Assembly: GCF_000661955.1 (NCBI RefSeq)
Contig: NZ_CP007597.1
Span: forward strand, 2,163,605-2,227,604
Reading direction: 5' to 3'
DNA from: Stenotrophomonas rhizophila
GTDB taxonomy: Bacteria > Pseudomonadota > Gammaproteobacteria > Xanthomonadales > Xanthomonadaceae
Length of the DNA stretch: 64,000 nucleotides
Below are positions 1 through 64,000 of this stretch, piece by piece; position 1 is the stretch's first letter, and each line of letters opens with the position of its first letter. A program made the translations under genes and the position numbers. Below the pieces are notes generated by a model, which was not told the DNA's origin, ran no database searches, and saw only the letters and a list, made by a program, of their open reading frames with translations.

Positions 1-540
1 CGCGACGTGATGGACGAAATAGGCCGGGCTGGCCACGATCGCCATGCGCTGCGGGCCGCTGATCGGCACGGCGATCATGTCGTTGGCCACGCGTCCGCCT
101 AGGCGGATGCCGATGTCGTACCGCTGCGCCACGATGTCGGCCAGGCCGTAGTCGACGGTAAGCTCCACGCGCAGGTCGGGGTAGGCCGGCAGTATCGCGC
201 TCAGGCGTGGCCAGACAATGCTGTTGGCCGCGTGTTCGGCGGTGGTGATGCGGATGGTGCCGGCAGGATGGTCGCGGTAGTCGCTGATGGCCACCAGCTC
301 GGCCTCGATCTCCTGCATGCGCGGGGCCACGGTGTCGTACAGGCGTTCGCCGGCCTCGGTCATCGACACGCTGCGGGTGGTGCGGGTGAGCAGGCGCACC
401 CCGAGACGCTCTTCCAGGCCTCGCACGGTGTGGCTCAGCGCGGACTGCGAGACGCCGAGCTGCGCGGCGGCGCGGGTGAAGCTGCGCTCGCGGGCCACGG
501 CGACGAAGACCTGCAGGTCGTTGAAATTCTCGCGGGCCAT
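1..540 (-). CDS. LysR-family transcriptional regulator, C-terminus cut by window edge
   Basis: The visible 180 residues start MARENFNDLQVFVAVARE and show the N-terminal winged helix-turn-helix of LysR regulators (residues 5-63, with SFTRAAAQLGVSQSALSHTV as the recognition region). The start of the periplasmic-binding-protein-like effector domain follows from about residue 90. The rest lies left of position 1. The gene is divergent from the cupin gene at 729, with 188 bp between them, the usual arrangement for a LysR regulator and its target. The effector is unknown. Confidence 0.9.
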   Translation of the reverse strand, partial: MARENFNDLQVFVAVARERSFTRAAAQLGVSQSALSHTVRGLEERLGVRLLTRTTRSVSMTEAGERLYDTVAPRMQEIEAELVAISDYRDHPAGTIRITTAEHAANSIVWPRLSAILPAYPDLRVELTVDYGLADIVAQRYDIGIRLGGRVANDMIAVPISGPQRMAIVASPAYFVHHVA

Positions 541-728
541 CGGCGGCGTCCGGCACGCATGTGATTCATGCCTGGCCATGATGAGTCCGGGTCACTGGTG
601 AGCACAAGGCGCCAAGCGCTGATGATTGATGAGTGATGTTCATCTCTGCATGCGCGCTGCGGCAGGCAGTGGCGAGGTTGGCAGGGACTACAGTGGGACG
701 GTCCGTTTTCCACGTCGAGGAGTTCCGC

Positions 729-1193
729 ATGAACCTGTTGAGCAGCACGCTGCTGTCGATGGTGGCCGCCACCGCACCGGCCGACCCGGCCCCGATCCAG
801 ATCGCCCGCGCCGGCAGCACCCCATCGGCGGCAGGCCCAGCCGACTATTTCACCGGCACGGTGCGCATCGATGCGCCGTTCCAGCGCGCCGCACCGGCCC
901 GGGTGGGCGGTGCCACTGTGACCTTCGAGCCCGGCGCGCGCACGGCTTGGCACACCCATCCGCTCGGCCAGACCCTGATCGTGACCGCCGGGGTGGGCAG
1001 CGTGCAGGAGTGGGGCAAGCCGGTGCAGGAGATGCGCCCCGGCGACATTGTCTGGATCGCGCCGGGGGTGAAGCACTGGCACGGCGCCAAGGCGACGGTG
1101 GCCATGACCCATATCGCCATCGCCGAAGCGGTCGATGGCTCACCGGTGACCTGGCTGGAGCAGGTCAGCGAGGCCCAGTACAACGGCGGGTGA
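729..1193 (+). CDS. Small cupin protein, mandelonitrile-lyase/TM1459-like
   Basis: A 154-residue single-domain cupin. The first cupin motif reads [14 protein letters not shown] and the second [16 protein letters not shown], so the metal-ligand set H-x-H-x3-Q plus a later H is present. That set matches small bacterial manganese cupins such as the TM1459 and hydroxynitrile-lyase types. The ATG at 729 is chosen because GAGGAG at about 717-722 precedes it; an upstream in-frame ATG at 633 has no such site. The N-terminus is mildly hydrophobic, but a signal peptide is not convincing. It is divergent from the LysR gene at 1-540, its probable regulator. The substrate is unknown. Confidence 0.85.
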
Positions 1194-1214
1194 CATCGCG
1201 CGCCACGGGCGTTA

Positions 1215-1235
1215 ATGTAACTATACCAGTTACAT
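1215..1235. promoter_or_regulatory. Perfect 7-7-7 palindrome, operator-like
   Basis: ATGTAAC (1215-1221) and GTTACAT (1229-1235) are exact reverse complements around the 7-nt spacer TATACCA. The site ends 18 bp before the methyltransferase start and is much more AT-rich than its surroundings. The spacer could carry a -10 element, so a bound repressor would cover the promoter. Size and symmetry fit a TetR- or GntR-type dimer, but no regulator in the window is an obvious owner. Confidence 0.55.
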
Positions 1236-1252
1236 GAAATAAGGTGCGCCCG

Positions 1253-1924
1253 ATGGATGCCTACGCCGACCCCGATGCCGTGGCCCGCTACGCAGAACGC
1301 CCACCCCGGCTGGTGCCGGGGTTCGCCGATCTGCAGCGGATGTGCACGCAGCTGCTGGCCGAATCCGCGCCGACCGATGCCCGCGTGCTGGTGTTGGGCG
1401 CCGGCGGCGGCCTGGAGCTGCGCACCTTCGCGCAGGCGCAGCCGCACTGGCGTTTCGACGGTGTGGATCCGTCGGACGCGATGTTGGCGCTGGCAACCCG
1501 CACTCTGGGCGCACACGCCCACCGTGCCCAGCTGCATCACGGGTACATCGACATAGCGCCTGACGGGCCGTTCGACGCGGCGGCCTGCCTGCTCACCCTG
1601 CATTTCGTGCCGCTGCACGAACGCGTGCCGACCCTGGCGGCGCTGCATCGGCGGTTGCGCGCGGGCGCGCCGCTGGTGGTGGCGCACATGAGCTTCGACC
1701 AGCACGACGGCGCGCGTGCGCTCTGGCTGCAACGCTACGCCGACTTTGCGATGTCCTCCGGGATCACGCCGGAGCAGGCCGAGCACGGTCGCGCCGCCGT
1801 CGCCGAGCACGTGCATATCCTGTCGCCGGCGCAGGACGAGGCGCTGCTGCGCGAGGCCGGTTTCAGCCGCGTCGAGAGCTTCTACCAGGGCCTGGGATTC
1901 CGCGGCTGGCTCGCGCTGGCGTAA
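1253..1924 (+). CDS. Class I SAM-dependent methyltransferase
   Basis: A 223-residue protein with the Rossmann-type SAM-binding motif VLVLGAGGGLELR near residue 43, then an acidic motif-II region (DGVDPSDAML) and a motif-III-like segment. It resembles class I small-molecule methyltransferases. ATG 1253 is preferred to GTG 1244 because AAGG lies at 1241-1244 at good spacing. The 7-7-7 palindrome at 1215 sits immediately upstream. The substrate cannot be read from the sequence. Confidence 0.82.
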   Translation: MDAYADPDAVARYAERPPRLVPGFADLQRMCTQLLAESAPTDARVLVLGAGGGLELRTFAQAQPHWRFDGVDPSDAMLALATRTLGAHAHRAQLHHGYIDIAPDGPFDAAACLLTLHFVPLHERVPTLAALHRRLRAGAPLVVAHMSFDQHDGARALWLQRYADFAMSSGITPEQAEHGRAAVAEHVHILSPAQDEALLREAGFSRVESFYQGLGFRGWLALA

Positions 1925-1987
1925 GCGCCACGGCATGGTCACGCCGCGGTGGCTACGCTGGGTGCTGGTACGTATCAGGAGAACAGC

Positions 1988-2641
1988 ATGGCCCAGGTTT
2001 TCATCATCGGCGCCGCCGGCAAGGTCGGCCGCCACCTGGTCGAACAACTGGCCACGCGCGGCCACCGCGCGGTGGCGCTGCATCGTCGCCCGGAGCAGGC
2101 GGACGCGTTGGCCGCACTGGGCGGCACACCGATGCAGGGCGATCTGACCCACACCGATGCGCAGGCGCTGGCGGCACAGATGGCCGGCAGCGAGGTGGTG
2201 GTGTTCAGTGCCGGGGCGGGCGGGGCAGGCATCGAACTGACCAACGCCATCGACGGTGCCGGGCTGGAGCTGGCCGTGCAGGCCGCCCGGCACGCCGGCA
2301 TCAAACGCTTCCTGCTGGTCTCGGCATTTCCCGAGGCCGGGCGAGGCAAGGCGATGGGCGATGGCTTCGAGAACTACATGGCGGTCAAGAAGCGCGCCGA
2401 TGTGTACCTGGCCGCCAGCGACCTGGATTGGGTGATCCTGCGCCCCGGTACGCTCACCGATGCGGCCGGCCGTGGATGCGTGCAGGCCGGGCTGGCCATT
2501 GCCTACGGCGAGGTGCCGCGTGCGGATGTCGCCGCGACGCTGGTGGCGTTGGTCGAACGCCCGCAGCTTACGCACCGCATCATCGAACTCACCGAAGGCG
2601 ACCAACCGATCGACGCGGCGCTGCAGCAGCTGCCCGCTTGA
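1988..2641 (+). CDS. Atypical SDR / NAD(P)-binding protein
   Basis: A 217-residue protein beginning MAQVFIIGAAGKVGRHLVEQL, with the glycine-rich GxxGxxG dinucleotide loop of atypical (extended) short-chain dehydrogenases of the NAD(P)H-binding YwnB/YtfG type. No classical Y-x3-K catalytic pair is visible. A likely redox sensor, epimerase-like or quinone-related protein; the substrate is unknown. ATG 1988 follows AGGAGA (1977-1982); an upstream in-frame start at 1949 lacks a site. It runs in the same direction as the methyltransferase, 63 bp downstream. Confidence 0.85.
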   Translation: MAQVFIIGAAGKVGRHLVEQLATRGHRAVALHRRPEQADALAALGGTPMQGDLTHTDAQALAAQMAGSEVVVFSAGAGGAGIELTNAIDGAGLELAVQAARHAGIKRFLLVSAFPEAGRGKAMGDGFENYMAVKKRADVYLAASDLDWVILRPGTLTDAAGRGCVQAGLAIAYGEVPRADVAATLVALVERPQLTHRIIELTEGDQPIDAALQQLPA

Positions 2642-2710
2642 TGTGGCACAGGCGGCCCGGGCGGCAATGGTAAAATCGGCGTCCCGATCCACTGCACAGA
2701 CGAGTACGCC

Positions 2711-3628
2711 ATGACCGACGCCCGCTTCCATCCCATCGGCACCCCTGGCCAGCCCTGGGGCGCGGCGGAAAAGGCGCAGTGGCGTGCCCTGCAGCAGCCG
2801 CAGCGTCGCTATGCCAACGACGTGGTGCCGGCGGTGGACGCCTTGCGCGCGGACTTCGACGTGGAGCAGTACGGCACGCTGGACTACGCCCCGGACGCGT
2901 ACCCGTTGTTTGCCGTACGCAGCCGCAACTGGAACCCGGCGCTTCCCAGCGTGCTGGTGACCGGCGGCGTGCACGGCTACGAAACCAGTGGCGTGCAGGG
3001 CGCGCTGCAGTTCCTGGCCACGCGTGCCAAGGACTATGCCGGTCGCGCGAACGTGCTGGTGGCGCCGTGTGTGAGCCCCTGGGGCTACGAGCGCGTGCAG
3101 CGCTGGAACGCCGATGCGATCGACCCGAACCGCTCGTTCGTGGCCAACAGCCCGGCGCAGGAATCGGCGGCGCTGATGGCGCTGGTGGAACCGCTGCGCG
3201 CCGGCATGGTGATGCACATTGACCTGCATGAAACCACCGACAGCGACGAAACCGAGTTCCGTCCCGCGCTTGCCGCGCGCGATGGCAAGCCGTTCGAACC
3301 GGGCCTGATTCCCGATGGCTTCTACCTGGTGGACGACAGCGAGAATCCGCAGCCCGCGTTCCAGACGGCGGTGAACGCAGCGGTGGAGCAGGTGACCCAC
3401 ATCGCCCCGGCCGATGACAAGGGCGAGATCATCGGCTCGCCGGTGGTGGCCCCGGGCGTGATCGAGTACCCGCTGAAGAAGCTGGGCTTGTGCGCCAGCA
3501 TCACCGGCGCGACCTACACCACCACCACCGAGGTCTACCCGGACAGCCCCCGCGCCACCCCGCAGCAGTGCAACGATGCGCAGGTAGCCGCGATCTGCGC
3601 CGCCATCGACTACGCACTAGCCCACTAG
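2711..3628 (+). CDS. M14-family zinc metallocarboxypeptidase-like protein
   Basis: A 305-residue protein with the M14 signature: GGVHGYET gives the zinc pair H88-x2-E91, AIDPNRSF gives the Asn-Arg substrate clamp, MHIDLHE supplies the third zinc His, and a Glu in TTTTEVYPD is a candidate catalytic residue. It is probably a cytoplasmic amidase or carboxypeptidase acting on small peptides or peptidoglycan fragments, as no signal peptide is seen. A -10-like TAAAAT lies at 2671-2676. The stop codon TAG (3626-3628) abuts the GTAG head of the first REP element. Confidence 0.88.
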   Translation: MTDARFHPIGTPGQPWGAAEKAQWRALQQPQRRYANDVVPAVDALRADFDVEQYGTLDYAPDAYPLFAVRSRNWNPALPSVLVTGGVHGYETSGVQGALQFLATRAKDYAGRANVLVAPCVSPWGYERVQRWNADAIDPNRSFVANSPAQESAALMALVEPLRAGMVMHIDLHETTDSDETEFRPALAARDGKPFEPGLIPDGFYLVDDSENPQPAFQTAVNAAVEQVTHIAPADDKGEIIGSPVVAPGVIEYPLKKLGLCASITGATYTTTTEVYPDSPRATPQQCNDAQVAAICAAIDYALAH

Positions 3629-3905
3629 GTAGTGCCGGCCGCTGGCCGGCTCCAGGCGATCCCAACCAGCGCAACGCAGCGCCGGGCTCTGCCCGGCTGC
3701 CTTGTAGTGCCGGCCGCTGGCCGGCTCCAGGCGATCCCAACCAGCGCAACGTAGCGCCGGGCTCTGCCCGGCTGCCTTTCAGCGCGAAGTGCAGCGGGGC
3801 AGAGCCCCGCTCTACGCGGGATGCGTTGAAGAATGGCCACGTAGCGCCGGGCTCTGCCCGGCTGTCTTTCAGCGCAAAGCGCAGCGGGGCAGAGCCCCGC
3901 TCTAC
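3629..3905. repeat. Cluster of GTAG-headed REP palindromes with a 75-bp tandem duplication
   Basis: The stretch between the peptidase and the LysR gene consists almost wholly of short hairpins. GTAG-headed units start at 3629, 3704, 3751 and 3841; the opposite orientation, ending CTAC, ends at 3815 and 3905. Segments 3629-3703 and 3704-3778 are a near-perfect 75-bp tandem duplication, each containing two different palindromes. The stems GCCGGGC/GCCCGGC and GGGGC/GCCCC would form stable RNA hairpins on both strands, so the cluster may end transcription of the two convergent genes. It resembles S. maltophilia SMAG elements. Confidence 0.85.
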
Positions 3906-4765
3906 GGGGTGCGGTGCAGGAATTCGTCGAGCAGCCACAGCGCGGCCGGGCCCAGTGTCTCGCCCTTGCGCCACACCGCGTCGCACGCCACCAGCTTCGG
4001 CCAGCCGGGCAGGGCCAGTTCCACCAGCTGCCCGCGCCCGTATCGCGCTACCAGGGTGCGCGGCAGTTCGGCCCAACCGAAGCCGTCTTCGGCCATCTCC
4101 AGCACCATCAGGTAATCCGACGCCGACCAGCTGCGCCCACGCGCCGGGCCGCTGCGCTGATCGTCACCGCTCAGGCAGATCCGGCGATGGCCCGCCAGGT
4201 GGGATTCGTCCGCGGCATCGATCTGCGCCAACGGGTGCTGCCGCGCCACGAACACCGCCATTTCCGCGCGCAACGGCAGCGCACGCACCGTCAGGTCGGA
4301 CGGGTACTGCGCCTGCTGCGGCACCAGTCCCAGATGCGCGCGCCCCCGCTGCACCACATCGAGCACGTCGCTGCCTTCGGCATCCAGCCATTCCAGTTCA
4401 ATGTCCGGAAAACGCTGTTCGAAGCGCTGCAACAGAGGGTGGTCGGGGTTGAGTTGGTAGATGTCGGAAAACACCACGGTCAACCGCGGCTCCACCGCGT
4501 CGCCCAGGCGGATGCTCAGCTGTTCCAGGCGTTCAGCGGCGGCAAGAATCTCCTGCACGTGGCCGAGCACCTTGCGCCCGTCGTCGGTGAGCACCGGGTA
4601 GCGGCCGCGGCGATCGAACAGGGTGAGGCCCAGATCGGCCTCCAGCGTGGCAACCGCCGTGCTGATGGTCGATTGGGTCTTCTTCAGTCGGCGAGCCGCG
4701 GCGGAGAAGGAGCCGAGCGCGGCCGCTTCAACGAAGGCGTGCAAGGATTCCGGGCCGTAGCGCAT
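3902..4765 (-). CDS. LysR-family transcriptional regulator
   Basis: A 287-residue LysR protein beginning MRYGPESLHAFVEAA. The winged helix-turn-helix is at residues 5-63 (SFSAAARRLKKTQSTISTAV) and is followed by the effector domain. ATG 4765 is preferred because AAAGG precedes it; an in-frame ATG at 4795 adds ten residues but has no ribosome site. It is divergent from mdtJI and a plausible regulator of that pair. The stop codon TAG (3904-3902) is part of the GTAG head of a REP element, so the last codons abut the palindrome. Confidence 0.88.
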   Translation of the reverse strand: MRYGPESLHAFVEAAALGSFSAAARRLKKTQSTISTAVATLEADLGLTLFDRRGRYPVLTDDGRKVLGHVQEILAAAERLEQLSIRLGDAVEPRLTVVFSDIYQLNPDHPLLQRFEQRFPDIELEWLDAEGSDVLDVVQRGRAHLGLVPQQAQYPSDLTVRALPLRAEMAVFVARQHPLAQIDAADESHLAGHRRICLSGDDQRSGPARGRSWSASDYLMVLEMAEDGFGWAELPRTLVARYGRGQLVELALPGWPKLVACDAVWRKGETLGPAALWLLDEFLHRTP

Positions 4766-4861
4766 GGATGTATCGCCTTTGTCGATGGATTCCATCTTTG
4801 GTGTGATGGAAACGTCGATGATAATGAAGGCATCGGCGGAGTGCGAGTGTCGCGAGTGCCC

Positions 4862-4886
4862 GTACCGACCAACGGTCGGTACCTAC
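4862..4886. repeat. REP-like palindrome in the mdtJI leader
   Basis: GTACCGACC (4862-4870) and GGTCGGTAC (4874-4882) flank AAC, followed by CTAC. It has the same core as the other CCGACC/GGTCGG repeats in the window, but it lies about 30 bp before the mdtJ start and would form a hairpin in its 5' untranslated RNA. Confidence 0.6.
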
Positions 4887-4917
4887 GCCCCGCCGGATCA
4901 CCCTCAAGGAGTTTCCC

Positions 4918-5289
4918 ATGCACACACACGTGCATTCCCAACCCCGTGCCCGTGGCGGCCTGATCGCCTGGGCCTGCCTGACTGTGGCGATCGTCGCCGA
5001 AGTGGTCGGCACCTCGTTCATGGCCGATGCCGCCCGTCATGGCGGCTATCTGGGCTATGTCGTGATGGCCGTGGCCCTGGCCATTTCGTACTACTTCCTG
5101 GCGCTGTCGGTGCGCGCCATCGCGGTCGGGGTCGCCTACGCGGTGTGGGAAGGCCTCGGCCTGACCCTGCTCACGCTGGTCGGCATTTTCGTGTTCAAGG
5201 ACAGCCTGTCCGTGCAGCAGATGATCGGCCTGGTGATGGCGGCGGTCGGCATCGTCTGCGTCACGCTCGGCGAGGAGCACACGGCATGA
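4918..5289 (+). CDS. mdtJ: SMR transporter subunit, spermidine exporter MdtJ
   Basis: A 123-residue protein with four membrane helices and the small-multidrug-resistance pattern: membrane Glu28 in AIVAEVVGTSFM, and GVAYAVWEGLG in the third helix, which is close to E. coli MdtJ (GVAYALWEGIG). MdtJ works only together with MdtI to export spermidine across the inner membrane. AAGGAG at 4906-4911 sets the start at 4918. The stop overlaps the mdtI start by 4 bp (ATGA), so the pair is translationally coupled. A divergent LysR gene probably controls it. Confidence 0.88.
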   Translation: MHTHVHSQPRARGGLIAWACLTVAIVAEVVGTSFMADAARHGGYLGYVVMAVALAISYYFLALSVRAIAVGVAYAVWEGLGLTLLTLVGIFVFKDSLSVQQMIGLVMAAVGIVCVTLGEEHTA

Positions 5290-5606
5290 GTCTCACCGCC
5301 TTCCTGTTCGTGGTCTGCTCGGCCCTGATCGACATCGCGGCCAACATGATGGTCGCCAAATCCGATGGGTTCCGTAAGCCGGCCTGGGGGGTTGCCGCGA
5401 TCGTGCTGGTCTGGCTCGCCTTCGCGCTTCTCGGCCAAGCGGTCAAGACCCTGGATCTGGCCACCGCCTATGCGATGTGGGGCGCGATCGGAGTGATCGG
5501 CACTGCCGTCTGCGGGCGGGTGCTGTTCGGCAACCGCCTGCGTCCCATCGGCTGGGTCGGCATCGCGCTGGTCACCGGTGCGGTGGTGGTGCTGTCCAGC
5601 CACTGA
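5286..5606 (+). CDS. mdtI: SMR transporter subunit, spermidine exporter MdtI
   Basis: A 106-residue four-helix SMR protein with AKSDGFRKPAWG and GQAVKTLDLATAYAMWGAIG, closely matching E. coli MdtI. It forms the heteromeric spermidine exporter with MdtJ. One oddity: the membrane carboxylate expected in helix 1 is Asp16 (ALIDIAAN), where E. coli MdtI has Glu (LEIVAN). The charge is kept but the side chain is shorter. Its end is 6 bp from the end of the convergent gene at 5613. Confidence 0.87.
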   Translation: MSLTAFLFVVCSALIDIAANMMVAKSDGFRKPAWGVAAIVLVWLAFALLGQAVKTLDLATAYAMWGAIGVIGTAVCGRVLFGNRLRPIGWVGIALVTGAVVVLSSH

Positions 5607-5612
5607 CCCCGG

Positions 5613-6440
5613 TCAGCGGAACAGGTGATTCAATACCGCCCCGGAGGCCGCATCGGCGAAGCCGTCGAAGCGGCCTTCGTCCCTGAGCAGCTGCGAGGCG
5701 CGCATCATCCCACCCCAGGCGGTACGCGCCATCGCGCCGCCCACGCTGACCCGGCGCACGCCCATGGCGGCGATGTCCTGCAGGGTGAACGGCACGGCGC
5801 TGCCCACCAGCAGGTTCACCGGTTTGGGGGCCACGGCGGCAACCACCGCCTCGATCTGCGCGCGGGTGCTGATGCCCGGCGCGTACAGGCAGTCGGCGCC
5901 GGCTGCGGCGTAGGCGCGCAGCCGGGCAATGGCATCGTCCAGGTCCGGGCGGCCGACAAAGAAGTTCTCGGCCCGGCCAATCAGCAGCACGTCCTCGCCA
6001 CTGCGGTCGATGGCGGCCCGTGCGGCGCGCACCCGCGCCACTGCCTCGTCGAGCGGTCGCAGTGGCGCGTCGGCGTCGCCACGGGCGTCTTCAATGGACA
6101 GGCCGGCCACGCCGGTGGCGATGGCCTGTTCCACGGCGTGCTCCACCGCGGTGGGATCCGCGCCGAAGCCATCGCCGAAATCGGCATTCACCGGCAGCGG
6201 CGTGGCAGCGGCCAGGTCACGCAGGTGGGCCAGCGTCTCATCCAGTGAGAGCTGGCCGTCCGGCTTGCCCTGGCTCCAGGCCACGCCGGAACTGGTGCTG
6301 GCCAGCGCGGCAAACCCCAGCCCATGCAGGTAGCGCGCACTGCCCACGTCCCACGGGTTGGGCAACACGAAACAGCCGTCCGCATGCAGGGCGCGGAAGG
6401 CGGCGCGGCGTGGGCGGGGATCGAAGGGCAGGGTGGTCAT
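5613..6440 (-). CDS. Isocitrate lyase/PEP mutase superfamily protein
   Basis: A 275-residue TIM-barrel protein with the family landmarks NPWDVGSARYL (N-terminus), VNADFGDGFG (Mg2+-binding Asp), GLSIEDARGD and LIGRAENFF. Isocitrate lyase-type catalytic Cys (KKCGH) is absent, so it belongs with the PEP mutase/oxaloacetate hydrolase/2-methylisocitrate lyase-like enzymes rather than glyoxylate-shunt isocitrate lyase. The exact carbon-carbon or phosphorus-carbon bond chemistry is unknown. It is convergent with mdtI. Confidence 0.85.
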   Translation of the reverse strand: MTTLPFDPRPRRAAFRALHADGCFVLPNPWDVGSARYLHGLGFAALASTSSGVAWSQGKPDGQLSLDETLAHLRDLAAATPLPVNADFGDGFGADPTAVEHAVEQAIATGVAGLSIEDARGDADAPLRPLDEAVARVRAARAAIDRSGEDVLLIGRAENFFVGRPDLDDAIARLRAYAAAGADCLYAPGISTRAQIEAVVAAVAPKPVNLLVGSAVPFTLQDIAAMGVRRVSVGGAMARTAWGGMMRASQLLRDEGRFDGFADAASGAVLNHLFR

Positions 6441-6509
6441 GGCGCGGACCCGGTAGGCAGTACCACGATGGTACCGCCCACGTTGCGCCGGTCGTGCTGC
6501 AGGCGCGAC

Positions 6510-7658
6510 TCAGGCCCGCACCCAGCGTGCCGCCACGCCAATGCCGGCCAGTGCAACGGCCACCAGGCAGAAGGCGAACACCAGGCTGCTGGCCTGTGCC
6601 ACGAGCCCGATGAACGCCGGGCCGGCCAGCACGCCGGCGTAGCCCAGCGTGGTGATCGCCGGAATTGCCAGGCTCTCCGGCATCGCCTTCTGGTTGCCGG
6701 CCATCGAGAACAACGCCGGCACGATGTTTGCGCAGCCCAGCCCGATCAGCGCGTAGCCCAGCAAGGCCAGGGGCAGCACCGTGGCGAAGGTGACCAGCGC
6801 GAAACCACCGGCCGCCACCAGGCTGCCGAGCAGGATGGCGCGGTGCCGCCCCAACGCGGCCACCACGCCGTCGCCGACCAGGCGGGTCACCGTCATGGCG
6901 ATGGCAAACGTCATGAAACCCAGCCCGGCGTGCGACGGCGGCACCTGTTGAACCTCGTGCAGGAATACCGCGCTCCAGTCCAGCATGGCGCCCTCGGCCA
7001 GGAAGGCCACGAAACACAGCACGCCGATGCCCAGCACCACCCCATGTGGCACCGCAAATACCGGCGCGCCGGTGGGCGCCTTGTCGCGCCGCCAGTACGG
7101 CAGCGAGAGGGCCAGCAGCGCGGCCATCACCGCGACAGCCAGCAGGCACACCAGCCACGGCGGGAGGTGCAGCGCGAGCAGCCCGGTCATCGCCGCGGCG
7201 CCAACGGCGCCACCGATGCTGTAGAAGGCGTGGAAGCCGGACATCATCGGCCGCCCGCTGTCACGCTCGACCATGACCGCCTGGATGTTCATCGTGCAGT
7301 CGCATGCGCCCACCCCGGCGCCGAACACGAACAGCGCCAGGCCCAGCGTCCACGGCGATGGCGCGATGGCCAGCAGGGGCAGGCTGGCGATCACCATCAA
7401 CAGCGTGCCGATCATCACCGCTCGGCACCCGTGGCGGGCGGCGAAGATGCCGGCCAGCGGCATCGCCAGCAGGGAACCGGCACCCAGGCACAGCAGCACC
7501 AGGCCCAGCGAGCCCTCATCCAGCCCGGTGCGGGTCTTGGCGAAGGGCACCAGCGGCGCCCAGGCGGCGGTGGCGAAGCCGGGCAGGAAGAAGGCGGCGC
7601 GGGTGGCGTGTTGTTCGACGCGGGTACCGGCCAGGGATGCGTGGGTCAGCGTGGACAT
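6510..7658 (-). CDS. MFS transporter, YbjJ-like
   Basis: A 382-residue major facilitator with twelve predicted helices. The cytoplasmic loop 2-3 region around PLAGIFAARHGCRAV and the repeated Gly/Ala-rich helices fit the YbjJ-type subfamily, in which a DeoR regulator often sits next to the transporter. ATG 7658 (MSTLTHASLAG) is chosen because it lies 7 bp after the DeoR stop with GGAGTGAG before it. The two genes form an operon. The substrate, perhaps a sugar or sugar derivative, is inferred only from the DeoR link. Confidence 0.85.
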   Translation of the reverse strand: MSTLTHASLAGTRVEQHATRAAFFLPGFATAAWAPLVPFAKTRTGLDEGSLGLVLLCLGAGSLLAMPLAGIFAARHGCRAVMIGTLLMVIASLPLLAIAPSPWTLGLALFVFGAGVGACDCTMNIQAVMVERDSGRPMMSGFHAFYSIGGAVGAAAMTGLLALHLPPWLVCLLAVAVMAALLALSLPYWRRDKAPTGAPVFAVPHGVVLGIGVLCFVAFLAEGAMLDWSAVFLHEVQQVPPSHAGLGFMTFAIAMTVTRLVGDGVVAALGRHRAILLGSLVAAGGFALVTFATVLPLALLGYALIGLGCANIVPALFSMAGNQKAMPESLAIPAITTLGYAGVLAGPAFIGLVAQASSLVFAFCLVAVALAGIGVAARWVRA

Positions 7659-7665
7659 ATCGGGC

Positions 7666-8442
7666 TCACTCCGCATCGGCGTGGTGAATGTCGACGCCGC
7701 GGCGCGCGAACGCCTCGGCCTGCGCCGGCGGGGCATCGGCCTCCAGCACCAGCACGTCGATCCGTTCGACCGTGCCGATCCGGTGCGATGCCTGCGCGCC
7801 CAGCTTTTCGTTGCTGGCCACGACCACGCAGCGGCTGCTGGCGGCGAGCATCGCCCGCTTCAGCGCGGCTTCCTCGCCATCCACGGCCCACAGCCCGGCC
7901 TCGGCATCCACCGCGCAGGTGCCGATGAAGCAGACGTCCACGCGCAACGCGGCGATGGCTTCCAGCGCCTGCGCGCCAACTGCCGCGCCGATCCTCGGAT
8001 CCAGGCGGCCACCGATCAGCGTGACCTCGAACCCGCTGCGCGCCATCAGCAGCAGCGCGATGTCCGGAGCATTGGTGATCACCCGCAGGCCCTGGGTGTC
8101 GGGCAGGCAGGCGGCGATGGCACTGTTGGTGGAGCCGGCATCCAGCAGCACCTGCTCACCCGGGCGCACATGCAGGGCCGCTGCGCGTGCGAGCGCCTGC
8201 TTCTGATCGCGCTGCAGGGCATGACGGTCGGCCAGTGGCGGAAATTCCGGGGCCGCCGGCAGCGCGCCGCCATACACCTTGCGGCACAAGCCCTGGCTGG
8301 CCAGATCGCGCAGGTCGCGGCGGATCGAGTCTTCGGAGACGCCCATCTGCAGCGCAAGCTGGGCCGAGAACACGCGCCCCTGTTCGCGCAGCAGGTGCAG
8401 GATGGTCTGTTGGCGTTCGCCGGGAAGGGCTTCGGGATGCAT
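7666..8442 (-). CDS. DeoR-family transcriptional regulator
   Basis: A 258-residue protein. The N-terminal DeoR helix-turn-helix (GERQQTILHLLREQGRV, then MGVSEDSIRRDLRDL) is followed by the sugar-phosphate-isomerase-like effector domain (LLDAGSTNSAIA, VITNAPDIALLL, IGGRL). The start at 8442 (MHPEALPGER) fits the family length; in-frame starts at 8487 and 8505 are possible. It probably represses its own operon with the MFS gene through the inverted repeat at 8502-8522. Its effector should be a phosphorylated sugar or related metabolite. Confidence 0.88.
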   Translation of the reverse strand: MHPEALPGERQQTILHLLREQGRVFSAQLALQMGVSEDSIRRDLRDLASQGLCRKVYGGALPAAPEFPPLADRHALQRDQKQALARAAALHVRPGEQVLLDAGSTNSAIAACLPDTQGLRVITNAPDIALLLMARSGFEVTLIGGRLDPRIGAAVGAQALEAIAALRVDVCFIGTCAVDAEAGLWAVDGEEAALKRAMLAASSRCVVVASNEKLGAQASHRIGTVERIDVLVLEADAPPAQAEAFARRGVDIHHADAE

Positions 8443-8501
8443 GGCGGGATGCTCTGGCGTTCGGAAAAAATCGGAGCAACCATGCATGAACACGCAGAGG
8501 A

Positions 8502-8522
8502 TCACCCCAATAAGAGGGGTGA
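8502..8522. promoter_or_regulatory. Perfect inverted repeat upstream of the deoR-MFS operon
   Basis: TCACCCC (8502-8508) and GGGGTGA (8516-8522) are exact reverse complements separated by the 7-nt AATAAGA. An AT-rich stretch with TATAC follows at 8521-8529, and two GTGCACAT/ATGCACAT half-sites occur at about 8534-8564. This is the expected place for autoregulation by the DeoR protein. Whether DeoR or another protein binds is unproven. Confidence 0.5.
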
Positions 8523-8599
8523 ATATACACTACCGTGCACATAGGGTGCAGAAGCATGCACATCTGGCGGCGTGATTGTGCACGGTGTTGGCGGTGGCT

Positions 8600-9511
8600 T
8601 CAGTCCGCCCGCAGCAGCTCCGGCTGGATCACCCCGGCCACCCAGTCCATGAACGCGGTGACCCGATGGGGCAGGTGGCGGCGTTGCGCGTACAGCAGCG
8701 TCACCGGCATCGGTTCGGCGGCCAGCTGGGGCAGCACTTCCACCAGGGTGCCGGCGGCCAGTGCCTGGCGCACCCCCAGCCGCGGCACCTGGATGATGCC
8801 CAGCCCGGCCAGGGCGGCCGCGTTGTACCCCTCGCCACTGTTGACGGTGATCGCGCCGCGCATCGGCAGGCTGCGATAGCCGCCCTCGTCATCGGGGTAC
8901 TCGAAGCCCGGCGAACGCTGGCCGAGCGTGCCCACGTAGTGGATCAAGGCATGCGCGTGCAGGTCGGCCAGCGTACGCGGCGTGCCGCGCGTGGCCAGGT
9001 AGGCCGGGCTGGCGCAGTTGACGATCTGCATGGCGCCCAGTGGGCGTGCCACCAGCGTGTTGTCGTCCAGGCTGCCCACCCGCAGCACGCAGTCGAAGCC
9101 TTCGCGCACCAGATCCACGCGGCGATCGGTGCCGCTCAGCTCCATCTCCAGCCCCGGGTGCCGCGCAAGAAAGCCGGGCAGGTGCGGGATCACCAGCTGC
9201 CGGGCCAGGCCGCTGGACATGTCCACCCGCAGCCGGCCCTTGAGCTGGCTGGTGTCGCGGCGGAACATGCCCTGCAGCTCTTCCATGTCATCCAGCAGGT
9301 CGCGGGCGCGCTGCTGGAACTGCAGGCCGTCGGCACTCAGTCGCACCCGGCGGGTGGTCCGGTGCAGCAGCTGCACGCCCACCTCCGCCTCCAACCGCTG
9401 CACGGCCAGCGAGACGCTGGCCTTGGGCAGGCCCAGGCTGTCGGCAGCGCCGGTGAACGAGCCCAGTTCGGCGACGCGCAGGAAGCTGCGTAGTTGGTCC
9501 AGGCGATCCAT
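8600..9511 (-). CDS. LysR-family transcriptional regulator
   Basis: A 303-residue LysR protein with helix-turn-helix SFTGAADSLGLPKASVSLAV near residues 18-37 and a full effector domain. It resembles the subgroup related to DsdC/PecT-like 'LTTR_CrgA' regulators that control neighbouring oxidoreductases. It is divergent from the SDR gene at 9614 with about 100 bp between the starts. A TGTTC/GAACA repeat lies just before its start codon. It probably controls the SDR gene and itself. Confidence 0.88.
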   Translation of the reverse strand: MDRLDQLRSFLRVAELGSFTGAADSLGLPKASVSLAVQRLEAEVGVQLLHRTTRRVRLSADGLQFQQRARDLLDDMEELQGMFRRDTSQLKGRLRVDMSSGLARQLVIPHLPGFLARHPGLEMELSGTDRRVDLVREGFDCVLRVGSLDDNTLVARPLGAMQIVNCASPAYLATRGTPRTLADLHAHALIHYVGTLGQRSPGFEYPDDEGGYRSLPMRGAITVNSGEGYNAAALAGLGIIQVPRLGVRQALAAGTLVEVLPQLAAEPMPVTLLYAQRRHLPHRVTAFMDWVAGVIQPELLRAD

Positions 9512-9515
9512 GGAT

Positions 9516-9534
9516 TGTTCGTCATTGGTGAACA
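9516..9534. promoter_or_regulatory. LysR-type T-N11-A dyad between divergent genes
   Basis: TGTTC (9516-9520) and GAACA (9530-9534) are separated by 9 nt, giving a TTC-N9-GAA dyad of the LysR-box kind. It starts 5 bp upstream of the LysR start codon and about 80 bp upstream of the SDR gene. Binding by the adjacent LysR protein is an inference. Confidence 0.35.
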
Positions 9535-9613
9535 GTCAAATCAGGATCGCGCGGTTTATGCGCTCTCGCAAGATCAATAGTCTGTACCCACACCCTACCG
9601 CTGGAGAAACGAC

Positions 9614-10375
9614 ATGAGCAGCTCCCCCCGTATCGTTCTGGTCACTGGCGGCAGCCGCGGGCTGGGCCGCAACGCCGCGCTCGCGCTGGCCGCCGATGGC
9701 GCCGATATCGTGATCACCTACCGCAGCCAGGCCGACGCCGCCCGGCAGGTGGTCGCCCAGATCGAAGCGCTCGGCCGCCGTGCCACGGCCTTGCCGCTGG
9801 ATGTCGCCGACAGCGGCAGCTTCGCCGCGTTCGCCGACCAGCTGCGTGACACCCTGCAGGGGTGGGGCGCCACGCAGTTGCAGGGCCTGCTCAACAACGC
9901 CGGCGAAGGCTTGTACGCGAGCATCGCCGAGACCACGCACGAACAGTTCGACCACGCCGTGGCTGTACATCTGAAGGGGCCGTACTTCCTCACCCAGGCG
10001 CTGCTGCCGCTGATCGCCGATGGCGGGCGCATCCTCAACGTGTCCAGCGGGCTGGCGCGCTTCTCGCTGCCGGGCAGTTCGGCCTACGCGATGATGAAGG
10101 GCGGCATCGAAGTGTTCACCCGGTACCTGGCCAAGGAGCTGGGCGCGCGCGGGATCAGCGCCAACACGCTGGCACCGGGCGCGATCGCCACCGATTTCGG
10201 CGGCGGCCGCGTGCGCGACGACGAGCACGTCAACGGCATGGTGGCCTCGATCACCGCACTGGGGCGCGCCGGCCAGCCCGACGACATCGGACCGGTGGCG
10301 GCGGCACTGTTGTCGCCGTCGACGGCCTGGATCAATGCGCAGCGGGTGGAGGCGTCGGGCGGCATGTTCGTCTGA
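9614..10375 (+). CDS. Classical short-chain dehydrogenase/reductase
   Basis: A 253-residue SDR with the cofactor loop TGGSRGLG at residues 11-18, the NNAG motif, a Ser followed by YAMMK as the Y-x3-K catalytic pair, and a C-terminal glycine segment (VEASGGMFV). The residues after the second strand (TYRSQAD) suggest NADP(H) preference. The substrate is unknown. It is divergent from the LysR gene at 8600-9511 and ends just before a rho-independent terminator. Confidence 0.9.
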   Translation: MSSSPRIVLVTGGSRGLGRNAALALAADGADIVITYRSQADAARQVVAQIEALGRRATALPLDVADSGSFAAFADQLRDTLQGWGATQLQGLLNNAGEGLYASIAETTHEQFDHAVAVHLKGPYFLTQALLPLIADGGRILNVSSGLARFSLPGSSAYAMMKGGIEVFTRYLAKELGARGISANTLAPGAIATDFGGGRVRDDEHVNGMVASITALGRAGQPDDIGPVAAALLSPSTAWINAQRVEASGGMFV

Positions 10376-10382
10376 GTGACGG

Positions 10383-10410
10383 GGCGTGCGCGAACGTGCG
10401 CACGCCTTTT
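10383..10410 (+). terminator. Rho-independent terminator after the SDR gene
   Basis: GGCGTGCGC (10383-10391) and GCGCACGCC (10398-10406) form a 9-bp GC-rich stem with a 6-nt loop, followed by TTTT (10407-10410). It begins 8 bp after the SDR stop. Confidence 0.8.
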
Positions 10411-10510
10411 GCAGGGTCAACGGCTGCAAACGGGTCGCATTCGCAGTTCGCGGCTATCATGGCGTTCCTGATGCCTGCGTGCCGAGCCAGATTTGAACGC
10501 CACTCCACCG

Positions 10511-10822
10511 ATGACCCCCATGGGTCGAGTCTTCGCCACCGTTGCCTTCATTGAAGCGCTCACCTGGGCCGGCCTGCTGGTCGGCATGTACTTCAAGTAC
10601 CACGCCGCCGATCCCACCCCGATCGGCGTACGCGTGTTCGGGCCGCTGCACGGGTTCGCCTTCATGGCCTACGTGGTGGTGACGGTGCTGGCCGCGGTGC
10701 GGCTGCGCTGGCCGTGGTGGGCGGCAGGGCTGGCGCTGCTGGCTGCGGTTCCGCCGCTGGTGACGTTGCCGTTGGAGTGGTGGTTCAAGCGGCGGGGGTT
10801 GCTGGGCCGTCGGGTGGGGTGA
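10511..10822 (+). CDS. DUF3817-type small membrane protein
   Basis: A 103-residue protein with three hydrophobic segments and the layout of DUF3817 proteins: an N-terminal helix with FIEALTWAGLLVGMYFKY, the central GPLHGFAFMAYV motif, and a C-terminal basic tail after LPLEWWFKRR. It is an inner-membrane protein of unknown role. ATG 10511 is used; an upstream TTG (10493) and a downstream ATG (10520) are also in frame, and none has a clear ribosome site. Its stop overlaps the first copy of the 211-bp tandem repeat. Confidence 0.8.
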   Translation: MTPMGRVFATVAFIEALTWAGLLVGMYFKYHAADPTPIGVRVFGPLHGFAFMAYVVVTVLAAVRLRWPWWAAGLALLAAVPPLVTLPLEWWFKRRGLLGRRVG

Positions 10823-11653
10823 TTTGCGGGCGCTGGCTCCGTTTTTGGGTCATGCGCGCAATGTGCGTGCCACGGCTATCGGCGGTCGTTTGGGAACCGA
10901 CCCTACCGGAGAGATGCTTGAACCCGGTGGCTGGTAGGGTCGAACCTTGGTCGACTGCCCGTGGTGCTTCACCATTCGGTGGCGACATGACGTTCGAACG
11001 CAGACCGGTTTTGTTGTGCGGTTCGGTTGCGTGATTGCAGGCGCGGCTTCGTTCCGGGGTCATGCGTGCAACGCGCGTGGCACGGTTATCGGCGGTCGTT
11101 TGGGAACCGACCCTACCGGAGAGATGCTTGAACCCGGTGGCTGGTAGGGTCGAACCTTGGTCGACTGCCCGTGGTGCTTCACCATTCGGTGGCGACATGA
11201 CGTTCGAACGCAGACCGGTTTTTGTTGTGCGGTTCGGTTGCGTGATTGCAGGCGCGGCTTCGTTCCGGGGTCATGCGTGCAACGCGAGTGGCACGGTTAT
11301 CGGCGGTCGTTTGGGAACCGACCCTACCGGAGAGATGCTTGAACCCGGTGGCTGGTAGGGTCGAACCTTGGTCGACTGCACGTAACGGCTCACCGTTCGG
11401 TGGCGACATGACCATCGAACGCAGGCTGGTTTTTCGGCATGCGGTTCGGTTGCATGATTGCAGGCGCGGCATCGTTTCCGGGTCATGCGTGCAACGCGCG
11501 CGGCGCGGTTATCGGCGGTCGTTTGGGAACCGACCCTACCGGAGAGATGCTTGAACCCGGTGGCTGGTAGGGTCGAACCTTGGTCGACTGCACGTAACGG
11601 CTCACCGTTCGGTGGAGACATGACCATCGAACGCAGGCTGGTTTTTCGGCATG
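10821..11653. repeat. Tandem array, about 3.9 copies of a 211-bp non-coding repeat
   Basis: Copies run 10821-11032, 11033-11243, 11244-11455 and 11456-11653 (the last truncated). All share TTGGGAACCGACCCTACC and later GGTAGGGTCGAACCTTGG, which are partly inverted relative to each other; the second half looks like a GTAG-headed REP unit. Copies 1-2 share one 3' half and copies 3-4 another, while the 5' halves of copies 2 and 3 are almost identical, as expected from unequal crossing-over. Open frames of about 100 residues on both strands are by-products of the repeat; none has a ribosome site or recognisable domain. Copy 1 starts at the DUF3817 stop and copy 4 ends 9 bp before the thioredoxin stop. 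No gene is seen here. Confidence 0.92.
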
Positions 11654-11661
11654 ACCAGGGG

Positions 11662-11994
11662 TTACGTTGCCATGGCGGCCGCGAGGGCGTCGCCGATCTG
11701 CTTCGGCGACTGGTAACCGGCCAGCCGCGCTACTTCGTGTCCGTCACGGACCAGCAGCAGGGTGGGTGTCTGGCGCAGGCCCAAACTGCGGAAGAACACT
11801 TCGCCGATGGTTTCCAGGTGGACCTTGAGCAGCACGATGCCGGCGGCGCGCGGTGAATCGGCGATGCTGGTCAGCGACATGTCCAGCATGCGGCAGCCAG
11901 GGCAGTTGTCCTTGTGGAAATCCACCAGCACGGTGGGATGGTCGCGAAGGGCGGTGTGGTAGGCGTCAGGCGTGGCGGCGTGCAGGATCTGCAT
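11662..11994 (-). CDS. Thioredoxin-fold protein of the nrd operon
   Basis: A 110-residue thioredoxin-like protein without a signal peptide. The redox motif is C31-P-G-C34 (DNCPGCRML) instead of WCGPC, and a cis-proline segment QTPTLLLV follows. The start overlaps the end of the flavodoxin gene by 29 bp, so it is the last gene of nrdA-nrdB-flavodoxin-thioredoxin. It is probably the dedicated dithiol donor of the NrdA C-terminal Cys pair. Glutaredoxin-like behaviour is possible given the altered active site. Confidence 0.85.
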   Translation of the reverse strand: MQILHAATPDAYHTALRDHPTVLVDFHKDNCPGCRMLDMSLTSIADSPRAAGIVLLKVHLETIGEVFFRSLGLRQTPTLLLVRDGHEVARLAGYQSPKQIGDALAAAMAT

Positions 11995-12445
11995 GGGTAG
12001 CGGTCTCGATGCGGGCCAACACGGTGTCGGTCCACTGGTGGATGGCGTGGGTATCGGCCTGCCCGTGCGGCATCTGCTCGATTTCCAGCACCGGGTGCGG
12101 CGAGCCGAAGAAGCGTGCCAGGCGATGCGCGGCGCCGCAGTAGTACTCCGGGCCCCATTGCGTTTCGCCGGTGCCGAACACGGCCACGCCAAGGCCGGGC
12201 GGCAGCCCGGCGGTGTCGCGCAGCGTGGCCACGAAGGCTTTCATCTCCGCCGGGGTCCGGCCGGCGTTGTCGGTCCAGCAGCCCAGCAGCAGCGCATCGC
12301 GTGGCTGTGCCAGCGCGGCAGCGGTATCGCCGTCCACGTCCAGCAGCTGCAGCGGGTGGCCCAGGGCCTGGCAGCGTGCCGCGACCAGCCGCGCCACCTC
12401 GCGCGTGTTGCCGCTCAGCGATGCATAGGCAAGCAGGATGCGCAT
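11966..12445 (-). CDS. Flavodoxin of the nrd operon
   Basis: A 159-residue flavodoxin with the N-terminal FMN-phosphate loop ASLSGNTREVA and FMN-ring loops around CWTDNAG and FGTGETQWGPEYYCGAA. It lies 7 bp after nrdB and overlaps the thioredoxin gene. In this operon it most likely delivers electrons for assembly or repair of the NrdB diiron-tyrosyl cofactor, analogous to NrdI in class Ib systems, though it is not obviously NrdI. It could instead serve general low-potential electron transfer. Confidence 0.85.
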   Translation of the reverse strand: MRILLAYASLSGNTREVARLVAARCQALGHPLQLLDVDGDTAAALAQPRDALLLGCWTDNAGRTPAEMKAFVATLRDTAGLPPGLGVAVFGTGETQWGPEYYCGAAHRLARFFGSPHPVLEIEQMPHGQADTHAIHQWTDTVLARIETATHADPARRHA

Positions 12446-12452
12446 GGGCGGT

Positions 12453-13493
12453 TCACAGGTCGTCGAAGCCGTTGTCCGAATTGGTCTTCTTGTAACTGGC
12501 GTTGCGCATCTCGAAGAAGTCGGTCTTGGTCTCGGTGAAATTGTCGGCGTAGGCCTTGATCCACGGCATCACGTTGACGTTGGTGTCGCTGTACAGCTTC
12601 TCGATGCCGAGCATGCCGGCCATCTTGTTGGCGCGGTACTTCACGTAACGGATCATCTCGTCCACGTCGATGCCATCGATACCGTCCAGCACCTCGCCGG
12701 TCCAGCGCGTTTCCAGCGCGATGGCATGCTCGAATGCATCGTGCACGTAAGCGGTGAGCTGGTCGCCCTGAAGCTGCTGGTTCTCGCCGATGATGGCGCG
12801 GATCAGTTCGCTGATGAACTTGGTGTGGGCCAGTTCGTCGCGGTTGATGAAGCTGATGATCTTGCCGGTGCCGGTCATGCGGTTCTGGCGGACCAGGTTG
12901 TAGAAAAACGCGAAGCCGGAATAGAAGTTGATGCCTTCCAGGATCGAGGACTGGATCAGCGACCGGATCAGGGTCTCGGCGGTCTTCTCGCGCATGAAGT
13001 CGTCGTAGGACTGCATGATCGGCTGGTTGCGCGCCAGAATGGTGGGATGCGTGCGGGCGATTTCGAACACGCGGTTCTGGTCGGCCAGCCCGGCGATGGA
13101 GGCCAGTACGTAGCTGTAGCTCTCGTTGTGGATCACCTCCTGCTGGCCGATGATCGCGGCGTTGGCGTGCGCGGCCGGGTCGGTGATGTACTCGGCCACG
13201 TTGTAGATGAAGCGGGTCTGCGGGGAATCGAGCGTGGCCAGCAGGCCGATGATCGAATCGTAGGCGTTCTTTTCGCGCGCATTGAGCTCGCCGTAGCCGC
13301 GCGCGTCGCCCTTCATGTCCACTTCGTCGGGGATCCAGAAGTTGGTCGACAGCTCCTTGTAGGCCCGGTAGAAGGACGGGTAGGGGATGTCATTCCAGTT
13401 CAGGATGCCGCTGGTGCGGCCGTTGATGATGCCGGTGGAGCGGTTGGGGTGGCGCGGTTCGAGGATCTTGATGCGTTCCAGCGGTGTTGCCAT
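12453..13493 (-). CDS. nrdB: Ribonucleotide reductase class I beta subunit
   Basis: A 346-residue R2 protein. The diiron ligands are visible: D89 in LATLDSPQTRF, E119 and H122 in QQEVIHNESYSY, with Y126 in the position of the radical tyrosine (E-x2-H-x3-Y), and the second set in EGINFYSGFAFF and INRDELAHTKF. It generates the tyrosyl radical used by NrdA to reduce ribonucleoside diphosphates. The C-terminus SDNGFDDL should dock to NrdA. It lies 81 bp downstream of nrdA; two REP palindromes occupy that gap. Confidence 0.95.
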   Translation of the reverse strand: MATPLERIKILEPRHPNRSTGIINGRTSGILNWNDIPYPSFYRAYKELSTNFWIPDEVDMKGDARGYGELNAREKNAYDSIIGLLATLDSPQTRFIYNVAEYITDPAAHANAAIIGQQEVIHNESYSYVLASIAGLADQNRVFEIARTHPTILARNQPIMQSYDDFMREKTAETLIRSLIQSSILEGINFYSGFAFFYNLVRQNRMTGTGKIISFINRDELAHTKFISELIRAIIGENQQLQGDQLTAYVHDAFEHAIALETRWTGEVLDGIDGIDVDEMIRYVKYRANKMAGMLGIEKLYSDTNVNVMPWIKAYADNFTETKTDFFEMRNASYKKTNSDNGFDDL

Positions 13494-13530
13494 GCGGGTG
13501 TCCTGGTTGTCGGTTACGTGCGTTTGCCTG

Positions 13531-13582
13531 GTTGCCGGCCAGCGGCCGGCACTACCGCTGACGACCTGCGGTCGTCAACTAC
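13531..13582. repeat. Two REP palindromes between nrdA and nrdB, one overlapping the nrdA stop
   Basis: Units at 13531-13555 (GCCGGCC/GGCCGGC stem) and 13558-13582 (GACGACC/GGTCGTC stem) both end in CTAC on the + strand, that is, start with GTAG in the nrd direction. The second unit supplies the last nrdA codons: GGT AGT TGA contains its GTAG head and the start of its stem. The hairpins sit in the nrdA-nrdB intercistronic RNA and could tune the relative amounts of the two subunits. Confidence 0.8.
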
Positions 13583-15950
13583 CGCACCATTCGCATTCGT
13601 CGATGTCGATGTCGTTGGAGCGCACGTAGTAGGTGGTTTTCAGGCCTTCGCGCCACGCGCTCATGTGCAGGGCGAGCAGGGTGCTGGCGCGGATGGTGCT
13701 GGGCACGTACAGGTTGAAGCTGATCGACTGGTCCACGTGGCGCTGGCGGCGCGCGTTCTGGCGGATGCTGGCGAACTGGTCCAGCCGGTAGGCGCCTTTT
13801 TCGTAGTACGGGTAAGTGTCCAGCGACAGCCCGGGCGCGGCCACGGGGCGGCGGAAGTCCTTCTTTTCCTCGTAGTAGAACGCCCCGTACACCGGGTCGA
13901 TGGAGGCGCTGGAGCCGGCGATCTGCGCGGTGCTCATGTTCGGCGCTACCGCCAGCAGCCAGCCGTTGCGCAGCCCGTGCACGCTGACCTGCGCGGCCAG
14001 TTCCTGCCAGGCCGGGCTGTCGTAGTGGCGCGCGCGGAAGTACTCGCCGGTCTGCCAGTCGCTGCCCACGAAGGTGCTGTAGCGGCCCTTTTCCTCGGCC
14101 AGGCGCATGCTGGCCTGGATGGCCAGGTAGTTGATGCGCTCGTACAGGCTGTCGGCATAGTCTTCGGCCTGGGTGTCGTTCCAGTCGATCTGTTTCAGCG
14201 CCAGCAGGTGGTGCCAGCCGAAGGTGCCCAGCCCGATCGCGCGGTACTTGCGGTTGGTGATGGTGGCCTGCGGCACCGGCAGCTGGTTGAGGTCGATCAC
14301 GTTGTCGAGCATTCGCACCTGGATCGGCACCAGCCGCTCCAGAACATCGCTGGACAGCAGGTCCGGCGCCGCAGTGACCGCACGCCCCAGGTTGATCGAG
14401 GACAGGTTGCACACCACGAAATCGCCGGCCTGGCGGGTGGTGACGATCTGGTCGCCACTGATCATCTCCTGCATCAGCCGGGTGGGGCTCATGTTCTGCA
14501 GGATCTCGGTGCACAGGTTGCTGGAGTACACCTTGCCGGCGTGCTTGTTCGGGTTCATCCGGTTCACTTCGTCCCGGTAGAACATGAAGGGATTGCCGGT
14601 CTCCAGCTGGCTGACCATGATCCGCTTGAACAGGTCGATGGCCTTGATCGTGCGGCGGCTGATGCGTTCGTCGGCCACCACCTCGGCGTAGCGGTCGCGG
14701 AAGCTGCCCTGGCCGCGTTGTTCGTCATGGAATTCCTGCAGGTACCAGCCCTTGATCCGCTTCACTTCGTACGGATCGAACAGGTACCAGTCACCGCGCC
14801 GCTCCACCGCCTCCATGAACAGGTCGGGCAGGCACACCGAGGTGAACACATCGTGCGCGCGCAGGCGCTGGTCGCCATTGTTCAGGCGCAGGTCCAGGAA
14901 GCTCTCGATGTCGCGGTGCCATACATCCAGGTATACCGCGATGGCGCCCTTGCGCTGGCCAAGCTGGTCCACGCTGACGGCGGTGTTGTTGAGCTGCTTG
15001 ATCCACGGCACCACGCCGCCGGACGAATTGGCCACGCCGCGGATCGCCGCCCCGGCCGAGCGCACGTAGCCCAGGTATGCGCCCACACCGCCCCCGTGCT
15101 TGGACACGCGGGCCACGTCGGTGTTGGAGTCGTAGATGCCCTGCAGGCTGTCGTCCACGGTGTCGATGAAGCAGGACGACAGCTGCCCGCCGGTCTTGCC
15201 GGCATTGGCCAGGGTGGGCGTGGCCACGGTCATGTACAGGTTGGACAGGGCCCAGTAGGCCTCGCGCACCAGCCGCATGCGCCGCGCGCGGGTGCGGTCG
15301 CCACTGAGGTGTTCGTTCTGCATCAGGTACAGCGCGATGGTGAGCCAGCGCTCCTGCGGCAGTTCGTACACCGCCCGCGACGGGTCGGTGGCCAGGTAGC
15401 GGGTGGCCAGCAGGTACAGGCCGTTGTAGGCGAACAGCAGGTCGCGCTCGGGGTCGATCATCGCCCCGGCCTCCTCCAGTTCTTCCTTGGAATACGCCTT
15501 CAGGATGTCGATCGAGTAGACGTTGCGATCGGCCAGGCTTTCCTGCAGCCCCACGTACGAGCCGTACTTGAGGCTGGCGTCGTAGAAGCGGTTCTTGCTG
15601 GCGCGCTTGTACAGGCGGCGCAGGTACAGCCGCGCGGCGAAGTGCTCCCAGTCCGGCGCCACCAGGTCGATACGCGATTCGGCTTCGCGGATCAGCAGGT
15701 CCACCAGTTCGTCGGCGCTCAGCTGTTCGCGCCGATGCACCAGCGCCAACACGGCGCGTTGGTAATCGGCCAGGTCCAGCTGCGGAAACTCGGCGTGCAC
15801 GGCCTGGATCGAGCGCAGCAGGCGGGCCTGCTCGAACGGCATGCGCCGGTTGCCGCCTTCCTTGCTGATCCACAGGCCATCGCCACTGCTGGCAACGGTG
15901 GATTCCAGTGCGGCGGCGGCGTGGGTAAGGGTGCTGTCTTCGGTGATCAT
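13575..15950 (-). CDS. nrdA: Ribonucleotide reductase class I alpha subunit
   Basis: A 791-residue R1 protein. An N-terminal segment (GLWISKEGGNRRMPFEQARLL onward, about 20-95) looks like an ATP-cone allosteric domain. The radical-site Cys is C480 in SSNLCTEIL, an active-site Cys lies in GGQLSSCF, and the C-terminal shuttle pair is C786-E-W-C789. It reduces ribonucleotides to deoxyribonucleotides with NrdB. ATG 15950 (MITEDSTL) is chosen over an in-frame start at 15995. The final codons and stop lie inside a REP element. Two NrdR-like boxes are about 210-255 bp upstream. Confidence 0.95.
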   Translation of the reverse strand: MITEDSTLTHAAAALESTVASSGDGLWISKEGGNRRMPFEQARLLRSIQAVHAEFPQLDLADYQRAVLALVHRREQLSADELVDLLIREAESRIDLVAPDWEHFAARLYLRRLYKRASKNRFYDASLKYGSYVGLQESLADRNVYSIDILKAYSKEELEEAGAMIDPERDLLFAYNGLYLLATRYLATDPSRAVYELPQERWLTIALYLMQNEHLSGDRTRARRMRLVREAYWALSNLYMTVATPTLANAGKTGGQLSSCFIDTVDDSLQGIYDSNTDVARVSKHGGGVGAYLGYVRSAGAAIRGVANSSGGVVPWIKQLNNTAVSVDQLGQRKGAIAVYLDVWHRDIESFLDLRLNNGDQRLRAHDVFTSVCLPDLFMEAVERRGDWYLFDPYEVKRIKGWYLQEFHDEQRGQGSFRDRYAEVVADERISRRTIKAIDLFKRIMVSQLETGNPFMFYRDEVNRMNPNKHAGKVYSSNLCTEILQNMSPTRLMQEMISGDQIVTTRQAGDFVVCNLSSINLGRAVTAAPDLLSSDVLERLVPIQVRMLDNVIDLNQLPVPQATITNRKYRAIGLGTFGWHHLLALKQIDWNDTQAEDYADSLYERINYLAIQASMRLAEEKGRYSTFVGSDWQTGEYFRARHYDSPAWQELAAQVSVHGLRNGWLLAVAPNMSTAQIAGSSASIDPVYGAFYYEEKKDFRRPVAAPGLSLDTYPYYEKGAYRLDQFASIRQNARRQRHVDQSISFNLYVPSTIRASTLLALHMSAWREGLKTTYYVRSNDIDIDECEWCGS

Positions 15951-16159
15951 TGTCAGTCCATGCGGTACGCAGGAGTCGCGTCGCGATGCGGGCATCGCGA
16001 CGAACGGGCGGGCGTCATGGAGGCAGGGGGATCATCCCCGGAAGGGTCCGGGTAATACGCTCGCTTCCAGGCGCTGTTCGGGCGGTCATGCCGGGCGGCC
16101 GGGGTGGCCTGCAGGGGCATGACGGGGAACCGGGCCTGGCGGAAGCGGGGAGCCGATGA

Positions 16160-16204
16160 ACACAACATAGTGTGGGTCTGCCTCATCGTCAACATCATAT
16201 GTTG
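16160..16204 (-). promoter_or_regulatory. Pair of NrdR-box-like palindromes upstream of nrdA
   Basis: Box 1 has ACAC (16160-16163) and GTGT (16170-16173) around AACATA. Box 2 has CAACAT (16190-16195) and ATGTTG (16199-16204) around CAT. The centres are about 30-31 bp apart, three helical turns, which is the spacing known for paired NrdR boxes, and both resemble the ACA-AT-rich-TGT consensus. NrdR, the ATP/dATP-sensing repressor of nrd genes, is the expected ligand. In the 402-bp gap 15951-16352 no gene is seen; it holds these boxes and the REP pair at 16255-16356. Confidence 0.7.
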
Positions 16205-16254
16205 GGTTGAGGCGGTCACCAGCGTGACCAAACGCCGCAGCCGATCGCTCCCCG

Positions 16255-16356
16255 GTAGAGCCGACCGTTGGTCGGCTGCAGTTCGCCTGATCGTTGATAG
16301 ACACACGGCGGCAACACGCCGCACACCGACGGCAGCCGACCAACGGTCGGCTCTAC
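16255..16356. repeat. Inverted pair of GTAG REP elements
   Basis: Unit 16255-16279 begins GTAGAGCCGACC and reads GGTCGGCTGC at its far end; unit 16332-16356 is its reverse complement and ends CTAC. The two are 52 bp apart, so the whole segment can fold into a long cruciform or two hairpins. The right-hand unit overlaps the DASS stop codon: its GTAG head supplies the TAG. Confidence 0.85.
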
Positions 16357-17858
16357 CAGTATCCCAGCACCTTCCACCACGCACCGCCGACCACGGCAAA
16401 CACCACCAGCTCGAACACGCACATCACGAACCCGACGCGCCACCACGTCCCCAGGCTGACGTAGCCGCTGCCGAAGATGATCGGCGAGGTGCCGGTGGCG
16501 TAATGGGTGAGCGTCATCATGATGGCCGAGCCGGCGGTCATCATCAGCATGAAGGGCACCACGTACTCGGCCGGAATCAGCAGGGCGCCCACGCCGAGGA
16601 AGGCCAGCAGCATCGCGCTGATGTGCGCGGTGGTGCTGGCGAACAGGTAGTGCGAGAACACGAACGCCAGCACCAGCACCGCGGCGATGGCTTCCCAGCC
16701 CATGCCGCTGGCCACGATGGCGCCCTTCATGCCCTCGGAGAACCAGCCGATCACGCCGAGTTTGTTGAGCTGCTCGGCCATCATCACCAGTGCGCCAAAC
16801 CACACCAGCGTGTCCCACGCACTCTTTTCCGAGAGCACATCGTCCCAGTCGATGGTGCCGGTGATGATCAGCACGAACAGGCCCAGGAAGGCGACCACGG
16901 TGGGATCCAGCGTCCACGCCGGCCCGAACAGCATGGCCGGCACGTTCGCCCACAGCACCAGCAGCAGGCCGAAGGTGCCCATCATCACCTTCTCCTTCGG
17001 CGCCAGTGGGCCCATCCGTGCCAGTTCGGCGCGCGCGTAGTCCACCGCGTTCGGCGTGGCCTTCAGTTGCGGTGGCGACAACAGGTAGATCACCAGCGGC
17101 ATCAGCAGCAGGCAGACCAGCCCCGGCACCAGCATGCACAGCGCCCAGGTGGTCCAGGTCAGGTGGAACTGCTGGCCGGTCGCCTTGGCCACGTAGTCCA
17201 CCACCAGCGGGTTGGGCGCGGTGGCGGTGAGGAACATCGCCGAGGTGATCGGGTTGGCGTGGTAGTTCACCAGGGCCAGGTAGGTGCCCACCTTGCCTTC
17301 GGTGCCCTTGGCCGGGTCCGAATCGAACGCGTTGGCGATCGAGCGCATCACCGGGTGCACGATGCCGCCGCCGCGGGCGGTGTTGCTGGGCGTGAAAGGC
17401 GCCAGCACCAGCTCGCACACCGCCAGGCCATAGCCAACGCCCAGCGTGCGTTTGCCGAGCAGGGCGATGAACATCAGCCCGATGCGGCTGCCCAACCCGG
17501 TCTTCTTCAGGCCGCGCGAGATCAGGATCGCCACCACGATCAGCCAGATCAGCGGGCTGGCAAAACTGCTGAGGGCGTCGGTGATGGCGCCCTTGGACGA
17601 GGTCGAGGTGACCTGCGACAGCGACACGATGACGATCGCCATCATCGCCATCACCCCGATCGGCATCACCTTGAGGATGATCGCCACGATGGTGGTCAGG
17701 AAGATCGCCACCAGCCCCCAGGCCTTGGGCGTGAGCCCGGCCGGGCAGGGCAGCAGCAACAGGGTGACCAGCACCGCCGTGGCGATCAAAGCCGGCACCA
17801 GCCGGAACGGTACCGCCCCGTTGAAGTAGCGGAACAGGTCCTGCAGTCGCTTGAGCAT
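16353..17858 (-). CDS. DASS/SLC13-family anion (dicarboxylate) transporter
   Basis: A 501-residue membrane protein with about eleven to twelve helices. SNT-like motifs mark the two carboxylate-binding hairpins (PFTPSNTARGGGIVHP and THYATGTSP), as in CitT/TtdT/2-oxoglutarate-malate translocators. It should exchange or import C4-C6 dicarboxylates such as malate, succinate or 2-oxoglutarate. It follows the epsilon-like gene by 27 bp; both lie behind a perfect FNR-type site, suggesting use at low oxygen. The stop TAG is provided by a REP element (TGG TAG). Confidence 0.88.
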   Translation of the reverse strand: MLKRLQDLFRYFNGAVPFRLVPALIATAVLVTLLLLPCPAGLTPKAWGLVAIFLTTIVAIILKVMPIGVMAMMAIVIVSLSQVTSTSSKGAITDALSSFASPLIWLIVVAILISRGLKKTGLGSRIGLMFIALLGKRTLGVGYGLAVCELVLAPFTPSNTARGGGIVHPVMRSIANAFDSDPAKGTEGKVGTYLALVNYHANPITSAMFLTATAPNPLVVDYVAKATGQQFHLTWTTWALCMLVPGLVCLLLMPLVIYLLSPPQLKATPNAVDYARAELARMGPLAPKEKVMMGTFGLLLVLWANVPAMLFGPAWTLDPTVVAFLGLFVLIITGTIDWDDVLSEKSAWDTLVWFGALVMMAEQLNKLGVIGWFSEGMKGAIVASGMGWEAIAAVLVLAFVFSHYLFASTTAHISAMLLAFLGVGALLIPAEYVVPFMLMMTAGSAIMMTLTHYATGTSPIIFGSGYVSLGTWWRVGFVMCVFELVVFAVVGGAWWKVLGYW

Positions 17859-17885
17859 CGCGGGGTCCTTGCGGCGGGTGCGGGA

Positions 17886-18347
17886 TTACTTGAAGGGCAG
17901 CGAGCGCAGCTGCTGCAGGCGCTGCAGCGCCAGTTCGGCGTGCACCTTGGCGTTGTCGGGGTTGGTCAGTTCGGTGGCCATCGGCGATGCAGCCGCCTCA
18001 CGCGCGGCACGGGCGCGGGCGTCGTCCAGGTTCTCGCTGCGCAGGCCCAGGTCGGCCAGCACGATCACCTTGCCCGGCTGCACTTCCACATGCCCGCCCG
18101 ATACATACACATGCAGCGGCGGCTCCGCCCCGACCGGAAATACCGACACCATGCCCTCGCGCAAGGTCGCCAGCAGCGGCGCATGCTGCGCCAACACGCC
18201 GAAACGCCCTTCGCTGCCCGGCAGGCTGATCTCGCGCACGTCGCCGCTCCAGATCTCGCCGGTCAGGCTGATGATCTGCACCGGCAGGCCGTGCGCGATG
18301 TCGGCGACGATGCCGGGAAGGGCTGCTGCGGGAGGAAGTGACGCCAT
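17886..18347 (-). CDS. Orphan F1F0-ATP synthase epsilon subunit-like protein
   Basis: A 153-residue protein with the epsilon/delta N-terminal beta-sandwich signature: VQIISLTGEIWSGDVREISL, then GRFGVLAQHAPLLATLREG, then the SGGHVEVQPGKVIVLAD strand pair. A shorter helical C-terminal part ends LQRLQQLRSLPFK. It clearly resembles AtpC, but no other ATP synthase gene lies nearby; instead it is the first gene of an operon with a DASS carrier. It may be a paralogue controlling ATP synthase at low oxygen, or may have left that job. No obvious ribosome site precedes ATG 18347. Confidence 0.75.
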   Translation of the reverse strand: MASLPPAAALPGIVADIAHGLPVQIISLTGEIWSGDVREISLPGSEGRFGVLAQHAPLLATLREGMVSVFPVGAEPPLHVYVSGGHVEVQPGKVIVLADLGLRSENLDDARARAAREAAASPMATELTNPDNAKVHAELALQRLQQLRSLPFK

Positions 18348-18402
18348 TGCAAAGGCCGCGGTGGGAGTGGACCCAGCTTAGTCGGGTCGGTGTGTGCACG
18401 GG

Positions 18403-18416
18403 TTGATCGACATCAA
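18403..18416 (-). promoter_or_regulatory. Perfect FNR/ANR box
   Basis: TTGAT (18403-18407) and ATCAA (18412-18416) with the 4-nt spacer CGAC match the FNR consensus TTGAT-N4-ATCAA exactly. The centre lies about 62 bp before the epsilon-like start codon, which allows a class II activator position near -41.5 for a transcript starting near 18368. The site also lies about 200 bp upstream of the divergent MFS-ent operon, but that distance makes control of ent less likely. Confidence 0.7.
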
Positions 18417-18618
18417 TGACCCGCGTGCAGTTGAGCCGTGCGCCATGTCCATCGCGCGCGGATGAATGCCACGCCACCGCGACCGGGAATCTGCGAATGC
18501 GACCTGTTATCATTTGACGGGATAGCCACGGCGATCCTCGCAATCGTCGAAGCCGATCGATCCGACGCGCCGCCTTGCAGCGTTGCGCGCCCTATTCCCT
18601 GATTGGCAGTGGTGTTCC

Positions 18619-19818
18619 ATGCATGAGCGTTCGGTAGTACCCGGCTTGCCGGCCCTGGTGTTCGCGGCCTTGACCGGCACCATGGCGATGATGGCCTTCG
18701 TGGCGGTGGTGGGGCCGGTGGTGCGCCTGCTGGGCCTGGCCGAGTGGCATGCCGGCCTGTCGGTCACCGCTGCCGGGGTGCTGTGGATGCTGTCCGCGCG
18801 CCGCTGGGGCAGCCTCAGCGACCGCATCGGGCGCAAGCGCGTGCTGCTGATCGCACTGGCGGCCTACGTGCTGATCTACGTGGCGATGGCAATCTTCGTC
18901 GATGCTGCGTTGGCGCGCCCGCCGGCGCTGTGGGTGTCGGTGCTGGTGCTGGTCGGCACGCGGGCGTTGGTGGGGCTGTTCTATGCCGCCGTGCCGCCCA
19001 CCGCTGCCGCGCTGGTAGCCGACGGTGCCGCGCCGGGGCAACGCGCCTCGGCCATGGCCAAGCTCGGCACCGCCAACGCCCTGGGCATGGTGGTCGGGCC
19101 GGCCGCCGCCGGGTGGATCGCCTTCCACCAGTTGTCGCTCACCCTCTACATCGCGGCGTTCCTGCCGTTGCTGTCGCTGGCCGCCATTGCCTGGCGCCTG
19201 CCACCGGACGCGCCGCTGCGCACGGCCACCCCGGGGCCGCGCGCGCGGCTGGGCTGGACCGATGCACGGCTGCGCCTGCCGATCCTGGCGGTGTTTGCCG
19301 CCATGGTGTCGGTGACCATCGCGCAGGTCACCGTTGGCTTCTTCGCGATCGACCGCCTGCACCTGTCGCCCGCCGACGGCGCGCGTGCGGCCGGCCTGGC
19401 GCTCACCGCGGTGGGTGTCGGGCTGATTCTGGCGCAGGTACTGGTGATGAAACTGGTCGGCGTGCCGCCGCGGCGCTGGATCGCCCTGGGCGCCCTGGTG
19501 TCGGGCATTGGGTTCGCCTCGGTGGCGCTGGTGGACGCACGCTGGGAACTGCTGCTGGCCTACGCGGTGGCGGCGTTCGGGATGGGCTTCGTGTTTCCGT
19601 CGTTCCAGGCGCTGGCGGCCGATTCGGTGCAGGCGCATGAGCAGGGCGCTGCCGCAGGCACCGTGGCCTCGGTGCAGGGCCTGGGCATGGTGATCGGGCC
19701 GATGCTCGGCACACTGCTGTACCAGTGGCGGCCCAGCGCGCCCTATCTGTTGGTGGGCGCGCTACTGCTGGTGTTGTCGGTGGCCGCGGCACGCCACCGC
19801 GCCGGAGTGCCGGCATGA
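18619..19818 (+). CDS. MFS exporter, first gene of the enterobactin operon
   Basis: A 399-residue major facilitator with twelve predicted helices and the loop 2-3 motif SLSDRIGRKRVLL, of the MdtG/TetA drug-proton antiporter type. It overlaps entC by 4 bp (ATGA), so it belongs to the siderophore operon. It probably exports the newly made catecholate siderophore, the job EntS does in E. coli, although the sequence is not obviously EntS. ATG 18619 is used; the ribosome site is weak. The leader contains CTGTTATCATTT near 18503-18514, a poor match to a Fur box. Confidence 0.85.
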   Translation: MHERSVVPGLPALVFAALTGTMAMMAFVAVVGPVVRLLGLAEWHAGLSVTAAGVLWMLSARRWGSLSDRIGRKRVLLIALAAYVLIYVAMAIFVDAALARPPALWVSVLVLVGTRALVGLFYAAVPPTAAALVADGAAPGQRASAMAKLGTANALGMVVGPAAAGWIAFHQLSLTLYIAAFLPLLSLAAIAWRLPPDAPLRTATPGPRARLGWTDARLRLPILAVFAAMVSVTIAQVTVGFFAIDRLHLSPADGARAAGLALTAVGVGLILAQVLVMKLVGVPPRRWIALGALVSGIGFASVALVDARWELLLAYAVAAFGMGFVFPSFQALAADSVQAHEQGAAAGTVASVQGLGMVIGPMLGTLLYQWRPSAPYLLVGALLLVLSVAAARHRAGVPA

Positions 19819-21014
19819 ACGACAGCACGCAGGCACGCACGGTGCGCGACGACGACAATGCCGTGGTGGGCGATGCCGCCGTCACCACGCCGTTTCTGCT
19901 GCGTGCGCCGTTGCGCTCGCTGCACACGCAGGGGTGCCGAGCGCGGCTGCCGGCCGGTGGCACCGCCACCCTGGCCGCGCGCGTAGCTGCCTTTTTCGCT
20001 ACGCCGCGCGCCGGCCTGCCGCTGCTGGTTGGCGCGCTGCCGTTCGATCCTGACGGTGACGACGCGCTGCACCAGCCGCAGGCACTCTCGACCGCGGCGC
20101 TGCCATCCGCGCCGCCGGCAGCGACCTTCAACGGTCGTATCGCCGCAGAACCCAGTGCCGCGCAGTACGCAGACGCGGTGGGCGCGGCGTTGCATGACCT
20201 GCAGCAGCCGGCACCGGCGCTGCACAAGGTGGTGCTGGCCCGCAGCCTGCTGCTGGACGGCGCGCAGGACGTCGATCCGCACGCCCTGGCCGCGCGCCTG
20301 GGCCACGACCCCAGCGTGGCCACCTATCTGGTGACGCTGCCCGGCGGAACGCAGGAACCCCCGGCGTGGCTGGTGGGCGCAACCCCCGAACTGCTGGTGT
20401 CGCGTCGCGGCGCGCGGGTGCTGTCGCATCCACTGGCCGGTTCGGCCCGGCGCCATCCCGACCCGGCCGAAGATGCACGGGTGGCGCAGGCACTGCTGGC
20501 CTCGGCCAAGGACCACGACGAACACCGCCATGTAGTGGAGGCCATCGTGGCGGCACTGGCGCCGTGGTGCAGCCACATCGAGGCCGAGCCGCGGCCCTCG
20601 CTGCATGCCACCGCCACCATGTGGCACCTGGGCACGCGGATCGAGGCCACGCTGGCCGACGCGCGCACGCCGGTTGCCGCGCTGGTGGCCGCGCTGCATC
20701 CCACCCCGGCCGTGTGCGGTACGCCGCGCGCGCTTGCGCTGCGCACCATTCGCCAGCTGGAACCGGTGCCGCGCGGCTTCTATGCCGGCGCGGTTGGCTG
20801 GACCGATGCCGACGGCGATGGCGACTGGTACGTGGCGATCCGCTGCGCCCGTGTGCAGGGCCCGCAGGTGCGTGTGTACGCCGGCGCAGGCATTGTTGCC
20901 GGCTCACTGCCCGCGCTGGAAGTGGCCGAAACAGACGCCAAATTCGGCGCCGTGTTGAACGCTCTGGGCGTCGATGCGCTGCCTTCCATACGCGTTAACG
21001 GAGTTGGTTCCTGA
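19815..21014 (+). CDS. entC: Isochorismate synthase
   Basis: A 399-residue chorismate-utilising enzyme. Late motifs are diagnostic: [47 protein letters not shown] and [25 protein letters not shown]. It converts chorismate to isochorismate, the first committed step to 2,3-dihydroxybenzoate. The N-terminal region is divergent, as is usual for EntC. ATG 19815 overlaps the preceding stop, and its own stop overlaps entE by 1 bp. Confidence 0.92.
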
Positions 21015-22666
21015 TGAACGAAAGTGCTTCCCCCGCGCTGGTGCCGTTGCGCCAGAGCTGGCCGCCGGCCCTGGTGGCGCGCTATCGCGCCGCCGGCCAC
21101 TGGCGTGGCGAAACCCTGCCGGGCGTGCTGCGCGAGCGGGCCACCCTGTTTGCCGATGACATTGCCGTGGTCGGCCGCGAGGTGCGGCTGAGCTACGCGG
21201 CGCTCTGGCAGGAGGCTGGCCGGATCGGTGCGGGCTTGCTGGCGCGCGGTCTGGTGCCGGGCGACCGGGTGGTGGTGCAGCTGGGCAATACGCCAGCATT
21301 CGTGACGGTGGTCTGCGGGCTGTTCCGGGCCGGATTGATTCCGGTGTACGCATTGCCGGCGCACCGATTCACCGAGGTGCGCCATGTGCTGGACAAGGCG
21401 CAGGCACGCGGGTACATCGCGGCGGACAGGCAGGACGGCTTCGATTACCGCGTGCTGGCGCGCGAACTGCAGGCGTTGCTGCCAGCGCTGCAGCACGTGC
21501 TGATCGTCGGCGACGCGGCCGAGTTCGGCGCGGTGGACAGCCTGCAGGGCGACGCAGCGCTGTTGCCGCCCGACCCGGACCCGCAGTCGGTGGCATTCCT
21601 GCAGTTGTCGGGCGGCAGCACCGGCTTGTCCAAGCTGATACCGCGCACCCATGACGACTACATCTATTCGTTCCGCGCCAGCAACGACATCTGCGGCATC
21701 ACGCGCGACAGCGTGTACATGGTCGCGCTGCCCGCGGCGCACAACTTCCCGATGAGCTCGCCCGGTTTCCTGGGTGCGTTGTATGCCGGCGCGCGCGTGG
21801 TGATGAGCCCGGGCCCCGGGCCTGACGCGGCCTTCCCGCTGATCGCGCGCGAGCGCGTGACCTGCGTGGGGCTGGTGCCGCCGCTGGCCTTGCTGTGGGC
21901 GCAGGCCGCGGCCACCACTGCGCACGACCTGGGCAGCCTGCAGGTGCTGCAGGTGGGAGGCGCCAAGCTGGTGCCGGAAGCGGCGCACCGGGTGATCGAC
22001 AGCCTGGGCTGCCGTCTGCAGCAGGTGTTCGGCATGGCCGAAGGCCTGGTCAACTACACCCGCCTGCACGATCCGCTGGACGTGGTGGTGGGCACCCAGG
22101 GTCGGCCGATCTCGCCCGACGACGAGGTGCTGGTGGTGGACGACCACGGCCACCCGGTCGCGGAAGGCGGCATCGGCCACCTGCTCACGCGGGGCCCGTA
22201 CACCATTCGCGCGTACCACAACGACCCGGCCGCCAACGCGCGTTCGTTCACCGAGGATGGCTACTACCGCACCGGCGACATGGTGCAGCAGTTGCCCGGT
22301 GGCTACCTGGTGGTGCAGGGCAGGGCCGGCGACCATATCAACCGGGCCGGCGAGAAGATCTCCGCCGAGGAGATCGAAGACCATCTGCTGGCCCATGCCG
22401 AGGTGTTCGATGCCGCGGTGGTCTCGATGCCCGATGCCTTCCTGGGGGAACGCAGCTGTGCGTTCGTCATTGCGCACGGCACCCCGCCCACCGCCGCCAG
22501 CCTCAAGGCCTGGGTACGCGGGCGTGGCCTGGCCGCGTTCAAGGTGCCCGACCAGGTGGTGTTCGTGGAGGCCTTCGGCACCACGGCGGTGGGCAAGATC
22601 AGCCGCCGTGAACTGCGCGCGCAGCTGCGCGAACGTTACCTTGAACAGACAGGAGAACCGCGCTGA
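21014..22666 (+). CDS. entE: 2,3-dihydroxybenzoate-AMP ligase
   Basis: A 550-residue adenylating enzyme. The phosphate loop [18 protein letters not shown] is nearly that of E. coli EntE, with later motifs [19 protein letters not shown] and [20 protein letters not shown]. The C-terminal Lys in [13 protein letters not shown] is the adenylation lysine. It activates 2,3-dihydroxybenzoate with ATP and loads it onto the carrier protein encoded at 23298. It starts on the last base of the entC stop and overlaps entB by 1 bp. Confidence 0.95.
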
Positions 22667-23301
22667 TGGCGCTGCCCAAGATTGCCCCGTATCCGTTGCC
22701 GCTGGCCGGTGAACTGCCGCCGCCGCGCGGCCCCTGGGTGCCGCGCACCGAGCGCATGGCGCTGCTGGTGCATGACATGCAGCAGTATTTCCTGGCCGCG
22801 TTTGCCGCCGACGCCGCGCCGCTTGCGCCGGCGGTGGCCAATATCGCCCGCCTGCTGGCGCACTGCCGTGCGCGCGACATCCCGGTGTTCTACACCGCCC
22901 AGCGTGGCAACCAGGACCGCCGTGACCGCGGCCTGCAGGCCGACCTGTGGGGTCCGGGCATGAGCGCCACCGCCGAGCACGAAACCATCCTTGCCGCACT
23001 GGCACCGGCCCCCGGCGATCATGTGCTGGTCAAGCACCGCTACAGCGCGTTCCAGCGCAGCAACCTGGACACGATGCTGCGCGCCCGTGGCCGCGATCAG
23101 CTGCTGGTGACCGGCGTGTATGCGCACATCGGCTGCGCGGCGACCGCGACCGAGGCCTTCCAGCGCGACATCGAGGCGTTCATCGCCGCCGATGCAGTGG
23201 CCGACTTCTCGCGCGCCGACCATGACCTGGCCCTGCACCTGATCGCGCGCACCTGTGGCGTGCCCCTGACCACCGACCAGCTGTTGAAGGCCCTGGCATG
23301 A
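22666..23301 (+). CDS. entB: Isochorismatase, without carrier domain
   Basis: A 211-residue isochorismatase: the catalytic Asp is in LLVHDMQQYFL, the Lys in VLVKHRYSAF, and the GVYAHIGCAATATEAFQRDI motif holds the active-site Cys region. It hydrolyses isochorismate to 2,3-dihydro-2,3-dihydroxybenzoate and pyruvate. E. coli EntB is about 285 residues and ends in an aryl carrier domain; here the protein stops before that domain, which is a separate gene starting 4 bp before this stop. Confidence 0.94.
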   Translation: MALPKIAPYPLPLAGELPPPRGPWVPRTERMALLVHDMQQYFLAAFAADAAPLAPAVANIARLLAHCRARDIPVFYTAQRGNQDRRDRGLQADLWGPGMSATAEHETILAALAPAPGDHVLVKHRYSAFQRSNLDTMLRARGRDQLLVTGVYAHIGCAATATEAFQRDIEAFIAADAVADFSRADHDLALHLIARTCGVPLTTDQLLKALA

Positions 23302-23564
23302 ACACCCCCGCACACGACCTCCCGCTTGACCTGGCGCGCATGCGTGCCGACGTGGCTGGCATGCTGGGCGAAGCGCCCGAGACCATCGGCGACGACGACA
23401 ACCTGATCGACCTGGGCCTGGACTCGATGCGGGTGCTGGGCCTGGTACTGGCCTGGGGCAATACCGGGATCGCACTGGAGTTCAGCCACCTGGCCGAGCA
23501 CGCCACGCTGGCCGGCTGGTGGGGCGTGGTGCAGCGGCTGCAGGGCAGCGCTGCGCGCGCATGA
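23298..23564 (+). CDS. Stand-alone aryl carrier protein
   Basis: An 88-residue acyl/aryl carrier protein with the phosphopantetheine-attachment motif LGLDSMRVLGL (Ser in DSM). It corresponds to the C-terminal domain of E. coli EntB, split off as its own gene and named EntB' in S. maltophilia. It is loaded with dihydroxybenzoate by EntE and presents it to the EntF condensation domain. It overlaps both neighbours by 4 bp. A phosphopantetheinyl transferase (EntD) must be encoded outside the window. Confidence 0.92.
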   Translation: MNTPAHDLPLDLARMRADVAGMLGEAPETIGDDDNLIDLGLDSMRVLGLVLAWGNTGIALEFSHLAEHATLAGWWGVVQRLQGSAARA

Positions 23565-26500
23565 AGGCAGGGCAGGGCGCGGACGCAACCGGAGCGCAGG
23601 CACAGCCGCGCCCCCAAGGCTTGAGCGAAGCGCAGACCGGGCTGTGGTATGCGCAGCGACTGGCGGCGGCACCGGCGGCGTTCAACACCGCGCATGCGCT
23701 GTGGATCGACGGCGCACTGGACGTGCCGCGCTTTGCGGCCGCCGCCAACGCCGCCGCGCATGAAGCCGAGGCGCTGGCGCTGCGTATTGCCGACGGTGCC
23801 GACGGTGTACCGCAGCAATGGCACGTGCCCGCGCATGTGCCACTGCTGGAGGTGGTGGACCTGTCCGCGCTGCCGGACCCGGTGGCCGCTGCACGCAGCG
23901 CCATGGACCAGGACCGCCTGCGCGCGGTGGATCCGGCGCGCGACCGGCTCGCGCAGCAGCGTCTGTTCGTGCTGGGTGGCGCGCGGCATCTCTGGTACCT
24001 GCGCGTGCATCACCTGGCCACCGACGGCTACGGCATGGCGCTGTTCACCGAGCGGGTCTGCGCGTTGTATGCGGACGCGGATGCCGAGGCGGCAGCGCTT
24101 GCCCCGTTGGCCCCGGTGCTGGCCGATGATCGGGACTACCGCCACGGCGAACGCCGCGCCGCCGATGCGGCCTACTGGCAGCAGTACATGGCCGGCGCCC
24201 CGGCGGCGGAAGGCCTCGCGGGCGCCAGTGCCCCGGCGGCCGCCGATGCCCTGCGCCACGTCTGCGACCTGCCTGCGGCGCTGCGTAGCCGGCTGCTGGC
24301 GGTGGCCACGCAGATCGCCCAGCCCTGGCCGGACCTGCTGACCACGCTGGGCGCCGCGTACTGCCGTCGCTTCAGTGCACTCGATGAAGTGGTGCTGGGC
24401 ATCCCGTTCATGGGCCGGCTCGGCAATGCGTCCGCGCGTGTTCCGGCGATGGTGATGAACGTGTTGCCCCTGCGCGTGGCCGCCCGCGACGCCAGTCTGG
24501 CCGAGACCGTGCAGGCCACCGCGCGCGACCTGCTGCGTGCCCGCCGCCACGGCCGCTACCGCGGCGAACAGCTGCGCCGCGACCTGGGCCTGGTTGGCAG
24601 CCAGCACCGTCTGCACGGTCCGATGATCAACGTGCAGCCGTTCTACCGGGCGCTGCCGCTGGCGGGCGTGCAGGTGCGGCTGGACGTGCTGGGCACCGGC
24701 CCGGTGGACGACATCACCTTCGGTTTCCGTGGCGATGGCACGCACCACCTCGACCTGGAGATCGAAGCGAATCCTGCCGTGTACGCGCCCGCACAGGTGC
24801 AGGCGCATGCCGCGCGGCTGCTGCACTTCATCGACGCCGCACTGGACGCGCATGACCGTGGCTTGCGCATGGACGACATCGCGCTGGCCACGCCGGCCGA
24901 AGCGCAGCGCTACCTGTTCGAGGTCAATGCCACGGCCATGCCGCTGCCCGACGTGTCACTGGTGGCGCTGCTGTTGGACGGCATGCATGCCAACCCCGAC
25001 GCCACCGCGCTGGAGTTCGACGGGCAGCGCCTCACCCATGCCCAGCTGGAGCAGCGCAGCCGGGCAGTGGCGCTGCAGTTGCAGGCGATGGGCGTGGGCC
25101 GCGAATCCCGCGTGGTGGTGGCATTGCCGCGCTCGCTGGAACTGGTGGTGGGGCTGGTGGCCATCCTGCGCGCCGGTGCGGCCTACCTGCCGGTGGACCT
25201 GACCCATCCGGACCAGCGACTCGCCCGCATCCTGGCCTCGGCCCAGCCCAGCTGCGTGCTGGCCGACGACACGGCGGCGGCGCGGTTTGCCGGCTATCGC
25301 GTGCTGGCACCGGCGCAGTGGAGCGCAGACGATGCCCGCGAACTGCCCGACACCGTGCAGCCGCAGGACGCCGCCTACGTCATCTACACCTCCGGCTCCA
25401 CCGGCGAGCCCAAGGGCGTGCTCGTGGAGCATCGCGCCATCGTCAACCGGTTGCAGTGGATGCGCAGCCATTACGGCATCGACGCCGATGCGCGGATCCT
25501 GCAGAAGACGCCGGCCACCTTCGATGTCTCGGTCTGGGAATTCTTCCTGCCGCTGCTGTGCGGGGCCACGCTGGTGATCGCGGCGCCCGACCTGCACCGT
25601 GACCCGGTGGCGCTGGCCGACCTCATCCGCCGCGCCCGGATCAGCATCGTGCATTTCGTTCCGTCGATGCTGGATGCGTTCCTGGCCGTGCCAGCGGCGC
25701 GCGGCCTGCCGCTACGCCAGGTATTCACCAGCGGCGAAGCACTGGAACCGGCATTGCGCGATCGCTTCCATGCCACCGTCGATGCCGAACTGCACAATCT
25801 TTATGGTCCCACCGAAGCGGCCGTCGATGTGAGTTGGTGGCCGGCGGACCGCGACGACCGCAGCAGGCCGGTGCCGATCGGCTATCCGGTCTGGAACACC
25901 CGCCTGTACGTGCTGGACGCGCGCATGCGGGCGGTGCCGCCGGGCGTGCCCGGTGACCTGTACCTGGGCGGCGTGCAGCTGGCCCGGGGCTACCTGGGCC
26001 GCGACGACCTGACCGCCGAGCGCTTCCTCGCCGACCCGCACCTGCCCGGTGAGCGGATCTATCGCAGCGGTGACGTGGCGCGCTGGCGCGTCGACGGTGC
26101 CGTGGAGTATCTCGGGCGCAGCGACCACCAGGTGAAGCTGCGCGGACTGCGCATCGAGCTCGGCGAGATTGATGCCGCACTGCGCCTGCAGCCCGGCGTG
26201 GAACGCGCTGAAACGCTGCTGCGCGAAGACCGGCCCGGCGAGCGGCGGTTGGTTTCCTATGTCTCTGGCGTGGCGCTGGACCCGGTGGCGCTGCGCGCCG
26301 GCCTGGCCGCGCGCGTGCCGGACTACATGGTGCCCGCCGCGCTGGTGGTGGTGGCGCAGTGGCCGGTGACGGCAAACGGCAAGCTGGACCGCGCCGCGTT
26401 GCCCGTGCCAACGCTGGCCGCGGTGCCGGGCCGCGCGCCCAGCACGGACAGCGAGCGCCAGCTGGCCGCGTTGTTTGCGCAGGCGTTGGGCTTGGATGAC

Positions 26501-27508
26501 GCGCCCGCCGCCGATGCGGACTTCTTCAGCCTGGGCGGTGATTCGCTGTCGGCGGTGCACCTGCTGCTGGCGATCCAGCAACACTGGCAGCGTGATCCGG
26601 GCCTGGGCGCGGTGTTCGCCCACCCCACCGTGGCGGCACTGGCCCGCGTGCTGGACGCGCCGGAACACGGCACCGACCACGGCCTGTCGCCGCTGATCGG
26701 GCTGGCGCGCGGTGAGCCGGGCAGGGCACCGCTGTTCGTGGTCCATCCCGCTGGCGGCATCGCCTGGAACTACCGCGACCTGGCCCGTGCGCTGCAGCCG
26801 GCACGCGACGTTCATGGTCTGCAGTCGCCCGCACTGGATGCCGCGCAGCCGCTGCCCGACAGCATCGATGCCCTGGCCGCGGACTATGTGGCGCGCGTGC
26901 TGGCACTGCAGCCGAACGGGCCGGTGCACCTGCTGGGCTGGTCGGTGGGCGGCATCATCGCCCAGGCCATGGCCGTGCGCCTGCAGGCGCTGTGTCGCAG
27001 CGTCGGCGAGCTGGTGCTGCTGGATGCCTATCCCAGCGAATGCTGGCGGGCCGAACCCGAGCCGGACCCGATCGCGGCGCTGCGTGCGCTGCTGGCCATC
27101 GCCGGGCATGACCCCGACGCCCACCCCGAACTGGACAGCCGCGCGCGCATCATGGCGTTCCTGCGCCGTGGCGACAGCGCGCTGGGCAACCTGCCCGAAC
27201 CGGTGCTGGACGGCGTGGTCCGCGCGGTCACCGGCACCAACCGGTTGATCCGCGCGCACCACCACGCACCGTACCGCGGCGTGCTCAGCCACGTGCGTGC
27301 CGGTCGCGACCACGCCGCGCGCCCGTATCTGCAGGCATCCCTCTGGGCGCCGTACGCGGCAACGATCGAGGCAATCGAGCTCCCGTTCGTGCATGCCGAG
27401 CTGACCGGCCGTGATGCTGTCGCACAGATCGCCCCTTGGCTGTCGGCGCGGCTGCAGCGCAGTGACGCCCTCGATATCCGTACCTCCCCACAGGAACAGC
27501 CTTCATGA
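23561..27508 (+). CDS. entF: Enterobactin synthase, nonribosomal peptide synthetase C-A-T-TE
   Basis: A 1315-residue single-module NRPS. The condensation domain has H150-H151-LAT-D155-G156 (HHxxxDG). The adenylation domain has YTSGSTGEPKG from residue 609, FDVSVWEFF and LYGPTEAAVDV. The carrier has LGGDSL with Ser995. The thioesterase has GWSVG with Ser1128 and a late His (PFVHAEL, H1278). It condenses dihydroxybenzoyl-carrier with serine and cyclises the trimer. Pocket residues appear compatible with the serine code of E. coli EntF. It starts on the previous stop (ATGA) and overlaps entA by 4 bp. Confidence 0.95.
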   Translation: MKAGQGADATGAQAQPRPQGLSEAQTGLWYAQRLAAAPAAFNTAHALWIDGALDVPRFAAAANAAAHEAEALALRIADGADGVPQQWHVPAHVPLLEVVDLSALPDPVAAARSAMDQDRLRAVDPARDRLAQQRLFVLGGARHLWYLRVHHLATDGYGMALFTERVCALYADADAEAAALAPLAPVLADDRDYRHGERRAADAAYWQQYMAGAPAAEGLAGASAPAAADALRHVCDLPAALRSRLLAVATQIAQPWPDLLTTLGAAYCRRFSALDEVVLGIPFMGRLGNASARVPAMVMNVLPLRVAARDASLAETVQATARDLLRARRHGRYRGEQLRRDLGLVGSQHRLHGPMINVQPFYRALPLAGVQVRLDVLGTGPVDDITFGFRGDGTHHLDLEIEANPAVYAPAQVQAHAARLLHFIDAALDAHDRGLRMDDIALATPAEAQRYLFEVNATAMPLPDVSLVALLLDGMHANPDATALEFDGQRLTHAQLEQRSRAVALQLQAMGVGRESRVVVALPRSLELVVGLVAILRAGAAYLPVDLTHPDQRLARILASAQPSCVLADDTAAARFAGYRVLAPAQWSADDARELPDTVQPQDAAYVIYTSGSTGEPKGVLVEHRAIVNRLQWMRSHYGIDADARILQKTPATFDVSVWEFFLPLLCGATLVIAAPDLHRDPVALADLIRRARISIVHFVPSMLDAFLAVPAARGLPLRQVFTSGEALEPALRDRFHATVDAELHNLYGPTEAAVDVSWWPADRDDRSRPVPIGYPVWNTRLYVLDARMRAVPPGVPGDLYLGGVQLARGYLGRDDLTAERFLADPHLPGERIYRSGDVARWRVDGAVEYLGRSDHQVKLRGLRIELGEIDAALRLQPGVERAETLLREDRPGERRLVSYVSGVALDPVALRAGLAARVPDYMVPAALVVVAQWPVTANGKLDRAALPVPTLAAVPGRAPSTDSERQLAALFAQALGLDDAPAADADFFSLGGDSLSAVHLLLAIQQHWQRDPGLGAVFAHPTVAALARVLDAPEHGTDHGLSPLIGLARGEPGRAPLFVVHPAGGIAWNYRDLARALQPARDVHGLQSPALDAAQPLPDSIDALAADYVARVLALQPNGPVHLLGWSVGGIIAQAMAVRLQALCRSVGELVLLDAYPSECWRAEPEPDPIAALRALLAIAGHDPDAHPELDSRARIMAFLRRGDSALGNLPEPVLDGVVRAVTGTNRLIRAHHHAPYRGVLSHVRAGRDHAARPYLQASLWAPYAATIEAIELPFVHAELTGRDAVAQIAPWLSARLQRSDALDIRTSPQEQPS

Positions 27509-28266
27509 AACTCACTGGATTTGACGGCACGCTGGCCGTGGTCACTGGCGCTGCCGGCGGCATCGGCGCGGCGCTGGTGCAGCACCTGCTGGACAGCGGA
27601 TGCGTGGTGGTCGCCACCGACCTGGCTGCGCCCGCGCTGCCGGCGCACCCGAACCTGCATGCCAGGGCGCTGGACGTCAGCGATGCCGGTGCAGTGGATG
27701 CGCTGGTCGGCTGGGCCGAGACCACGCTGGGGCCGGTGGGCTTCGGCATCAACGTGGCCGGCGTGCTGCAGGTGGGTACGGTCGACCAGATCGACGACGC
27801 GCAATGGCGCCGGGTATTCGCGGTCAACGCCGACGGCGTGTTCCACCTGTCGCGCGCCCTGGCGCGGGTGATGACCCCGCGCGGCAAGGGGGCCATCGTT
27901 ACCGTCAGTTCCAATGCTGCCGGTGTTCCGCGGCATGGCATGGCCGCCTATGCCGCATCGAAAGCGGCCGCCACCATGTTCACGCGGTGCCTCGGGCTGG
28001 AACTGGCTCCCCACGGCATCCGCTGCAACATCGTCGCCCCGGGCTCGACCCTGACCCCGATGCAGACCGGCATGTGGGAGGACGCCGACGGCGCGCAGCG
28101 GGTGATCGAGGGCAACCCGGCAACCTACAAGGCCGGCATTCCGCTGCGCAAGCTGGCCCGCCCCGACGACATCGCCCAGGCGGTGATGTTCCTGTTGTCC
28201 GACCAGGCCGGCCATATCGCGATGAGCGATCTGTATGTGGACGGTGGTGCCACGTTGCGTGGTTGA
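27505..28266 (+). CDS. entA: 2,3-dihydro-2,3-dihydroxybenzoate dehydrogenase
   Basis: A 253-residue classical SDR: cofactor loop TGAAGGIGAAL, catalytic Ser in VSSNAAGVPRHGM, then YAASK. An acidic residue after the second strand (ATDLAAP) points to NAD+. It oxidises the EntB product to 2,3-dihydroxybenzoate. It is the last gene of the MFS-entCEB-ArCP-entFA operon, every junction of which overlaps. A REP cluster follows. Confidence 0.93.
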   Translation: MKLTGFDGTLAVVTGAAGGIGAALVQHLLDSGCVVVATDLAAPALPAHPNLHARALDVSDAGAVDALVGWAETTLGPVGFGINVAGVLQVGTVDQIDDAQWRRVFAVNADGVFHLSRALARVMTPRGKGAIVTVSSNAAGVPRHGMAAYAASKAAATMFTRCLGLELAPHGIRCNIVAPGSTLTPMQTGMWEDADGAQRVIEGNPATYKAGIPLRKLARPDDIAQAVMFLLSDQAGHIAMSDLYVDGGATLRG

Positions 28267-28525
28267 AGGCGCCGGGTTATGCCCGGCTGTTGGTCACGCG
28301 CGGCTCCGGATGATCTGCAGCCGACCAACGGTCGGCTCTACCGGGCCCGGGTCGAGCGATATGCCGGGGTGGCCCGATATGTCCGATATGCCCGGTGTCG
28401 TGCGACGTCCCGACGGTCGCACGACACCGCGGTGGCACGACACCACGTAGAGCCGGGCTCTGCCCGGCTGCTCTTCGCGCACGGCTTCGGATGATCTGCA
28501 GCCGACCAACGGTCGGCTCTACCCG
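28267..28525. repeat. REP cluster after entA
   Basis: REP units lie at 28317-28341, 28447-28471 (GTAG head, GCCGGGC/GCCCGGC) and 28498-28522. The segments around the first and third, each with CGGATGATCTGCAG before the stem, are copies of one about 55-bp sequence. A partial stem GCCGGGTTATGCCCGGC lies right after entA. The third unit ends 3 bp before the stop of the convergent lipoprotein gene. The cluster separates and could terminate two convergent transcripts. No gene is seen here. Confidence 0.85.
28394..28428. terminator. 13-bp perfect hairpin inside the REP cluster
   Basis: GGTGTCGTGCGAC (28394-28406) and GTCGCACGACACC (28416-28428) form a perfect 13-bp stem with a 9-nt loop, followed by a further GGCACGACACC copy. 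It has no T-run and a different sequence from the REP stems. A bidirectional transcription block or RNA-protecting hairpin between convergent genes is plausible. Confidence 0.45.
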
Positions 28526-30085
28526 TCAGCTCTTCAACCACCGGCTGCACGCCGCGCCGGCATCGGCGCCCGGTGCGGCCTTGGCGCAGGATTCGCCCAT
28601 GCGCGCCTGCAGGCGGACCAGCGTTTGCGCGCCGTGGTGCGCACGCCCCCACGCCTGCAGCGTGGTCGCCAGGCGCTCGAAGCGCTGCCGGGTGCGCTGG
28701 TGGTAGCCCGCCGGTTGCGCGTCCAGTTCGGCAATCACCTGAGCCGTGGCCTGCTCGATGGCCTGGCCATCGTCCGGCGTCAGCCGCACCAGGCCTTCCA
28801 CGTACAACACGCCCCATTGCACCCGCGTGGCCGGTCCCTGCGCACCTTCGTAGGCCTTGCGCAGCCAGTCCACCGCAGCCGTCTTGTCGCCGCGCGCCTC
28901 GGCCAGTTCGGCCAGCTCGGGCATGTAGTAGTACGGCGTCTGGCTGCGGTCCAGTTCTGCCCGCAACAGCGTCTCGGCCGCGGCATCATCGCCGGCCTCG
29001 CGCAGCACATACACCGCGCTGCTGATGGTGGCCTGGCGTTCGTGCGGCGTCTTTGCCGCGGCATCGGCCGCAGCCACGCGCTCATGCGACTTCTCCCGCA
29101 GCGCCGGCGGCACCGGGGTGTCCGGATGCTGCTGCTTGAACAACGTCAATTCGGTGATCACGCTGGACAGGCGCGCATCGGCGGCGTTGTCCTGGCTGGC
29201 ATCGGCGCGCTCCAGCGCCGCCAGCAACTGGGTGCCCAGCTGCTGCGCCTCCACCGGCGTGGCGGCGGCCCGCGCCACCAGCGCGGGGCCCTGGTAGCCC
29301 AGCAGATCGCGGTTGGCACGCACCTCTGCCGGCGCGGCCAGGACCGTGGTCAGCAGGGTGCGGGTGGCCTCACGTTCCGCAGCGTCGGGTGCAGGTGCGT
29401 CCTTGCCGGTACTGCCGGCGCCCAGCGCGAGCAACCCGAAACGACGCTGCAGGGCCGGGTCCGGCGCGGACGCGGCCAGCTGCCGCAACAGCGCCACCGG
29501 ATCGCGCTGGCCCGCCAGGCGGCTGGCGTCCACCTCCCAGCCGTAATCGCCCAGTACCCGCCAGTCGTCCTCGGACACGCGCTGCGGCGACACCACCGCC
29601 ACCCGCAGCACGTCGGCCACGGCGGTGCGCCGGTTCACCGCCAGGCGCAGCGCCCGGGTCAGCTCGGCGCTGTCGTTGCCGCCGGCCAGCCGGGTGATTT
29701 CGTGGCGCTGCGGGTCCAGCACGATGAGCGTCGGATAGCCGCGCACGCCGAACTGCTCGCCCAGTGCCTGCGCACCTTCCGAGTCGCCATCCAGGTACAC
29801 CGGCACGTACTGCCGGGTGAGCGCGATGAACGCCGGGTCACGGAACAGGGTGGCCTTGAGCTTGTTGCACGGCGGGCACCACACCGCGCCCCAGTACAGC
29901 AGCACCGGCTTGCCGCTCTGCTGCGCATCGGCGAAGGCGTCTTCGACATCGCCGTGCCGCCACGCGATCTCCTCGGCAACCGGCGCGGCCTGCGCACTGG
30001 CCACCGGGCTGGCGGACGGAGCCTGCTGGCAGGCGGCAAGCGCGGTGCACAGGGCAAGCAGGGTGAAGGGCAGGGCAGCACGCAT
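28526..30085 (-). CDS. Thioredoxin-domain lipoprotein
   Basis: A 519-residue exported lipoprotein. A hydrophobic N-terminus ends in the lipobox LAAC with C19 as the lipidated residue. A thioredoxin fold follows with GAVWCPPCNKL (C70/C73) and the cis-Pro strand GYPTLIVL. The rest (about 160-519) is alpha-helical and repeat-like, resembling tetratricopeptide scaffolds, with ELAELAEARGDKTAAVDWL as one clear unit. It is probably a periplasmic disulfide reductase or chaperone of unknown client. ATG 30085 is preferred to 30094, which adds three residues. Confidence 0.82.
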   Translation of the reverse strand: MRAALPFTLLALCTALAACQQAPSASPVASAQAAPVAEEIAWRHGDVEDAFADAQQSGKPVLLYWGAVWCPPCNKLKATLFRDPAFIALTRQYVPVYLDGDSEGAQALGEQFGVRGYPTLIVLDPQRHEITRLAGGNDSAELTRALRLAVNRRTAVADVLRVAVVSPQRVSEDDWRVLGDYGWEVDASRLAGQRDPVALLRQLAASAPDPALQRRFGLLALGAGSTGKDAPAPDAAEREATRTLLTTVLAAPAEVRANRDLLGYQGPALVARAAATPVEAQQLGTQLLAALERADASQDNAADARLSSVITELTLFKQQHPDTPVPPALREKSHERVAAADAAAKTPHERQATISSAVYVLREAGDDAAAETLLRAELDRSQTPYYYMPELAELAEARGDKTAAVDWLRKAYEGAQGPATRVQWGVLYVEGLVRLTPDDGQAIEQATAQVIAELDAQPAGYHQRTRQRFERLATTLQAWGRAHHGAQTLVRLQARMGESCAKAAPGADAGAACSRWLKS

Positions 30086-30237
30086 GGTCAGCATCCACGG
30101 CAGGGAGAGGTGCCGCAGCAGCGGCCATGGCGCATTCTAGGAAGGGACGGTGCCCGCATCGCATCGGCCCTGATGCCGATTACTCATCTGTCCAGTCGCG
30201 CGGGTGATGACGGCCGCCGCGCGGGGCCGGGCGGGCC

Positions 30238-30873
30238 TCAGCCGATGCCCAGGCGGTCGTACAAACGCACCAGGTCCACCAGCGTGCGCGCCTGCATCTT
30301 GCGCATCACGTTGGCGCGGCGCACCTTCACCGTGATTTCGCTGACCCCCAGCTCGGCGGCGATCTGCTTGTTGAGCCGGCCGCGCACCACGCCGCCGACC
30401 ACGTCGCGCTCGCCATCGTTGAGCGAGGCCCAACGTTGCCGCAGCACGTCCACGGCGGCGTCATCGCGGCGCCGCTCGCGGTCGCGCTCGATGCCCAGGT
30501 GAATCGCGTCCAACAGCTCCTGGTCACGGAACGGCTTGGTCAGGAACTCGATGGCGCCTTCCTTCATGGCCGCCACGCCCATGGCGATGTCGCCGTGGCC
30601 GGTGATGAACACCACCGGCAGGTACAGGCCGTGGCTGGCCATCTGCCGGTGGAACTCCAGCCCACTCTGGCCCGGCATGCGCACGTCCAGCACCAGGCAG
30701 GCCGGCGCGTCCGCGCGCGGATGCTGCAGGAACGCCGCCACCGAGTCGAAGGCACGCACCTGCATGCCCATCGAGGCCAACAGATCTTCGAGTGCGGCCC
30801 GTACCGAATGATCGTCGTCCACCACGTACACGATGGGCCCGGGCGCACCTTCAGGCGGCGTCGACCTAACCAT
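30238..30873 (-). CDS. FixJ/NarL-type response regulator
   Basis: A 211-residue regulator. The receiver domain has acidic residues VVDDD, phospho-acceptor D63 in VLDVRMPG and Lys in FLTKPF. The C-terminal LuxR-type helix-turn-helix includes LNKQIAAELGVSEITVKVRRANVMRKM. It is the FixJ/TtrR layout. It overlaps the histidine kinase gene by 8 bp, forming a two-component pair. No target is obvious in the window. Confidence 0.9.
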   Translation of the reverse strand: MVRSTPPEGAPGPIVYVVDDDHSVRAALEDLLASMGMQVRAFDSVAAFLQHPRADAPACLVLDVRMPGQSGLEFHRQMASHGLYLPVVFITGHGDIAMGVAAMKEGAIEFLTKPFRDQELLDAIHLGIERDRERRRDDAAVDVLRQRWASLNDGERDVVGGVVRGRLNKQIAAELGVSEITVKVRRANVMRKMQARTLVDLVRLYDRLGIG

Positions 30874-31924
30874 GCGGACCGCCGCCATCGATGGGCATTT
30901 CGAACACGAAGCAGGCGCCCCCGTCGGCCACCGGCTCGGCGCGGATCTGGCCATCGTGGGCCTCCAGGATGCTGCGGCTCAGGCTCAAACCCAGGCCGAG
31001 CCCACCGGATTTGGTGGTCCAGAAGGCGTCGAACACCCGCTCCGGCGCGTCCAGCGGCAGCCCGCTGCCGTGGTCGCGCACGCTCATGGCCACCCGCGTC
31101 GGGCTTGCGCGCCAGCTGCGCAGCACCAGCCGCCGGCTGCCTGCGGGCACCTCGGCCATCGCATCGACCGCGTTGAGAATCAGGTTGCCGATCACCTGCT
31201 GCACCTGCACGCGGTCGCCGAACACCGGTGGCAGTGCGTCGTCCAGCTGGGTACTGAGCGTGACCGCATGCTGTTCCAGTTCGCTGTGCGAGAGCGCCAG
31301 CATTTCCAGCAGCGCCTGGTTGAGGTCGAATCCCTGGCGTTCCGGCACCGCGCCACGGGTCAACCCGCGCACGCGGGCAATCACGTCGCTGGCGCGGTGC
31401 GCATCGGCCAGGATCCGCGCCAGTGTCTGCCGCGCCTTGTCCACGTTGGGCGGGTCCTGGGCCAGCCAGCGCTGGCTGGCTTCGGCGCTGCTGGCGATCG
31501 CCGCCAGCGGCTGGTTCACTTCATGCGCGATGGAGGTGGTGAGCTCGCCCACGGTGGAGGCGCGGGCCACCCGCAGCAGGCGGGCCTGCGCGTCCTGCAC
31601 GGCGGCCTTGGCGGCTTCCATCTTCAGCGCAAGCCAAGTCGTGATGCCGATCACCAGCATGCCAATCGCCGAATTCACCAGGCCGATGCGGTAGGTGCCG
31701 AAGCGGGTCAGGAAGAAACTGAGCCCGGTCAGGCCGATGCACAGGGCGGCCAACCGCACCAGCCCCCGACCCGACAGCACGCGCGAGGCGGCCAGGATCA
31801 CCGCCGCGTAGAAGCAGGCGGCCGCCACCGCATAGTCGGTGAGCGTGTCGGCGGCGAAGATCGCGGCCATCACCACGCCCAGCACGAGCAGGGCAACGGT
31901 ACGGCGCGACGAGGAAGACAGCAT
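30866..31924 (-). CDS. Membrane sensor histidine kinase, FixL-family core
   Basis: A 352-residue kinase. Hydrophobic helices fill residues 8-102 with almost no periplasmic loop, so the input may be membrane-borne. The phosphorylation helix is SIAHEVNQPLAAIA (H134), and the ATPase has NLILNAVDAMAE, RDHGSGLP, FWTTKSGGLGLGLSLS. The HEVNQPLAA form is typical of FixL/NtrB-like kinases that pair with FixJ regulators. No PAS domain is seen. ATG 31924 follows GGAG. It lies upstream of and overlaps the response regulator. Confidence 0.9.
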   Translation of the reverse strand: MLSSSSRRTVALLVLGVVMAAIFAADTLTDYAVAAACFYAAVILAASRVLSGRGLVRLAALCIGLTGLSFFLTRFGTYRIGLVNSAIGMLVIGITTWLALKMEAAKAAVQDAQARLLRVARASTVGELTTSIAHEVNQPLAAIASSAEASQRWLAQDPPNVDKARQTLARILADAHRASDVIARVRGLTRGAVPERQGFDLNQALLEMLALSHSELEQHAVTLSTQLDDALPPVFGDRVQVQQVIGNLILNAVDAMAEVPAGSRRLVLRSWRASPTRVAMSVRDHGSGLPLDAPERVFDAFWTTKSGGLGLGLSLSRSILEAHDGQIRAEPVADGGACFVFEMPIDGGGPHG

Positions 31925-32008
31925 CGGGACGGCTCCGTGGAAAACGTGGACAAACGCCGCGTGGTTCGACGCGGCCGAGCATAGCATCGGCGCCGTGGCC
32001 GGCCGGTG

Positions 32009-32746
32009 TCAGTCCTCCAGCGTGGCATTCCAGAACGCCTGCAGCACCCCCGGCAGGGCCATCAGCGTGGCCAGCACCGCATCCAGTTCGGCGGCGTCCA
32101 CGGCTGTCGCGTACAGCACCGCTTCGATCTCCACGTCGCGGTCGCCGAACGGGCGCGGATCGACCGCGCGCACCGGGTAGTGCGCCTGTTCCAGCAGCAC
32201 CAGCAGCCGGTCCAGGACGTCGGCCTGGTGCTCGCGTTGGCAGACCACCGTGACCGCGTACGTGGCCTCGCTGAAGGACGCCTCCACCGGCTGGCGCTGG
32301 ATGCGGTTGACCACCGGCCGCAGCAGCGTATTGGCGGCCAGCACGAACAGCGCGGCCAGCAGCGCTTCGGGCAGCAGCTTGACGCCGGCGCAGGCGCCGA
32401 CCGCCGCCGAGCCCCACAGCGTCGCCGCGGTGTTCAGCCCGGACACCTGCGCACCGTCCTTCATGATCGCGCCGGCGCCCAGGAAGCCCACCCCGGAGAT
32501 GACGTACGCCACCACATGCAGCGGCGAGGGCGGACCGCCGTACAGGTCGTGGAAGCGCACGGCCAGGTCCACGAACACCGCCGCGCCCACCGCCACCAGT
32601 GTGTTGGTCCGCAGGCCGGCGGTGCGCTGGCGCAGCTGACGCTCCAGGCCGATCGCCGCGCCGAGCACGAAGGCCGTGCCCAGGCTGATCAGGGTGCTGA
32701 TCGTGGCCCCGGCGTTGAACGCCGGCAGGTGCGGGTTGAAGTCCAT
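32009..32746 (-). CDS. mgtC: MgtC/SapB-family membrane protein
   Basis: A 245-residue protein. The N-terminal four-helix MgtC domain has GLERQLRQRTAGLRTNTLVAVGA and VISGVGFLGAGAIMKDG, the family signatures. A C-terminal soluble ACT-like domain follows (AVTVVCQREHQADVLDRLL). MgtC proteins help growth at low Mg2+ and modulate ATP synthase in some bacteria. ATG 32746 overlaps the mgtA stop by 1 bp, so the two are translationally coupled. Confidence 0.9.
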   Translation of the reverse strand: MDFNPHLPAFNAGATISTLISLGTAFVLGAAIGLERQLRQRTAGLRTNTLVAVGAAVFVDLAVRFHDLYGGPPSPLHVVAYVISGVGFLGAGAIMKDGAQVSGLNTAATLWGSAAVGACAGVKLLPEALLAALFVLAANTLLRPVVNRIQRQPVEASFSEATYAVTVVCQREHQADVLDRLLVLLEQAHYPVRAVDPRPFGDRDVEIEAVLYATAVDAAELDAVLATLMALPGVLQAFWNATLED

Positions 32747-35496
32747 CACTGCCACCCGTAACGGCGGATGTAGACCTTCTTGAGCAGCGTGGTCAGCACC
32801 GCATAGCCGAACAGGATCGCCACCAGGAACGGCCAGTAGCCGGGCGGCAGCGCCTGCAGCTTGAAGTAACCGGCCAACGGGCTCATCGGCAGCAGCACGC
32901 CGATGGCCATGATCAACCCGGTCATCAGCAGCAGCGGCGGGGCAGCGATGCTCTGCACGAACGGCACCTTGGGCGTGCGGATCATGTGCACGATCAGGGT
33001 CTGGGTGAGCAGGCCCACCACGAACCAGCCGGACTGGAACAGGCTCTGGTCGGCCGCCGTGCGCGCATCGAACACGTACCACATCAGCGCAAAGCAGCTC
33101 AGGTCGAAGATCGAACTGATCGGGCCGAAGAACACCATGAAGCGCCCGATGTCGGCCGGGTTCCACTTCAACGGCTTGCGCACCAGTTCCTCGTCGACGT
33201 TGTCGAACGGAATGGCGATCTGCGAGATGTCATACAGCAGGTTCTGCACCAGCAGCTGCAGCGGCAGCATCGGCAGGAACGGCAGGAACGCCGAGGCCAC
33301 CAGCACCGAGAACACGTTGCCGAAGTTGGAGCTGGCGGTCATGCGGATGTACTTGAGCATGTTGCTGAAGGTGCGCCGGCCCTGCACCACGCCTTCCTCG
33401 AGCACCATCAGGTTCTTCTCGAGCAGGATGATGTCGGCCGCTTCCTTGGCGATATCCACCGCGCTGTCCACGCTGATGCCGATGTCGGCCGCCCGCAGTG
33501 CCGGGGCATCGTTGATGCCGTCACCCAGGAACCCCACCACCTTGCCCTGTGCACGCAGGGCACGTACCAGGCGTTCCTTGTGCAGGGGCGTGAGCCGGGC
33601 AAACACGCGATGCCGGCCCAGCGCGTCGGCCACCGCGGCTTCGTCCATGCGGTCGATCTGCGGACCGGTCACGATGCCGTCGGCGTGCAGCCCCACCTGG
33701 GCACACACCCGCGCGGTGACCAGTTCGTTGTCGCCGGTGAACACCTTCACCTCCACGCCCAGCCCGGCCAGCGCCTGCAGCGCCTGCGCGGTCGATTCCT
33801 TCGGCGGATCGAGGAACGCCACGTAGCCGAGCAGGGTGAGGTCCTGCTCATCGGCCTGCGAGTACACTTCGCGCGTGGCGGGGACTTCCTTCATGGCCAC
33901 CGCGACCACGCGCAGGCCCTGTTCGTTGAGCTCCTCGGTGGTTTGGCGCACCCGTGCCAGCCGCTGTGTATCCAGCGGCAGGTCTTGGCCGTTTTCGCGC
34001 ACGCGGCTGCACACGGCCAGCATCTCTTCCACCGCGCCCTTGCACACCAGCTCATGGTGGTCGTCGCGCTCGGACACCACCACCGACATGCGGCGGCGTT
34101 CGAAGTCGAACGGAATCTCGTCCACCTTGCGGTAGTCCTGGGCCAGGCGAAGCTCGGTCTGCAGTTCCACGTGCTCCAGCACGGCGCGGTCGAGCAGGTT
34201 GGTCAGCCCGGTCTGGAAATGGCTGTTGAGGTAGGCAAATGCCAGCACATCCTGCGAGTCGTTGCCGTACACATCGGTGTGCCGCTCCAGCGCGATGCGG
34301 TCCTGGGTGAGCGTGCCGGTCTTGTCGGTGCACAGCACGTCCATCGCGCCGAAGTTCTGGATTGCATCCAGGCGCTTGACGATCACTTTGCGCCGCGACA
34401 GCAGCACCGCGCCCTTGGCCAGGGTGGAGGTGACGATCATCGGCAGCATTTCCGGGGTAAGCCCGACCGCCACCGACAACGCGAACAGGAAGGCTTCGGT
34501 CCAGTCGCCCTTGGTCACGCCGTTGACCAGCAGCACGAACGGCACCATCACCAGGGCGAACCGGATCAACAGCCAGCTGACACTGTTGACCCCGGCCTGG
34601 AACGCGGTGGGCGCGCGTTCGGTGGCGGTGCTGCGCTGGGCAATGGTGCCGAAGCAGGTGCGGTTGCCGGTGGCCAGCACCACGGCCGTGGCCGAGCCGG
34701 ACACCACGTTGGTGCCCATGAACAGCAGGTTGGGCTGCTCGAGCAGGTTGGGCTGGGCCGGGTCGGGGGCGGCGAACTTCTCCACCGGCAGCGATTCGCC
34801 GGTCATCGCCGCCTGCGCCACGAACAGGTCCTTGGCGTTCAGCACGCGGCAGTCGGCGGGGATCATGTCGCCGGCCGACAGCACGATGTGGTCGCCAGGT
34901 ACCAGGGCCCGAATCGGCAGCGAGCGCTGCTGCGCGTACCGCGGCGTGCAGGGTTCAGCGCCGGTGTCCTGCAAGGGTGCAGCATCGCCGTCTGGACGGC
35001 GCAGCACGCGGGCGTTGTTGCCCACCAGCGCCTTGAGCCGTTCCGCCGCACGGTTCGAACGCCCTTCCTGGATGAACCGGATCAGCGTGGACAACACCAC
35101 CATGGTGCCGATCACCACCGTGGCCTTGACGTCTTCGGTCAGCCAGGACACCACCGCCAACAGGGTGAGCAGCAGGTTGAACGGATTGCGGTAGCACTGC
35201 CACAGGTGACGCCACCACGGCAGCGGCTTTTCGTGATCGATCTCATTGGGGCCTACGCGGGCCAACCGGGCATCGGCCTCATCGCTGGCCAGGCCATCGG
35301 GGTGCGACGCTACCGCCGCCAACGCGGCCGCCACCGGCACCTGTGCCAGCCGCCGCAACGCATCGCTGAAATCGGTCGGTACCGCGCCGGCCGCACCGCG
35401 CCCCATGCCGGCGTCGGGCAGGACGCGGCGACGGAACAGGCTGGCGGCACGGCGGCTGCGCAGGAAGGCATCGAACCATGCATTGAGCAGGGTCAT
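32746..35496 (-). CDS. mgtA: Magnesium-translocating P-type ATPase
   Basis: A 916-residue P3B ATPase. The phosphorylation motif is VLCTDKTGTLTQDR with D391. The TGES actuator loop (AMTGESLPVEK) and GDGINDAPALRAADIGISV hinge motif are present, and ten membrane helices are expected. It imports Mg2+ at the expense of ATP. AAGGAG precedes ATG 35496. It is followed by mgtC and preceded by a 99-residue gene at 35592, all in one direction. No leader riboswitch like that of Salmonella mgtA was recognised. Confidence 0.94.
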   Translation of the reverse strand: MTLLNAWFDAFLRSRRAASLFRRRVLPDAGMGRGAAGAVPTDFSDALRRLAQVPVAAALAAVASHPDGLASDEADARLARVGPNEIDHEKPLPWWRHLWQCYRNPFNLLLTLLAVVSWLTEDVKATVVIGTMVVLSTLIRFIQEGRSNRAAERLKALVGNNARVLRRPDGDAAPLQDTGAEPCTPRYAQQRSLPIRALVPGDHIVLSAGDMIPADCRVLNAKDLFVAQAAMTGESLPVEKFAAPDPAQPNLLEQPNLLFMGTNVVSGSATAVVLATGNRTCFGTIAQRSTATERAPTAFQAGVNSVSWLLIRFALVMVPFVLLVNGVTKGDWTEAFLFALSVAVGLTPEMLPMIVTSTLAKGAVLLSRRKVIVKRLDAIQNFGAMDVLCTDKTGTLTQDRIALERHTDVYGNDSQDVLAFAYLNSHFQTGLTNLLDRAVLEHVELQTELRLAQDYRKVDEIPFDFERRRMSVVVSERDDHHELVCKGAVEEMLAVCSRVRENGQDLPLDTQRLARVRQTTEELNEQGLRVVAVAMKEVPATREVYSQADEQDLTLLGYVAFLDPPKESTAQALQALAGLGVEVKVFTGDNELVTARVCAQVGLHADGIVTGPQIDRMDEAAVADALGRHRVFARLTPLHKERLVRALRAQGKVVGFLGDGINDAPALRAADIGISVDSAVDIAKEAADIILLEKNLMVLEEGVVQGRRTFSNMLKYIRMTASSNFGNVFSVLVASAFLPFLPMLPLQLLVQNLLYDISQIAIPFDNVDEELVRKPLKWNPADIGRFMVFFGPISSIFDLSCFALMWYVFDARTAADQSLFQSGWFVVGLLTQTLIVHMIRTPKVPFVQSIAAPPLLLMTGLIMAIGVLLPMSPLAGYFKLQALPPGYWPFLVAILFGYAVLTTLLKKVYIRRYGWQ

Positions 35497-35591
35497 GGGG
35501 AACTCCTTGAAAGTCATGCGACACCGGGCAGCACGGCACGGGTCGGGATGCAGGGCTGCGCGCGGCCCGTCAGGACGTGGCCGCGCGGGGA

Positions 35592-35891
35592 TCAGGCGTG
35601 CTGGACGCTGGCGATGGGGAACGACCAGCGCGGGCGCGCCGGGTGCGGGCTGCCGCGCGAACACAGCGGCAGCAGCGCGGTGCGCAGGGCGGCGGGCAGG
35701 TGGCGCAGCACGTGCAGGCGTTCGGAGATCGGCAGCAGGCTCAGGGCGTCGGCGATGACGCGCTCGGAGCCCAGGGCCAGGGCGCGCGCGAACAGCGGGG
35801 CGCCGTGCTGCAGCAGCTGGCTGCGCAGGCCGGCCACGTCGCGATCAAGGATCAGGCGACGCAGGGTGATGTAGAGAATCTTGTAGTGCAT
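35592..35891 (-). CDS. Small protein upstream of mgtA, MgtE-N-like helical repeat
   Basis: A 99-residue protein starting MHYKILYITLRRLILDRDV at ATG 35891, with GGAGG at good spacing. No signal peptide. The segment VIADALSLLPISERLHVLRHLPAALRTALL resembles the helical repeats of MgtE N-terminal domains (leucine-rich with LP turns). The tail from about 80 is Pro/Arg-rich. It is 95 bp upstream of mgtA in the same direction, so it may sense or regulate Mg2+ transport. This is inference from position and a weak pattern. Confidence 0.65.
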   Translation of the reverse strand: MHYKILYITLRRLILDRDVAGLRSQLLQHGAPLFARALALGSERVIADALSLLPISERLHVLRHLPAALRTALLPLCSRGSPHPARPRWSFPIASVQHA

Positions 35892-36145
35892 CGGAAGGCC
35901 TCCGGGCAGGCAGCGCCCGCCGGCCACCCGGCACTCAGAGGTGCGGACGCCGCCGGCCGGACGCCGGGGTGGAACAGGGCAGGGGCGAAAGCAGGGGCGC
36001 GCGGCACCCGGCAGGATCGGGGTCGGGATCCATGGGAATGTCCGGTAGTGGAAGGGGTGTTGGCGGCGTGACGCAGTGCGCCTGGCCGGTGCGCGTATTG
36101 TCCGCGCCGGTTGCGCGCCCGCCTAGATGCCCGTGGGTTAGCGAC

Positions 36146-36163
36146 GATATACCTTGGTATATC
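36146..36163. promoter_or_regulatory. Palindromic operator-like site upstream of the mgt genes
   Basis: GATATACC (36146-36153) and GGTATATC (36156-36163) are exact reverse complements around TT. It lies in the 308-bp gap 35892-36199, about 255 bp upstream of the small gene at 35592, and is strikingly AT-rich against its surroundings. The gap otherwise holds only GC-rich sequence without a gene. The palindrome is a good candidate for a metal- or stress-responsive repressor site; the regulator is unknown. Confidence 0.5.
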
Positions 36164-36199
36164 CAGTCCGGCACAGTGTGCGCCGTGCCGGTGGCGCGA

Positions 36200-36871
36200 T
36201 CAGGCCTTGGGGGTGCGGGCGCGGCGCGGCTTGGGGATACGGCCCACGTCACGCGCAGGCGTGGCTGTGCGCGGTTGCAGCTGTTCCAGCCAGGCCAGGT
36301 TGTCCAGGTACATCAGGAAGTGCTGCAGGTAGCCCGGCGACAGCTCGCTCATCAAGGTGAGCGAGCGGTGCACCAGCACCGCCGAGTTCAACGGGCCGCC
36401 ATCGCCGGGGCCCTGCGCCAGCGAGATGCGCTTCTGGCTTTCATTGCGCACCGTGGCCCACAGATCACGGAATTCGCTGATGGCCGGCAGCGCGGGGAAT
36501 GCCGGGGCCGGGGCGGTGTCGAGGGGGGCATCACGCGGCACCGGCGGTGCCTGCGTCTGTGCATGCGCGGCCAGCGTTGCCAGCAGGCCCGACAGCGGAC
36601 TGGCGCGTTCGGCACCCGGGGCTGGCGCGCCCCGCCCTCGACGCGGCGCGCGCGCGGTCTGTTCGGCAATGCGCGCCGCATACGCTGCCACCATCATGAC
36701 CAGCCGCGCATCCAGCAGCTTTCGCACCGCGCCCTGCTGTGCCTGCGCACGGGTCTGCAACGCCTCGATCACCGCAAAGCCCAGCGGGTCGTGGCGGTCC
36801 AGCTGCTGCTGGCGCCACGCATCGAGCTGCGCACTCACCGGCATCGGCGTCGATTTGGCCTTAGGGGGCAT
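36200..36871 (-). CDS. DUF2894-type protein, last gene of the motor operon
   Basis: A 223-residue soluble protein beginning MPPKAKSTPMPVSAQLDAWR, with an Arg/Ala/Pro-rich middle and a more conserved C-terminal half (FRDLWATVRNESQKRISLAQ, MSELSPGYLQHFLMYLDNLAWLEQL) ending in a basic tail. This fits the DUF2894 family, which in related bacteria accompanies DUF802 and DUF3348 genes. It overlaps the MotB/OmpA-like gene by 11 bp. No catalytic motif is seen; it may be a cytoplasmic adaptor of the motor. Confidence 0.75.
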   Translation of the reverse strand: MPPKAKSTPMPVSAQLDAWRQQQLDRHDPLGFAVIEALQTRAQAQQGAVRKLLDARLVMMVAAYAARIAEQTARAPRRGRGAPAPGAERASPLSGLLATLAAHAQTQAPPVPRDAPLDTAPAPAFPALPAISEFRDLWATVRNESQKRISLAQGPGDGGPLNSAVLVHRSLTLMSELSPGYLQHFLMYLDNLAWLEQLQPRTATPARDVGRIPKPRRARTPKA

Positions 36872-37505
36872 CGGCGGCCGTGGCTTTCGGCCGCGGAATG
36901 GGCGCCATTTCAACGCGGCGATTGCGTGCGCGCCCGGCCTCTTCGGCGTTGGAGTCCACCGGTTGCTCGGCACCAAAAGCGGCGGCAAACACCGCCGAGG
37001 CGGGCACGCCTTCGGCAATCAGGGCGCGGGTGACGGTGAGCGCGCGCTCGGCCGACAGCGCCCAGTTGTCGGCGAACTGGCGGTTGCCTTCACGCACCTG
37101 GCGATCATCGGTGAAGCCGCTGACCATCAGGATCTCTTCGCGCGAGGACAGGTACTCGGCCAACGGGCCGGCCAGGCTCTTGAGCAGCTCGCGGCCTTCC
37201 GGCTGCAACTGGTCGGAATTCAAGGCGAACAGCACGCTGCCGCGGATGCCGATGCGGCCATCCACGATCGTCACCCGCCCGGCCGCCAGCGGCACGGCCA
37301 GCGCCTGCTCCAAGGTCTTGCGGCGCTGGGCTTCGGCCTGGCGCTGCTTGACCTCGTGGTCCAGCCGGTTGGACAGTTCCAGCTGCAGCGCCACCACGCC
37401 GACCAGGATCAACACGAAGGCGCCCAGCAGCACCGACATCAGGTCACCGAAGGCAGCCCAGATCGGTGCGCCGGATTCGCCGTCGACCTCGATCTCGTCG
37501 CTCAT
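36861..37505 (-). CDS. MotB/ZorB-like OmpA-domain protein
   Basis: A 214-residue protein. A short N-terminus is followed by one membrane helix PIWAAFGDLMSVLLGAFVLIL with a membrane-embedded D21 in the position of the proton-binding Asp of MotB/ZorB. A linker and an OmpA-like peptidoglycan-binding domain follow (LFALNSDQLQPEGRELL, VSGFTDDR, WALSAERALTV, ARNRRVEM). It should anchor to the cell wall and form the ion channel with the protein encoded at 37502. It overlaps that gene by 4 bp. Confidence 0.85.
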   Translation of the reverse strand: MSDEIEVDGESGAPIWAAFGDLMSVLLGAFVLILVGVVALQLELSNRLDHEVKQRQAEAQRRKTLEQALAVPLAAGRVTIVDGRIGIRGSVLFALNSDQLQPEGRELLKSLAGPLAEYLSSREEILMVSGFTDDRQVREGNRQFADNWALSAERALTVTRALIAEGVPASAVFAAAFGAEQPVDSNAEEAGRARNRRVEMAPIPRPKATAADAP

Positions 37506-40063
37506 GCGGTGGCGGCCCCGGCCGGGTCGGCGCTGCGGCGCGCGCCCAGCTGCTGCAGTTCTTCGATGATCTGCTTCTGCGACAGCACGCTCAGGTCGAT
37601 GACCTCGCGCGCCTGGGCCACGTAATAGGCCAGCTGTTCATCGCTGCGCGCCAGCGACGCGTCCAGCGCGCCACTGATCTGCTCGAGGCGCTCGCCCAGC
37701 CCGCTGCTGGCGCTGCCGAACACCTGCATGGCACCGCCGAACGCGTCGGCCAGTGCGGCCACTTCCACCGCGCTGCCGGTGACCTGCGCGGCAACGTCGC
37801 CCAGCTTGCCGGTTTCGGTAGCGAGGTGGTCGGTGAAGCGCGTCCCCACCCGGTCGAGCAGGTCGGCCGAGGTGGTCACCAGTGCGTCAACGGCGGTGCG
37901 TTGTTCAGTGGAGGCATGGTTGACCGCATCCAGCAGCGTTTCCAGCGTGGCCAGCAGGCGGCTGCGTTCTTCCAGCATGGCGGTGTCGCGGACCATGCTG
38001 TCAGACAGCTTCTGGCGCAGCTGGGCCACCACGTCGGCGGCGGCCTTCGGCGCTTCGGAGGCGACCTGCACCAGCCGCGAGATCTCGGCGATGGTGTCGC
38101 TGGCGTGGGCCTGGGTCTGGGTGGTGATCTCCTGCGCGGTCCGCGACAGCGTCTCGCAGATGTCCTGCTGGCGGCGCGCGACCTGTTCGCCGGTCTGCGC
38201 CCATTGCTGGGCCAGCGAGGTGGACAGTGTGCCGAACGCATCGCTCCACGCGGCCAAGCGCTGCCCATCGCGCGCTTCCAAAGCGTCCTGCAAGGTGGCG
38301 TGTGCCTGCTGCATCGTGTCGGCGAGCGTGCGGGCGTGCGTATCGAAACTACCGGCGACGGCGGTCAGTGCCTGCTCGTTGCGCGCGGCGCTGCTGGCGT
38401 GGGTGGCGGCCTGCTGCGCCAAGGCATCGCGCCATGCGTCGGCGTGGTTGCGGGTGCTGGCATCCAGACGATCGGACAACGCCTCCAGCAGGGCACCGGC
38501 CCGTGCGTCGTGGGTCTGGGTGAAGCCCTGCAGCGTGCTGTCCAGCCCGCCGATCAGCGCGGCATGGGCCTGCTGCTGGCTCTGCTGGCTGCTGTTCCAC
38601 CGCTCGGCGGTGGCGTCCAGGCGGCTGGCCAGGGCGTCGGCCAGGCTGCCGGCCTGCTGCTGGTGCTGGTCGGTGAAGCGCGCCAGTGCGTCGCGCAGTT
38701 CCACCACCAGTGTTTCATTGCTGCGCTGCTGTGCAGCCTGCGCGGTGGTCCAGTTGCCGGCACTGGTGTCCAGGCGCTGCGCGACCCCGTCCAGCAGGCG
38801 CAGGGCGTGCTGGTCATGGCTGTCGCTGAACTGCTGCAGGGTCTGGCGCAGGTCGGCGGTGAGCGCCTGATGGGTCTGCTGCTGCGCCTCCTGCGCGGTG
38901 GCCCAGTGGTCCACGTTGGCCGCCAGGCGCGACGACAGCGCATCCAGCAGGCCGAGCGCGCGTTGGTCGTGCTGCGCGGTGAGATGCTCCAGCGCTGCAC
39001 GCAAATCCGTGGTGAGCGCCAGGTTGGTCTGCTGGTGGGCGGCGATCGCGCTGTTCCAGCTGTCCGCGCTGGCCGCGCGACTGGCCTCGAAGCCGGCGTT
39101 GAGACCGTCCAGCTGGCGCTGCACGGCCTGCCCCACATCGCGCTGCAGGGCGATCGTTTCGGTGGCGATGCCGCGCAGGGTGCTGTCCATGATCGGCTGC
39201 AGCGCCTCGCCCACGGCGCGAGCGCTGGCGGCGATGCTGTCTTTCAGCGCCAGCTCGACCGCACTCGCCAGCCGGGCGTGTTCGGCGTCGGCCTTGGCAT
39301 GGAAGCTCTCCTGGCTGGACAGCAGCTGCTGGTTGGCCTGCAGGCTCTGCTGCTCGATGGCAGCGGTCATCGCCTGCAGGCGGTCGACCAGCGCCGGCAT
39401 CAGCGCGGCCTGCGCCTGTGCAAGGCGGAACGCCTCGCTGCGCTGCCACGCCTGGGAATGCGGGTGCAGGTCGGTGGCCACGCGTGCATCAAGTACCTGC
39501 ACGGTCTGCAGGCGCTCGCGGCGGCACAGCGCCGACAGCAGCCCGAGCATCGCCGAGGTCGCCACGCCGGCGATGGAGGTGCCAAAGGCCACGGCCAGGC
39601 CTTCCACCGGCGCCCCGAGCGAGCCGCGGATGGCCTGCAGGTCGGTGGCGCTCTCCAGCGCCAGCCCGGTGCCGCGCAGCGTGGCCATCATGCCCAGCAG
39701 GGTGCCAAGCATGCCCAGCAGCACCAGCAGCCCCACCAGGTAGGGCGTCAGCACCGGGGCGGGCAGGGCAACGCGCTCGCCGTCCACGCGCAGGCGCACC
39801 GCATTGCGCAGGCTCGCCGGCACGCGCTGCAACCAGGCGCCCAGATCCTGCTCGGCCGCCGACACATCGGCCAGGGCCTGGCCCAGCCCCGCGGTGGCCT
39901 GGCGGTAGCGGAACAGCTCGAGGCCACCGGCGGTGTAGCAGGCCGCGATCACGAGGGCGACTGCGAAACCTACCGGGTTCGACCCCAGGTACCCCACGCC
40001 GATCCAGCACGCGGCAAACAGACCTGCAAGGAAAACAACGAGATAAAGACTAGTTCTGAACAT
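37502..40063 (-). CDS. MotA/ZorA-like motor protein with long coiled-coil tail (DUF802-type)
   Basis: An 853-residue protein. Four membrane helices at about 5-25, 31-50, 106-128 and 155-178 carry the MotA/TolQ/ExbB pattern (GMLGTLLGMM; GLAVAFGTSIAGVATSAMLGLL). The remaining 650 residues are cytoplasmic and strongly helical. Residues 334-538 are four tandem 51-residue repeats with a conserved Trp near each start, TxDLRxxL, and LLDALxxRLD at each end. The design matches ZorA, where a MotA-like pentamer carries a long tail, but no zorC/zorD gene is nearby. It is 10 bp after the DUF3348 gene. Confidence 0.82.
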   Translation of the reverse strand: MFRTSLYLVVFLAGLFAACWIGVGYLGSNPVGFAVALVIAACYTAGGLELFRYRQATAGLGQALADVSAAEQDLGAWLQRVPASLRNAVRLRVDGERVALPAPVLTPYLVGLLVLLGMLGTLLGMMATLRGTGLALESATDLQAIRGSLGAPVEGLAVAFGTSIAGVATSAMLGLLSALCRRERLQTVQVLDARVATDLHPHSQAWQRSEAFRLAQAQAALMPALVDRLQAMTAAIEQQSLQANQQLLSSQESFHAKADAEHARLASAVELALKDSIAASARAVGEALQPIMDSTLRGIATETIALQRDVGQAVQRQLDGLNAGFEASRAASADSWNSAIAAHQQTNLALTTDLRAALEHLTAQHDQRALGLLDALSSRLAANVDHWATAQEAQQQTHQALTADLRQTLQQFSDSHDQHALRLLDGVAQRLDTSAGNWTTAQAAQQRSNETLVVELRDALARFTDQHQQQAGSLADALASRLDATAERWNSSQQSQQQAHAALIGGLDSTLQGFTQTHDARAGALLEALSDRLDASTRNHADAWRDALAQQAATHASSAARNEQALTAVAGSFDTHARTLADTMQQAHATLQDALEARDGQRLAAWSDAFGTLSTSLAQQWAQTGEQVARRQQDICETLSRTAQEITTQTQAHASDTIAEISRLVQVASEAPKAAADVVAQLRQKLSDSMVRDTAMLEERSRLLATLETLLDAVNHASTEQRTAVDALVTTSADLLDRVGTRFTDHLATETGKLGDVAAQVTGSAVEVAALADAFGGAMQVFGSASSGLGERLEQISGALDASLARSDEQLAYYVAQAREVIDLSVLSQKQIIEELQQLGARRSADPAGAATA

Positions 40064-40073
40064 GACGTCCCAG

Positions 40074-40772
40074 TTATCGGGGGCGAAGCGCTGCAAGCAG
40101 GCCTTCGATGGGGTGAAAACGAACATCCAGTTCGGCCAGCAACACGCTCTGCATCGCGTGGTTGAACCGCTGCCGCCAGCCGTCGTCGGCCGGCACCGCG
40201 TCGGCGTCGGTAGGCTCGCCTTCGACCGGGGGTGGCAGCGCCGCGTTGCGCAGCCGCTCGAAGTGCTGGGCAAGCAGCGTCGGCACCGTGGCCAGCAAGG
40301 CCTGCTCGCGCGGGCTCAAGGTGTGCTCCATCACCGCATCCACCTCGGCCAGCCGCCCCAGTTCGGGGCCGGCCAGGCTGAGCATGTCGCGCAGGCGCCC
40401 ACGCAGCCGCCCGGTGTTGGCCTGCATCGAGCGCTGCAGGGCAACGACGCGCTGGCGGATCGCCGCCACATCGTCGCTGGCGCCCGGCTTCGGCGGGTCA
40501 GGTTGCTGAACAATGGCCGCTTCCAGTACCGCACGTACCCGCGCGCATTCGGCCGCCTCGGCGGCATCGAACGCGACCGCCTCGGCAGGCGGGGGCGGCA
40601 CCCGGCCGTCCAGCGCCCGCGACAGCGCCACCGCACGGTTCCAGTCGACCCACTGGCTCAGGCGGTCGGACAGGTCCGGGCTGGTCGGCGTTGCCTGGCC
40701 GTCGGCCAATCCGGCCAACAGACGGATGAACGCGGGGCCGGGCAGGGGCGGGCGGTGCTGCGTTTTCGCCAT
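40074..40772 (-). CDS. DUF3348-type protein, first gene of the motor operon
   Basis: A 232-residue soluble protein starting MAKTQHRPPLPGPAFIRLLAGLAD. It contains LSDRLSQWVDWNRAVALS, then a long helix VAAIRQRVVALQRSM and a C-terminal segment WRQRFNHAMQSVLLAELDVRFHPIEGLLAAL. It fits DUF3348, known mainly from genes beside DUF802 proteins. No membrane helix or enzyme motif. It heads the operon, with an AT-rich dyad at 40777-40804 just upstream as the likely promoter/operator. Confidence 0.75.
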   Translation of the reverse strand: MAKTQHRPPLPGPAFIRLLAGLADGQATPTSPDLSDRLSQWVDWNRAVALSRALDGRVPPPPAEAVAFDAAEAAECARVRAVLEAAIVQQPDPPKPGASDDVAAIRQRVVALQRSMQANTGRLRGRLRDMLSLAGPELGRLAEVDAVMEHTLSPREQALLATVPTLLAQHFERLRNAALPPPVEGEPTDADAVPADDGWRQRFNHAMQSVLLAELDVRFHPIEGLLAALRPR

Positions 40773-40776
40773 TGTT

Positions 40777-40804
40777 CCGGTTAAAACGCTGAATTTTACA
40801 CCGG
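40777..40804 (-). promoter_or_regulatory. AT-rich dyad at the motor operon promoter
   Basis: CCGGTTAAAA (40777-40786) faces TTTTACACCGG (40794-40804) as an imperfect inverted repeat with a 7-nt centre. The operon's first codon is 5 bp away, so the dyad overlaps the translation-initiation region and probably the -10 element (TAAAAT on the coding strand). A bound repressor would block expression. No regulator is assigned. Confidence 0.4.
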
Positions 40805-40839
40805 AAAGACAACGCGGCTGTCTGAACGAGGCCGCCGGG

Positions 40840-42507
40840 TTAGTCGGCGCCACCCTCCGCCTTGCCTGCGTCGGCGTCGTCCGGCGCAAGGTAGCGGAAG
40901 GTCCATTGCCGCGGCTGGCGCTGCCAGCGCTGGTGGCGCAGCCGCAGGGCGGCGATCGGCGCCGCCGTGGCGATCTCCAGGCGGTGGGGCTGGCGCATGC
41001 GTTCCCAGTGCAGCGGCGACTGCGCCGGGTCGCCCGGGTGGGCATCGGCCAGTGCCAGCGCGCCTTGCACATCGACCATCGCCGCCGGCATCTCACGGCC
41101 CTGCGCATCCAGCGGTACCGCGGTGGTCCAGTAGCCCCCGGTACCTTCGCGCCAGGGCAGCGGCTGCTGCACGGTCACCCGGGTGGGCGAGGTCCACTGC
41201 ACCTGCGCGTTCGGGTTGCGCCGCGAGAGGGTGCCCGGGGCCAGTGTTTCCACCTCGGTGCCCAGGTAAGTGTCCACATCGACATCCAGGCGGATCCGGC
41301 GGATGGCGTCCACCTGGCTGCCGCGCGTGTTCAGCGGCAGGCGGAACGGGAACGCGATGTCCTTTTCGTCCGCATGGAAGTCGCCCACCAACACCCAGGG
41401 ATCCTGCACCGGTTGCGCGGCGAGGTTCGACAGGCGTTTGCCCTTGGCATCGAAGAAGTGCACGGCACGCGGGGTGGCCGCGGCGATGGCGGGCGCGGCC
41501 GGGGCGTCGCGGGTGGGGACACTGGTGCCGACGCGACCGGCGATGCGGATCAAGGGGCGGCCGTCGCGGTAGTCGCGGTTCACCGCGAACATCAGGCTGG
41601 CTTCGGTCTGCTTCAGTGCCGCCATGTCCAACAGCCCGGGCACGCGCTCCTCCGGCGGCGCCGCCGGGTAGTCGTCGGCATTGGACGACAGCGCCGAGAA
41701 CGGCGGTGCGTCGAGGTGCGCCTGGATCATCGTCGGGTACGTCTCCACGATGCTCTCGGTTTCCAGGCGCTGCAGCGGGTCCAGGTCCATCCGCGCCAGG
41801 TACATCCGCTGCTCGGTGGCAGGCAGGTCGTCTCGGGGTGCCAGCGTCAGGTGCATCCGCGCTTCGATCGGCATGCCGTCGGCACGCTGCAGCACCTGCC
41901 GGCCGTGGCCCTGCACGCCGGTACCGGCCAGCTCCACGCTGACCACTACTTCGGCCGGGGTCAGCGACTGCACCTGCATCTGCGAGGTCAGTTCGCCGAA
42001 GTCACGAGTCTGGGCGCGACGCGTGATGCGCTGGCCAACGTCCAGCTGGGCAGGCAGGGCCAATGGCTGCAGGCCGCCCAGCTGCTGCTCGGCGTTGATC
42101 AGGCGCGCGGCCTGCGGCTGCAGGGTCACGGTGTCGTGCCAAGCCTCCTGGTCGACGGCGCGCATGCCCGTGCTGGTGCCGTCAGCGGCCACGGTGAGCT
42201 CGAAGCCGCCGTCCAGCAGTGCCAGCATCGCGCGCTCGTCGCCCACCTCCGGATCCAGATCCAGCACCGTCTGTCTGTCGCCGGGGGCCTGCTGCTCGGA
42301 CCACAGGATGCGCGTGCGCAGCCGAGTGCTGCCATCGCCTGCGGTGTCGATCGCCAGGCTGCTGAGGCTGCGCTGCCGGAAGGTGCCGCGGTCCTGACCG
42401 GCCAGGCGGATATCCAGGCCGACGTAGTACACGTTCTCGGCTGCCAGCAGCGGCGCGGCGCCGCACAGCAAGGCAGCGCCCAGCAGCAGGGTGGGGAGGG
42501 GTTTCAT
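40840..42507 (-). CDS. Exported protein of unknown function
   Basis: A 555-residue protein with a clear signal peptide (MKPLPTLLLGAALLCGAAPLLA, then A-E-N-V-Y-Y). The body is rich in beta-type segments, with many Arg/Asp pairs (LDLDPEVGDERAML, IRRIRLDVDVDTYLGTEVETL) and no recognised catalytic motif. The C-terminal third contains PWREGTGGYWTTAVPLD. It is probably periplasmic or outer-membrane-associated. It stands 67 bp upstream of the motor operon in the same direction, so a link is possible but unproven. Confidence 0.75.
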   Translation of the reverse strand: MKPLPTLLLGAALLCGAAPLLAAENVYYVGLDIRLAGQDRGTFRQRSLSSLAIDTAGDGSTRLRTRILWSEQQAPGDRQTVLDLDPEVGDERAMLALLDGGFELTVAADGTSTGMRAVDQEAWHDTVTLQPQAARLINAEQQLGGLQPLALPAQLDVGQRITRRAQTRDFGELTSQMQVQSLTPAEVVVSVELAGTGVQGHGRQVLQRADGMPIEARMHLTLAPRDDLPATEQRMYLARMDLDPLQRLETESIVETYPTMIQAHLDAPPFSALSSNADDYPAAPPEERVPGLLDMAALKQTEASLMFAVNRDYRDGRPLIRIAGRVGTSVPTRDAPAAPAIAAATPRAVHFFDAKGKRLSNLAAQPVQDPWVLVGDFHADEKDIAFPFRLPLNTRGSQVDAIRRIRLDVDVDTYLGTEVETLAPGTLSRRNPNAQVQWTSPTRVTVQQPLPWREGTGGYWTTAVPLDAQGREMPAAMVDVQGALALADAHPGDPAQSPLHWERMRQPHRLEIATAAPIAALRLRHQRWQRQPRQWTFRYLAPDDADAGKAEGGAD

Positions 42508-42616
42508 CGGGACATCCTTTTCGTGGTGCTACACCGGGTGACGGCGCGCGATCACGACGCGCGCGTCAACCGGTGCCAGGCAGCCGAACAGGATACCAGT
42601 GCAGGCTGCGGCAGGA

Positions 42617-43216
42617 TCAGCGCCGCGCGGACCGGCCTGACACGTGCGCATGCCCAGGCACGTGCCAGCGCCACGGGAAATCCACCGCCTTGCTGATGCC
42701 GATACGTGGGCCCACTGCCGGTTCGGTGGGCGGCGCCATCCCGTCGGACACGATCCGCACGCCGCGGTCGTTGCGCACCAGGTCCGCGCCGTCCAGCGCC
42801 TTGGTGATGCCCATCGCCTGCGACAGCCGGCCCGGTCCACTGGCCAGATCGCGGTCGTGGCGGATGGCCGGACGCGCCTCGCGTATCAGCTCCAGGCCCT
42901 GCACCGGCTCCAGCGCCCGCAGCAAGACACCCCAGCCTTGACCTACTTCGCCGCAGACCGCGTTCGATCCCCAATGCATGCCGTAACTGAAGTACACATA
43001 CAGGTGGCCGGCTTCACCGAACATGGTGGCGGTACGCGGCGTCTGGCCGCGGAACGAATGCGCCGCCGGATCTTCGCTGCCCGCATAGGCTTCCACCTCG
43101 ACGATGCGGCCCGCACGGCCATCGTCGCGCACCAGCAGCTTGTTGAGCAGCGCCGGTGCCACCTCGGTGGGGTGGCGTTGGTAGAACGATCGCGGCAGTG
43201 TTGCCCAGTCGTGCAT
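42617..43216 (-). CDS. DNA-3-methyladenine glycosylase (AAG/MPG family)
   Basis: A 199-residue protein with the MPG-family signature GRIVEVEAYAGSEDPAAHSFRG, where E42 corresponds to the base-activating Glu, and HLYVYFSYGMHWGSNAVC, the DNA-intercalating and pocket segment. It removes alkylated purines such as 3-methyladenine to start base-excision repair. The length is normal for the bacterial family. Confidence 0.93.
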   Translation of the reverse strand: MHDWATLPRSFYQRHPTEVAPALLNKLLVRDDGRAGRIVEVEAYAGSEDPAAHSFRGQTPRTATMFGEAGHLYVYFSYGMHWGSNAVCGEVGQGWGVLLRALEPVQGLELIREARPAIRHDRDLASGPGRLSQAMGITKALDGADLVRNDRGVRIVSDGMAPPTEPAVGPRIGISKAVDFPWRWHVPGHAHVSGRSARR

Positions 43217-43304
43217 GCAGAGACCTCATCAAAGGGGCGCCCGTGGCGCACGCCGTCGCCTTGGATGGTGAGCCTTGATGCGTGGTGGCGACATCAACGC
43301 GCCG

Positions 43305-43988
43305 CTAGTGCGTCCAGTGCACCGCAGCGAGCATGGACGCCAGCGCCGCCTTGGCCTGCTGTGCGGTGAACGGTGGCGTGCGCGGCGGGTCGTACACCTC
43401 CGGGCGGGTGCCGGCGATGATCAGGTCGATGGCATAACAGGCGCCGCCCTGGACGACGCGATAGCTGTCGGCCGAAAGATAGTGACTCATCGCCGCGTCG
43501 CTGCTGCTGAAGTGGGTGGTACGTACGCCGCCAACATCCACCGTATCGGCCTTGCCTGCCGCGTCGGCCGGGGGCGTGGTGCACGCCTTCACGTCTGCGG
43601 CGCTGTCGCTGCGTCCGATCCGCATTTCCGCCGACGTCACTGCGTTGGAGTCATCCAGCACCAGCGCCACGAGCGGCCGGCCGGTGCTGCCCTCGGCGGG
43701 GTACAGCGTCCACGCATCCATCGCCAGGTAGCTGCGCTTGAAGTCCCGGTGCACGGTGGTGCCTGCCACCGGCCGGACCGCGATGCCGGGCGCAGATTCG
43801 GCGAAGGCATCCGCTGCCTGCGCGGGCGGTGCGGCGGGGGCCGCCGCCGGTGCGACCGTGTCCGGTGCCGTGGCCGGCACCGAGGCTGCTGGCGCCTGGC
43901 GTGCCGGATCGGTATCGGACGCGGTGCAGGCCGTGGCCAACGCCACCAGGGCAGCGCCGGCCAGAACGGTTCGAAGGGTGGGGTGCAT
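43305..43988 (-). CDS. Hypothetical lipoprotein
   Basis: A 227-residue protein with a lipoprotein signal peptide (LAGAALVALATAC, lipidated Cys about residue 21), a Pro/Ala/Thr-rich linker to about 60 and a globular part of about 160 residues (YLAMDAWTLYPAEGSTGRP; GGACYAIDLIIAGTRPEVYDPP). Two Cys in the mature part may pair. No family is recognised. ATG 43988 is set by the lipobox. Confidence 0.75.
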   Translation of the reverse strand: MHPTLRTVLAGAALVALATACTASDTDPARQAPAASVPATAPDTVAPAAAPAAPPAQAADAFAESAPGIAVRPVAGTTVHRDFKRSYLAMDAWTLYPAEGSTGRPLVALVLDDSNAVTSAEMRIGRSDSAADVKACTTPPADAAGKADTVDVGGVRTTHFSSSDAAMSHYLSADSYRVVQGGACYAIDLIIAGTRPEVYDPPRTPPFTAQQAKAALASMLAAVHWTH

Positions 43989-44118
43989 TGGTGGTCCTGC
44001 TTCGCTCAACGTGGTTGCGAGCGTGCACCGCACCCCGTTAACGCCGTGCCATGGACCGGCGATGCAGCGCAGCGCCGCGTCGCGCGGTGCCTGGGCGTTG
44101 CCGCTGCATCCGACCGCG

Positions 44119-45084
44119 TCAGGCGCGGGCAGGGCCGGCGATGCGGTCGGCGAAGGTGTCGGTGGCCCGTACCAGTGCGTCAGCGGTGGCCGGTTCGGTT
44201 GCGCCATGGCCCGACAACACCATCTCCAGCTGCGCCTCCGGCCAGGCAGACGCGAGATCCCAGGCGCTGCGCGCGGGGCAGATGATGTCGTAGCGGCCCT
44301 GCACGATCACCGCCGGCAGGTGGCGGATGCGATCGACGCCCTGCAGCAGCTGGCTGTGCTCGAGGAACGCGTGATGGCGGAAGTAATGGGCTTCGATGCG
44401 CGCCTTGGCCAGCGTAGCCAGGGGATCGGCGTGCGAACGCGCCTCCACGTCATGCACCAGCGTGGCCGCATGATCTTCCCAGCCCAGCCATGCCTGCGCC
44501 GCGGCGATGGCCACGCCCTGGTCGGGACTGTCGAGGCGCTGCCAGTAAGCGGCGATCAGTTCGCCGCGTTCGGCCTCGGGAATGTGCGCTTCGTAGCGCG
44601 CCCACCGCTCGGGGAAAATCCAGCGGCCGCCGCCGTCGGCCTCGTTGAACCAGCGGTTCTCTTCGGCACGGCCCAGGTAGACGCCGCGCACGATCACGCC
44701 GGTGGCGCGCTCCGGGTGTGCCTGCGCGTAGGCCAGCGCCAGCGTGGAGCCCCACGAACCGCCGAAGACCAGCCAGCGCTCGATACCCAGGTGCTCGCGC
44801 ACGGCCTCGATGTCGGCCACCAGGTGCGCGGTGGTGTTGTCACGCAACTCGCCGAACGGGGTAGAGCGACCGCTGCCGCGCTGGTCGATCAAAACGATGC
44901 GGTAGCGTGCGGGATCGAAGAAACGACGGTGCGTGGGTGACACGCCCGCGCCAGGCCCGCCGTGCAGGAATACCACGGGAATGCCGTCCGCTGCGCCACA
45001 TTCCTCGACATGCAGCGTGTGCACGGCATCCACCGCCAGACGATGCTCGCGGTAAGGTTCGATGGTGGGATACAACGTGCGCAT
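44119..45084 (-). CDS. pip: Proline iminopeptidase
   Basis: A 321-residue alpha/beta hydrolase of peptidase family S33. The HGGPG oxyanion motif (VVFLHGGPGAG), DQRGSGRSTP, nucleophile Ser in VFGGSWGSTLAL, Asp in QGRYDIICP and His in SGHGATEP are all in place. It removes N-terminal proline from peptides in the cytoplasm. ATG 45084 (MRTLYPTIEPYREHRL) fits the family. It is divergent from the GFA gene with 140 bp between. Confidence 0.93.
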   Translation of the reverse strand: MRTLYPTIEPYREHRLAVDAVHTLHVEECGAADGIPVVFLHGGPGAGVSPTHRRFFDPARYRIVLIDQRGSGRSTPFGELRDNTTAHLVADIEAVREHLGIERWLVFGGSWGSTLALAYAQAHPERATGVIVRGVYLGRAEENRWFNEADGGGRWIFPERWARYEAHIPEAERGELIAAYWQRLDSPDQGVAIAAAQAWLGWEDHAATLVHDVEARSHADPLATLAKARIEAHYFRHHAFLEHSQLLQGVDRIRHLPAVIVQGRYDIICPARSAWDLASAWPEAQLEMVLSGHGATEPATADALVRATDTFADRIAGPARA

Positions 45085-45224
45085 GGCGGCTGCTCGTGGA
45101 CGGAGAACACAAGCATAGCCAGCTTGGTCTGAATCCGCAGTATTGCCGCGTGCAAGGCAGTGCTGTGCTGGCGGGCCGCCATTGCCGGTAACATGCCGGC
45201 CTACTGAACGCCGAGACACGCACG

Positions 45225-45653
45225 ATGCTTCGCGCCAACTGCCTGTGTGGATGCACCACCCTCACCCTGAAGGGCGCGCCGGTTGCGCGCGCCATCTGCC
45301 ACTGCAGTACCTGCCGGGATTTCTACGCCACGGCCATGCTCTCGGCCACGGCCTGGAACGCAGACGCGGTCGAGGTGGAACAGACCACGACAACGGTGTT
45401 CCAGCATCCGCACAAGCAGCTGTCAAAAACGTTCTGCAGCGGCTGTGGAGACGTGCTGTTCGGCACCAATCGGCTGGGCATGCGCGTGGTGCCCAATGCG
45501 CTGGTGGCCCGCGCCTTGGGCGGCATGCTGAGCGAGTCCTTCGCGCCCACCATGCACCTGTTCTACCGTGACCGCATTGTCGACGTCACCGACGCCCTGC
45601 CCAAGTTCCTGGACGGGTGGGACGGCCCTACCTACGACGCCGCATCGGCCTGA
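45225..45653 (+). CDS. GFA-family zinc protein
   Basis: A 142-residue protein with the Cys pattern of the glutathione-dependent formaldehyde-activating (GFA) fold: NCLCGCTTLTL, ICHCSTCRDFYA and FCSGCGDVLFGTN bind structural and catalytic zinc. Family members add thiols to formaldehyde or act as S-(hydroxymethyl)glutathione-linked enzymes, but for most, including this one, the reaction is unproven. The gene ends in a strong bidirectional hairpin. Confidence 0.88.
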   Translation: MLRANCLCGCTTLTLKGAPVARAICHCSTCRDFYATAMLSATAWNADAVEVEQTTTTVFQHPHKQLSKTFCSGCGDVLFGTNRLGMRVVPNALVARALGGMLSESFAPTMHLFYRDRIVDVTDALPKFLDGWDGPTYDAASA

Positions 45654-45672
45654 CGCACGCCACCGGCCAACA

Positions 45673-45701
45673 CAGACAGGACCGCGTGGCGGCCCTGTCT
45701 G
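45673..45701. terminator. Bidirectional terminator hairpin between convergent genes
   Basis: CAGACAGG (45673-45680) and CCTGTCTG (45694-45701) pair, and inside them CCGC (45682-45685) pairs with GCGG (45689-45692) around GTG, giving a 12-bp stem with one mismatch. It lies between the ends of the GFA gene (+) and the tyrosinase gene (-). No long T-run is seen. Confidence 0.6.
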
Positions 45702-45731
45702 CGTTACCTACTACGGCGCCTGGCGCCTCCC

Positions 45732-47384
45732 TCAGGGCACCACCAATGCCGCCGCGTCCAAGACCGGGAACGCTTCGGCGGCCTGTCCGGTGGAGGCCAC
45801 GAGCCTGAACTCCAGCGCCGTGCTGCCGCTGGCGTCGGCCGCGCCAGCCTTGAGCAGGTTGAGCCGTTGCGGCAGCGGTACGGCGAACGTGGTGGGGTGC
45901 GTATGGTCCATCCCGGTCATCGGCGGACCGAAGAACGACACCGTGCCCACGTAGTAGGGGCTGTTCGCATCCACCGTCTCAACCCCTGCCGGCGCGTTCA
46001 CCAGCACGTCGAACTCGCGCGTGTTGTGCAGGCCGCGCGGACGCTCCACGGTAACTTCGGCGATCAGCGCGGGTGGCACAGTGGCGCCCAGCTGACCCCG
46101 GACCGTGCCCGGTAGCGACACGGACACGGCGGCACCGCGGCGCTTGCCGCGCACCAGTGTGGCCGGTCCGGCAGCCTTCACCGCCAGCGCCGCACTCTGC
46201 AGCGCGCCAGCCCCTTCGCCCACGTAGTCATAGTCGAAGGCCTGGGTGTTGAAGAAGTCCGCGGCGCGCTTGGTCCCGGCGAACTCCCCGTCGGCCTGGA
46301 CGAAGAACCGGAACGGCTCGGTCATGAACGCGTCACGGGCTTCCCCCGGCGGCGGCATGATCTGCAGCCCCTGATTCAACTGCTTGCGTGTCCATACGTC
46401 CCACAGCCGGTCCATGTTGGCGTGGTGCAGGTAGAAGATCGGGTCCAGCGGCGACAGGAAGTTGGTCATGTTGCCGTAGGGGCCCGGATCGATCGCACCG
46501 ACGCCTCCGATGCAGTTGTGCACCTTGTTGTGCGGGAAGCCCTCCAGTACCGAGAACTGGGTGTTCTTGTCCGGTGAGTCCACGTGCGAAGCCGTACGCG
46601 AACTGGTGAAGCTGCGGCTGACGTCGCTGTTGTAGAACTCCACCGGCGACAAGCCGGCGTGGATGGTGTCGGGTGATACCGCAGCGGCGGTCTTGGCATC
46701 GAGGCGCGCATTCTGGCGCCACAGGTAGCGCGCCCCGCAGGTGATGGCATAGCCCGCGTTGCCGGAAATGCCGGTTTTCGCGTCGGCGTTGTAGCCGGTG
46801 ACATCGTTCCACAAGGCACCGAAGTCCGCATAGCCGCGCGCGGCCAGTTGCTGGCGTTGTTGGGTGTCCAGGCTGTCCCAGTACTCTTCCAACGCAGGCT
46901 GGATGAAACTCGTGAACCGTGCGAGGTTGCCAGTGAACGGCGCGTACGCCGGGTCGGTGGGTGAGAGCACGCCGTCGAACATGGTGGCCGGAATCTCCGG
47001 CTGCGATGTCCAGTCCCAGTACGGCATGGCGAACTGCGGATCGCCACTGAGCATCCGGATGGTCTGCTCGAAGTAGCCCACATAGCCGCGATGCCAGACG
47101 TAGAACCACCAGTTGCCGTGCGGGCAGTCCATCAGGTGCACGAAGGCGTTGCGGAACCAGTTGTGCGGGTGATCCGCCGGCAGCGCCAACATCTTCTGGA
47201 TGCCGCGCGCGTAGCTGGCCAGCATGCGCTGGCCCTGCGGCGTGTTGACGTTGTAGCGATGGAAGGTGGCCGCGGCGGCCGCGTCGGTGCCGGTAGCGCC
47301 CCCGGCGAATGCAGTACTCGCTGCCCACGAGGCGACCGAGGCACTGGCGGCGGTGGCAAGGAAATCACGGCGTGTGTAGCGCAT
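45732..47384 (-). CDS. Tat-exported tyrosinase/polyphenol oxidase
   Basis: A 550-residue type 3 copper protein. The N-terminus has a twin-arginine signal (YTRRDFLATAASA). CuA ligands are H83, H89 and H98 (FVHLMDCPHG, YVWHRGY), and CuB lies in FPHNKVHN and FYLHHANMDRLWDVW. C87-P-H89 matches the Cys-x-His thioether motif of fungal tyrosinases. A C-terminal beta-rich domain (about 400-550), shared with larger polyphenol oxidases, may cover the active site. It oxidises phenols to quinones in the periplasm or outside. GGAG precedes ATG 47384. Confidence 0.92.
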   Translation of the reverse strand: MRYTRRDFLATAASASVASWAASTAFAGGATGTDAAAAATFHRYNVNTPQGQRMLASYARGIQKMLALPADHPHNWFRNAFVHLMDCPHGNWWFYVWHRGYVGYFEQTIRMLSGDPQFAMPYWDWTSQPEIPATMFDGVLSPTDPAYAPFTGNLARFTSFIQPALEEYWDSLDTQQRQQLAARGYADFGALWNDVTGYNADAKTGISGNAGYAITCGARYLWRQNARLDAKTAAAVSPDTIHAGLSPVEFYNSDVSRSFTSSRTASHVDSPDKNTQFSVLEGFPHNKVHNCIGGVGAIDPGPYGNMTNFLSPLDPIFYLHHANMDRLWDVWTRKQLNQGLQIMPPPGEARDAFMTEPFRFFVQADGEFAGTKRAADFFNTQAFDYDYVGEGAGALQSAALAVKAAGPATLVRGKRRGAAVSVSLPGTVRGQLGATVPPALIAEVTVERPRGLHNTREFDVLVNAPAGVETVDANSPYYVGTVSFFGPPMTGMDHTHPTTFAVPLPQRLNLLKAGAADASGSTALEFRLVASTGQAAEAFPVLDAAALVVP

Positions 47385-47465
47385 GGTGGTACTCCCTGGT
47401 GATCGATGGAACCGCATGGGTTACGAATCACTGCGCGGACATGCCACTACACAAAGCCATGCCCG

Positions 47466-47485
47466 ACGGGGCCTCCAGGCCCCGT
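47466..47485. other. Perfect hairpin in the tyrosinase leader
   Basis: ACGGGGCCT (47466-47474) and AGGCCCCGT (47477-47485) pair perfectly around CC. It lies about 80 bp upstream of the tyrosinase start. A second GC-rich hairpin (CCCCGCC...GGCGGGG) lies at about 47511-47537. No T-run follows; an RNA structure in the 5' leader or part of the upstream terminator region is possible. Confidence 0.4.
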
Positions 47486-47610
47486 GCCAACACGCGTCTA
47501 CGGTCGAAATCCCCGCCCCCGGCGCGGGGTGGCGGGGCAGTAGTAGCACGCCGCGCGCACCGGGCGCTGGGAAATGGCCGCCCGGTGCAGGGATCAATCT
47601 TCGGTTATGA

Positions 47611-47648
47611 GAAGCGCCGCACATATCCATGGGGAACGGCGGCGCTTC
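47611..47648 (-). terminator. Hairpin after the SPFH/zinc-ribbon operon
   Basis: GAAGCGCCGC (47611-47620) and GCGGCGCTTC (47639-47648) form a perfect 10-bp stem with an 18-nt loop, starting 13 bp after the last stop of the minus-strand operon. Only TCTCAT follows in that direction, so termination may be weak or Rho-aided. Confidence 0.45.
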
Positions 47649-47660
47649 GGCGCGACTCGC

Positions 47661-47912
47661 TCAGCCCGTGTCGCGCTGCACCCGTGACCGGTACGCCCCG
47701 ACGTTGTTGCCGGCGATGCTGGTGGTCTGGGTGCCGGTGATTGTGTCGATCTTGCGGTCCGAGCCGGTCACCGGCTTGGCCTCGATGGTGGTTTCACGCT
47801 CGAACGCATGCGACTTGTCGGTATTCCGGTAGTACCGGTACAACGCCCAGTACAACGCCGACGCACCGGCGGGGCCGGCGGCCAGCAACCACAGTCCACT
47901 GTCATCGCTCAT
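47661..47912 (-). CDS. Small single-pass membrane protein of the SPFH operon
   Basis: An 83-residue protein with one N-terminal membrane helix (LWLLAAGPAGASALYWALY, residues 7-26) and a polar tail rich in Thr/Arg (ERETTIEAKPVTGSDRKIDT). No family is recognised. ATG 47912 overlaps the end of the zinc-ribbon gene by 4 bp, so it is the third gene of that operon and probably acts with the other two at the membrane. Confidence 0.75.
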   Translation of the reverse strand: MSDDSGLWLLAAGPAGASALYWALYRYYRNTDKSHAFERETTIEAKPVTGSDRKIDTITGTQTTSIAGNNVGAYRSRVQRDTG

Positions 47913-49246
47913 GAGGACGCTACCAGGAAGAGAAGCACGAGGGCTTCGATAATAGTGCCGGTGGTCAGCGCCGCCAGCAGCATTTTCCACTGCTGCACCG
48001 GCACGCTGCCCATGGTTTCGCCGGTGCGGCCATTGACCGCGATGTAATGCAGCATGCCGCCGTTCTTTCCGGGCTGGTGGTACGAATACAGCCACACCGG
48101 CAGGTACATCGATACCCAGCGCGTGCCATGCACGTCCAGGCGCTCCTGCTCCCAGCGGACGCCGCGGGTGTAACGGCGCACGGAGTCTTCGACCTCGGCG
48201 CGGGCGATCGACAACAGCTGGTCTTCAAGCCGTGGGCGCAGCTTCTCGACGTCGAGGTTGCGCTTTTCCGAGGTAAAGCCGGTCAGGAACGAGGCGTTCC
48301 ACTTCAGCGCATTCTTGGTGTCGAACGGCAGGATGGTATTGATGATGTTGTTGGTGTTGGCCCGAGCATCCAGGTTGCCACGCTCGGCCGAGGATTCGAG
48401 CGTCAGGTCATCCACGGTGAAGTCGACATGCCGCTCCACCTGGTAGACGTCGGCATCATAGTAGGTCTGCTTCTTGTCGCCGGTGCCGCGGGTGTACTCG
48501 CGCGTCTTGATTTCACCCCTGCCGGCGACGCTCGCGCTGACATTGCTGTCCACGATCATGTAGGGCAGGTACACGCCGACGACGTTCTCGGGCGTGAACT
48601 GGTCCTTGAACGCCTTCAACGCAAACAGCCGGCGCTTGTCCACGAACTGGCGGATACGCGCGACCGCATCGTCCTTGGTAATGCGGAACGGCAGCACCGC
48701 ATCGGGCACGGCGCCGTTGGCCACCTGCTCATTGACCCCGAATACGTGACGGCACCAGTGGCAGCGGGCCGTCATCGTGCTTTCGGTATTGATCGTGACC
48801 TCGGCACCGCAGCCGGTGCATTTGAAACTCATCAGGCTGGCGGTGTCGGCCTGGATGTCCTGTGCGCCGGAGGCGACGACGGTGCCGCGCAACTGGTCCA
48901 GGCCGTCACCCAGCCCGAAGGCCTCCTCGGCGCGGGTGCCGTGCCATTCGTTGCGGCAGAACTGGCAGACCAGGACGTCGGTGCCGAGCTTGAGCCGGAC
49001 GTCGGTGCTGCCGCATTTGGGGCAGCGGTTGAGGCCGTCCTTCAGCTCGGCGGCGCGGGTGTCCAGGGCCACCGGATCCGGTGCCTCGATCTCGTCGCGG
49101 ATGGGCTGGGGCAGGGTGGCTGGATCGACCGGAAAGCTACCGGGCAGGGGCGGGACGTCCTGCGGCGAACCGGGGCCGGTCACCGGCTGCGCGGGCAGCG
49201 GTGGCGGTCCCGACGGCAGGGGCGGGGGAGTGCGGGAGTCGGACAT
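47909..49246 (-). CDS. Double zinc-ribbon membrane protein (TFIIB-type zinc ribbon)
   Basis: A 445-residue protein. A Pro-rich N-terminus (1-50) precedes one zinc ribbon (C75, C78, C94, C97: CPKCGS...CQFC) and a second around 143-165 (CTGCGAEV...CHWC). A long soluble domain of unknown fold follows (LPYMIVDSNVSASVAGRGE), and the C-terminus is a membrane anchor (TTGTIIEALVLLFLVAS). It lies 21 bp after the SPFH gene. Such pairs of SPFH and zinc-ribbon proteins occur in many bacteria and are suspected of sensing membrane state. Confidence 0.8.
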   Translation of the reverse strand: MSDSRTPPPLPSGPPPLPAQPVTGPGSPQDVPPLPGSFPVDPATLPQPIRDEIEAPDPVALDTRAAELKDGLNRCPKCGSTDVRLKLGTDVLVCQFCRNEWHGTRAEEAFGLGDGLDQLRGTVVASGAQDIQADTASLMSFKCTGCGAEVTINTESTMTARCHWCRHVFGVNEQVANGAVPDAVLPFRITKDDAVARIRQFVDKRRLFALKAFKDQFTPENVVGVYLPYMIVDSNVSASVAGRGEIKTREYTRGTGDKKQTYYDADVYQVERHVDFTVDDLTLESSAERGNLDARANTNNIINTILPFDTKNALKWNASFLTGFTSEKRNLDVEKLRPRLEDQLLSIARAEVEDSVRRYTRGVRWEQERLDVHGTRWVSMYLPVWLYSYHQPGKNGGMLHYIAVNGRTGETMGSVPVQQWKMLLAALTTGTIIEALVLLFLVASS

Positions 49247-49267
49247 GGTGGTTGGGCGCCTTGCCTG

Positions 49268-50416
49268 TTACAGGCCCAGCGCCTTGGCCTTCAGGGCGTC
49301 ATAGTCGTCCTGGGTGATCAGCCCCAGATCGAGCATTTCCTTGGCCTTCTTCAGCTTGGCCACCGGGTCATCGGCGGCCGGCGCTGCCGGGGCGACCGGT
49401 TGCTGCAGGCTGCCGGCACCGAACATGCCCGAGGCCATGCCCACGCCCACCAGGCCGGCCGCGCCGCCGTTCTCACCGGCCGACTGGATGCCCTGGGCAA
49501 CGCTGGCCTGCAGGTTGGAATTGCCCCGCGCACCGGCCAGCGCGTCAGCGCGCTGCACGGTCTTGAGCAGTTCGCGGGTGTTGGCGTCGTACTCGATGGA
49601 GACAATGGCGGTCTTGACGATGGCCAGGCCGCGGTCGGACTTCCACTGGTAGGCCTGCTCGACGGCGTCGGACAGGCTCTTGGCGAAGCCCAGCGAGTCC
49701 TGCTGCAGCTTGGTGATGCGGTTGCCCTTGCCCGGATCGTTGGTATACAGGCTGAAGGCCGGCGCCAGGGAGCCCACCACTTCGTTGAACAGCTGGCTGG
49801 CCGCGGCGTTGTCCAGGTCGGTGAAGTCGAACACCTGGCCCGGCTGCAGGTAGCTGGCCGGCACGAAGTTCTTCACGAACAGGATGGGATCGACGATCTT
49901 CAGCGTGTACGAGCCGCGCGTGACCGCGCCCACCTGCGTGCCCAGGAAACCGTCGTCCCAGTAGATCTCGGACTGGGTGCCGAAGCGGTTGTCGGGCAGC
50001 TCCTTGAGCGAGACGAAGTACGCCGCCTGCTGCGCGCCGGGCTGGCCGCCGAACTTGAAGCGCTCCCAGCTCTGCTTGATCAGCGGGGTAACCACGCCAT
50101 CGCCGGCGAAGATCGACTGCGAATTCAGGTCATCGGAGCGCCATTCGTAGCCACCCGGCTCGGCAACGAAGCCGGTGATGGCCCCGTCCTGGAACAGCAG
50201 CAGGCCGTAGCCTTCGGGGACGACGATCTTCGACCCGTTGCTGATGATGTTGGACGAGGCGCTGGTGTTGGACCCGCGCCCGGCATTGGTGCCGCGCGGG
50301 ACCGCCGCGAACAGCGCCGCCGTGGACGGCAGGCCGGCGGGCACGGTGAAGAAATCCTTCCACTGGTCCGCCAGAACGCCGCCAACTGCACCCTTCACCG
50401 CCTGTACCAGACCCAT
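49268..50416 (-). CDS. SPFH-domain protein with C-terminal SHOCT-like motif
   Basis: A 382-residue protein starting MGLVQAVKGAVGGVLADQW. The middle (about 65-300) is an SPFH/Band-7 domain of the type sometimes labelled virion core protein (VPEGYGLLLFQDGAITGF, YFVSLKELPDNRFGT, YDANTRELLKTVQRADALA). A Gly/Ala linker precedes a SHOCT-like end (DPVAKLKKAKEMLDLGLITQ, then DDYDALKAKAL). It forms membrane-associated oligomers in the family. GGAG precedes ATG 50416. It is first gene of the operon with the zinc-ribbon and small membrane proteins. Confidence 0.85.
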   Translation of the reverse strand: MGLVQAVKGAVGGVLADQWKDFFTVPAGLPSTAALFAAVPRGTNAGRGSNTSASSNIISNGSKIVVPEGYGLLLFQDGAITGFVAEPGGYEWRSDDLNSQSIFAGDGVVTPLIKQSWERFKFGGQPGAQQAAYFVSLKELPDNRFGTQSEIYWDDGFLGTQVGAVTRGSYTLKIVDPILFVKNFVPASYLQPGQVFDFTDLDNAAASQLFNEVVGSLAPAFSLYTNDPGKGNRITKLQQDSLGFAKSLSDAVEQAYQWKSDRGLAIVKTAIVSIEYDANTRELLKTVQRADALAGARGNSNLQASVAQGIQSAGENGGAAGLVGVGMASGMFGAGSLQQPVAPAAPAADDPVAKLKKAKEMLDLGLITQDDYDALKAKALGL

Positions 50417-50686
50417 GGCCAACTCCGTGTCGTTCGTGGACGGGCAGGGTGCCCGCCGTACCTGCAGGACTATATCAGGCACCGGGAAGAGGGCCACAGG
50501 AGCGGGCAAGGGCAGGCCAGGGGGGAGGCTTCGGCATCGGCCGGCGCCGATCGGTTCGGGCGCGACAGGCGCACCCGGCATGCACGGCATTGCGAAGCCG
50601 ACGCCGCTGATGCCACGATGGCCGGCCATCAGCAGGGCAGGGGCGGCGCACGGCGCGGCGCATCTGCGGCACGGAGGCAGCACCGA

Positions 50687-51277
50687 ATGAGTGGCGTGGA
50701 CATCATCAAGCAGTTCGTCGAAGGCCGGCTCGCACCGCGCGCATTCGAGCAGTGCCTCCACACCGACGCGGCGCTGCAGACGCTGCTTGAGGGTGAACGG
50801 GACCTGCCGGCCTACGTGGCAGAGCCCGATCTGTACCTGTACCTGATCAGCCAGGACTACCAGAGCCTGGCGTGCATCTACAACGTCCAGACCCTGCTGT
50901 CCGAACGGCTCGACAGCCAGGGCATTGCGCATGCCGTGGACGACACCCACGAGCGCCGCTTCACGCTGGCCCTCAATGCCCAGCCGAAATGGCTGTCACT
51001 GCCCCCGGCGTACATCGCCCGCTTCATGGCCGATCACGATGGGCTGGATCCGAAGGCCCTGCAGACGGCGTTGAAAGCGGCGATCACGCGTGACTTCCGC
51101 TACCTGAAAGCGCCGCCCAAGTGGCTGCAGGGGCCGGAATGGCCGCTGGCCGACGACGTGCCGATGGTGTTCGTCGGGCAACTGGACATCCGCGGGCTGG
51201 GCCACGATATCGGCCAGGCCTATCTGTTCTTCGACGCGCAGCAGCAGCGGTTCCATACCGTCAGCCAGCGCTGCTGA
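50687..51277 (+). CDS. Unrecognised soluble protein, YwqG/DUF1963-like ending
   Basis: A 196-residue protein without signal peptide or membrane helix, starting MSGVDIIKQFVEGRLAPRAF. The N-terminal half is helical and acidic (LPAYVAEPDLYLYLISQDY). The end, MVFVGQLDI followed by AYLFFD, resembles DUF1963/YwqG proteins, some of which are immunity proteins, but the match is short. A GGAGG stretch lies about 12 bp before the ATG. It is divergent from the SPFH operon and convergent, 6 bp apart, with the autotransporter gene. Function unknown. Confidence 0.65.
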   Translation: MSGVDIIKQFVEGRLAPRAFEQCLHTDAALQTLLEGERDLPAYVAEPDLYLYLISQDYQSLACIYNVQTLLSERLDSQGIAHAVDDTHERRFTLALNAQPKWLSLPPAYIARFMADHDGLDPKALQTALKAAITRDFRYLKAPPKWLQGPEWPLADDVPMVFVGQLDIRGLGHDIGQAYLFFDAQQQRFHTVSQRC

Positions 51278-51283
51278 GCGCAG

Positions 51284-54200
51284 CTACCAGTTCCAGCGCA
51301 TGCCCACCTTGCCGTTCCACGCGGTTTCATCGCCATCGAAGCTCCAGCTGTAGTCGACGTCGGCGTACAGGTACCCGGTCTGGGTCAGTTGCCATGTCCC
51401 GCCGATGCCGATCTCTGCCCAGGAGCCGCCCATGTCGACGGCGAACGGCACGGTGCCGCTGTTGCTGGCGAAGGTGGCCCGGGGCGTGCCGCGGAATTCG
51501 TGCCACACGTTGCCACGCAGCCACCCCGTACTGCTCCGCGCTTCGCCTTGTTCCGTGACGCGCAGGTCGTTGCGGCTCAAGCGTGCTCCGACGCGGCCCA
51601 CCAGCCAATCGCCGTCGCTGAAGCGCACCTGCGCCGTGGCGTCATGCAGGCTGTCCACGTCGACCTGCTGCCAGATCACCTGTGCCTGCGGTTCCAGCCG
51701 CCAACGCCCGTCCTCACTGCGGGCGCCATCGCCCTCGTTGAGGATGAACGGCCATCCGCCTTCCAACGACAGCGCCAGACCGTCGGCGTCGAGGAAGCTG
51801 TCGGGCATGCGCGGCGACTGCAGGCGCATGTCATACCAGGTGTACTGCGCCACCGCATCCAGGTAGGCACCCTTGGCGGAGAACGCCGTCCAGTAGGCGC
51901 CCACCGACCCGGCCTTGAAGCGATCGGTGCCGGCATGGAACCGGTAGTCCAGGAAGTTGTGCCGCACCTCGCCCTTGCCCTTGCCGTAGGCGAGGTAGAA
52001 ACCGCCGTGACGCCGGCTGAGATCGTCGGCGTCGATGCGGCGGTGGAGATCGGCGCCGATCTGCAGCGCATCGAAACGGTAGTCGAAGTCCGGGCCGCGA
52101 TCGCCATAGATGCCACGGCGGCCGCCATCGTGCTCGCCATCGTGGCCTACGTAGCGCATCCAGGCGCCATTGAAGCCGCTGCGCGCGGAATCCAGGTCGT
52201 CGCGCTGGCGTAGCAGCTGCTCGTCGCCGACGCGCTCGTGCAGGGTGTCGAGCAGGCTGCGACCGTAGGCCTGCGCCATCGCGGGCAGGGCGACCACCAG
52301 CGACACCTCCTGGCGGTAGGCCGGGGTGGGCGGTGGCGCTGGCATCGGTGGATCCGGTGGCGGGGGATCAGGCGGGGGCGGTGCCGGCGGCGGTGCAGGG
52401 CAGCGCGGCGTGGGCGCACCGGGCGCGGCGCAGTCGATCACCGAGCGCAGGTACCAGCTGTTCTCCACGTCAGCGCCGGAAGCGCTGGCGGCACCGCCGC
52501 GATACAGGAAGTACTCGTAGGGTCCGGCCACGACGGGTGCGGCCAGCCTGAAGTTGTCTGCCGTGCTGGTGGCGTTGAGGGTCTGTACCACGCGGATGCC
52601 GTCGGACACGGTGAGGTCACCGAGGCCGCCACTGCGGTGGATGTCCAGCAGGCCGGGGCCGCTGCTGCTGCCATCCACCACCACCAGCTGGTCCGACGGA
52701 GACGCATCGTCGGCAAGCCAGGTGTTAATCGCCAGCGTGCCGTCGCCGCCATAGCGCGACACCGTGAGCGTCTTGTAGCTCGCCGCCAGCGCAGGGTCGC
52801 CGCCCGGTGGCGAGAACACGATCCGGCTCGCACCGTTGACCAGCGTGGTGAGGGTCGAGGTGCCGGTCAGGTTCCAGAGGGTGTCCTGCAGGACCACGGT
52901 GGACACGCTGCCGGGCAGGGTGACGGCCGCACCGGTCAGTGTGCTGCCGGTGGCGGTGATAGCCGCGACCGTCGGCGTTTCTGCGGCGGGCAATGGCGCT
53001 GCCAGAGCCTGTGGCAGCGGTACCGGCGGGTCGTCGGGGGGCAGGTCGGGCGGCACCACGGGTACAACCGCGTCGAGGCCGTCGAAATCGGCGATGGCGC
53101 CGACCTTCAACCACAGATCGCGGCCTTGTACCGTGCTGCCGAGCAGGTCGACCTGCGCTGCGCCGATTGCGCCCACGCCGGGGCCGTCTGCACTGACCAG
53201 CGACGATCGGCTGATCAGTGCAGACGCCGCCGCCGGATCGCCCCGCACCAGCAACGCCGCCGCGCCGACGCCGGTTGTGGCCAGCACGGAATCGTCGACC
53301 TCCACGCGGCCACCGTTCCAGGCCACGGCGGCATGCGCCAGCGCGCCGCCGGTACTCACCCGGCTGCCACCGCCCAGCAGCAGCCGCCCGTTGTCGGCCC
53401 AGGCGATCAGGCCGTGCGCCTGCACGCCGCTGGTGGTGATGGCGCTGGCCTGCGCCGTCAGCAGGCTGTCGGCATAGGCCGCCAGCCCATAGCCATGCAG
53501 GCCACTGGTGGTGACGGTGAGGCCGGTGCCACGGATTTCACCGGCCCCGGCGGCACGCGCACCGATGGAATCGAAGCCGCGTGTGGCAACAGTGACGTTG
53601 GCAACCGTTGCCACCGCACCAACGCCCTGTATGTTGAATCCCTCGCTGGTGTCGCCCAGGGTGGTGATGCTGTTGCGCGCGCCATTGGCCTGGCCGGTTG
53701 CCGGATCGACATTCATCCAGACCCGGCCACCGGCCGTGCCGACGTACACGCCGTGACCGGCGATGCCCGAGGCGACGAACGCGGTGGGATCGGTGATGGC
53801 GGTGCCGCTGGTGTCCAACGGTCGGCCGAAGGTGGGCAGGGCCAGATCGGTGCCGAGCAGCACGCCGGTGTAGATCGTGTCGCCGCTGGATATCAGGGTG
53901 CCGGCGGTGCCGCCGCCGGCATTGAGTGTCATTGCCGGGCGCCCGGCGTTGATGATGATCAGGCCGGCACTGTCGATGGTGCCGCCCGTGGCGTTCAAGC
54001 CGATGCCGCCCGACCCGCCGCCGCCGATGTACAGGTTGCGCGCGGTGATCCGGGTGGCTGCGCCATCGGCACGGACGCCACCTCCACTTCCCGACGTGGT
54101 GAGCGCACTGTCGCGGATGCTCACCTGCGCGCCCGCCTGGCCGTATACGCCGTTCGAATTAAGGGCGGTGGTGCGCACGTCCAGTTGCGTGAGCGTGGCC

Positions 54201-55945
54201 TGCGGCCCGGCGACACCGGCTACGCCCTGCACCAGCACGCCATTGGCGTTGATGCCGTGCGTGACGATCTGGGTGTTGGCCGCCTGCAGCCGCGAAGTGG
54301 CCGCCGCCGACTGCGCCACCAGCACGCCGGTACTGTTGTTGCCAAACGTCTCGATCCGCGTTGCCGTGGCCAGGGGCGTGCCGTCGGCCGCCACGTCCAG
54401 CCACAGCGTGCCGCCACTGGCGGACACCTGCGCACCGTTCGCGCCGGTGGTGCCAGTGGCGACGTAGGCAGCGGGATCGGTGGTCACGTTGCCACCGGCA
54501 TCCACCGGCAGACCATAACTGGCCGACGCAGGGTCGGTGCCGAGCTGGACGCCGGTCAGGATGGCGTTGCCTTGGCTGATCAGGCTGCCGCCGCTGGCCA
54601 CCTGCAGGCCGACCGCCGCATTGCCCCCTGCGATGCCGGACGTGAATACCTGGCTGCCGCGGAGCCTCAGCGTGCCCGTGTCCAGCGCATGCGCCCCGAT
54701 TGCGCCATTGAGCAGGGTGGAGATGCGCAGGCCGTCCGCGGTGAGCGTGCTGCCGGCGCCCTCGGCGCGCAATGCATGGCCGGTCTGTCCGGCGGCGATG
54801 ACCACGCCGGGCGTGCCGCCCAGCACCACCGTGCTGCCGCCACTGGCCATCACGCCATGCGCGTTCTGGCCGGCCACGCGCACATCCAGCCCATCGATCT
54901 GCAGCTGTGACGCGGCTGTGGCCGACACCCCGTGCGCGGCGATACCGGTCGCGTTGATGGTCAAGCCACTCACCGTGCCCTGCGCATCCGCAAAGGCCAA
55001 CCCGACCGCACCGGTACCGCTGGTGTCGATGGACAGCTGCGAGGCCTGCAGCTGCGCGCCGCTGGCAAAGCGCCCGCCGCTGTTGTAATTGCCGCGGGTA
55101 ATGACATTCACCCCGTGCACGGTGAAGCGGGCCCCGCTGGTGCCATTCAACCCGTGGCTGCCGCTGGCCGCGCCCGCGCCGGTACCGAGGATGTAGATCG
55201 AGGTAGTGCCGGCGGTGGGGTTTCCTGCGCCGTCCACGTTCAACCGGACCGTGCCATCGCTGGCGCTGATGCCGTGCGCCGCCGTGGCGGCCTTGCCGAC
55301 GTAGGCGCTGGGATCGGTGACCAGCGCGCCACCCGCGTCGACCGGCAGCCCGTAGGTGGCGGGATTGCCGGATTGCGTGCCAAGCACGATGCCGGTGGCA
55401 ATGACATCGCCCGTGCCGATGAAACTGCCGCCGGCCACTTGGATACCCTCGCTGTTGGCCAGCGACGTATACAGGCGCGTACCGTTGGAGGTCAGCGTGG
55501 TGCCCGCTTCAACGCGCGCCGCCGGGCCGCCGGGCCCGAGCCGGCTGACCGTTGAACCGGCCGCCAGGAAGTTGATCGCGCCGCCATTGGTCGAGCAGAC
55601 CGTGGCGGTGTTGGCGGCACTGGTGATCAGGGCCACCGCACCGCTGGCGTTGATCACGCCGCCGTTGGCTGCATAGAACGCCGGTGCGCCCGCCACCGTG
55701 GGGGCATAGGTGCCACCGGCGACGGCCACGGTGCCGCCGTCTGCGCGCACCTGCTGGGGCGGCACGGTGGCCGGCACCGTGATGCAGGTGGCCGCGTCCA
55801 CGCTCTGCGCCAGGGCCGTCACCGGGGCGGTCGCCAGCACGCCGAGCAGGATCAATCCTGACGGTGACGTGCCGTGGAGGTGGCGGGTTTTCACGCGGGG
55901 AAAGTGCGCCGCCCGTTGCGTGGGCGTCTGTTCTTTCCTGCCCAT
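51284..55945 (-). CDS. Large autotransporter (type Va)
   Basis: A 1553-residue protein. It has a long extended signal peptide (basic start, then SGLILLGVLATAPVTALAQ), a Gly/Ala/Thr-rich beta-helix passenger, a Pro-rich linker (PPPPDPPPPDPPMP, about 1200) and a C-terminal beta-barrel of about 280 residues ending in the aromatic WNW, as BamA substrates do. Within the passenger a segment (GLPVDAGG...TDP.AYV) occurs three times, near residues 180, 460 and 690. It should be displayed on or released from the outer membrane as an adhesin-like or self-associating protein. ATG 55945 is preferred to 56008. Confidence 0.9.
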   Translation of the reverse strand: MGRKEQTPTQRAAHFPRVKTRHLHGTSPSGLILLGVLATAPVTALAQSVDAATCITVPATVPPQQVRADGGTVAVAGGTYAPTVAGAPAFYAANGGVINASGAVALITSAANTATVCSTNGGAINFLAAGSTVSRLGPGGPAARVEAGTTLTSNGTRLYTSLANSEGIQVAGGSFIGTGDVIATGIVLGTQSGNPATYGLPVDAGGALVTDPSAYVGKAATAAHGISASDGTVRLNVDGAGNPTAGTTSIYILGTGAGAASGSHGLNGTSGARFTVHGVNVITRGNYNSGGRFASGAQLQASQLSIDTSGTGAVGLAFADAQGTVSGLTINATGIAAHGVSATAASQLQIDGLDVRVAGQNAHGVMASGGSTVVLGGTPGVVIAAGQTGHALRAEGAGSTLTADGLRISTLLNGAIGAHALDTGTLRLRGSQVFTSGIAGGNAAVGLQVASGGSLISQGNAILTGVQLGTDPASASYGLPVDAGGNVTTDPAAYVATGTTGANGAQVSASGGTLWLDVAADGTPLATATRIETFGNNSTGVLVAQSAAATSRLQAANTQIVTHGINANGVLVQGVAGVAGPQATLTQLDVRTTALNSNGVYGQAGAQVSIRDSALTTSGSGGGVRADGAATRITARNLYIGGGGSGGIGLNATGGTIDSAGLIIINAGRPAMTLNAGGGTAGTLISSGDTIYTGVLLGTDLALPTFGRPLDTSGTAITDPTAFVASGIAGHGVYVGTAGGRVWMNVDPATGQANGARNSITTLGDTSEGFNIQGVGAVATVANVTVATRGFDSIGARAAGAGEIRGTGLTVTTSGLHGYGLAAYADSLLTAQASAITTSGVQAHGLIAWADNGRLLLGGGSRVSTGGALAHAAVAWNGGRVEVDDSVLATTGVGAAALLVRGDPAAASALISRSSLVSADGPGVGAIGAAQVDLLGSTVQGRDLWLKVGAIADFDGLDAVVPVVPPDLPPDDPPVPLPQALAAPLPAAETPTVAAITATGSTLTGAAVTLPGSVSTVVLQDTLWNLTGTSTLTTLVNGASRIVFSPPGGDPALAASYKTLTVSRYGGDGTLAINTWLADDASPSDQLVVVDGSSSGPGLLDIHRSGGLGDLTVSDGIRVVQTLNATSTADNFRLAAPVVAGPYEYFLYRGGAASASGADVENSWYLRSVIDCAAPGAPTPRCPAPPPAPPPPDPPPPDPPMPAPPPTPAYRQEVSLVVALPAMAQAYGRSLLDTLHERVGDEQLLRQRDDLDSARSGFNGAWMRYVGHDGEHDGGRRGIYGDRGPDFDYRFDALQIGADLHRRIDADDLSRRHGGFYLAYGKGKGEVRHNFLDYRFHAGTDRFKAGSVGAYWTAFSAKGAYLDAVAQYTWYDMRLQSPRMPDSFLDADGLALSLEGGWPFILNEGDGARSEDGRWRLEPQAQVIWQQVDVDSLHDATAQVRFSDGDWLVGRVGARLSRNDLRVTEQGEARSSTGWLRGNVWHEFRGTPRATFASNSGTVPFAVDMGGSWAEIGIGGTWQLTQTGYLYADVDYSWSFDGDETAWNGKVGMRWNW

Positions 55946-56338
55946 GGTCTTTCCCCGCTCAACTGGACCGACCGTGGCATTTACCCACCGGCAACGCGGG
56001 CGCGCCACCGTACTAGTTGGGCAACGGCACCAGTATTTCTACCAGTTGCCTGGGCGACGGCGCAGGTGGCGGAAGTCCAGGCACCGCACGGTGCGGGCCT
56101 TCACGCCGCCGCATAAACATCCCCTGCGATGGATAATGCGCACTTTCTACTTTTGCGACGTTGAGCACGTAATTCCAAAGAGTTACGTCCATACTCCGAT
56201 CCAACTGCAGGAGCGGATGCAACGTCCGCCTACTGGCCCGGATTCGATTATCAGGCACGCTGCAGATGTGGGAAATGTGATTGAAACGGGGTGTGATTTT
56301 CAGGCTCATACGATCGTCCACATGCAAGGGGGCAGGGG
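55946..56338. other. Divergent promoter region between autotransporter and exported cluster
   Basis: This 393-bp gap holds no gene that I can support. It is noticeably less GC-rich than its neighbours, fitting promoters for both directions. A direct repeat TGTGATT occurs at 56276-56282 and 56292-56298, 16 bp apart, about 45-60 bp before the start at 56339; it could be a pair of activator half-sites, for example for a Crp/Clp-type protein, although the usual inverted arrangement is missing. Confidence 0.4.
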
Positions 56339-56749
56339 ATGCGTACGCGAACCGTTGGGTTGCTTCTCATCGGCATGGTTGCCTTGCTGGGTGCTGCAGG
56401 CACGGCCGTGGCGGAGTTGCCGAAAAACATGATCTTCTTCATGTCGGGCACTGCCTGCCCGGCGGGCAGCAGCCGGCTGGTCAATGCAAATGGCCGCATG
56501 CTGCTGGTGGCGAACGATCCCGGTGCGATCGGCTCGACCTCGGGCAAGGCCCTCGCAGACCGCGAAGATCGCAAACACAAACACAAGGCGAAGGTGTCGG
56601 CCACGCTGAACGAGCACTCGATCTCGGCCGCCAGCAGTTGCTGCAACAGTCAATCGACAGGCAAGGGCGCGCATTCGGCGGATGTGGAAACCGATGAATC
56701 CGCCTCGGCGCTTCCCTTCGTCCAGCTGCTGGCCTGCAAGGTCGACTGA
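56339..56749 (+). CDS. Exported single-domain Cys/HxH protein, tail-collar-like
   Basis: A 136-residue protein. Signal peptide MRTRTVGLLLIGMVALLGA with cleavage about residue 25 (AVA-ELP). The mature part has FFMSGTACPAGSSRLV, GRMLL, HKHKAKV, SCCNS and a final LLACK. The same order (F..G..CP.G, GR.., HxH..GK, CC, L.CK) appears twice in the next protein. It recalls phage tail-collar domains, where an HxH pair binds metal. Four cysteines could give two disulfides. Function unknown. AAGGGGG precedes the start. Confidence 0.75.
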   Translation: MRTRTVGLLLIGMVALLGAAGTAVAELPKNMIFFMSGTACPAGSSRLVNANGRMLLVANDPGAIGSTSGKALADREDRKHKHKAKVSATLNEHSISAASSCCNSQSTGKGAHSADVETDESASALPFVQLLACKVD

Positions 56750-56859
56750 CCGGCAACGTCATCGTCCGCTTCACCATCCACGTGTTGCCCGGGTGCGTCA
56801 TGCCCGGCATGCGCGTGGCTCCGGCTGCATTCGGCTCGCTCTCACTTCACAGGTGCGAC

Positions 56860-57672
56860 ATGGCTATCACGCGTCGGTTCCATCGGCCTCTCCTGGCCCC
56901 GTTTTCCATCGCGCTTCTCCTGTCCGCGCTGGCTCCGCAGATCGCCGCGGCGGCTGACGCCATGCCATTCTTCACCGAGGCGTACTTCGCCGGCGCCTGT
57001 CCGGAAGGCTGGACATCGGTCGACGGGGCCAAGGGCCGCTTCGTGGTGCCCGCGCCGCTGGGGGCCGGCGTTGGCGGCTTCGCAGGCGATGCGCTGGACG
57101 GCAAGAACGCGCCCAAGCACCTGCACGAGCGCATCAGCGGCAAGGTGTCGCTGCCATCGAAGAATTTCGTGCTGATCGGCGGCTGCTGCAACGGCAACCT
57201 GGGCGACTCCGGTGAGTACCCGGTCAGCGGGGCATCGGAGGCGGCCAGCGGCGATCTGCCCTACGCGCAGTACGGGCTCTGCATCAAAACCTCGAACCCG
57301 GACGGGTCAACGGTGCCCTCGGGCGTGATGACCTTCATGGCGCAGACCCTGTGCCCGGCAACATGGGAAGCGGAGAACTCGGTGGCCGGGCGTTACATCG
57401 TGGCCCTTCCCGACAACGGCACGCCGTACTACCAGTTCGGCGGCAAGCCGCTGGAGCCCAGCGAAGTCCGCAACCACGTGCACGGCGTGCAGGGAAAAAT
57501 CGCGTTCAGCGGTCACGACATTACAGGCGCCAGCGGATGCTGCGCCAGCGGCTATGCGTCCAAGGGCGACTTCAGCATCGTGGACGGCAAGACCGTTCCC
57601 GTGGCCACACAGCCGTCCGACAGCGCCGTCCAGGCGCCGTACTACACGGCGCTGATGTGCAAAAAGCAGTGA
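56860..57672 (+). CDS. Exported double-domain Cys/HxH protein, tail-collar-like
   Basis: A 270-residue protein with signal peptide (cleavage about residue 32, AAA-ADA). Two copies of the domain follow. Copy 1: FFTEAYFAGACPEGWT, GRFVV, KHLHERISGK, GGCCNG, YGLCIK. Copy 2: FMAQTLCPATWE, GRYIV, NHVHGVQGK, SGCCASG, ALMCKK. Each has the CP, HxH, CC and terminal C-K landmarks. The domain resembles tail-collar folds and could bind metal or sugar as a trimer. It is 110 bp downstream of its single-domain relative. Confidence 0.78.
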   Translation: MAITRRFHRPLLAPFSIALLLSALAPQIAAAADAMPFFTEAYFAGACPEGWTSVDGAKGRFVVPAPLGAGVGGFAGDALDGKNAPKHLHERISGKVSLPSKNFVLIGGCCNGNLGDSGEYPVSGASEAASGDLPYAQYGLCIKTSNPDGSTVPSGVMTFMAQTLCPATWEAENSVAGRYIVALPDNGTPYYQFGGKPLEPSEVRNHVHGVQGKIAFSGHDITGASGCCASGYASKGDFSIVDGKTVPVATQPSDSAVQAPYYTALMCKKQ

Positions 57673-57702
57673 TGCCCATCCACCAGGCGCAGGGAGAGCA
57701 GC

Positions 57703-60700
57703 ATGACCAGGGGATACCAAGGCACAGGCGGTGAAGAGGCGCTGCCCGACCCGGCGCTTCGTGCCGCAGGCTGCGCACTCTGGCGCCGCATGCGCGGCCG
57801 CGTCTGTCATGGCATGGTCTGCGCCGTCACCGCGATCTGCCTGGCTGCCACCGCCAGCGCCGAGGTGCGCCCCGGTGAAGTGGATCCGATCGACAACCCG
57901 AAGAAGCTGACGCTGTTCCCGGTGGCTACGCTGGGGCTGCTGGCCAGCCAGAACTCCTCGTTCTACAGCGATCTGTTCGACTACGCCGCCGCCGACGCGC
58001 AGCTCACACAATGGACGGTGTCGGCGCAGAAGCTCCAATCCGGGGATTCCTGCCAGCAGTCGCAGCGCCGACGTCTTGGCCATGGCCGCGTGTCGACGCC
58101 GGATTTCGAGCAGGCGGTGTGCATGACCAACTTCGGCATCACCGTGTACACCAGCCCGCTGAACATCAACAACGGGAGCCGTGCAACGCTGGCCTTCCCC
58201 AACCCGTCCACCAGCACGGTCGGCCGCAACTTTGATCTTGCCGTCGGGGAATTGCTGCGCCGGCCCAGCCAGGACGAACAGCCGCACCAGGCCATCGTCG
58301 CGGCCTACGCCAACCTGCAGCATCGGCTGCAGATCGACGTGATCATCTGGGTGCCCAACGAAGGTATGGGCACGTCGAAGGAGGGCGCGGCGGGGGAGCT
58401 GAAGGTCGCCGCCTCCTATATCGGCCCGGCCGATGAAGCGCCTACGGGCGACGTCGCCGTCACCCTCGGCGACTTCATGGGCGATGGCACGCTGCAGATC
58501 ATCAGTGCCGCCGATGCCGCGGCCGGCACCGGCGCCGGGCGCATCCGCCTGGCGGCCTATCGCTATGCCAGTGACGGCACCACGCACACGCTGAAGCGCG
58601 TGGGCACGTCCTACGCGCTTGACGTTGCCAATGGCCGGTCGACGTCACTGGCGCTGGCCTCGGCCGATTTCGTGGGCCGTGGCCACGAGCAGTTCATCAT
58701 GAGCTACCTGGTGCCGCAGGATGCCGGCGCCGACCAGATGGCGCTGGCGTACTTCGACCCGGCAACACTGGAGCAGATCGGCCCACCCAGGGCGAAGACC
58801 ACGATCGGGCCGGTGGCGAAAAACACCTACGTCGATATGGCCACCGGCCTGTTCAAGTTCGATCCGAAGGCAACCCCCGTGCCAAGTGATCCGTTCTTCC
58901 GGCGGCAACTGGCGATCGTTCATACCTCGCCAGATGCGCGGGTGATGGGCCGCGTCCTGCAGGTGCGCGATGGCGATCCACCGGTCATCCAGGCAGGCCC
59001 GGCGGCACAGCTTTCGTCGGACCGATCGCCGGTTGTCACCACGGCGCTGGGCCCCTCGGTGGCCGCGGGGAACTTCATCGGTTTCAAGAATGACGGCGTT
59101 GATCCGCGTCACCAGGTGGCCGTGGCGCTGCCCGGACGCGGCGAGCAGGCCGGCCGCACCGTGCCGGAGATCGTGGTTGCCCGCGTCAATGGCGACACCC
59201 TGGCGCTTGACCCGGTGTACCGCCACCGTATGCCCAACTATGAGGCCGGTGGGCTGGTGTTCGGGGTGCCGATCGTGGCCTATGATCGCGGCGGCGAGTC
59301 CTTGTATCTGGGCAATCCTGCGCACATCACCATCCAGGACATGATCGACCCGCAGTACGTGGTGGGCATGCCGCCGCGCCACGTCGACGCACTGCCTACG
59401 CCCGGGCAGGACCCGCCTTACGAGATCGTCAATCTACTCGGCGTCTCCGGGCCGTCCGCCTTCAACGTCACCCTGCGCGACAGTACCGACAGCACGCTCA
59501 CCGAGACCTCGACCAATGCCAGCTCCGCCCGTTTCGGCGGCGGCTTGACGCAGACCGTGGGCAGCACGGTCGGTGGCGGCTTCATGAACATCGCCACCTT
59601 CGAGACATCGCTCTCGGTCAGAACGGCGGTCTCGTTCGAGACCAACAGCATGGAACGCAGCCTCAACAACGCCTACCAATCGGTCACCACGCAGAAGGCC
59701 GCGACCACCACCCAGGACGACCACCTGGTGTTCAACATGCGCCTGGTGGATATCTGGCGCTATCCGGTCTACGGGGTGAACCGGGAGCGGTCCAGCCGGT
59801 TTCCGTTCTACGACATCGTCATTCCCGGGCAGCTGATGGAGTACAGCGGCGGCGGGCTGAACTACGACTGGTACAACCCCTCGCACCAGAACTACAACGC
59901 CACCAGTTATCCCGAGATCCCGGCGCAGGGCGTGTTTGCCAAGGATATCGGCTCCTTCAGCTATCAGAATGAGGCCGGCAAGACCGTTGAGGTGGCGGGC
60001 AAACCGCTCAACAGCCCGATCGAGCGTGCCTTCGATGGCAACGCCCAGACCTTCAGCCTGGAATACACCAAGGAGTCGGGATCCAGCAGCGAGAAGTCCT
60101 ATTCCTACACGCTCAGCAACAGCGTGGACATCACCGCCGGCTTTCGGGCCTCGGCGGACGTGCGCATGTTCAACGGCAGCGCGAACTACGAAGGTGCCGT
60201 CAACCTGTCCGATGCGTCCAACTGGGAAAGCAGCGTGGTCGCGCAGCGCACCATGCGCAACTCGCGCGGCATCACCCTCGATCAGCCGGATGTGTCTGGC
60301 ATCGCATCCAAGGCCTACCACTACGAAACGCTGGTCTATGTCACTGGGAACGGCGGCATCAAGGTCGCGCACGGCACCGACTTCCTGCGCTCCACCGGCG
60401 GCGCCACGTGGTGGAAGAAGATGTATGGCGGTCGGCCCGACCCGGCGCTCAACCTGCCGTGGCGCATTGTCTTCGATGCGATGCAGGGCACCTGGACACT
60501 GGCCCCGGAGGACACGTACTTCCGTCTGCGCGGCCTGAAGCTCACCGAGGCAGTGCCCAACGAGGTGACGGGCGAATACGCGCCGTTGTTGGGCGGGGTG
60601 GAGGAGGGCACCAAGGTCAGGGTGGTGGTGCCGGTGCACAACTACTCGATCGACACCGCCGCCCGGAATGTCGTGGTCGCCTTCGCCTATCACGCACGTG

Positions 60701-61458
60701 GCCCGGAGGCCGATAGCGTGGCTCGCGGTGATGGGGCGCGGCCGCGCGAGGACACCTTCATCGAGTTCGCGCGTTCCAAACCCATCACCATCGCGCCGCG
60801 CGGCCAGGCCGATGTCGATGTGCTCTGGGACACCGCGAACCTGGGCGGCAGTGACGCGGGCACTGCCTACGACCTCAAGGTCACGGTGGATCCGGACGAT
60901 GCGATTCCAGACAAGCTGCACGGATCGGACCCGGCAGCCGGGGCACAGACCATCGGACGCTGGCCGTGGAGCGGGGGTTTCTGGGTGTTCAACACGCGCA
61001 GATCCACCGTGGCCAATGCCGGTAACGACGGGCAGGGCGCTGCGCAGGCGGTGGGATTGTCGTTGCGCCTTCCCGTGGGCAAGGCGACGACACAGCCCCC
61101 TGGTGTTGTCACGGTCACGATCGACATGCCGGCAGCAGACCGCTCGTTACGCCGATTGATCATCAGCGGTGTCGATGCCGACGGCAAGCGCGTCGCGCTG
61201 GCATCGCGTTCGCTGTATGGGCTGGGGCCGGGCCAGCATCGGCTGGACATCCGGCTGGGTACGCCCGATGCCCTGGCGGGGCTGACATCGGTGCAGGCAT
61301 GGATCGCATCGGGTGCATTGCGCGGCGAGCCCCGCGGCGGCATCACCACGGGGCGCATCGGCGCTACCGGCGCCACCGGCGCCAGTGCAAGCAACTCCAC
61401 TCCAACACAGGGGAAAGAGGCAGGGCGGGGCGCAGACGTCGCCCCCGGCAGTCCATGA
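57703..61458 (+). CDS. 1251-residue exported protein of unknown function
   Basis: An N-terminal hydrophobic segment (about 36-52, cleavage after ASA at 53) makes export likely. Residues about 240-330 have FG-GAP-like repeats (LGDFMGDGTLQI, SADFVGRGHEQF). Residues about 585-665 and 785-830 are Ser/Thr-rich amphipathic strands (SLSVRTAVSFETNSMERS, EKSYSYTLSNSVDITAGF) like the hairpins of beta-pore-forming toxins. Residues about 970-1080 resemble CARDB adhesive domains. The tail has GATGATGAS and is low-complexity. AGGGAGAG precedes ATG 57703. It is 30 bp after the double-domain gene, probably one operon. Function unknown. Confidence 0.78.
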   Translation: MTRGYQGTGGEEALPDPALRAAGCALWRRMRGRVCHGMVCAVTAICLAATASAEVRPGEVDPIDNPKKLTLFPVATLGLLASQNSSFYSDLFDYAAADAQLTQWTVSAQKLQSGDSCQQSQRRRLGHGRVSTPDFEQAVCMTNFGITVYTSPLNINNGSRATLAFPNPSTSTVGRNFDLAVGELLRRPSQDEQPHQAIVAAYANLQHRLQIDVIIWVPNEGMGTSKEGAAGELKVAASYIGPADEAPTGDVAVTLGDFMGDGTLQIISAADAAAGTGAGRIRLAAYRYASDGTTHTLKRVGTSYALDVANGRSTSLALASADFVGRGHEQFIMSYLVPQDAGADQMALAYFDPATLEQIGPPRAKTTIGPVAKNTYVDMATGLFKFDPKATPVPSDPFFRRQLAIVHTSPDARVMGRVLQVRDGDPPVIQAGPAAQLSSDRSPVVTTALGPSVAAGNFIGFKNDGVDPRHQVAVALPGRGEQAGRTVPEIVVARVNGDTLALDPVYRHRMPNYEAGGLVFGVPIVAYDRGGESLYLGNPAHITIQDMIDPQYVVGMPPRHVDALPTPGQDPPYEIVNLLGVSGPSAFNVTLRDSTDSTLTETSTNASSARFGGGLTQTVGSTVGGGFMNIATFETSLSVRTAVSFETNSMERSLNNAYQSVTTQKAATTTQDDHLVFNMRLVDIWRYPVYGVNRERSSRFPFYDIVIPGQLMEYSGGGLNYDWYNPSHQNYNATSYPEIPAQGVFAKDIGSFSYQNEAGKTVEVAGKPLNSPIERAFDGNAQTFSLEYTKESGSSSEKSYSYTLSNSVDITAGFRASADVRMFNGSANYEGAVNLSDASNWESSVVAQRTMRNSRGITLDQPDVSGIASKAYHYETLVYVTGNGGIKVAHGTDFLRSTGGATWWKKMYGGRPDPALNLPWRIVFDAMQGTWTLAPEDTYFRLRGLKLTEAVPNEVTGEYAPLLGGVEEGTKVRVVVPVHNYSIDTAARNVVVAFAYHARGPEADSVARGDGARPREDTFIEFARSKPITIAPRGQADVDVLWDTANLGGSDAGTAYDLKVTVDPDDAIPDKLHGSDPAAGAQTIGRWPWSGGFWVFNTRRSTVANAGNDGQGAAQAVGLSLRLPVGKATTQPPGVVTVTIDMPAADRSLRRLIISGVDADGKRVALASRSLYGLGPGQHRLDIRLGTPDALAGLTSVQAWIASGALRGEPRGGITTGRIGATGATGASASNSTPTQGKEAGRGADVAPGSP

Positions 61459-61523
61459 AGGCCGGTTGCCGCACGCAGCGGCGTCACCGGACACTCGACA
61501 TCAACGCATAGCGAGGTGTATCC

Positions 61524-61817
61524 ATGAAAACGACCCTTCTGGTCGCGGCCCTCCTGGTGGGCGCAATCCCGGCGGCGCACGCCGCGCAGTGTTACCAGGG
61601 CAAGGCAACAGTGAAACAGTCTGCGCCGGCGGCCATGTGCACGCAGGCGGAAAAGGGCTACGCGAACACGGGGAAAGGTCCGCAAACGCACCCGGGCTGC
61701 ACGGCCGCCAAGGCGCAAGCCGCCAACAAACTCAGGCCACGCCTGCAGCAGTCGTGCCGGGCCTATGTGCAGACCAACGACCCGTGTACCAAGATCGAAC
61801 TTCCGGCGTGCAACTGA
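61524..61817 (+). CDS. Small exported six-cysteine protein
   Basis: A 97-residue protein with signal peptide (cleavage after AHA, residue 20). The mature 77 residues hold six cysteines (23, 39, 59, 78, 88, 96), a basic middle and an end ELPACN. It should fold around three disulfides in the periplasm or outside. GAGGTG precedes the start. It lies 65 bp after the 1251-residue gene. No family is recognised; size and Cys count are like small secreted inhibitors or toxins, which is only an analogy. Confidence 0.75.
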   Translation: MKTTLLVAALLVGAIPAAHAAQCYQGKATVKQSAPAAMCTQAEKGYANTGKGPQTHPGCTAAKAQAANKLRPRLQQSCRAYVQTNDPCTKIELPACN

Positions 61818-61847
61818 CGCGGGGCGGGCTGGTTCGGCGCGTTGCAT

Positions 61848-61873
61848 GGAGCGCCTTCCCTCGAAGGCGCTCC
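61848..61873. other. Perfect 10-bp hairpin between two small genes
   Basis: GGAGCGCCTT (61848-61857) and AAGGCGCTCC (61864-61873) pair around CCCTCG. It lies 30 bp after the six-Cys gene and 31 bp before the next start. No T-run follows, so it may protect or attenuate the message rather than end it. Confidence 0.5.
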
Positions 61874-61904
61874 TCATCCATCCACGAAAGATAAGGAGAG
61901 CGTG

Positions 61905-62186
61905 ATGACGGACTGCAGGACGTTCAACGGTGTCACCGAGGCGATCTTCACCTGCGTCAAGAAGAAGAGCCTTGAAGAGCACGGCACGGTCTACGACCCG
62001 CCGGGGGCACGCCAGGGCAAGGCCACCACAAAGGTGCCCGTTGTTGGCACGGTGGTGGTCAGCTTCAACTTCGATCCCGGGTCCAGCACGATCCAGTACT
62101 GCATCCTGTCCAAGCCCTGGATTGTGACATCCGGACAGGTCTTCGATGGGATCGGCGACACCATCAACTCCTGTCGGAGGCAGTAG
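61905..62186 (+). CDS. Small Cys-containing protein without signal peptide
   Basis: A 93-residue protein beginning MTDCRTFNGVTEAIFTCVKK, preceded by AAGGAGAG. The middle VPVVGTVVVSFNFDPGSS suggests beta-strands. Four cysteines (4, 17, one in IQYCILSK, one near the end in INSCRRQ). No signal peptide is evident, unlike its neighbours. It is the last gene of the exported-protein cluster. No family is recognised; the Val-rich centre followed by CILSKPWIV may be a core beta-sheet. Confidence 0.68.
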   Translation: MTDCRTFNGVTEAIFTCVKKKSLEEHGTVYDPPGARQGKATTKVPVVGTVVVSFNFDPGSSTIQYCILSKPWIVTSGQVFDGIGDTINSCRRQ

Positions 62187-62474
62187 CCGCCTTGGAGAGG
62201 GCGCGCAGCCAGAACGGGCGGCATCGCACCGCCATCTGCGTCAAACCACCCGGAAGTACGCCCTGTATGTGCAAGCCAGCCAAAGGAGGCGGCAGGCAGC
62301 TTCGACCGTGACAAACACCAGCAGGCTCCGATGCACCCATGGACCTCACCGTCCTGCCGCGGGATGCCGTCTCTTCGACGGGTGTGCACAGCACCGGGGG
62401 TATAGTCGTCCCACACGACGCTCTTCCCCATGGCACAGAACTCTCTGTAGTTCATCACCGCAAGGATCGAAGCA

Positions 62475-64000
62475 ATGCCCAAGGGCTCAGACCTCCTGGT
62501 CGCCGCACTCGAAAACGAGGGCGTTGACCGCATCTTCGGGGTTCCAGGCGAGGAAAACCTCGATTTCCTGGAATCCCTGCGAAATTCCAGCATCGAACTG
62601 GTCCTCACCCGTCACGAACAGGCCGCCGCCTTCATGGCTGCCACCCACGGCCGTCTCACCGGCAAACCCGGGGTTTGCCTGGCCACCCTCGGGCCGGGGG
62701 CGCTGAACTTCTCCACCGGCGCGGCCTATGCCCATCTCGGGGCATGGCCGATGATCCTGATCACCGGCCAGAAGGCCGTGATGAGCGCTAGGCAGGCGCG
62801 CTTCCAGATCGTGGACATCGTGGCCTCGATGAAGCCGCTCACGAAAATGACGCGCCAGATCGTCAGCCCCGCGGCCATACCGGCCATGGTGCGCGATGCC
62901 TTCCGCGTGGCCATGGAGGAGCGTCCAGGCCCGGTACATCTGGAGCTTCCGGAGGATATCGCCGGGGAAGAGGTGGACGCGGTGCCGGTGATTCCGGTGC
63001 ATCCCCTGGACCGGCCCGTTGCCCCGGTCGCCGCGCTCGACCGGGCCGCCGCTGCGATCCTGGCCGCCAAACGCCCCCTGGTGATGATCGGTGCGGCCTG
63101 CAGCCGGCCCTCGTTGACCGAGGCGCTCTCCTCATTCGTGGCCCGCACGCGCCTGCCATTCTTCAATACCCAGATGGGCAAAGGGGCCGTTACCGGCGGC
63201 TCCAACCTGTACATGGGCACGGCCGCGCTCTCCGAAGGCGACTACGTGCACGAAGCCGTCGCACGTGCCGACCTGATCATTGCCATCGGCCATGACACGA
63301 TCGAAAAGCCGCCATTCCTGATGAAAGACAACGGCGGGCCCAAGGTCATCCATGTCGGCTTCCAGTCCGCCACGGTTGAACAGGTCTACCACCCCGATAT
63401 CGAAGTGATCGGCGACATCGGCGCCAGCGCCACCGCGCTTGCCGAACGCCTGGAGGGCAGGGTGGTCGAAGACGCGGGCACCAGCGAGCTGCGCCAGAAG
63501 ATCCTGTCCCGCCTCAACGACCGCGCCGAGGAAGACCGCTTCCCGGTGACGCCCCAGCGCCTGGTCCATGACGTGCGGCAGGCGATGCCCGAAGACGGCA
63601 TCGTCTGCCTCGACAACGGCATGTACAAGATCTGGTTTGCCCGCAACTACCGCACGCATGTGGCCAACACGCTGCTGCTCGACAACGCGCTGGCCACGAT
63701 GGGCGCCGGCCTGCCGTCGGCCATGATGGCGTCGATGCTGTTTCCGAAGCGCCGCGTGCTGGCCGTGTGCGGCGACGGTGGCTTCATGATGAACTCACAG
63801 GAGATGGAGACCGCCGTCAGGCTGGGCCTGAACCTGGTGGTCATCGTCCTCAATGACAGCGCCTACGGCATGATCCGCTGGAAGCAGGCGGTGGACGGCT
63901 TCGAGGATTTCGGCATGCGCTTCGGCAACCCCGATTTCGTGCGCTATGCCGAAGCCTACGGCGCCAAAGGCAGCCGGATCACGGCGGTGGAGCAGCTGGT
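62475..64000 (+). CDS. Acetolactate synthase-like thiamine-diphosphate enzyme, 3' end beyond window
   Basis: At least 508 residues, open to the window edge. ThDP-enzyme landmarks: the catalytic Glu in LVLTRHEQAAAFMA, the FAD/middle domain, and the diphosphate-binding motif GDGGFMMNSQEMETAV followed by VIVLNDSAYGMI. It should condense two pyruvates to acetolactate. Lacking a small subunit gene in view, it may be the catabolic (AlsS/BudB) type or a related oxo-acid decarboxylase. AAGGA (62462-62466) sets ATG 62475. The 288-bp gap before it has a possible -10 TATAGT near 62401. Confidence 0.88.
   Translation, partial: MPKGSDLLVAALENEGVDRIFGVPGEENLDFLESLRNSSIELVLTRHEQAAAFMAATHGRLTGKPGVCLATLGPGALNFSTGAAYAHLGAWPMILITGQKAVMSARQARFQIVDIVASMKPLTKMTRQIVSPAAIPAMVRDAFRVAMEERPGPVHLELPEDIAGEEVDAVPVIPVHPLDRPVAPVAALDRAAAAILAAKRPLVMIGAACSRPSLTEALSSFVARTRLPFFNTQMGKGAVTGGSNLYMGTAALSEGDYVHEAVARADLIIAIGHDTIEKPPFLMKDNGGPKVIHVGFQSATVEQVYHPDIEVIGDIGASATALAERLEGRVVEDAGTSELRQKILSRLNDRAEEDRFPVTPQRLVHDVRQAMPEDGIVCLDNGMYKIWFARNYRTHVANTLLLDNALATMGAGLPSAMMASMLFPKRRVLAVCGDGGFMMNSQEMETAVRLGLNLVVIVLNDSAYGMIRWKQAVDGFEDFGMRFGNPDFVRYAEAYGAKGSRITAVEQL

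Follow-up and report, generated by a model that had tools for sequence, protein, structure and literature searches.

Among the closest described systems is Zorya type III, which the available part of its 2021 description defines as ZorA and ZorB together with a DUF3348 and a DUF2894 protein (PMC8565338). The type was named there from 6,401 gene pairs, printed as zorBC, that are flanked by DUF3348 and DUF2894 genes; a copy from Stenotrophomonas nitritireducens, cloned in Escherichia coli BL21-AI, protected against phage, and the two flanking proteins were proposed to be regulators of ZorAB that replace ZorC, ZorD and ZorE (PMC8565338). Zorya type III is also named in the accessible text of a second study, according to which defence by types I and II requires peptidoglycan binding by ZorB, the ZorA tail and Asp24 of ZorB, and a ring of serine and threonine residues surrounds the ZorB aspartate (PMC11890865). 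Its authors suggest that in these two types a phage disturbs the wall and ZorAB then recruits an effector, and they make the general suggestion that all Zorya subtypes recruit a nuclease-like complex (PMC11890865). In the portions of the type III literature that were available, we found no explanation of how the phage is stopped.

In this study, we analysed a four-gene operon of Stenotrophomonas rhizophila that lies within a stretch of 64,000 nucleotides, here called the window, to which all coordinates refer. Its features are the following.

40772-40074 (-): first gene, DUF3348 protein, 232 aa; PF11828 247 bits, PDLC00658 277 bits
40063-37502 (-): ZorA3, MotA-like membrane protein with a long cytoplasmic tail, 853 aa; PDLC00649 1129.8 bits, PF05650 in five stretches
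38474..39091 (-): residues 325-530 of ZorA3, four tandem units of about 51 residues, from self-comparison and repeat profile
37505-36861 (-): ZorB3, MotB-like protein with one transmembrane helix and an OmpA-type domain, 214 aa; PDLC00651 382 bits, PF00691 69 bits
36871-36200 (-): last gene, DUF2894 protein, 223 aa; PF11445 167.5 bits, PDLC00652 217 bits

The four reading frames, which occupy 40772-36200 on the minus strand in the order DUF3348, MotA-like, MotB-like and DUF2894, are open throughout, as checked by translation; by their coordinates, a 10-bp gap separates the DUF3348 gene from zorA, zorA and zorB overlap by 4 bp, and zorB and the DUF2894 gene by 11 bp. Each of the four proteins is recognized by a PADLOC model for Zorya type III. 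For ZorA, the best type I and type II models reach 44.2 and 22.9 bits against the 1129.8 bits of the type III model, and for ZorB 65 and 24 bits against 382 bits, while the Pfam matches of the two accessory proteins stand far above their cut-offs of 25 bits each. Judged by these matches, the operon is a Zorya type III system on the Stenotrophomonas chromosome, a kind known since 2021, and the find is mostly ordinary because the type had already been described in that year. We hold it to be very probable that the locus as a whole is explained as a type III Zorya in which ZorA and ZorB form an ion-driven motor and the helical accessory proteins serve as adaptors or regulators. Protection against phage by type III rests on the S. 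nitritireducens copy, and for the present locus it would be expected by likeness. The names of the accessory proteins are swapped between sources: in the available part of PMC8565338, ZorF is the DUF3348 and ZorG the DUF2894 protein, and in PADLOC-DB (PDLC00652-00658) ZorG3 is the DUF3348 and ZorF3 the DUF2894 protein.

An initial annotation, made from the DNA letters, had described four co-directional genes with overlaps or gaps of 4-11 bp, a tail of about 650 residues on the MotA-like protein and a membrane aspartate at position 21 of the MotB-like protein. Translation, Pfam and the coordinates bear out this layout, the tail length follows from 853 minus about 205 residues, and translation places the aspartate as described; the likeness to ZorAB that had been proposed is likewise supported by the PADLOC models of ZorA and ZorB. 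The motor had further been called undescribed, which does not hold in view of the type III matches and of the definition given in the available part of PMC8565338. The absence of ZorC, ZorD and ZorE from the operon was correctly noted; it is no anomaly because, in the same text, type III is defined without these proteins. The two accessory proteins, then said to have no known role, are named components of the type with a proposed regulatory role (PMC8565338, as far as available). No match to ZorC, ZorD or ZorE was found among the four operon proteins or 20 other open reading frames of the window (PADLOC, 1e-5), nor did the sole ZorE2 model tried (PDLC00643) match in the strain's own genome. 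The same model gave short, weak matches in 14 of 91 genomes of the genus, the best with 33.9 bits over 67 of 282 positions. As a separate observation, one genus genome contains a match to the ZorB2 model at 47.8 bits (G079:C2:32029-32667; next same-genus match 33.4), perhaps a second, non-type III Zorya, in an assembly rated 10% contaminated.

The constancy of the gene order was examined in 40 regions, all from genomes with a DUF3348 match. Twenty were taken from among the 86 other Stenotrophomonas genomes with such a match and 20 from among 61 matching genomes elsewhere in the family, the latter 20 representing 11 genera. All 40 show the genes co-oriented as DUF3348-ZorA-ZorB-DUF2894, with both accessory genes adjacent to zorAB as in the window, so that the neighbourhood check proposed with the initial annotation came out in favour of a constant four-gene order. 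Because the order is constant in 40/40 regions and dN/dS lies below 0.4 for each gene, the grouping of the four genes exceeds chance. It is barely conceivable that the operon is a type I or II Zorya that decayed after the loss of ZorC, ZorD and ZorE. The weaker matches of ZorA and ZorB to the type I and II models speak for such decay; however, the type III models are ahead by hundreds of bits, none of the four genes is interrupted and all are under purifying selection, and we rejected this explanation on the type III PADLOC scores and the association with DUF3348 and DUF2894 genes in every region fetched.

The surroundings of the type III operon are far less constant. The operon is followed downstream by genes for a Mg2+-translocating P-type ATPase (TIGR01524, 1321 bits) and an MgtC-family protein at 32009-35664 (-); upstream are a 555-aa protein at 40840-42507 (-) and a methylpurine-DNA glycosylase. 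For the 555-aa protein, neither Pfam (at 0.001) nor NCBIfam (at 1e-20) gave a match, and the 40 regions contain no same-strand counterpart. Flanking genes of the window's operon recur in only three of the 40 regions, MgtA and MgtC following the operon in L065, L066 and L073 too, and the methylpurine glycosylase with its neighbour lying upstream also in L065 and L066; other clades seem to share other flanks, in data that are noisy. The 20 other open reading frames of the window, which were selected mostly by length and whose status as genes is partly unverified, gave no PADLOC match at 1e-5, and no defence island is visible among them. Elsewhere in the window, a protein encoded at 21014-22666 (+) resembles a dihydroxybenzoyl-adenylate synthase (TIGR02275, 653 bits, under the cut-off of 723.55), which suggests a catechol siderophore locus. 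A further explanation is a hitherto undescribed motor anchored in the cell wall that serves transport, as the initial annotation had offered beside defence, or secretion. The MotA/MotB architecture and an operon that carries neither nuclease nor helicase are in keeping with such a motor, but each of the four proteins belongs, by its matches, to a named defence type that has experimental support in the available part of PMC8565338, and none of the five flanking genes tested in the 40 regions is a constant neighbour; we therefore regard a transport function as very improbable.

The point that stands out and merits pursuit is the near-fixation of type III within the genus. Among 91 Stenotrophomonas genomes, the present one included, DUF3348 is found in 87 and DUF2894 and ZorA3 in 88 each, and the same three genomes, G016, G021 and G070, have none of the three. 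G070 is 76% complete, G016 and G021 99-100%; a further genome, G030, is without DUF3348 alone, and its ZorA match starts at base 3 of a contig, where the assembly thus breaks off. For comparison, HSDR_N, a domain of type I restriction systems, occurs in 47/91 of these genomes, some of the matches being weak. At the family level DUF3348 was found in 70 of 198 genomes and 18 of 54 genera, and at the class level in eight of 369 genomes, three of the eight belonging to the genus (own genome included) and one to the family. Near-fixation across the genus, together with the lack of PADLOC matches among the 20 other reading frames, would not be expected of a purely defensive, mobile system.

It might be argued from this distribution that the operon encodes mainly a housekeeping motor of the envelope, tethered to peptidoglycan and maintaining or sensing the wall, and that phage protection in E. 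coli is a by-product of expression from a plasmid. The presence in 87-88 of 91 genomes with the joint absence of the genes from the same three, the contrast with HSDR_N and the window's lack of other PADLOC matches all fit this explanation. On the other hand, a related type III copy lowered plaquing in E. coli (PMC8565338, in the part available), the other two Zorya types, I and II, act in defence, the two nearly complete genomes G016 and G021 do without the operon genes, DUF3348 goes unmatched in 128 of 198 family genomes, and the flanks of the window are rarely shared.

The same explanation draws some support from descent and selection. Trees were built for 30 genomes, 21 of them of the genus, from the four Zor proteins (ZorA with its first 300 residues only) and compared with gyrB; nine of 27 splits are common to both. 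Of gyrB splits with support of at least 95, 6/9 are found in the zor tree, and of the equally supported zor splits nine of 19 are found in the gyrB tree and ten are absent there, no strongly supported splits of the two trees being in mutual conflict among these 30 genomes. The correlation of zor and gyrB distances is modest (rho 0.29, equalled by 9/1000 permutations; within the genus rho 0.32, equalled by 2/1000). Over nine pairs, dN/dS was 0-0.12 for ZorB, 0.10-0.28 for ZorA, 0.15-0.35 for DUF3348 and 0.17-0.39 for DUF2894, values that place all four genes under purifying selection. The tree data and the turnover of the flanks are compatible with mainly vertical descent plus relocation, a fit rather than a proof. 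The lack of conflict with gyrB and the strong constraint on ZorB would suit a housekeeping motor, and with the evidence on both sides taken together we consider it unlikely that housekeeping is the main function. A routine envelope role alongside defence is possible, and unproven.

Returning to the operon as a Zorya defence motor, ZorB has the parts expected of such a machine. Pfam identifies its OmpA domain, solved MotB and PomB chains match approximately residues 66-210, and Asp21 is invariant in all 41 copies, the window included, as are many residues of the OmpA domain. The motor core of ZorA is less readily recognized by general models: its MotA_ExbB match (PF01618) reaches 17.5 bits, under the cut-off of 22.9, the DUF802 match (PF05650, 96.5 bits) falls in the five tail stretches, and no solved chain matches by sequence at E 0.1. 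Thr121, Thr162 and Ser163 of ZorA are invariant in 41/41 aligned copies, again with the window, and we take them, from the MotA/ExbB pattern, to be residues of the ion path. Every copy has the combination that a MotAB-type motor requires, namely hydroxyl residues in ZorA and a membrane aspartate in ZorB.

ZorA consists of a conserved core, a variable middle with a 51-residue repeat and a conserved distal end. In the 41 copies, the most frequent residue has a share of 0.88-0.96 at residues 101-175, a share that then declines through the tail, column occupancy at residues 376-550 is on average 0.05-0.8, and conservation climbs again to 0.78-0.90 at residues 651-750 and 0.92 at 801-825. Self-comparison peaks at an offset of 51, the repeats falling mostly within the length-variable part. 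The four units of the window recur as four in L073, and the same profile detects three in L065, L066, L070 and L072, which are about 800 aa long and from the same part of the tree; L060, L062 and L067, of similar length (about 800 aa), have one or two units only, as do most copies of 695-700 aa. These counts suggest that tail length may change by whole units of about 51 residues, a statement limited to close relatives because the profile, built from the window's ZorA, becomes less sensitive in more distant copies and whole units do not account for lengths such as 709, 737, 778 and 885. The tail is amphipathic, with periods of 3.70 residues in its proximal part, 3.64 in the repeats and 3.56 in the distal part, equalled by at most one of 500 shuffles, a periodicity that would be expected of long coiled bundles.

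Both accessory proteins are predicted to be all-helical, with no strands, in single-chain models of middling confidence (pLDDT 73.6 and pTM 0.67 for DUF3348; 72.0 and 0.38 for DUF2894), and no reliable fold match was found for either model by structure comparison. The two proteins may be adaptors or regulators rather than enzymes, a reading that is weakly based because the models are middling and offer no reliable structural relative. The closest DUF3348 protein found, 96% identical, is from Stenotrophomonas rhizophila. In four same-genus regions (L076-L079), the DUF2894 protein has only 145-173 aa, whereas the remaining 37 of 41 copies have 190-271 aa; these four, whose start sites were picked automatically, also match less of the family's N-terminal part.

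In types I and II, other work has established a 5:2 assembly of ZorA and ZorB. By homology, ZorA and ZorB of the present operon would form an inner-membrane, ion-driven rotary motor of the same 5:2 composition, and ZorB would take hold of peptidoglycan through its OmpA domain once the cell wall is disturbed by a phage. Ions would then flow past Asp21 of ZorB and Thr121 and Thr162 of ZorA, and the ZorA pentamer would turn with its long helical tail; all steps after ion flow are ones that we infer. The conserved distal part of the tail most likely carries a signal or docks the DUF3348 and DUF2894 proteins, and these might act by bringing in a nuclease of the host, by changing the membrane or by gating the motor. 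It may be, and we offer this as a speculation that is rather doubtful as a whole, that type III in Stenotrophomonas is a nearly fixed, mainly vertically inherited motor responding to wall tension with both envelope and defence functions, in which the ZorA tail is a lever of adjustable length: the motor and the distal part, which engages the two helical partners, would stay fixed, and the stretch between them would be lengthened or shortened by units of about 51 residues. The locus raises two questions, how a Zorya system with no recognizable nuclease or helicase stops phage and why type III is nearly fixed in a genus in which HSDR_N is present in about half of the genomes, and we suggest looking for answers in the two helical partners and in the conserved distal end of ZorA.

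Compared with known systems, ZorB shares with the MotAB and PomAB flagellar stators a protein that combines an aspartate in a single transmembrane helix with an OmpA domain, whereas the stators are not known to have either the tail of about 650 residues or the two DUF partners. Zorya types I and II, as far as the available texts describe them, share the MotA/MotB-like core, the long ZorA tail, the membrane aspartate of ZorB and the OmpA-type domain; they carry ZorCD or ZorE, however, and the present operon has no ZorC, ZorD or ZorE. With a ZorA of 853 aa and four repeat units, the locus stands close to the upper limit of the 662-890 aa spanned by 41 type III copies, and its four components are the same as those in the available definition of Zorya type III, with no difference in composition (PMC8565338).
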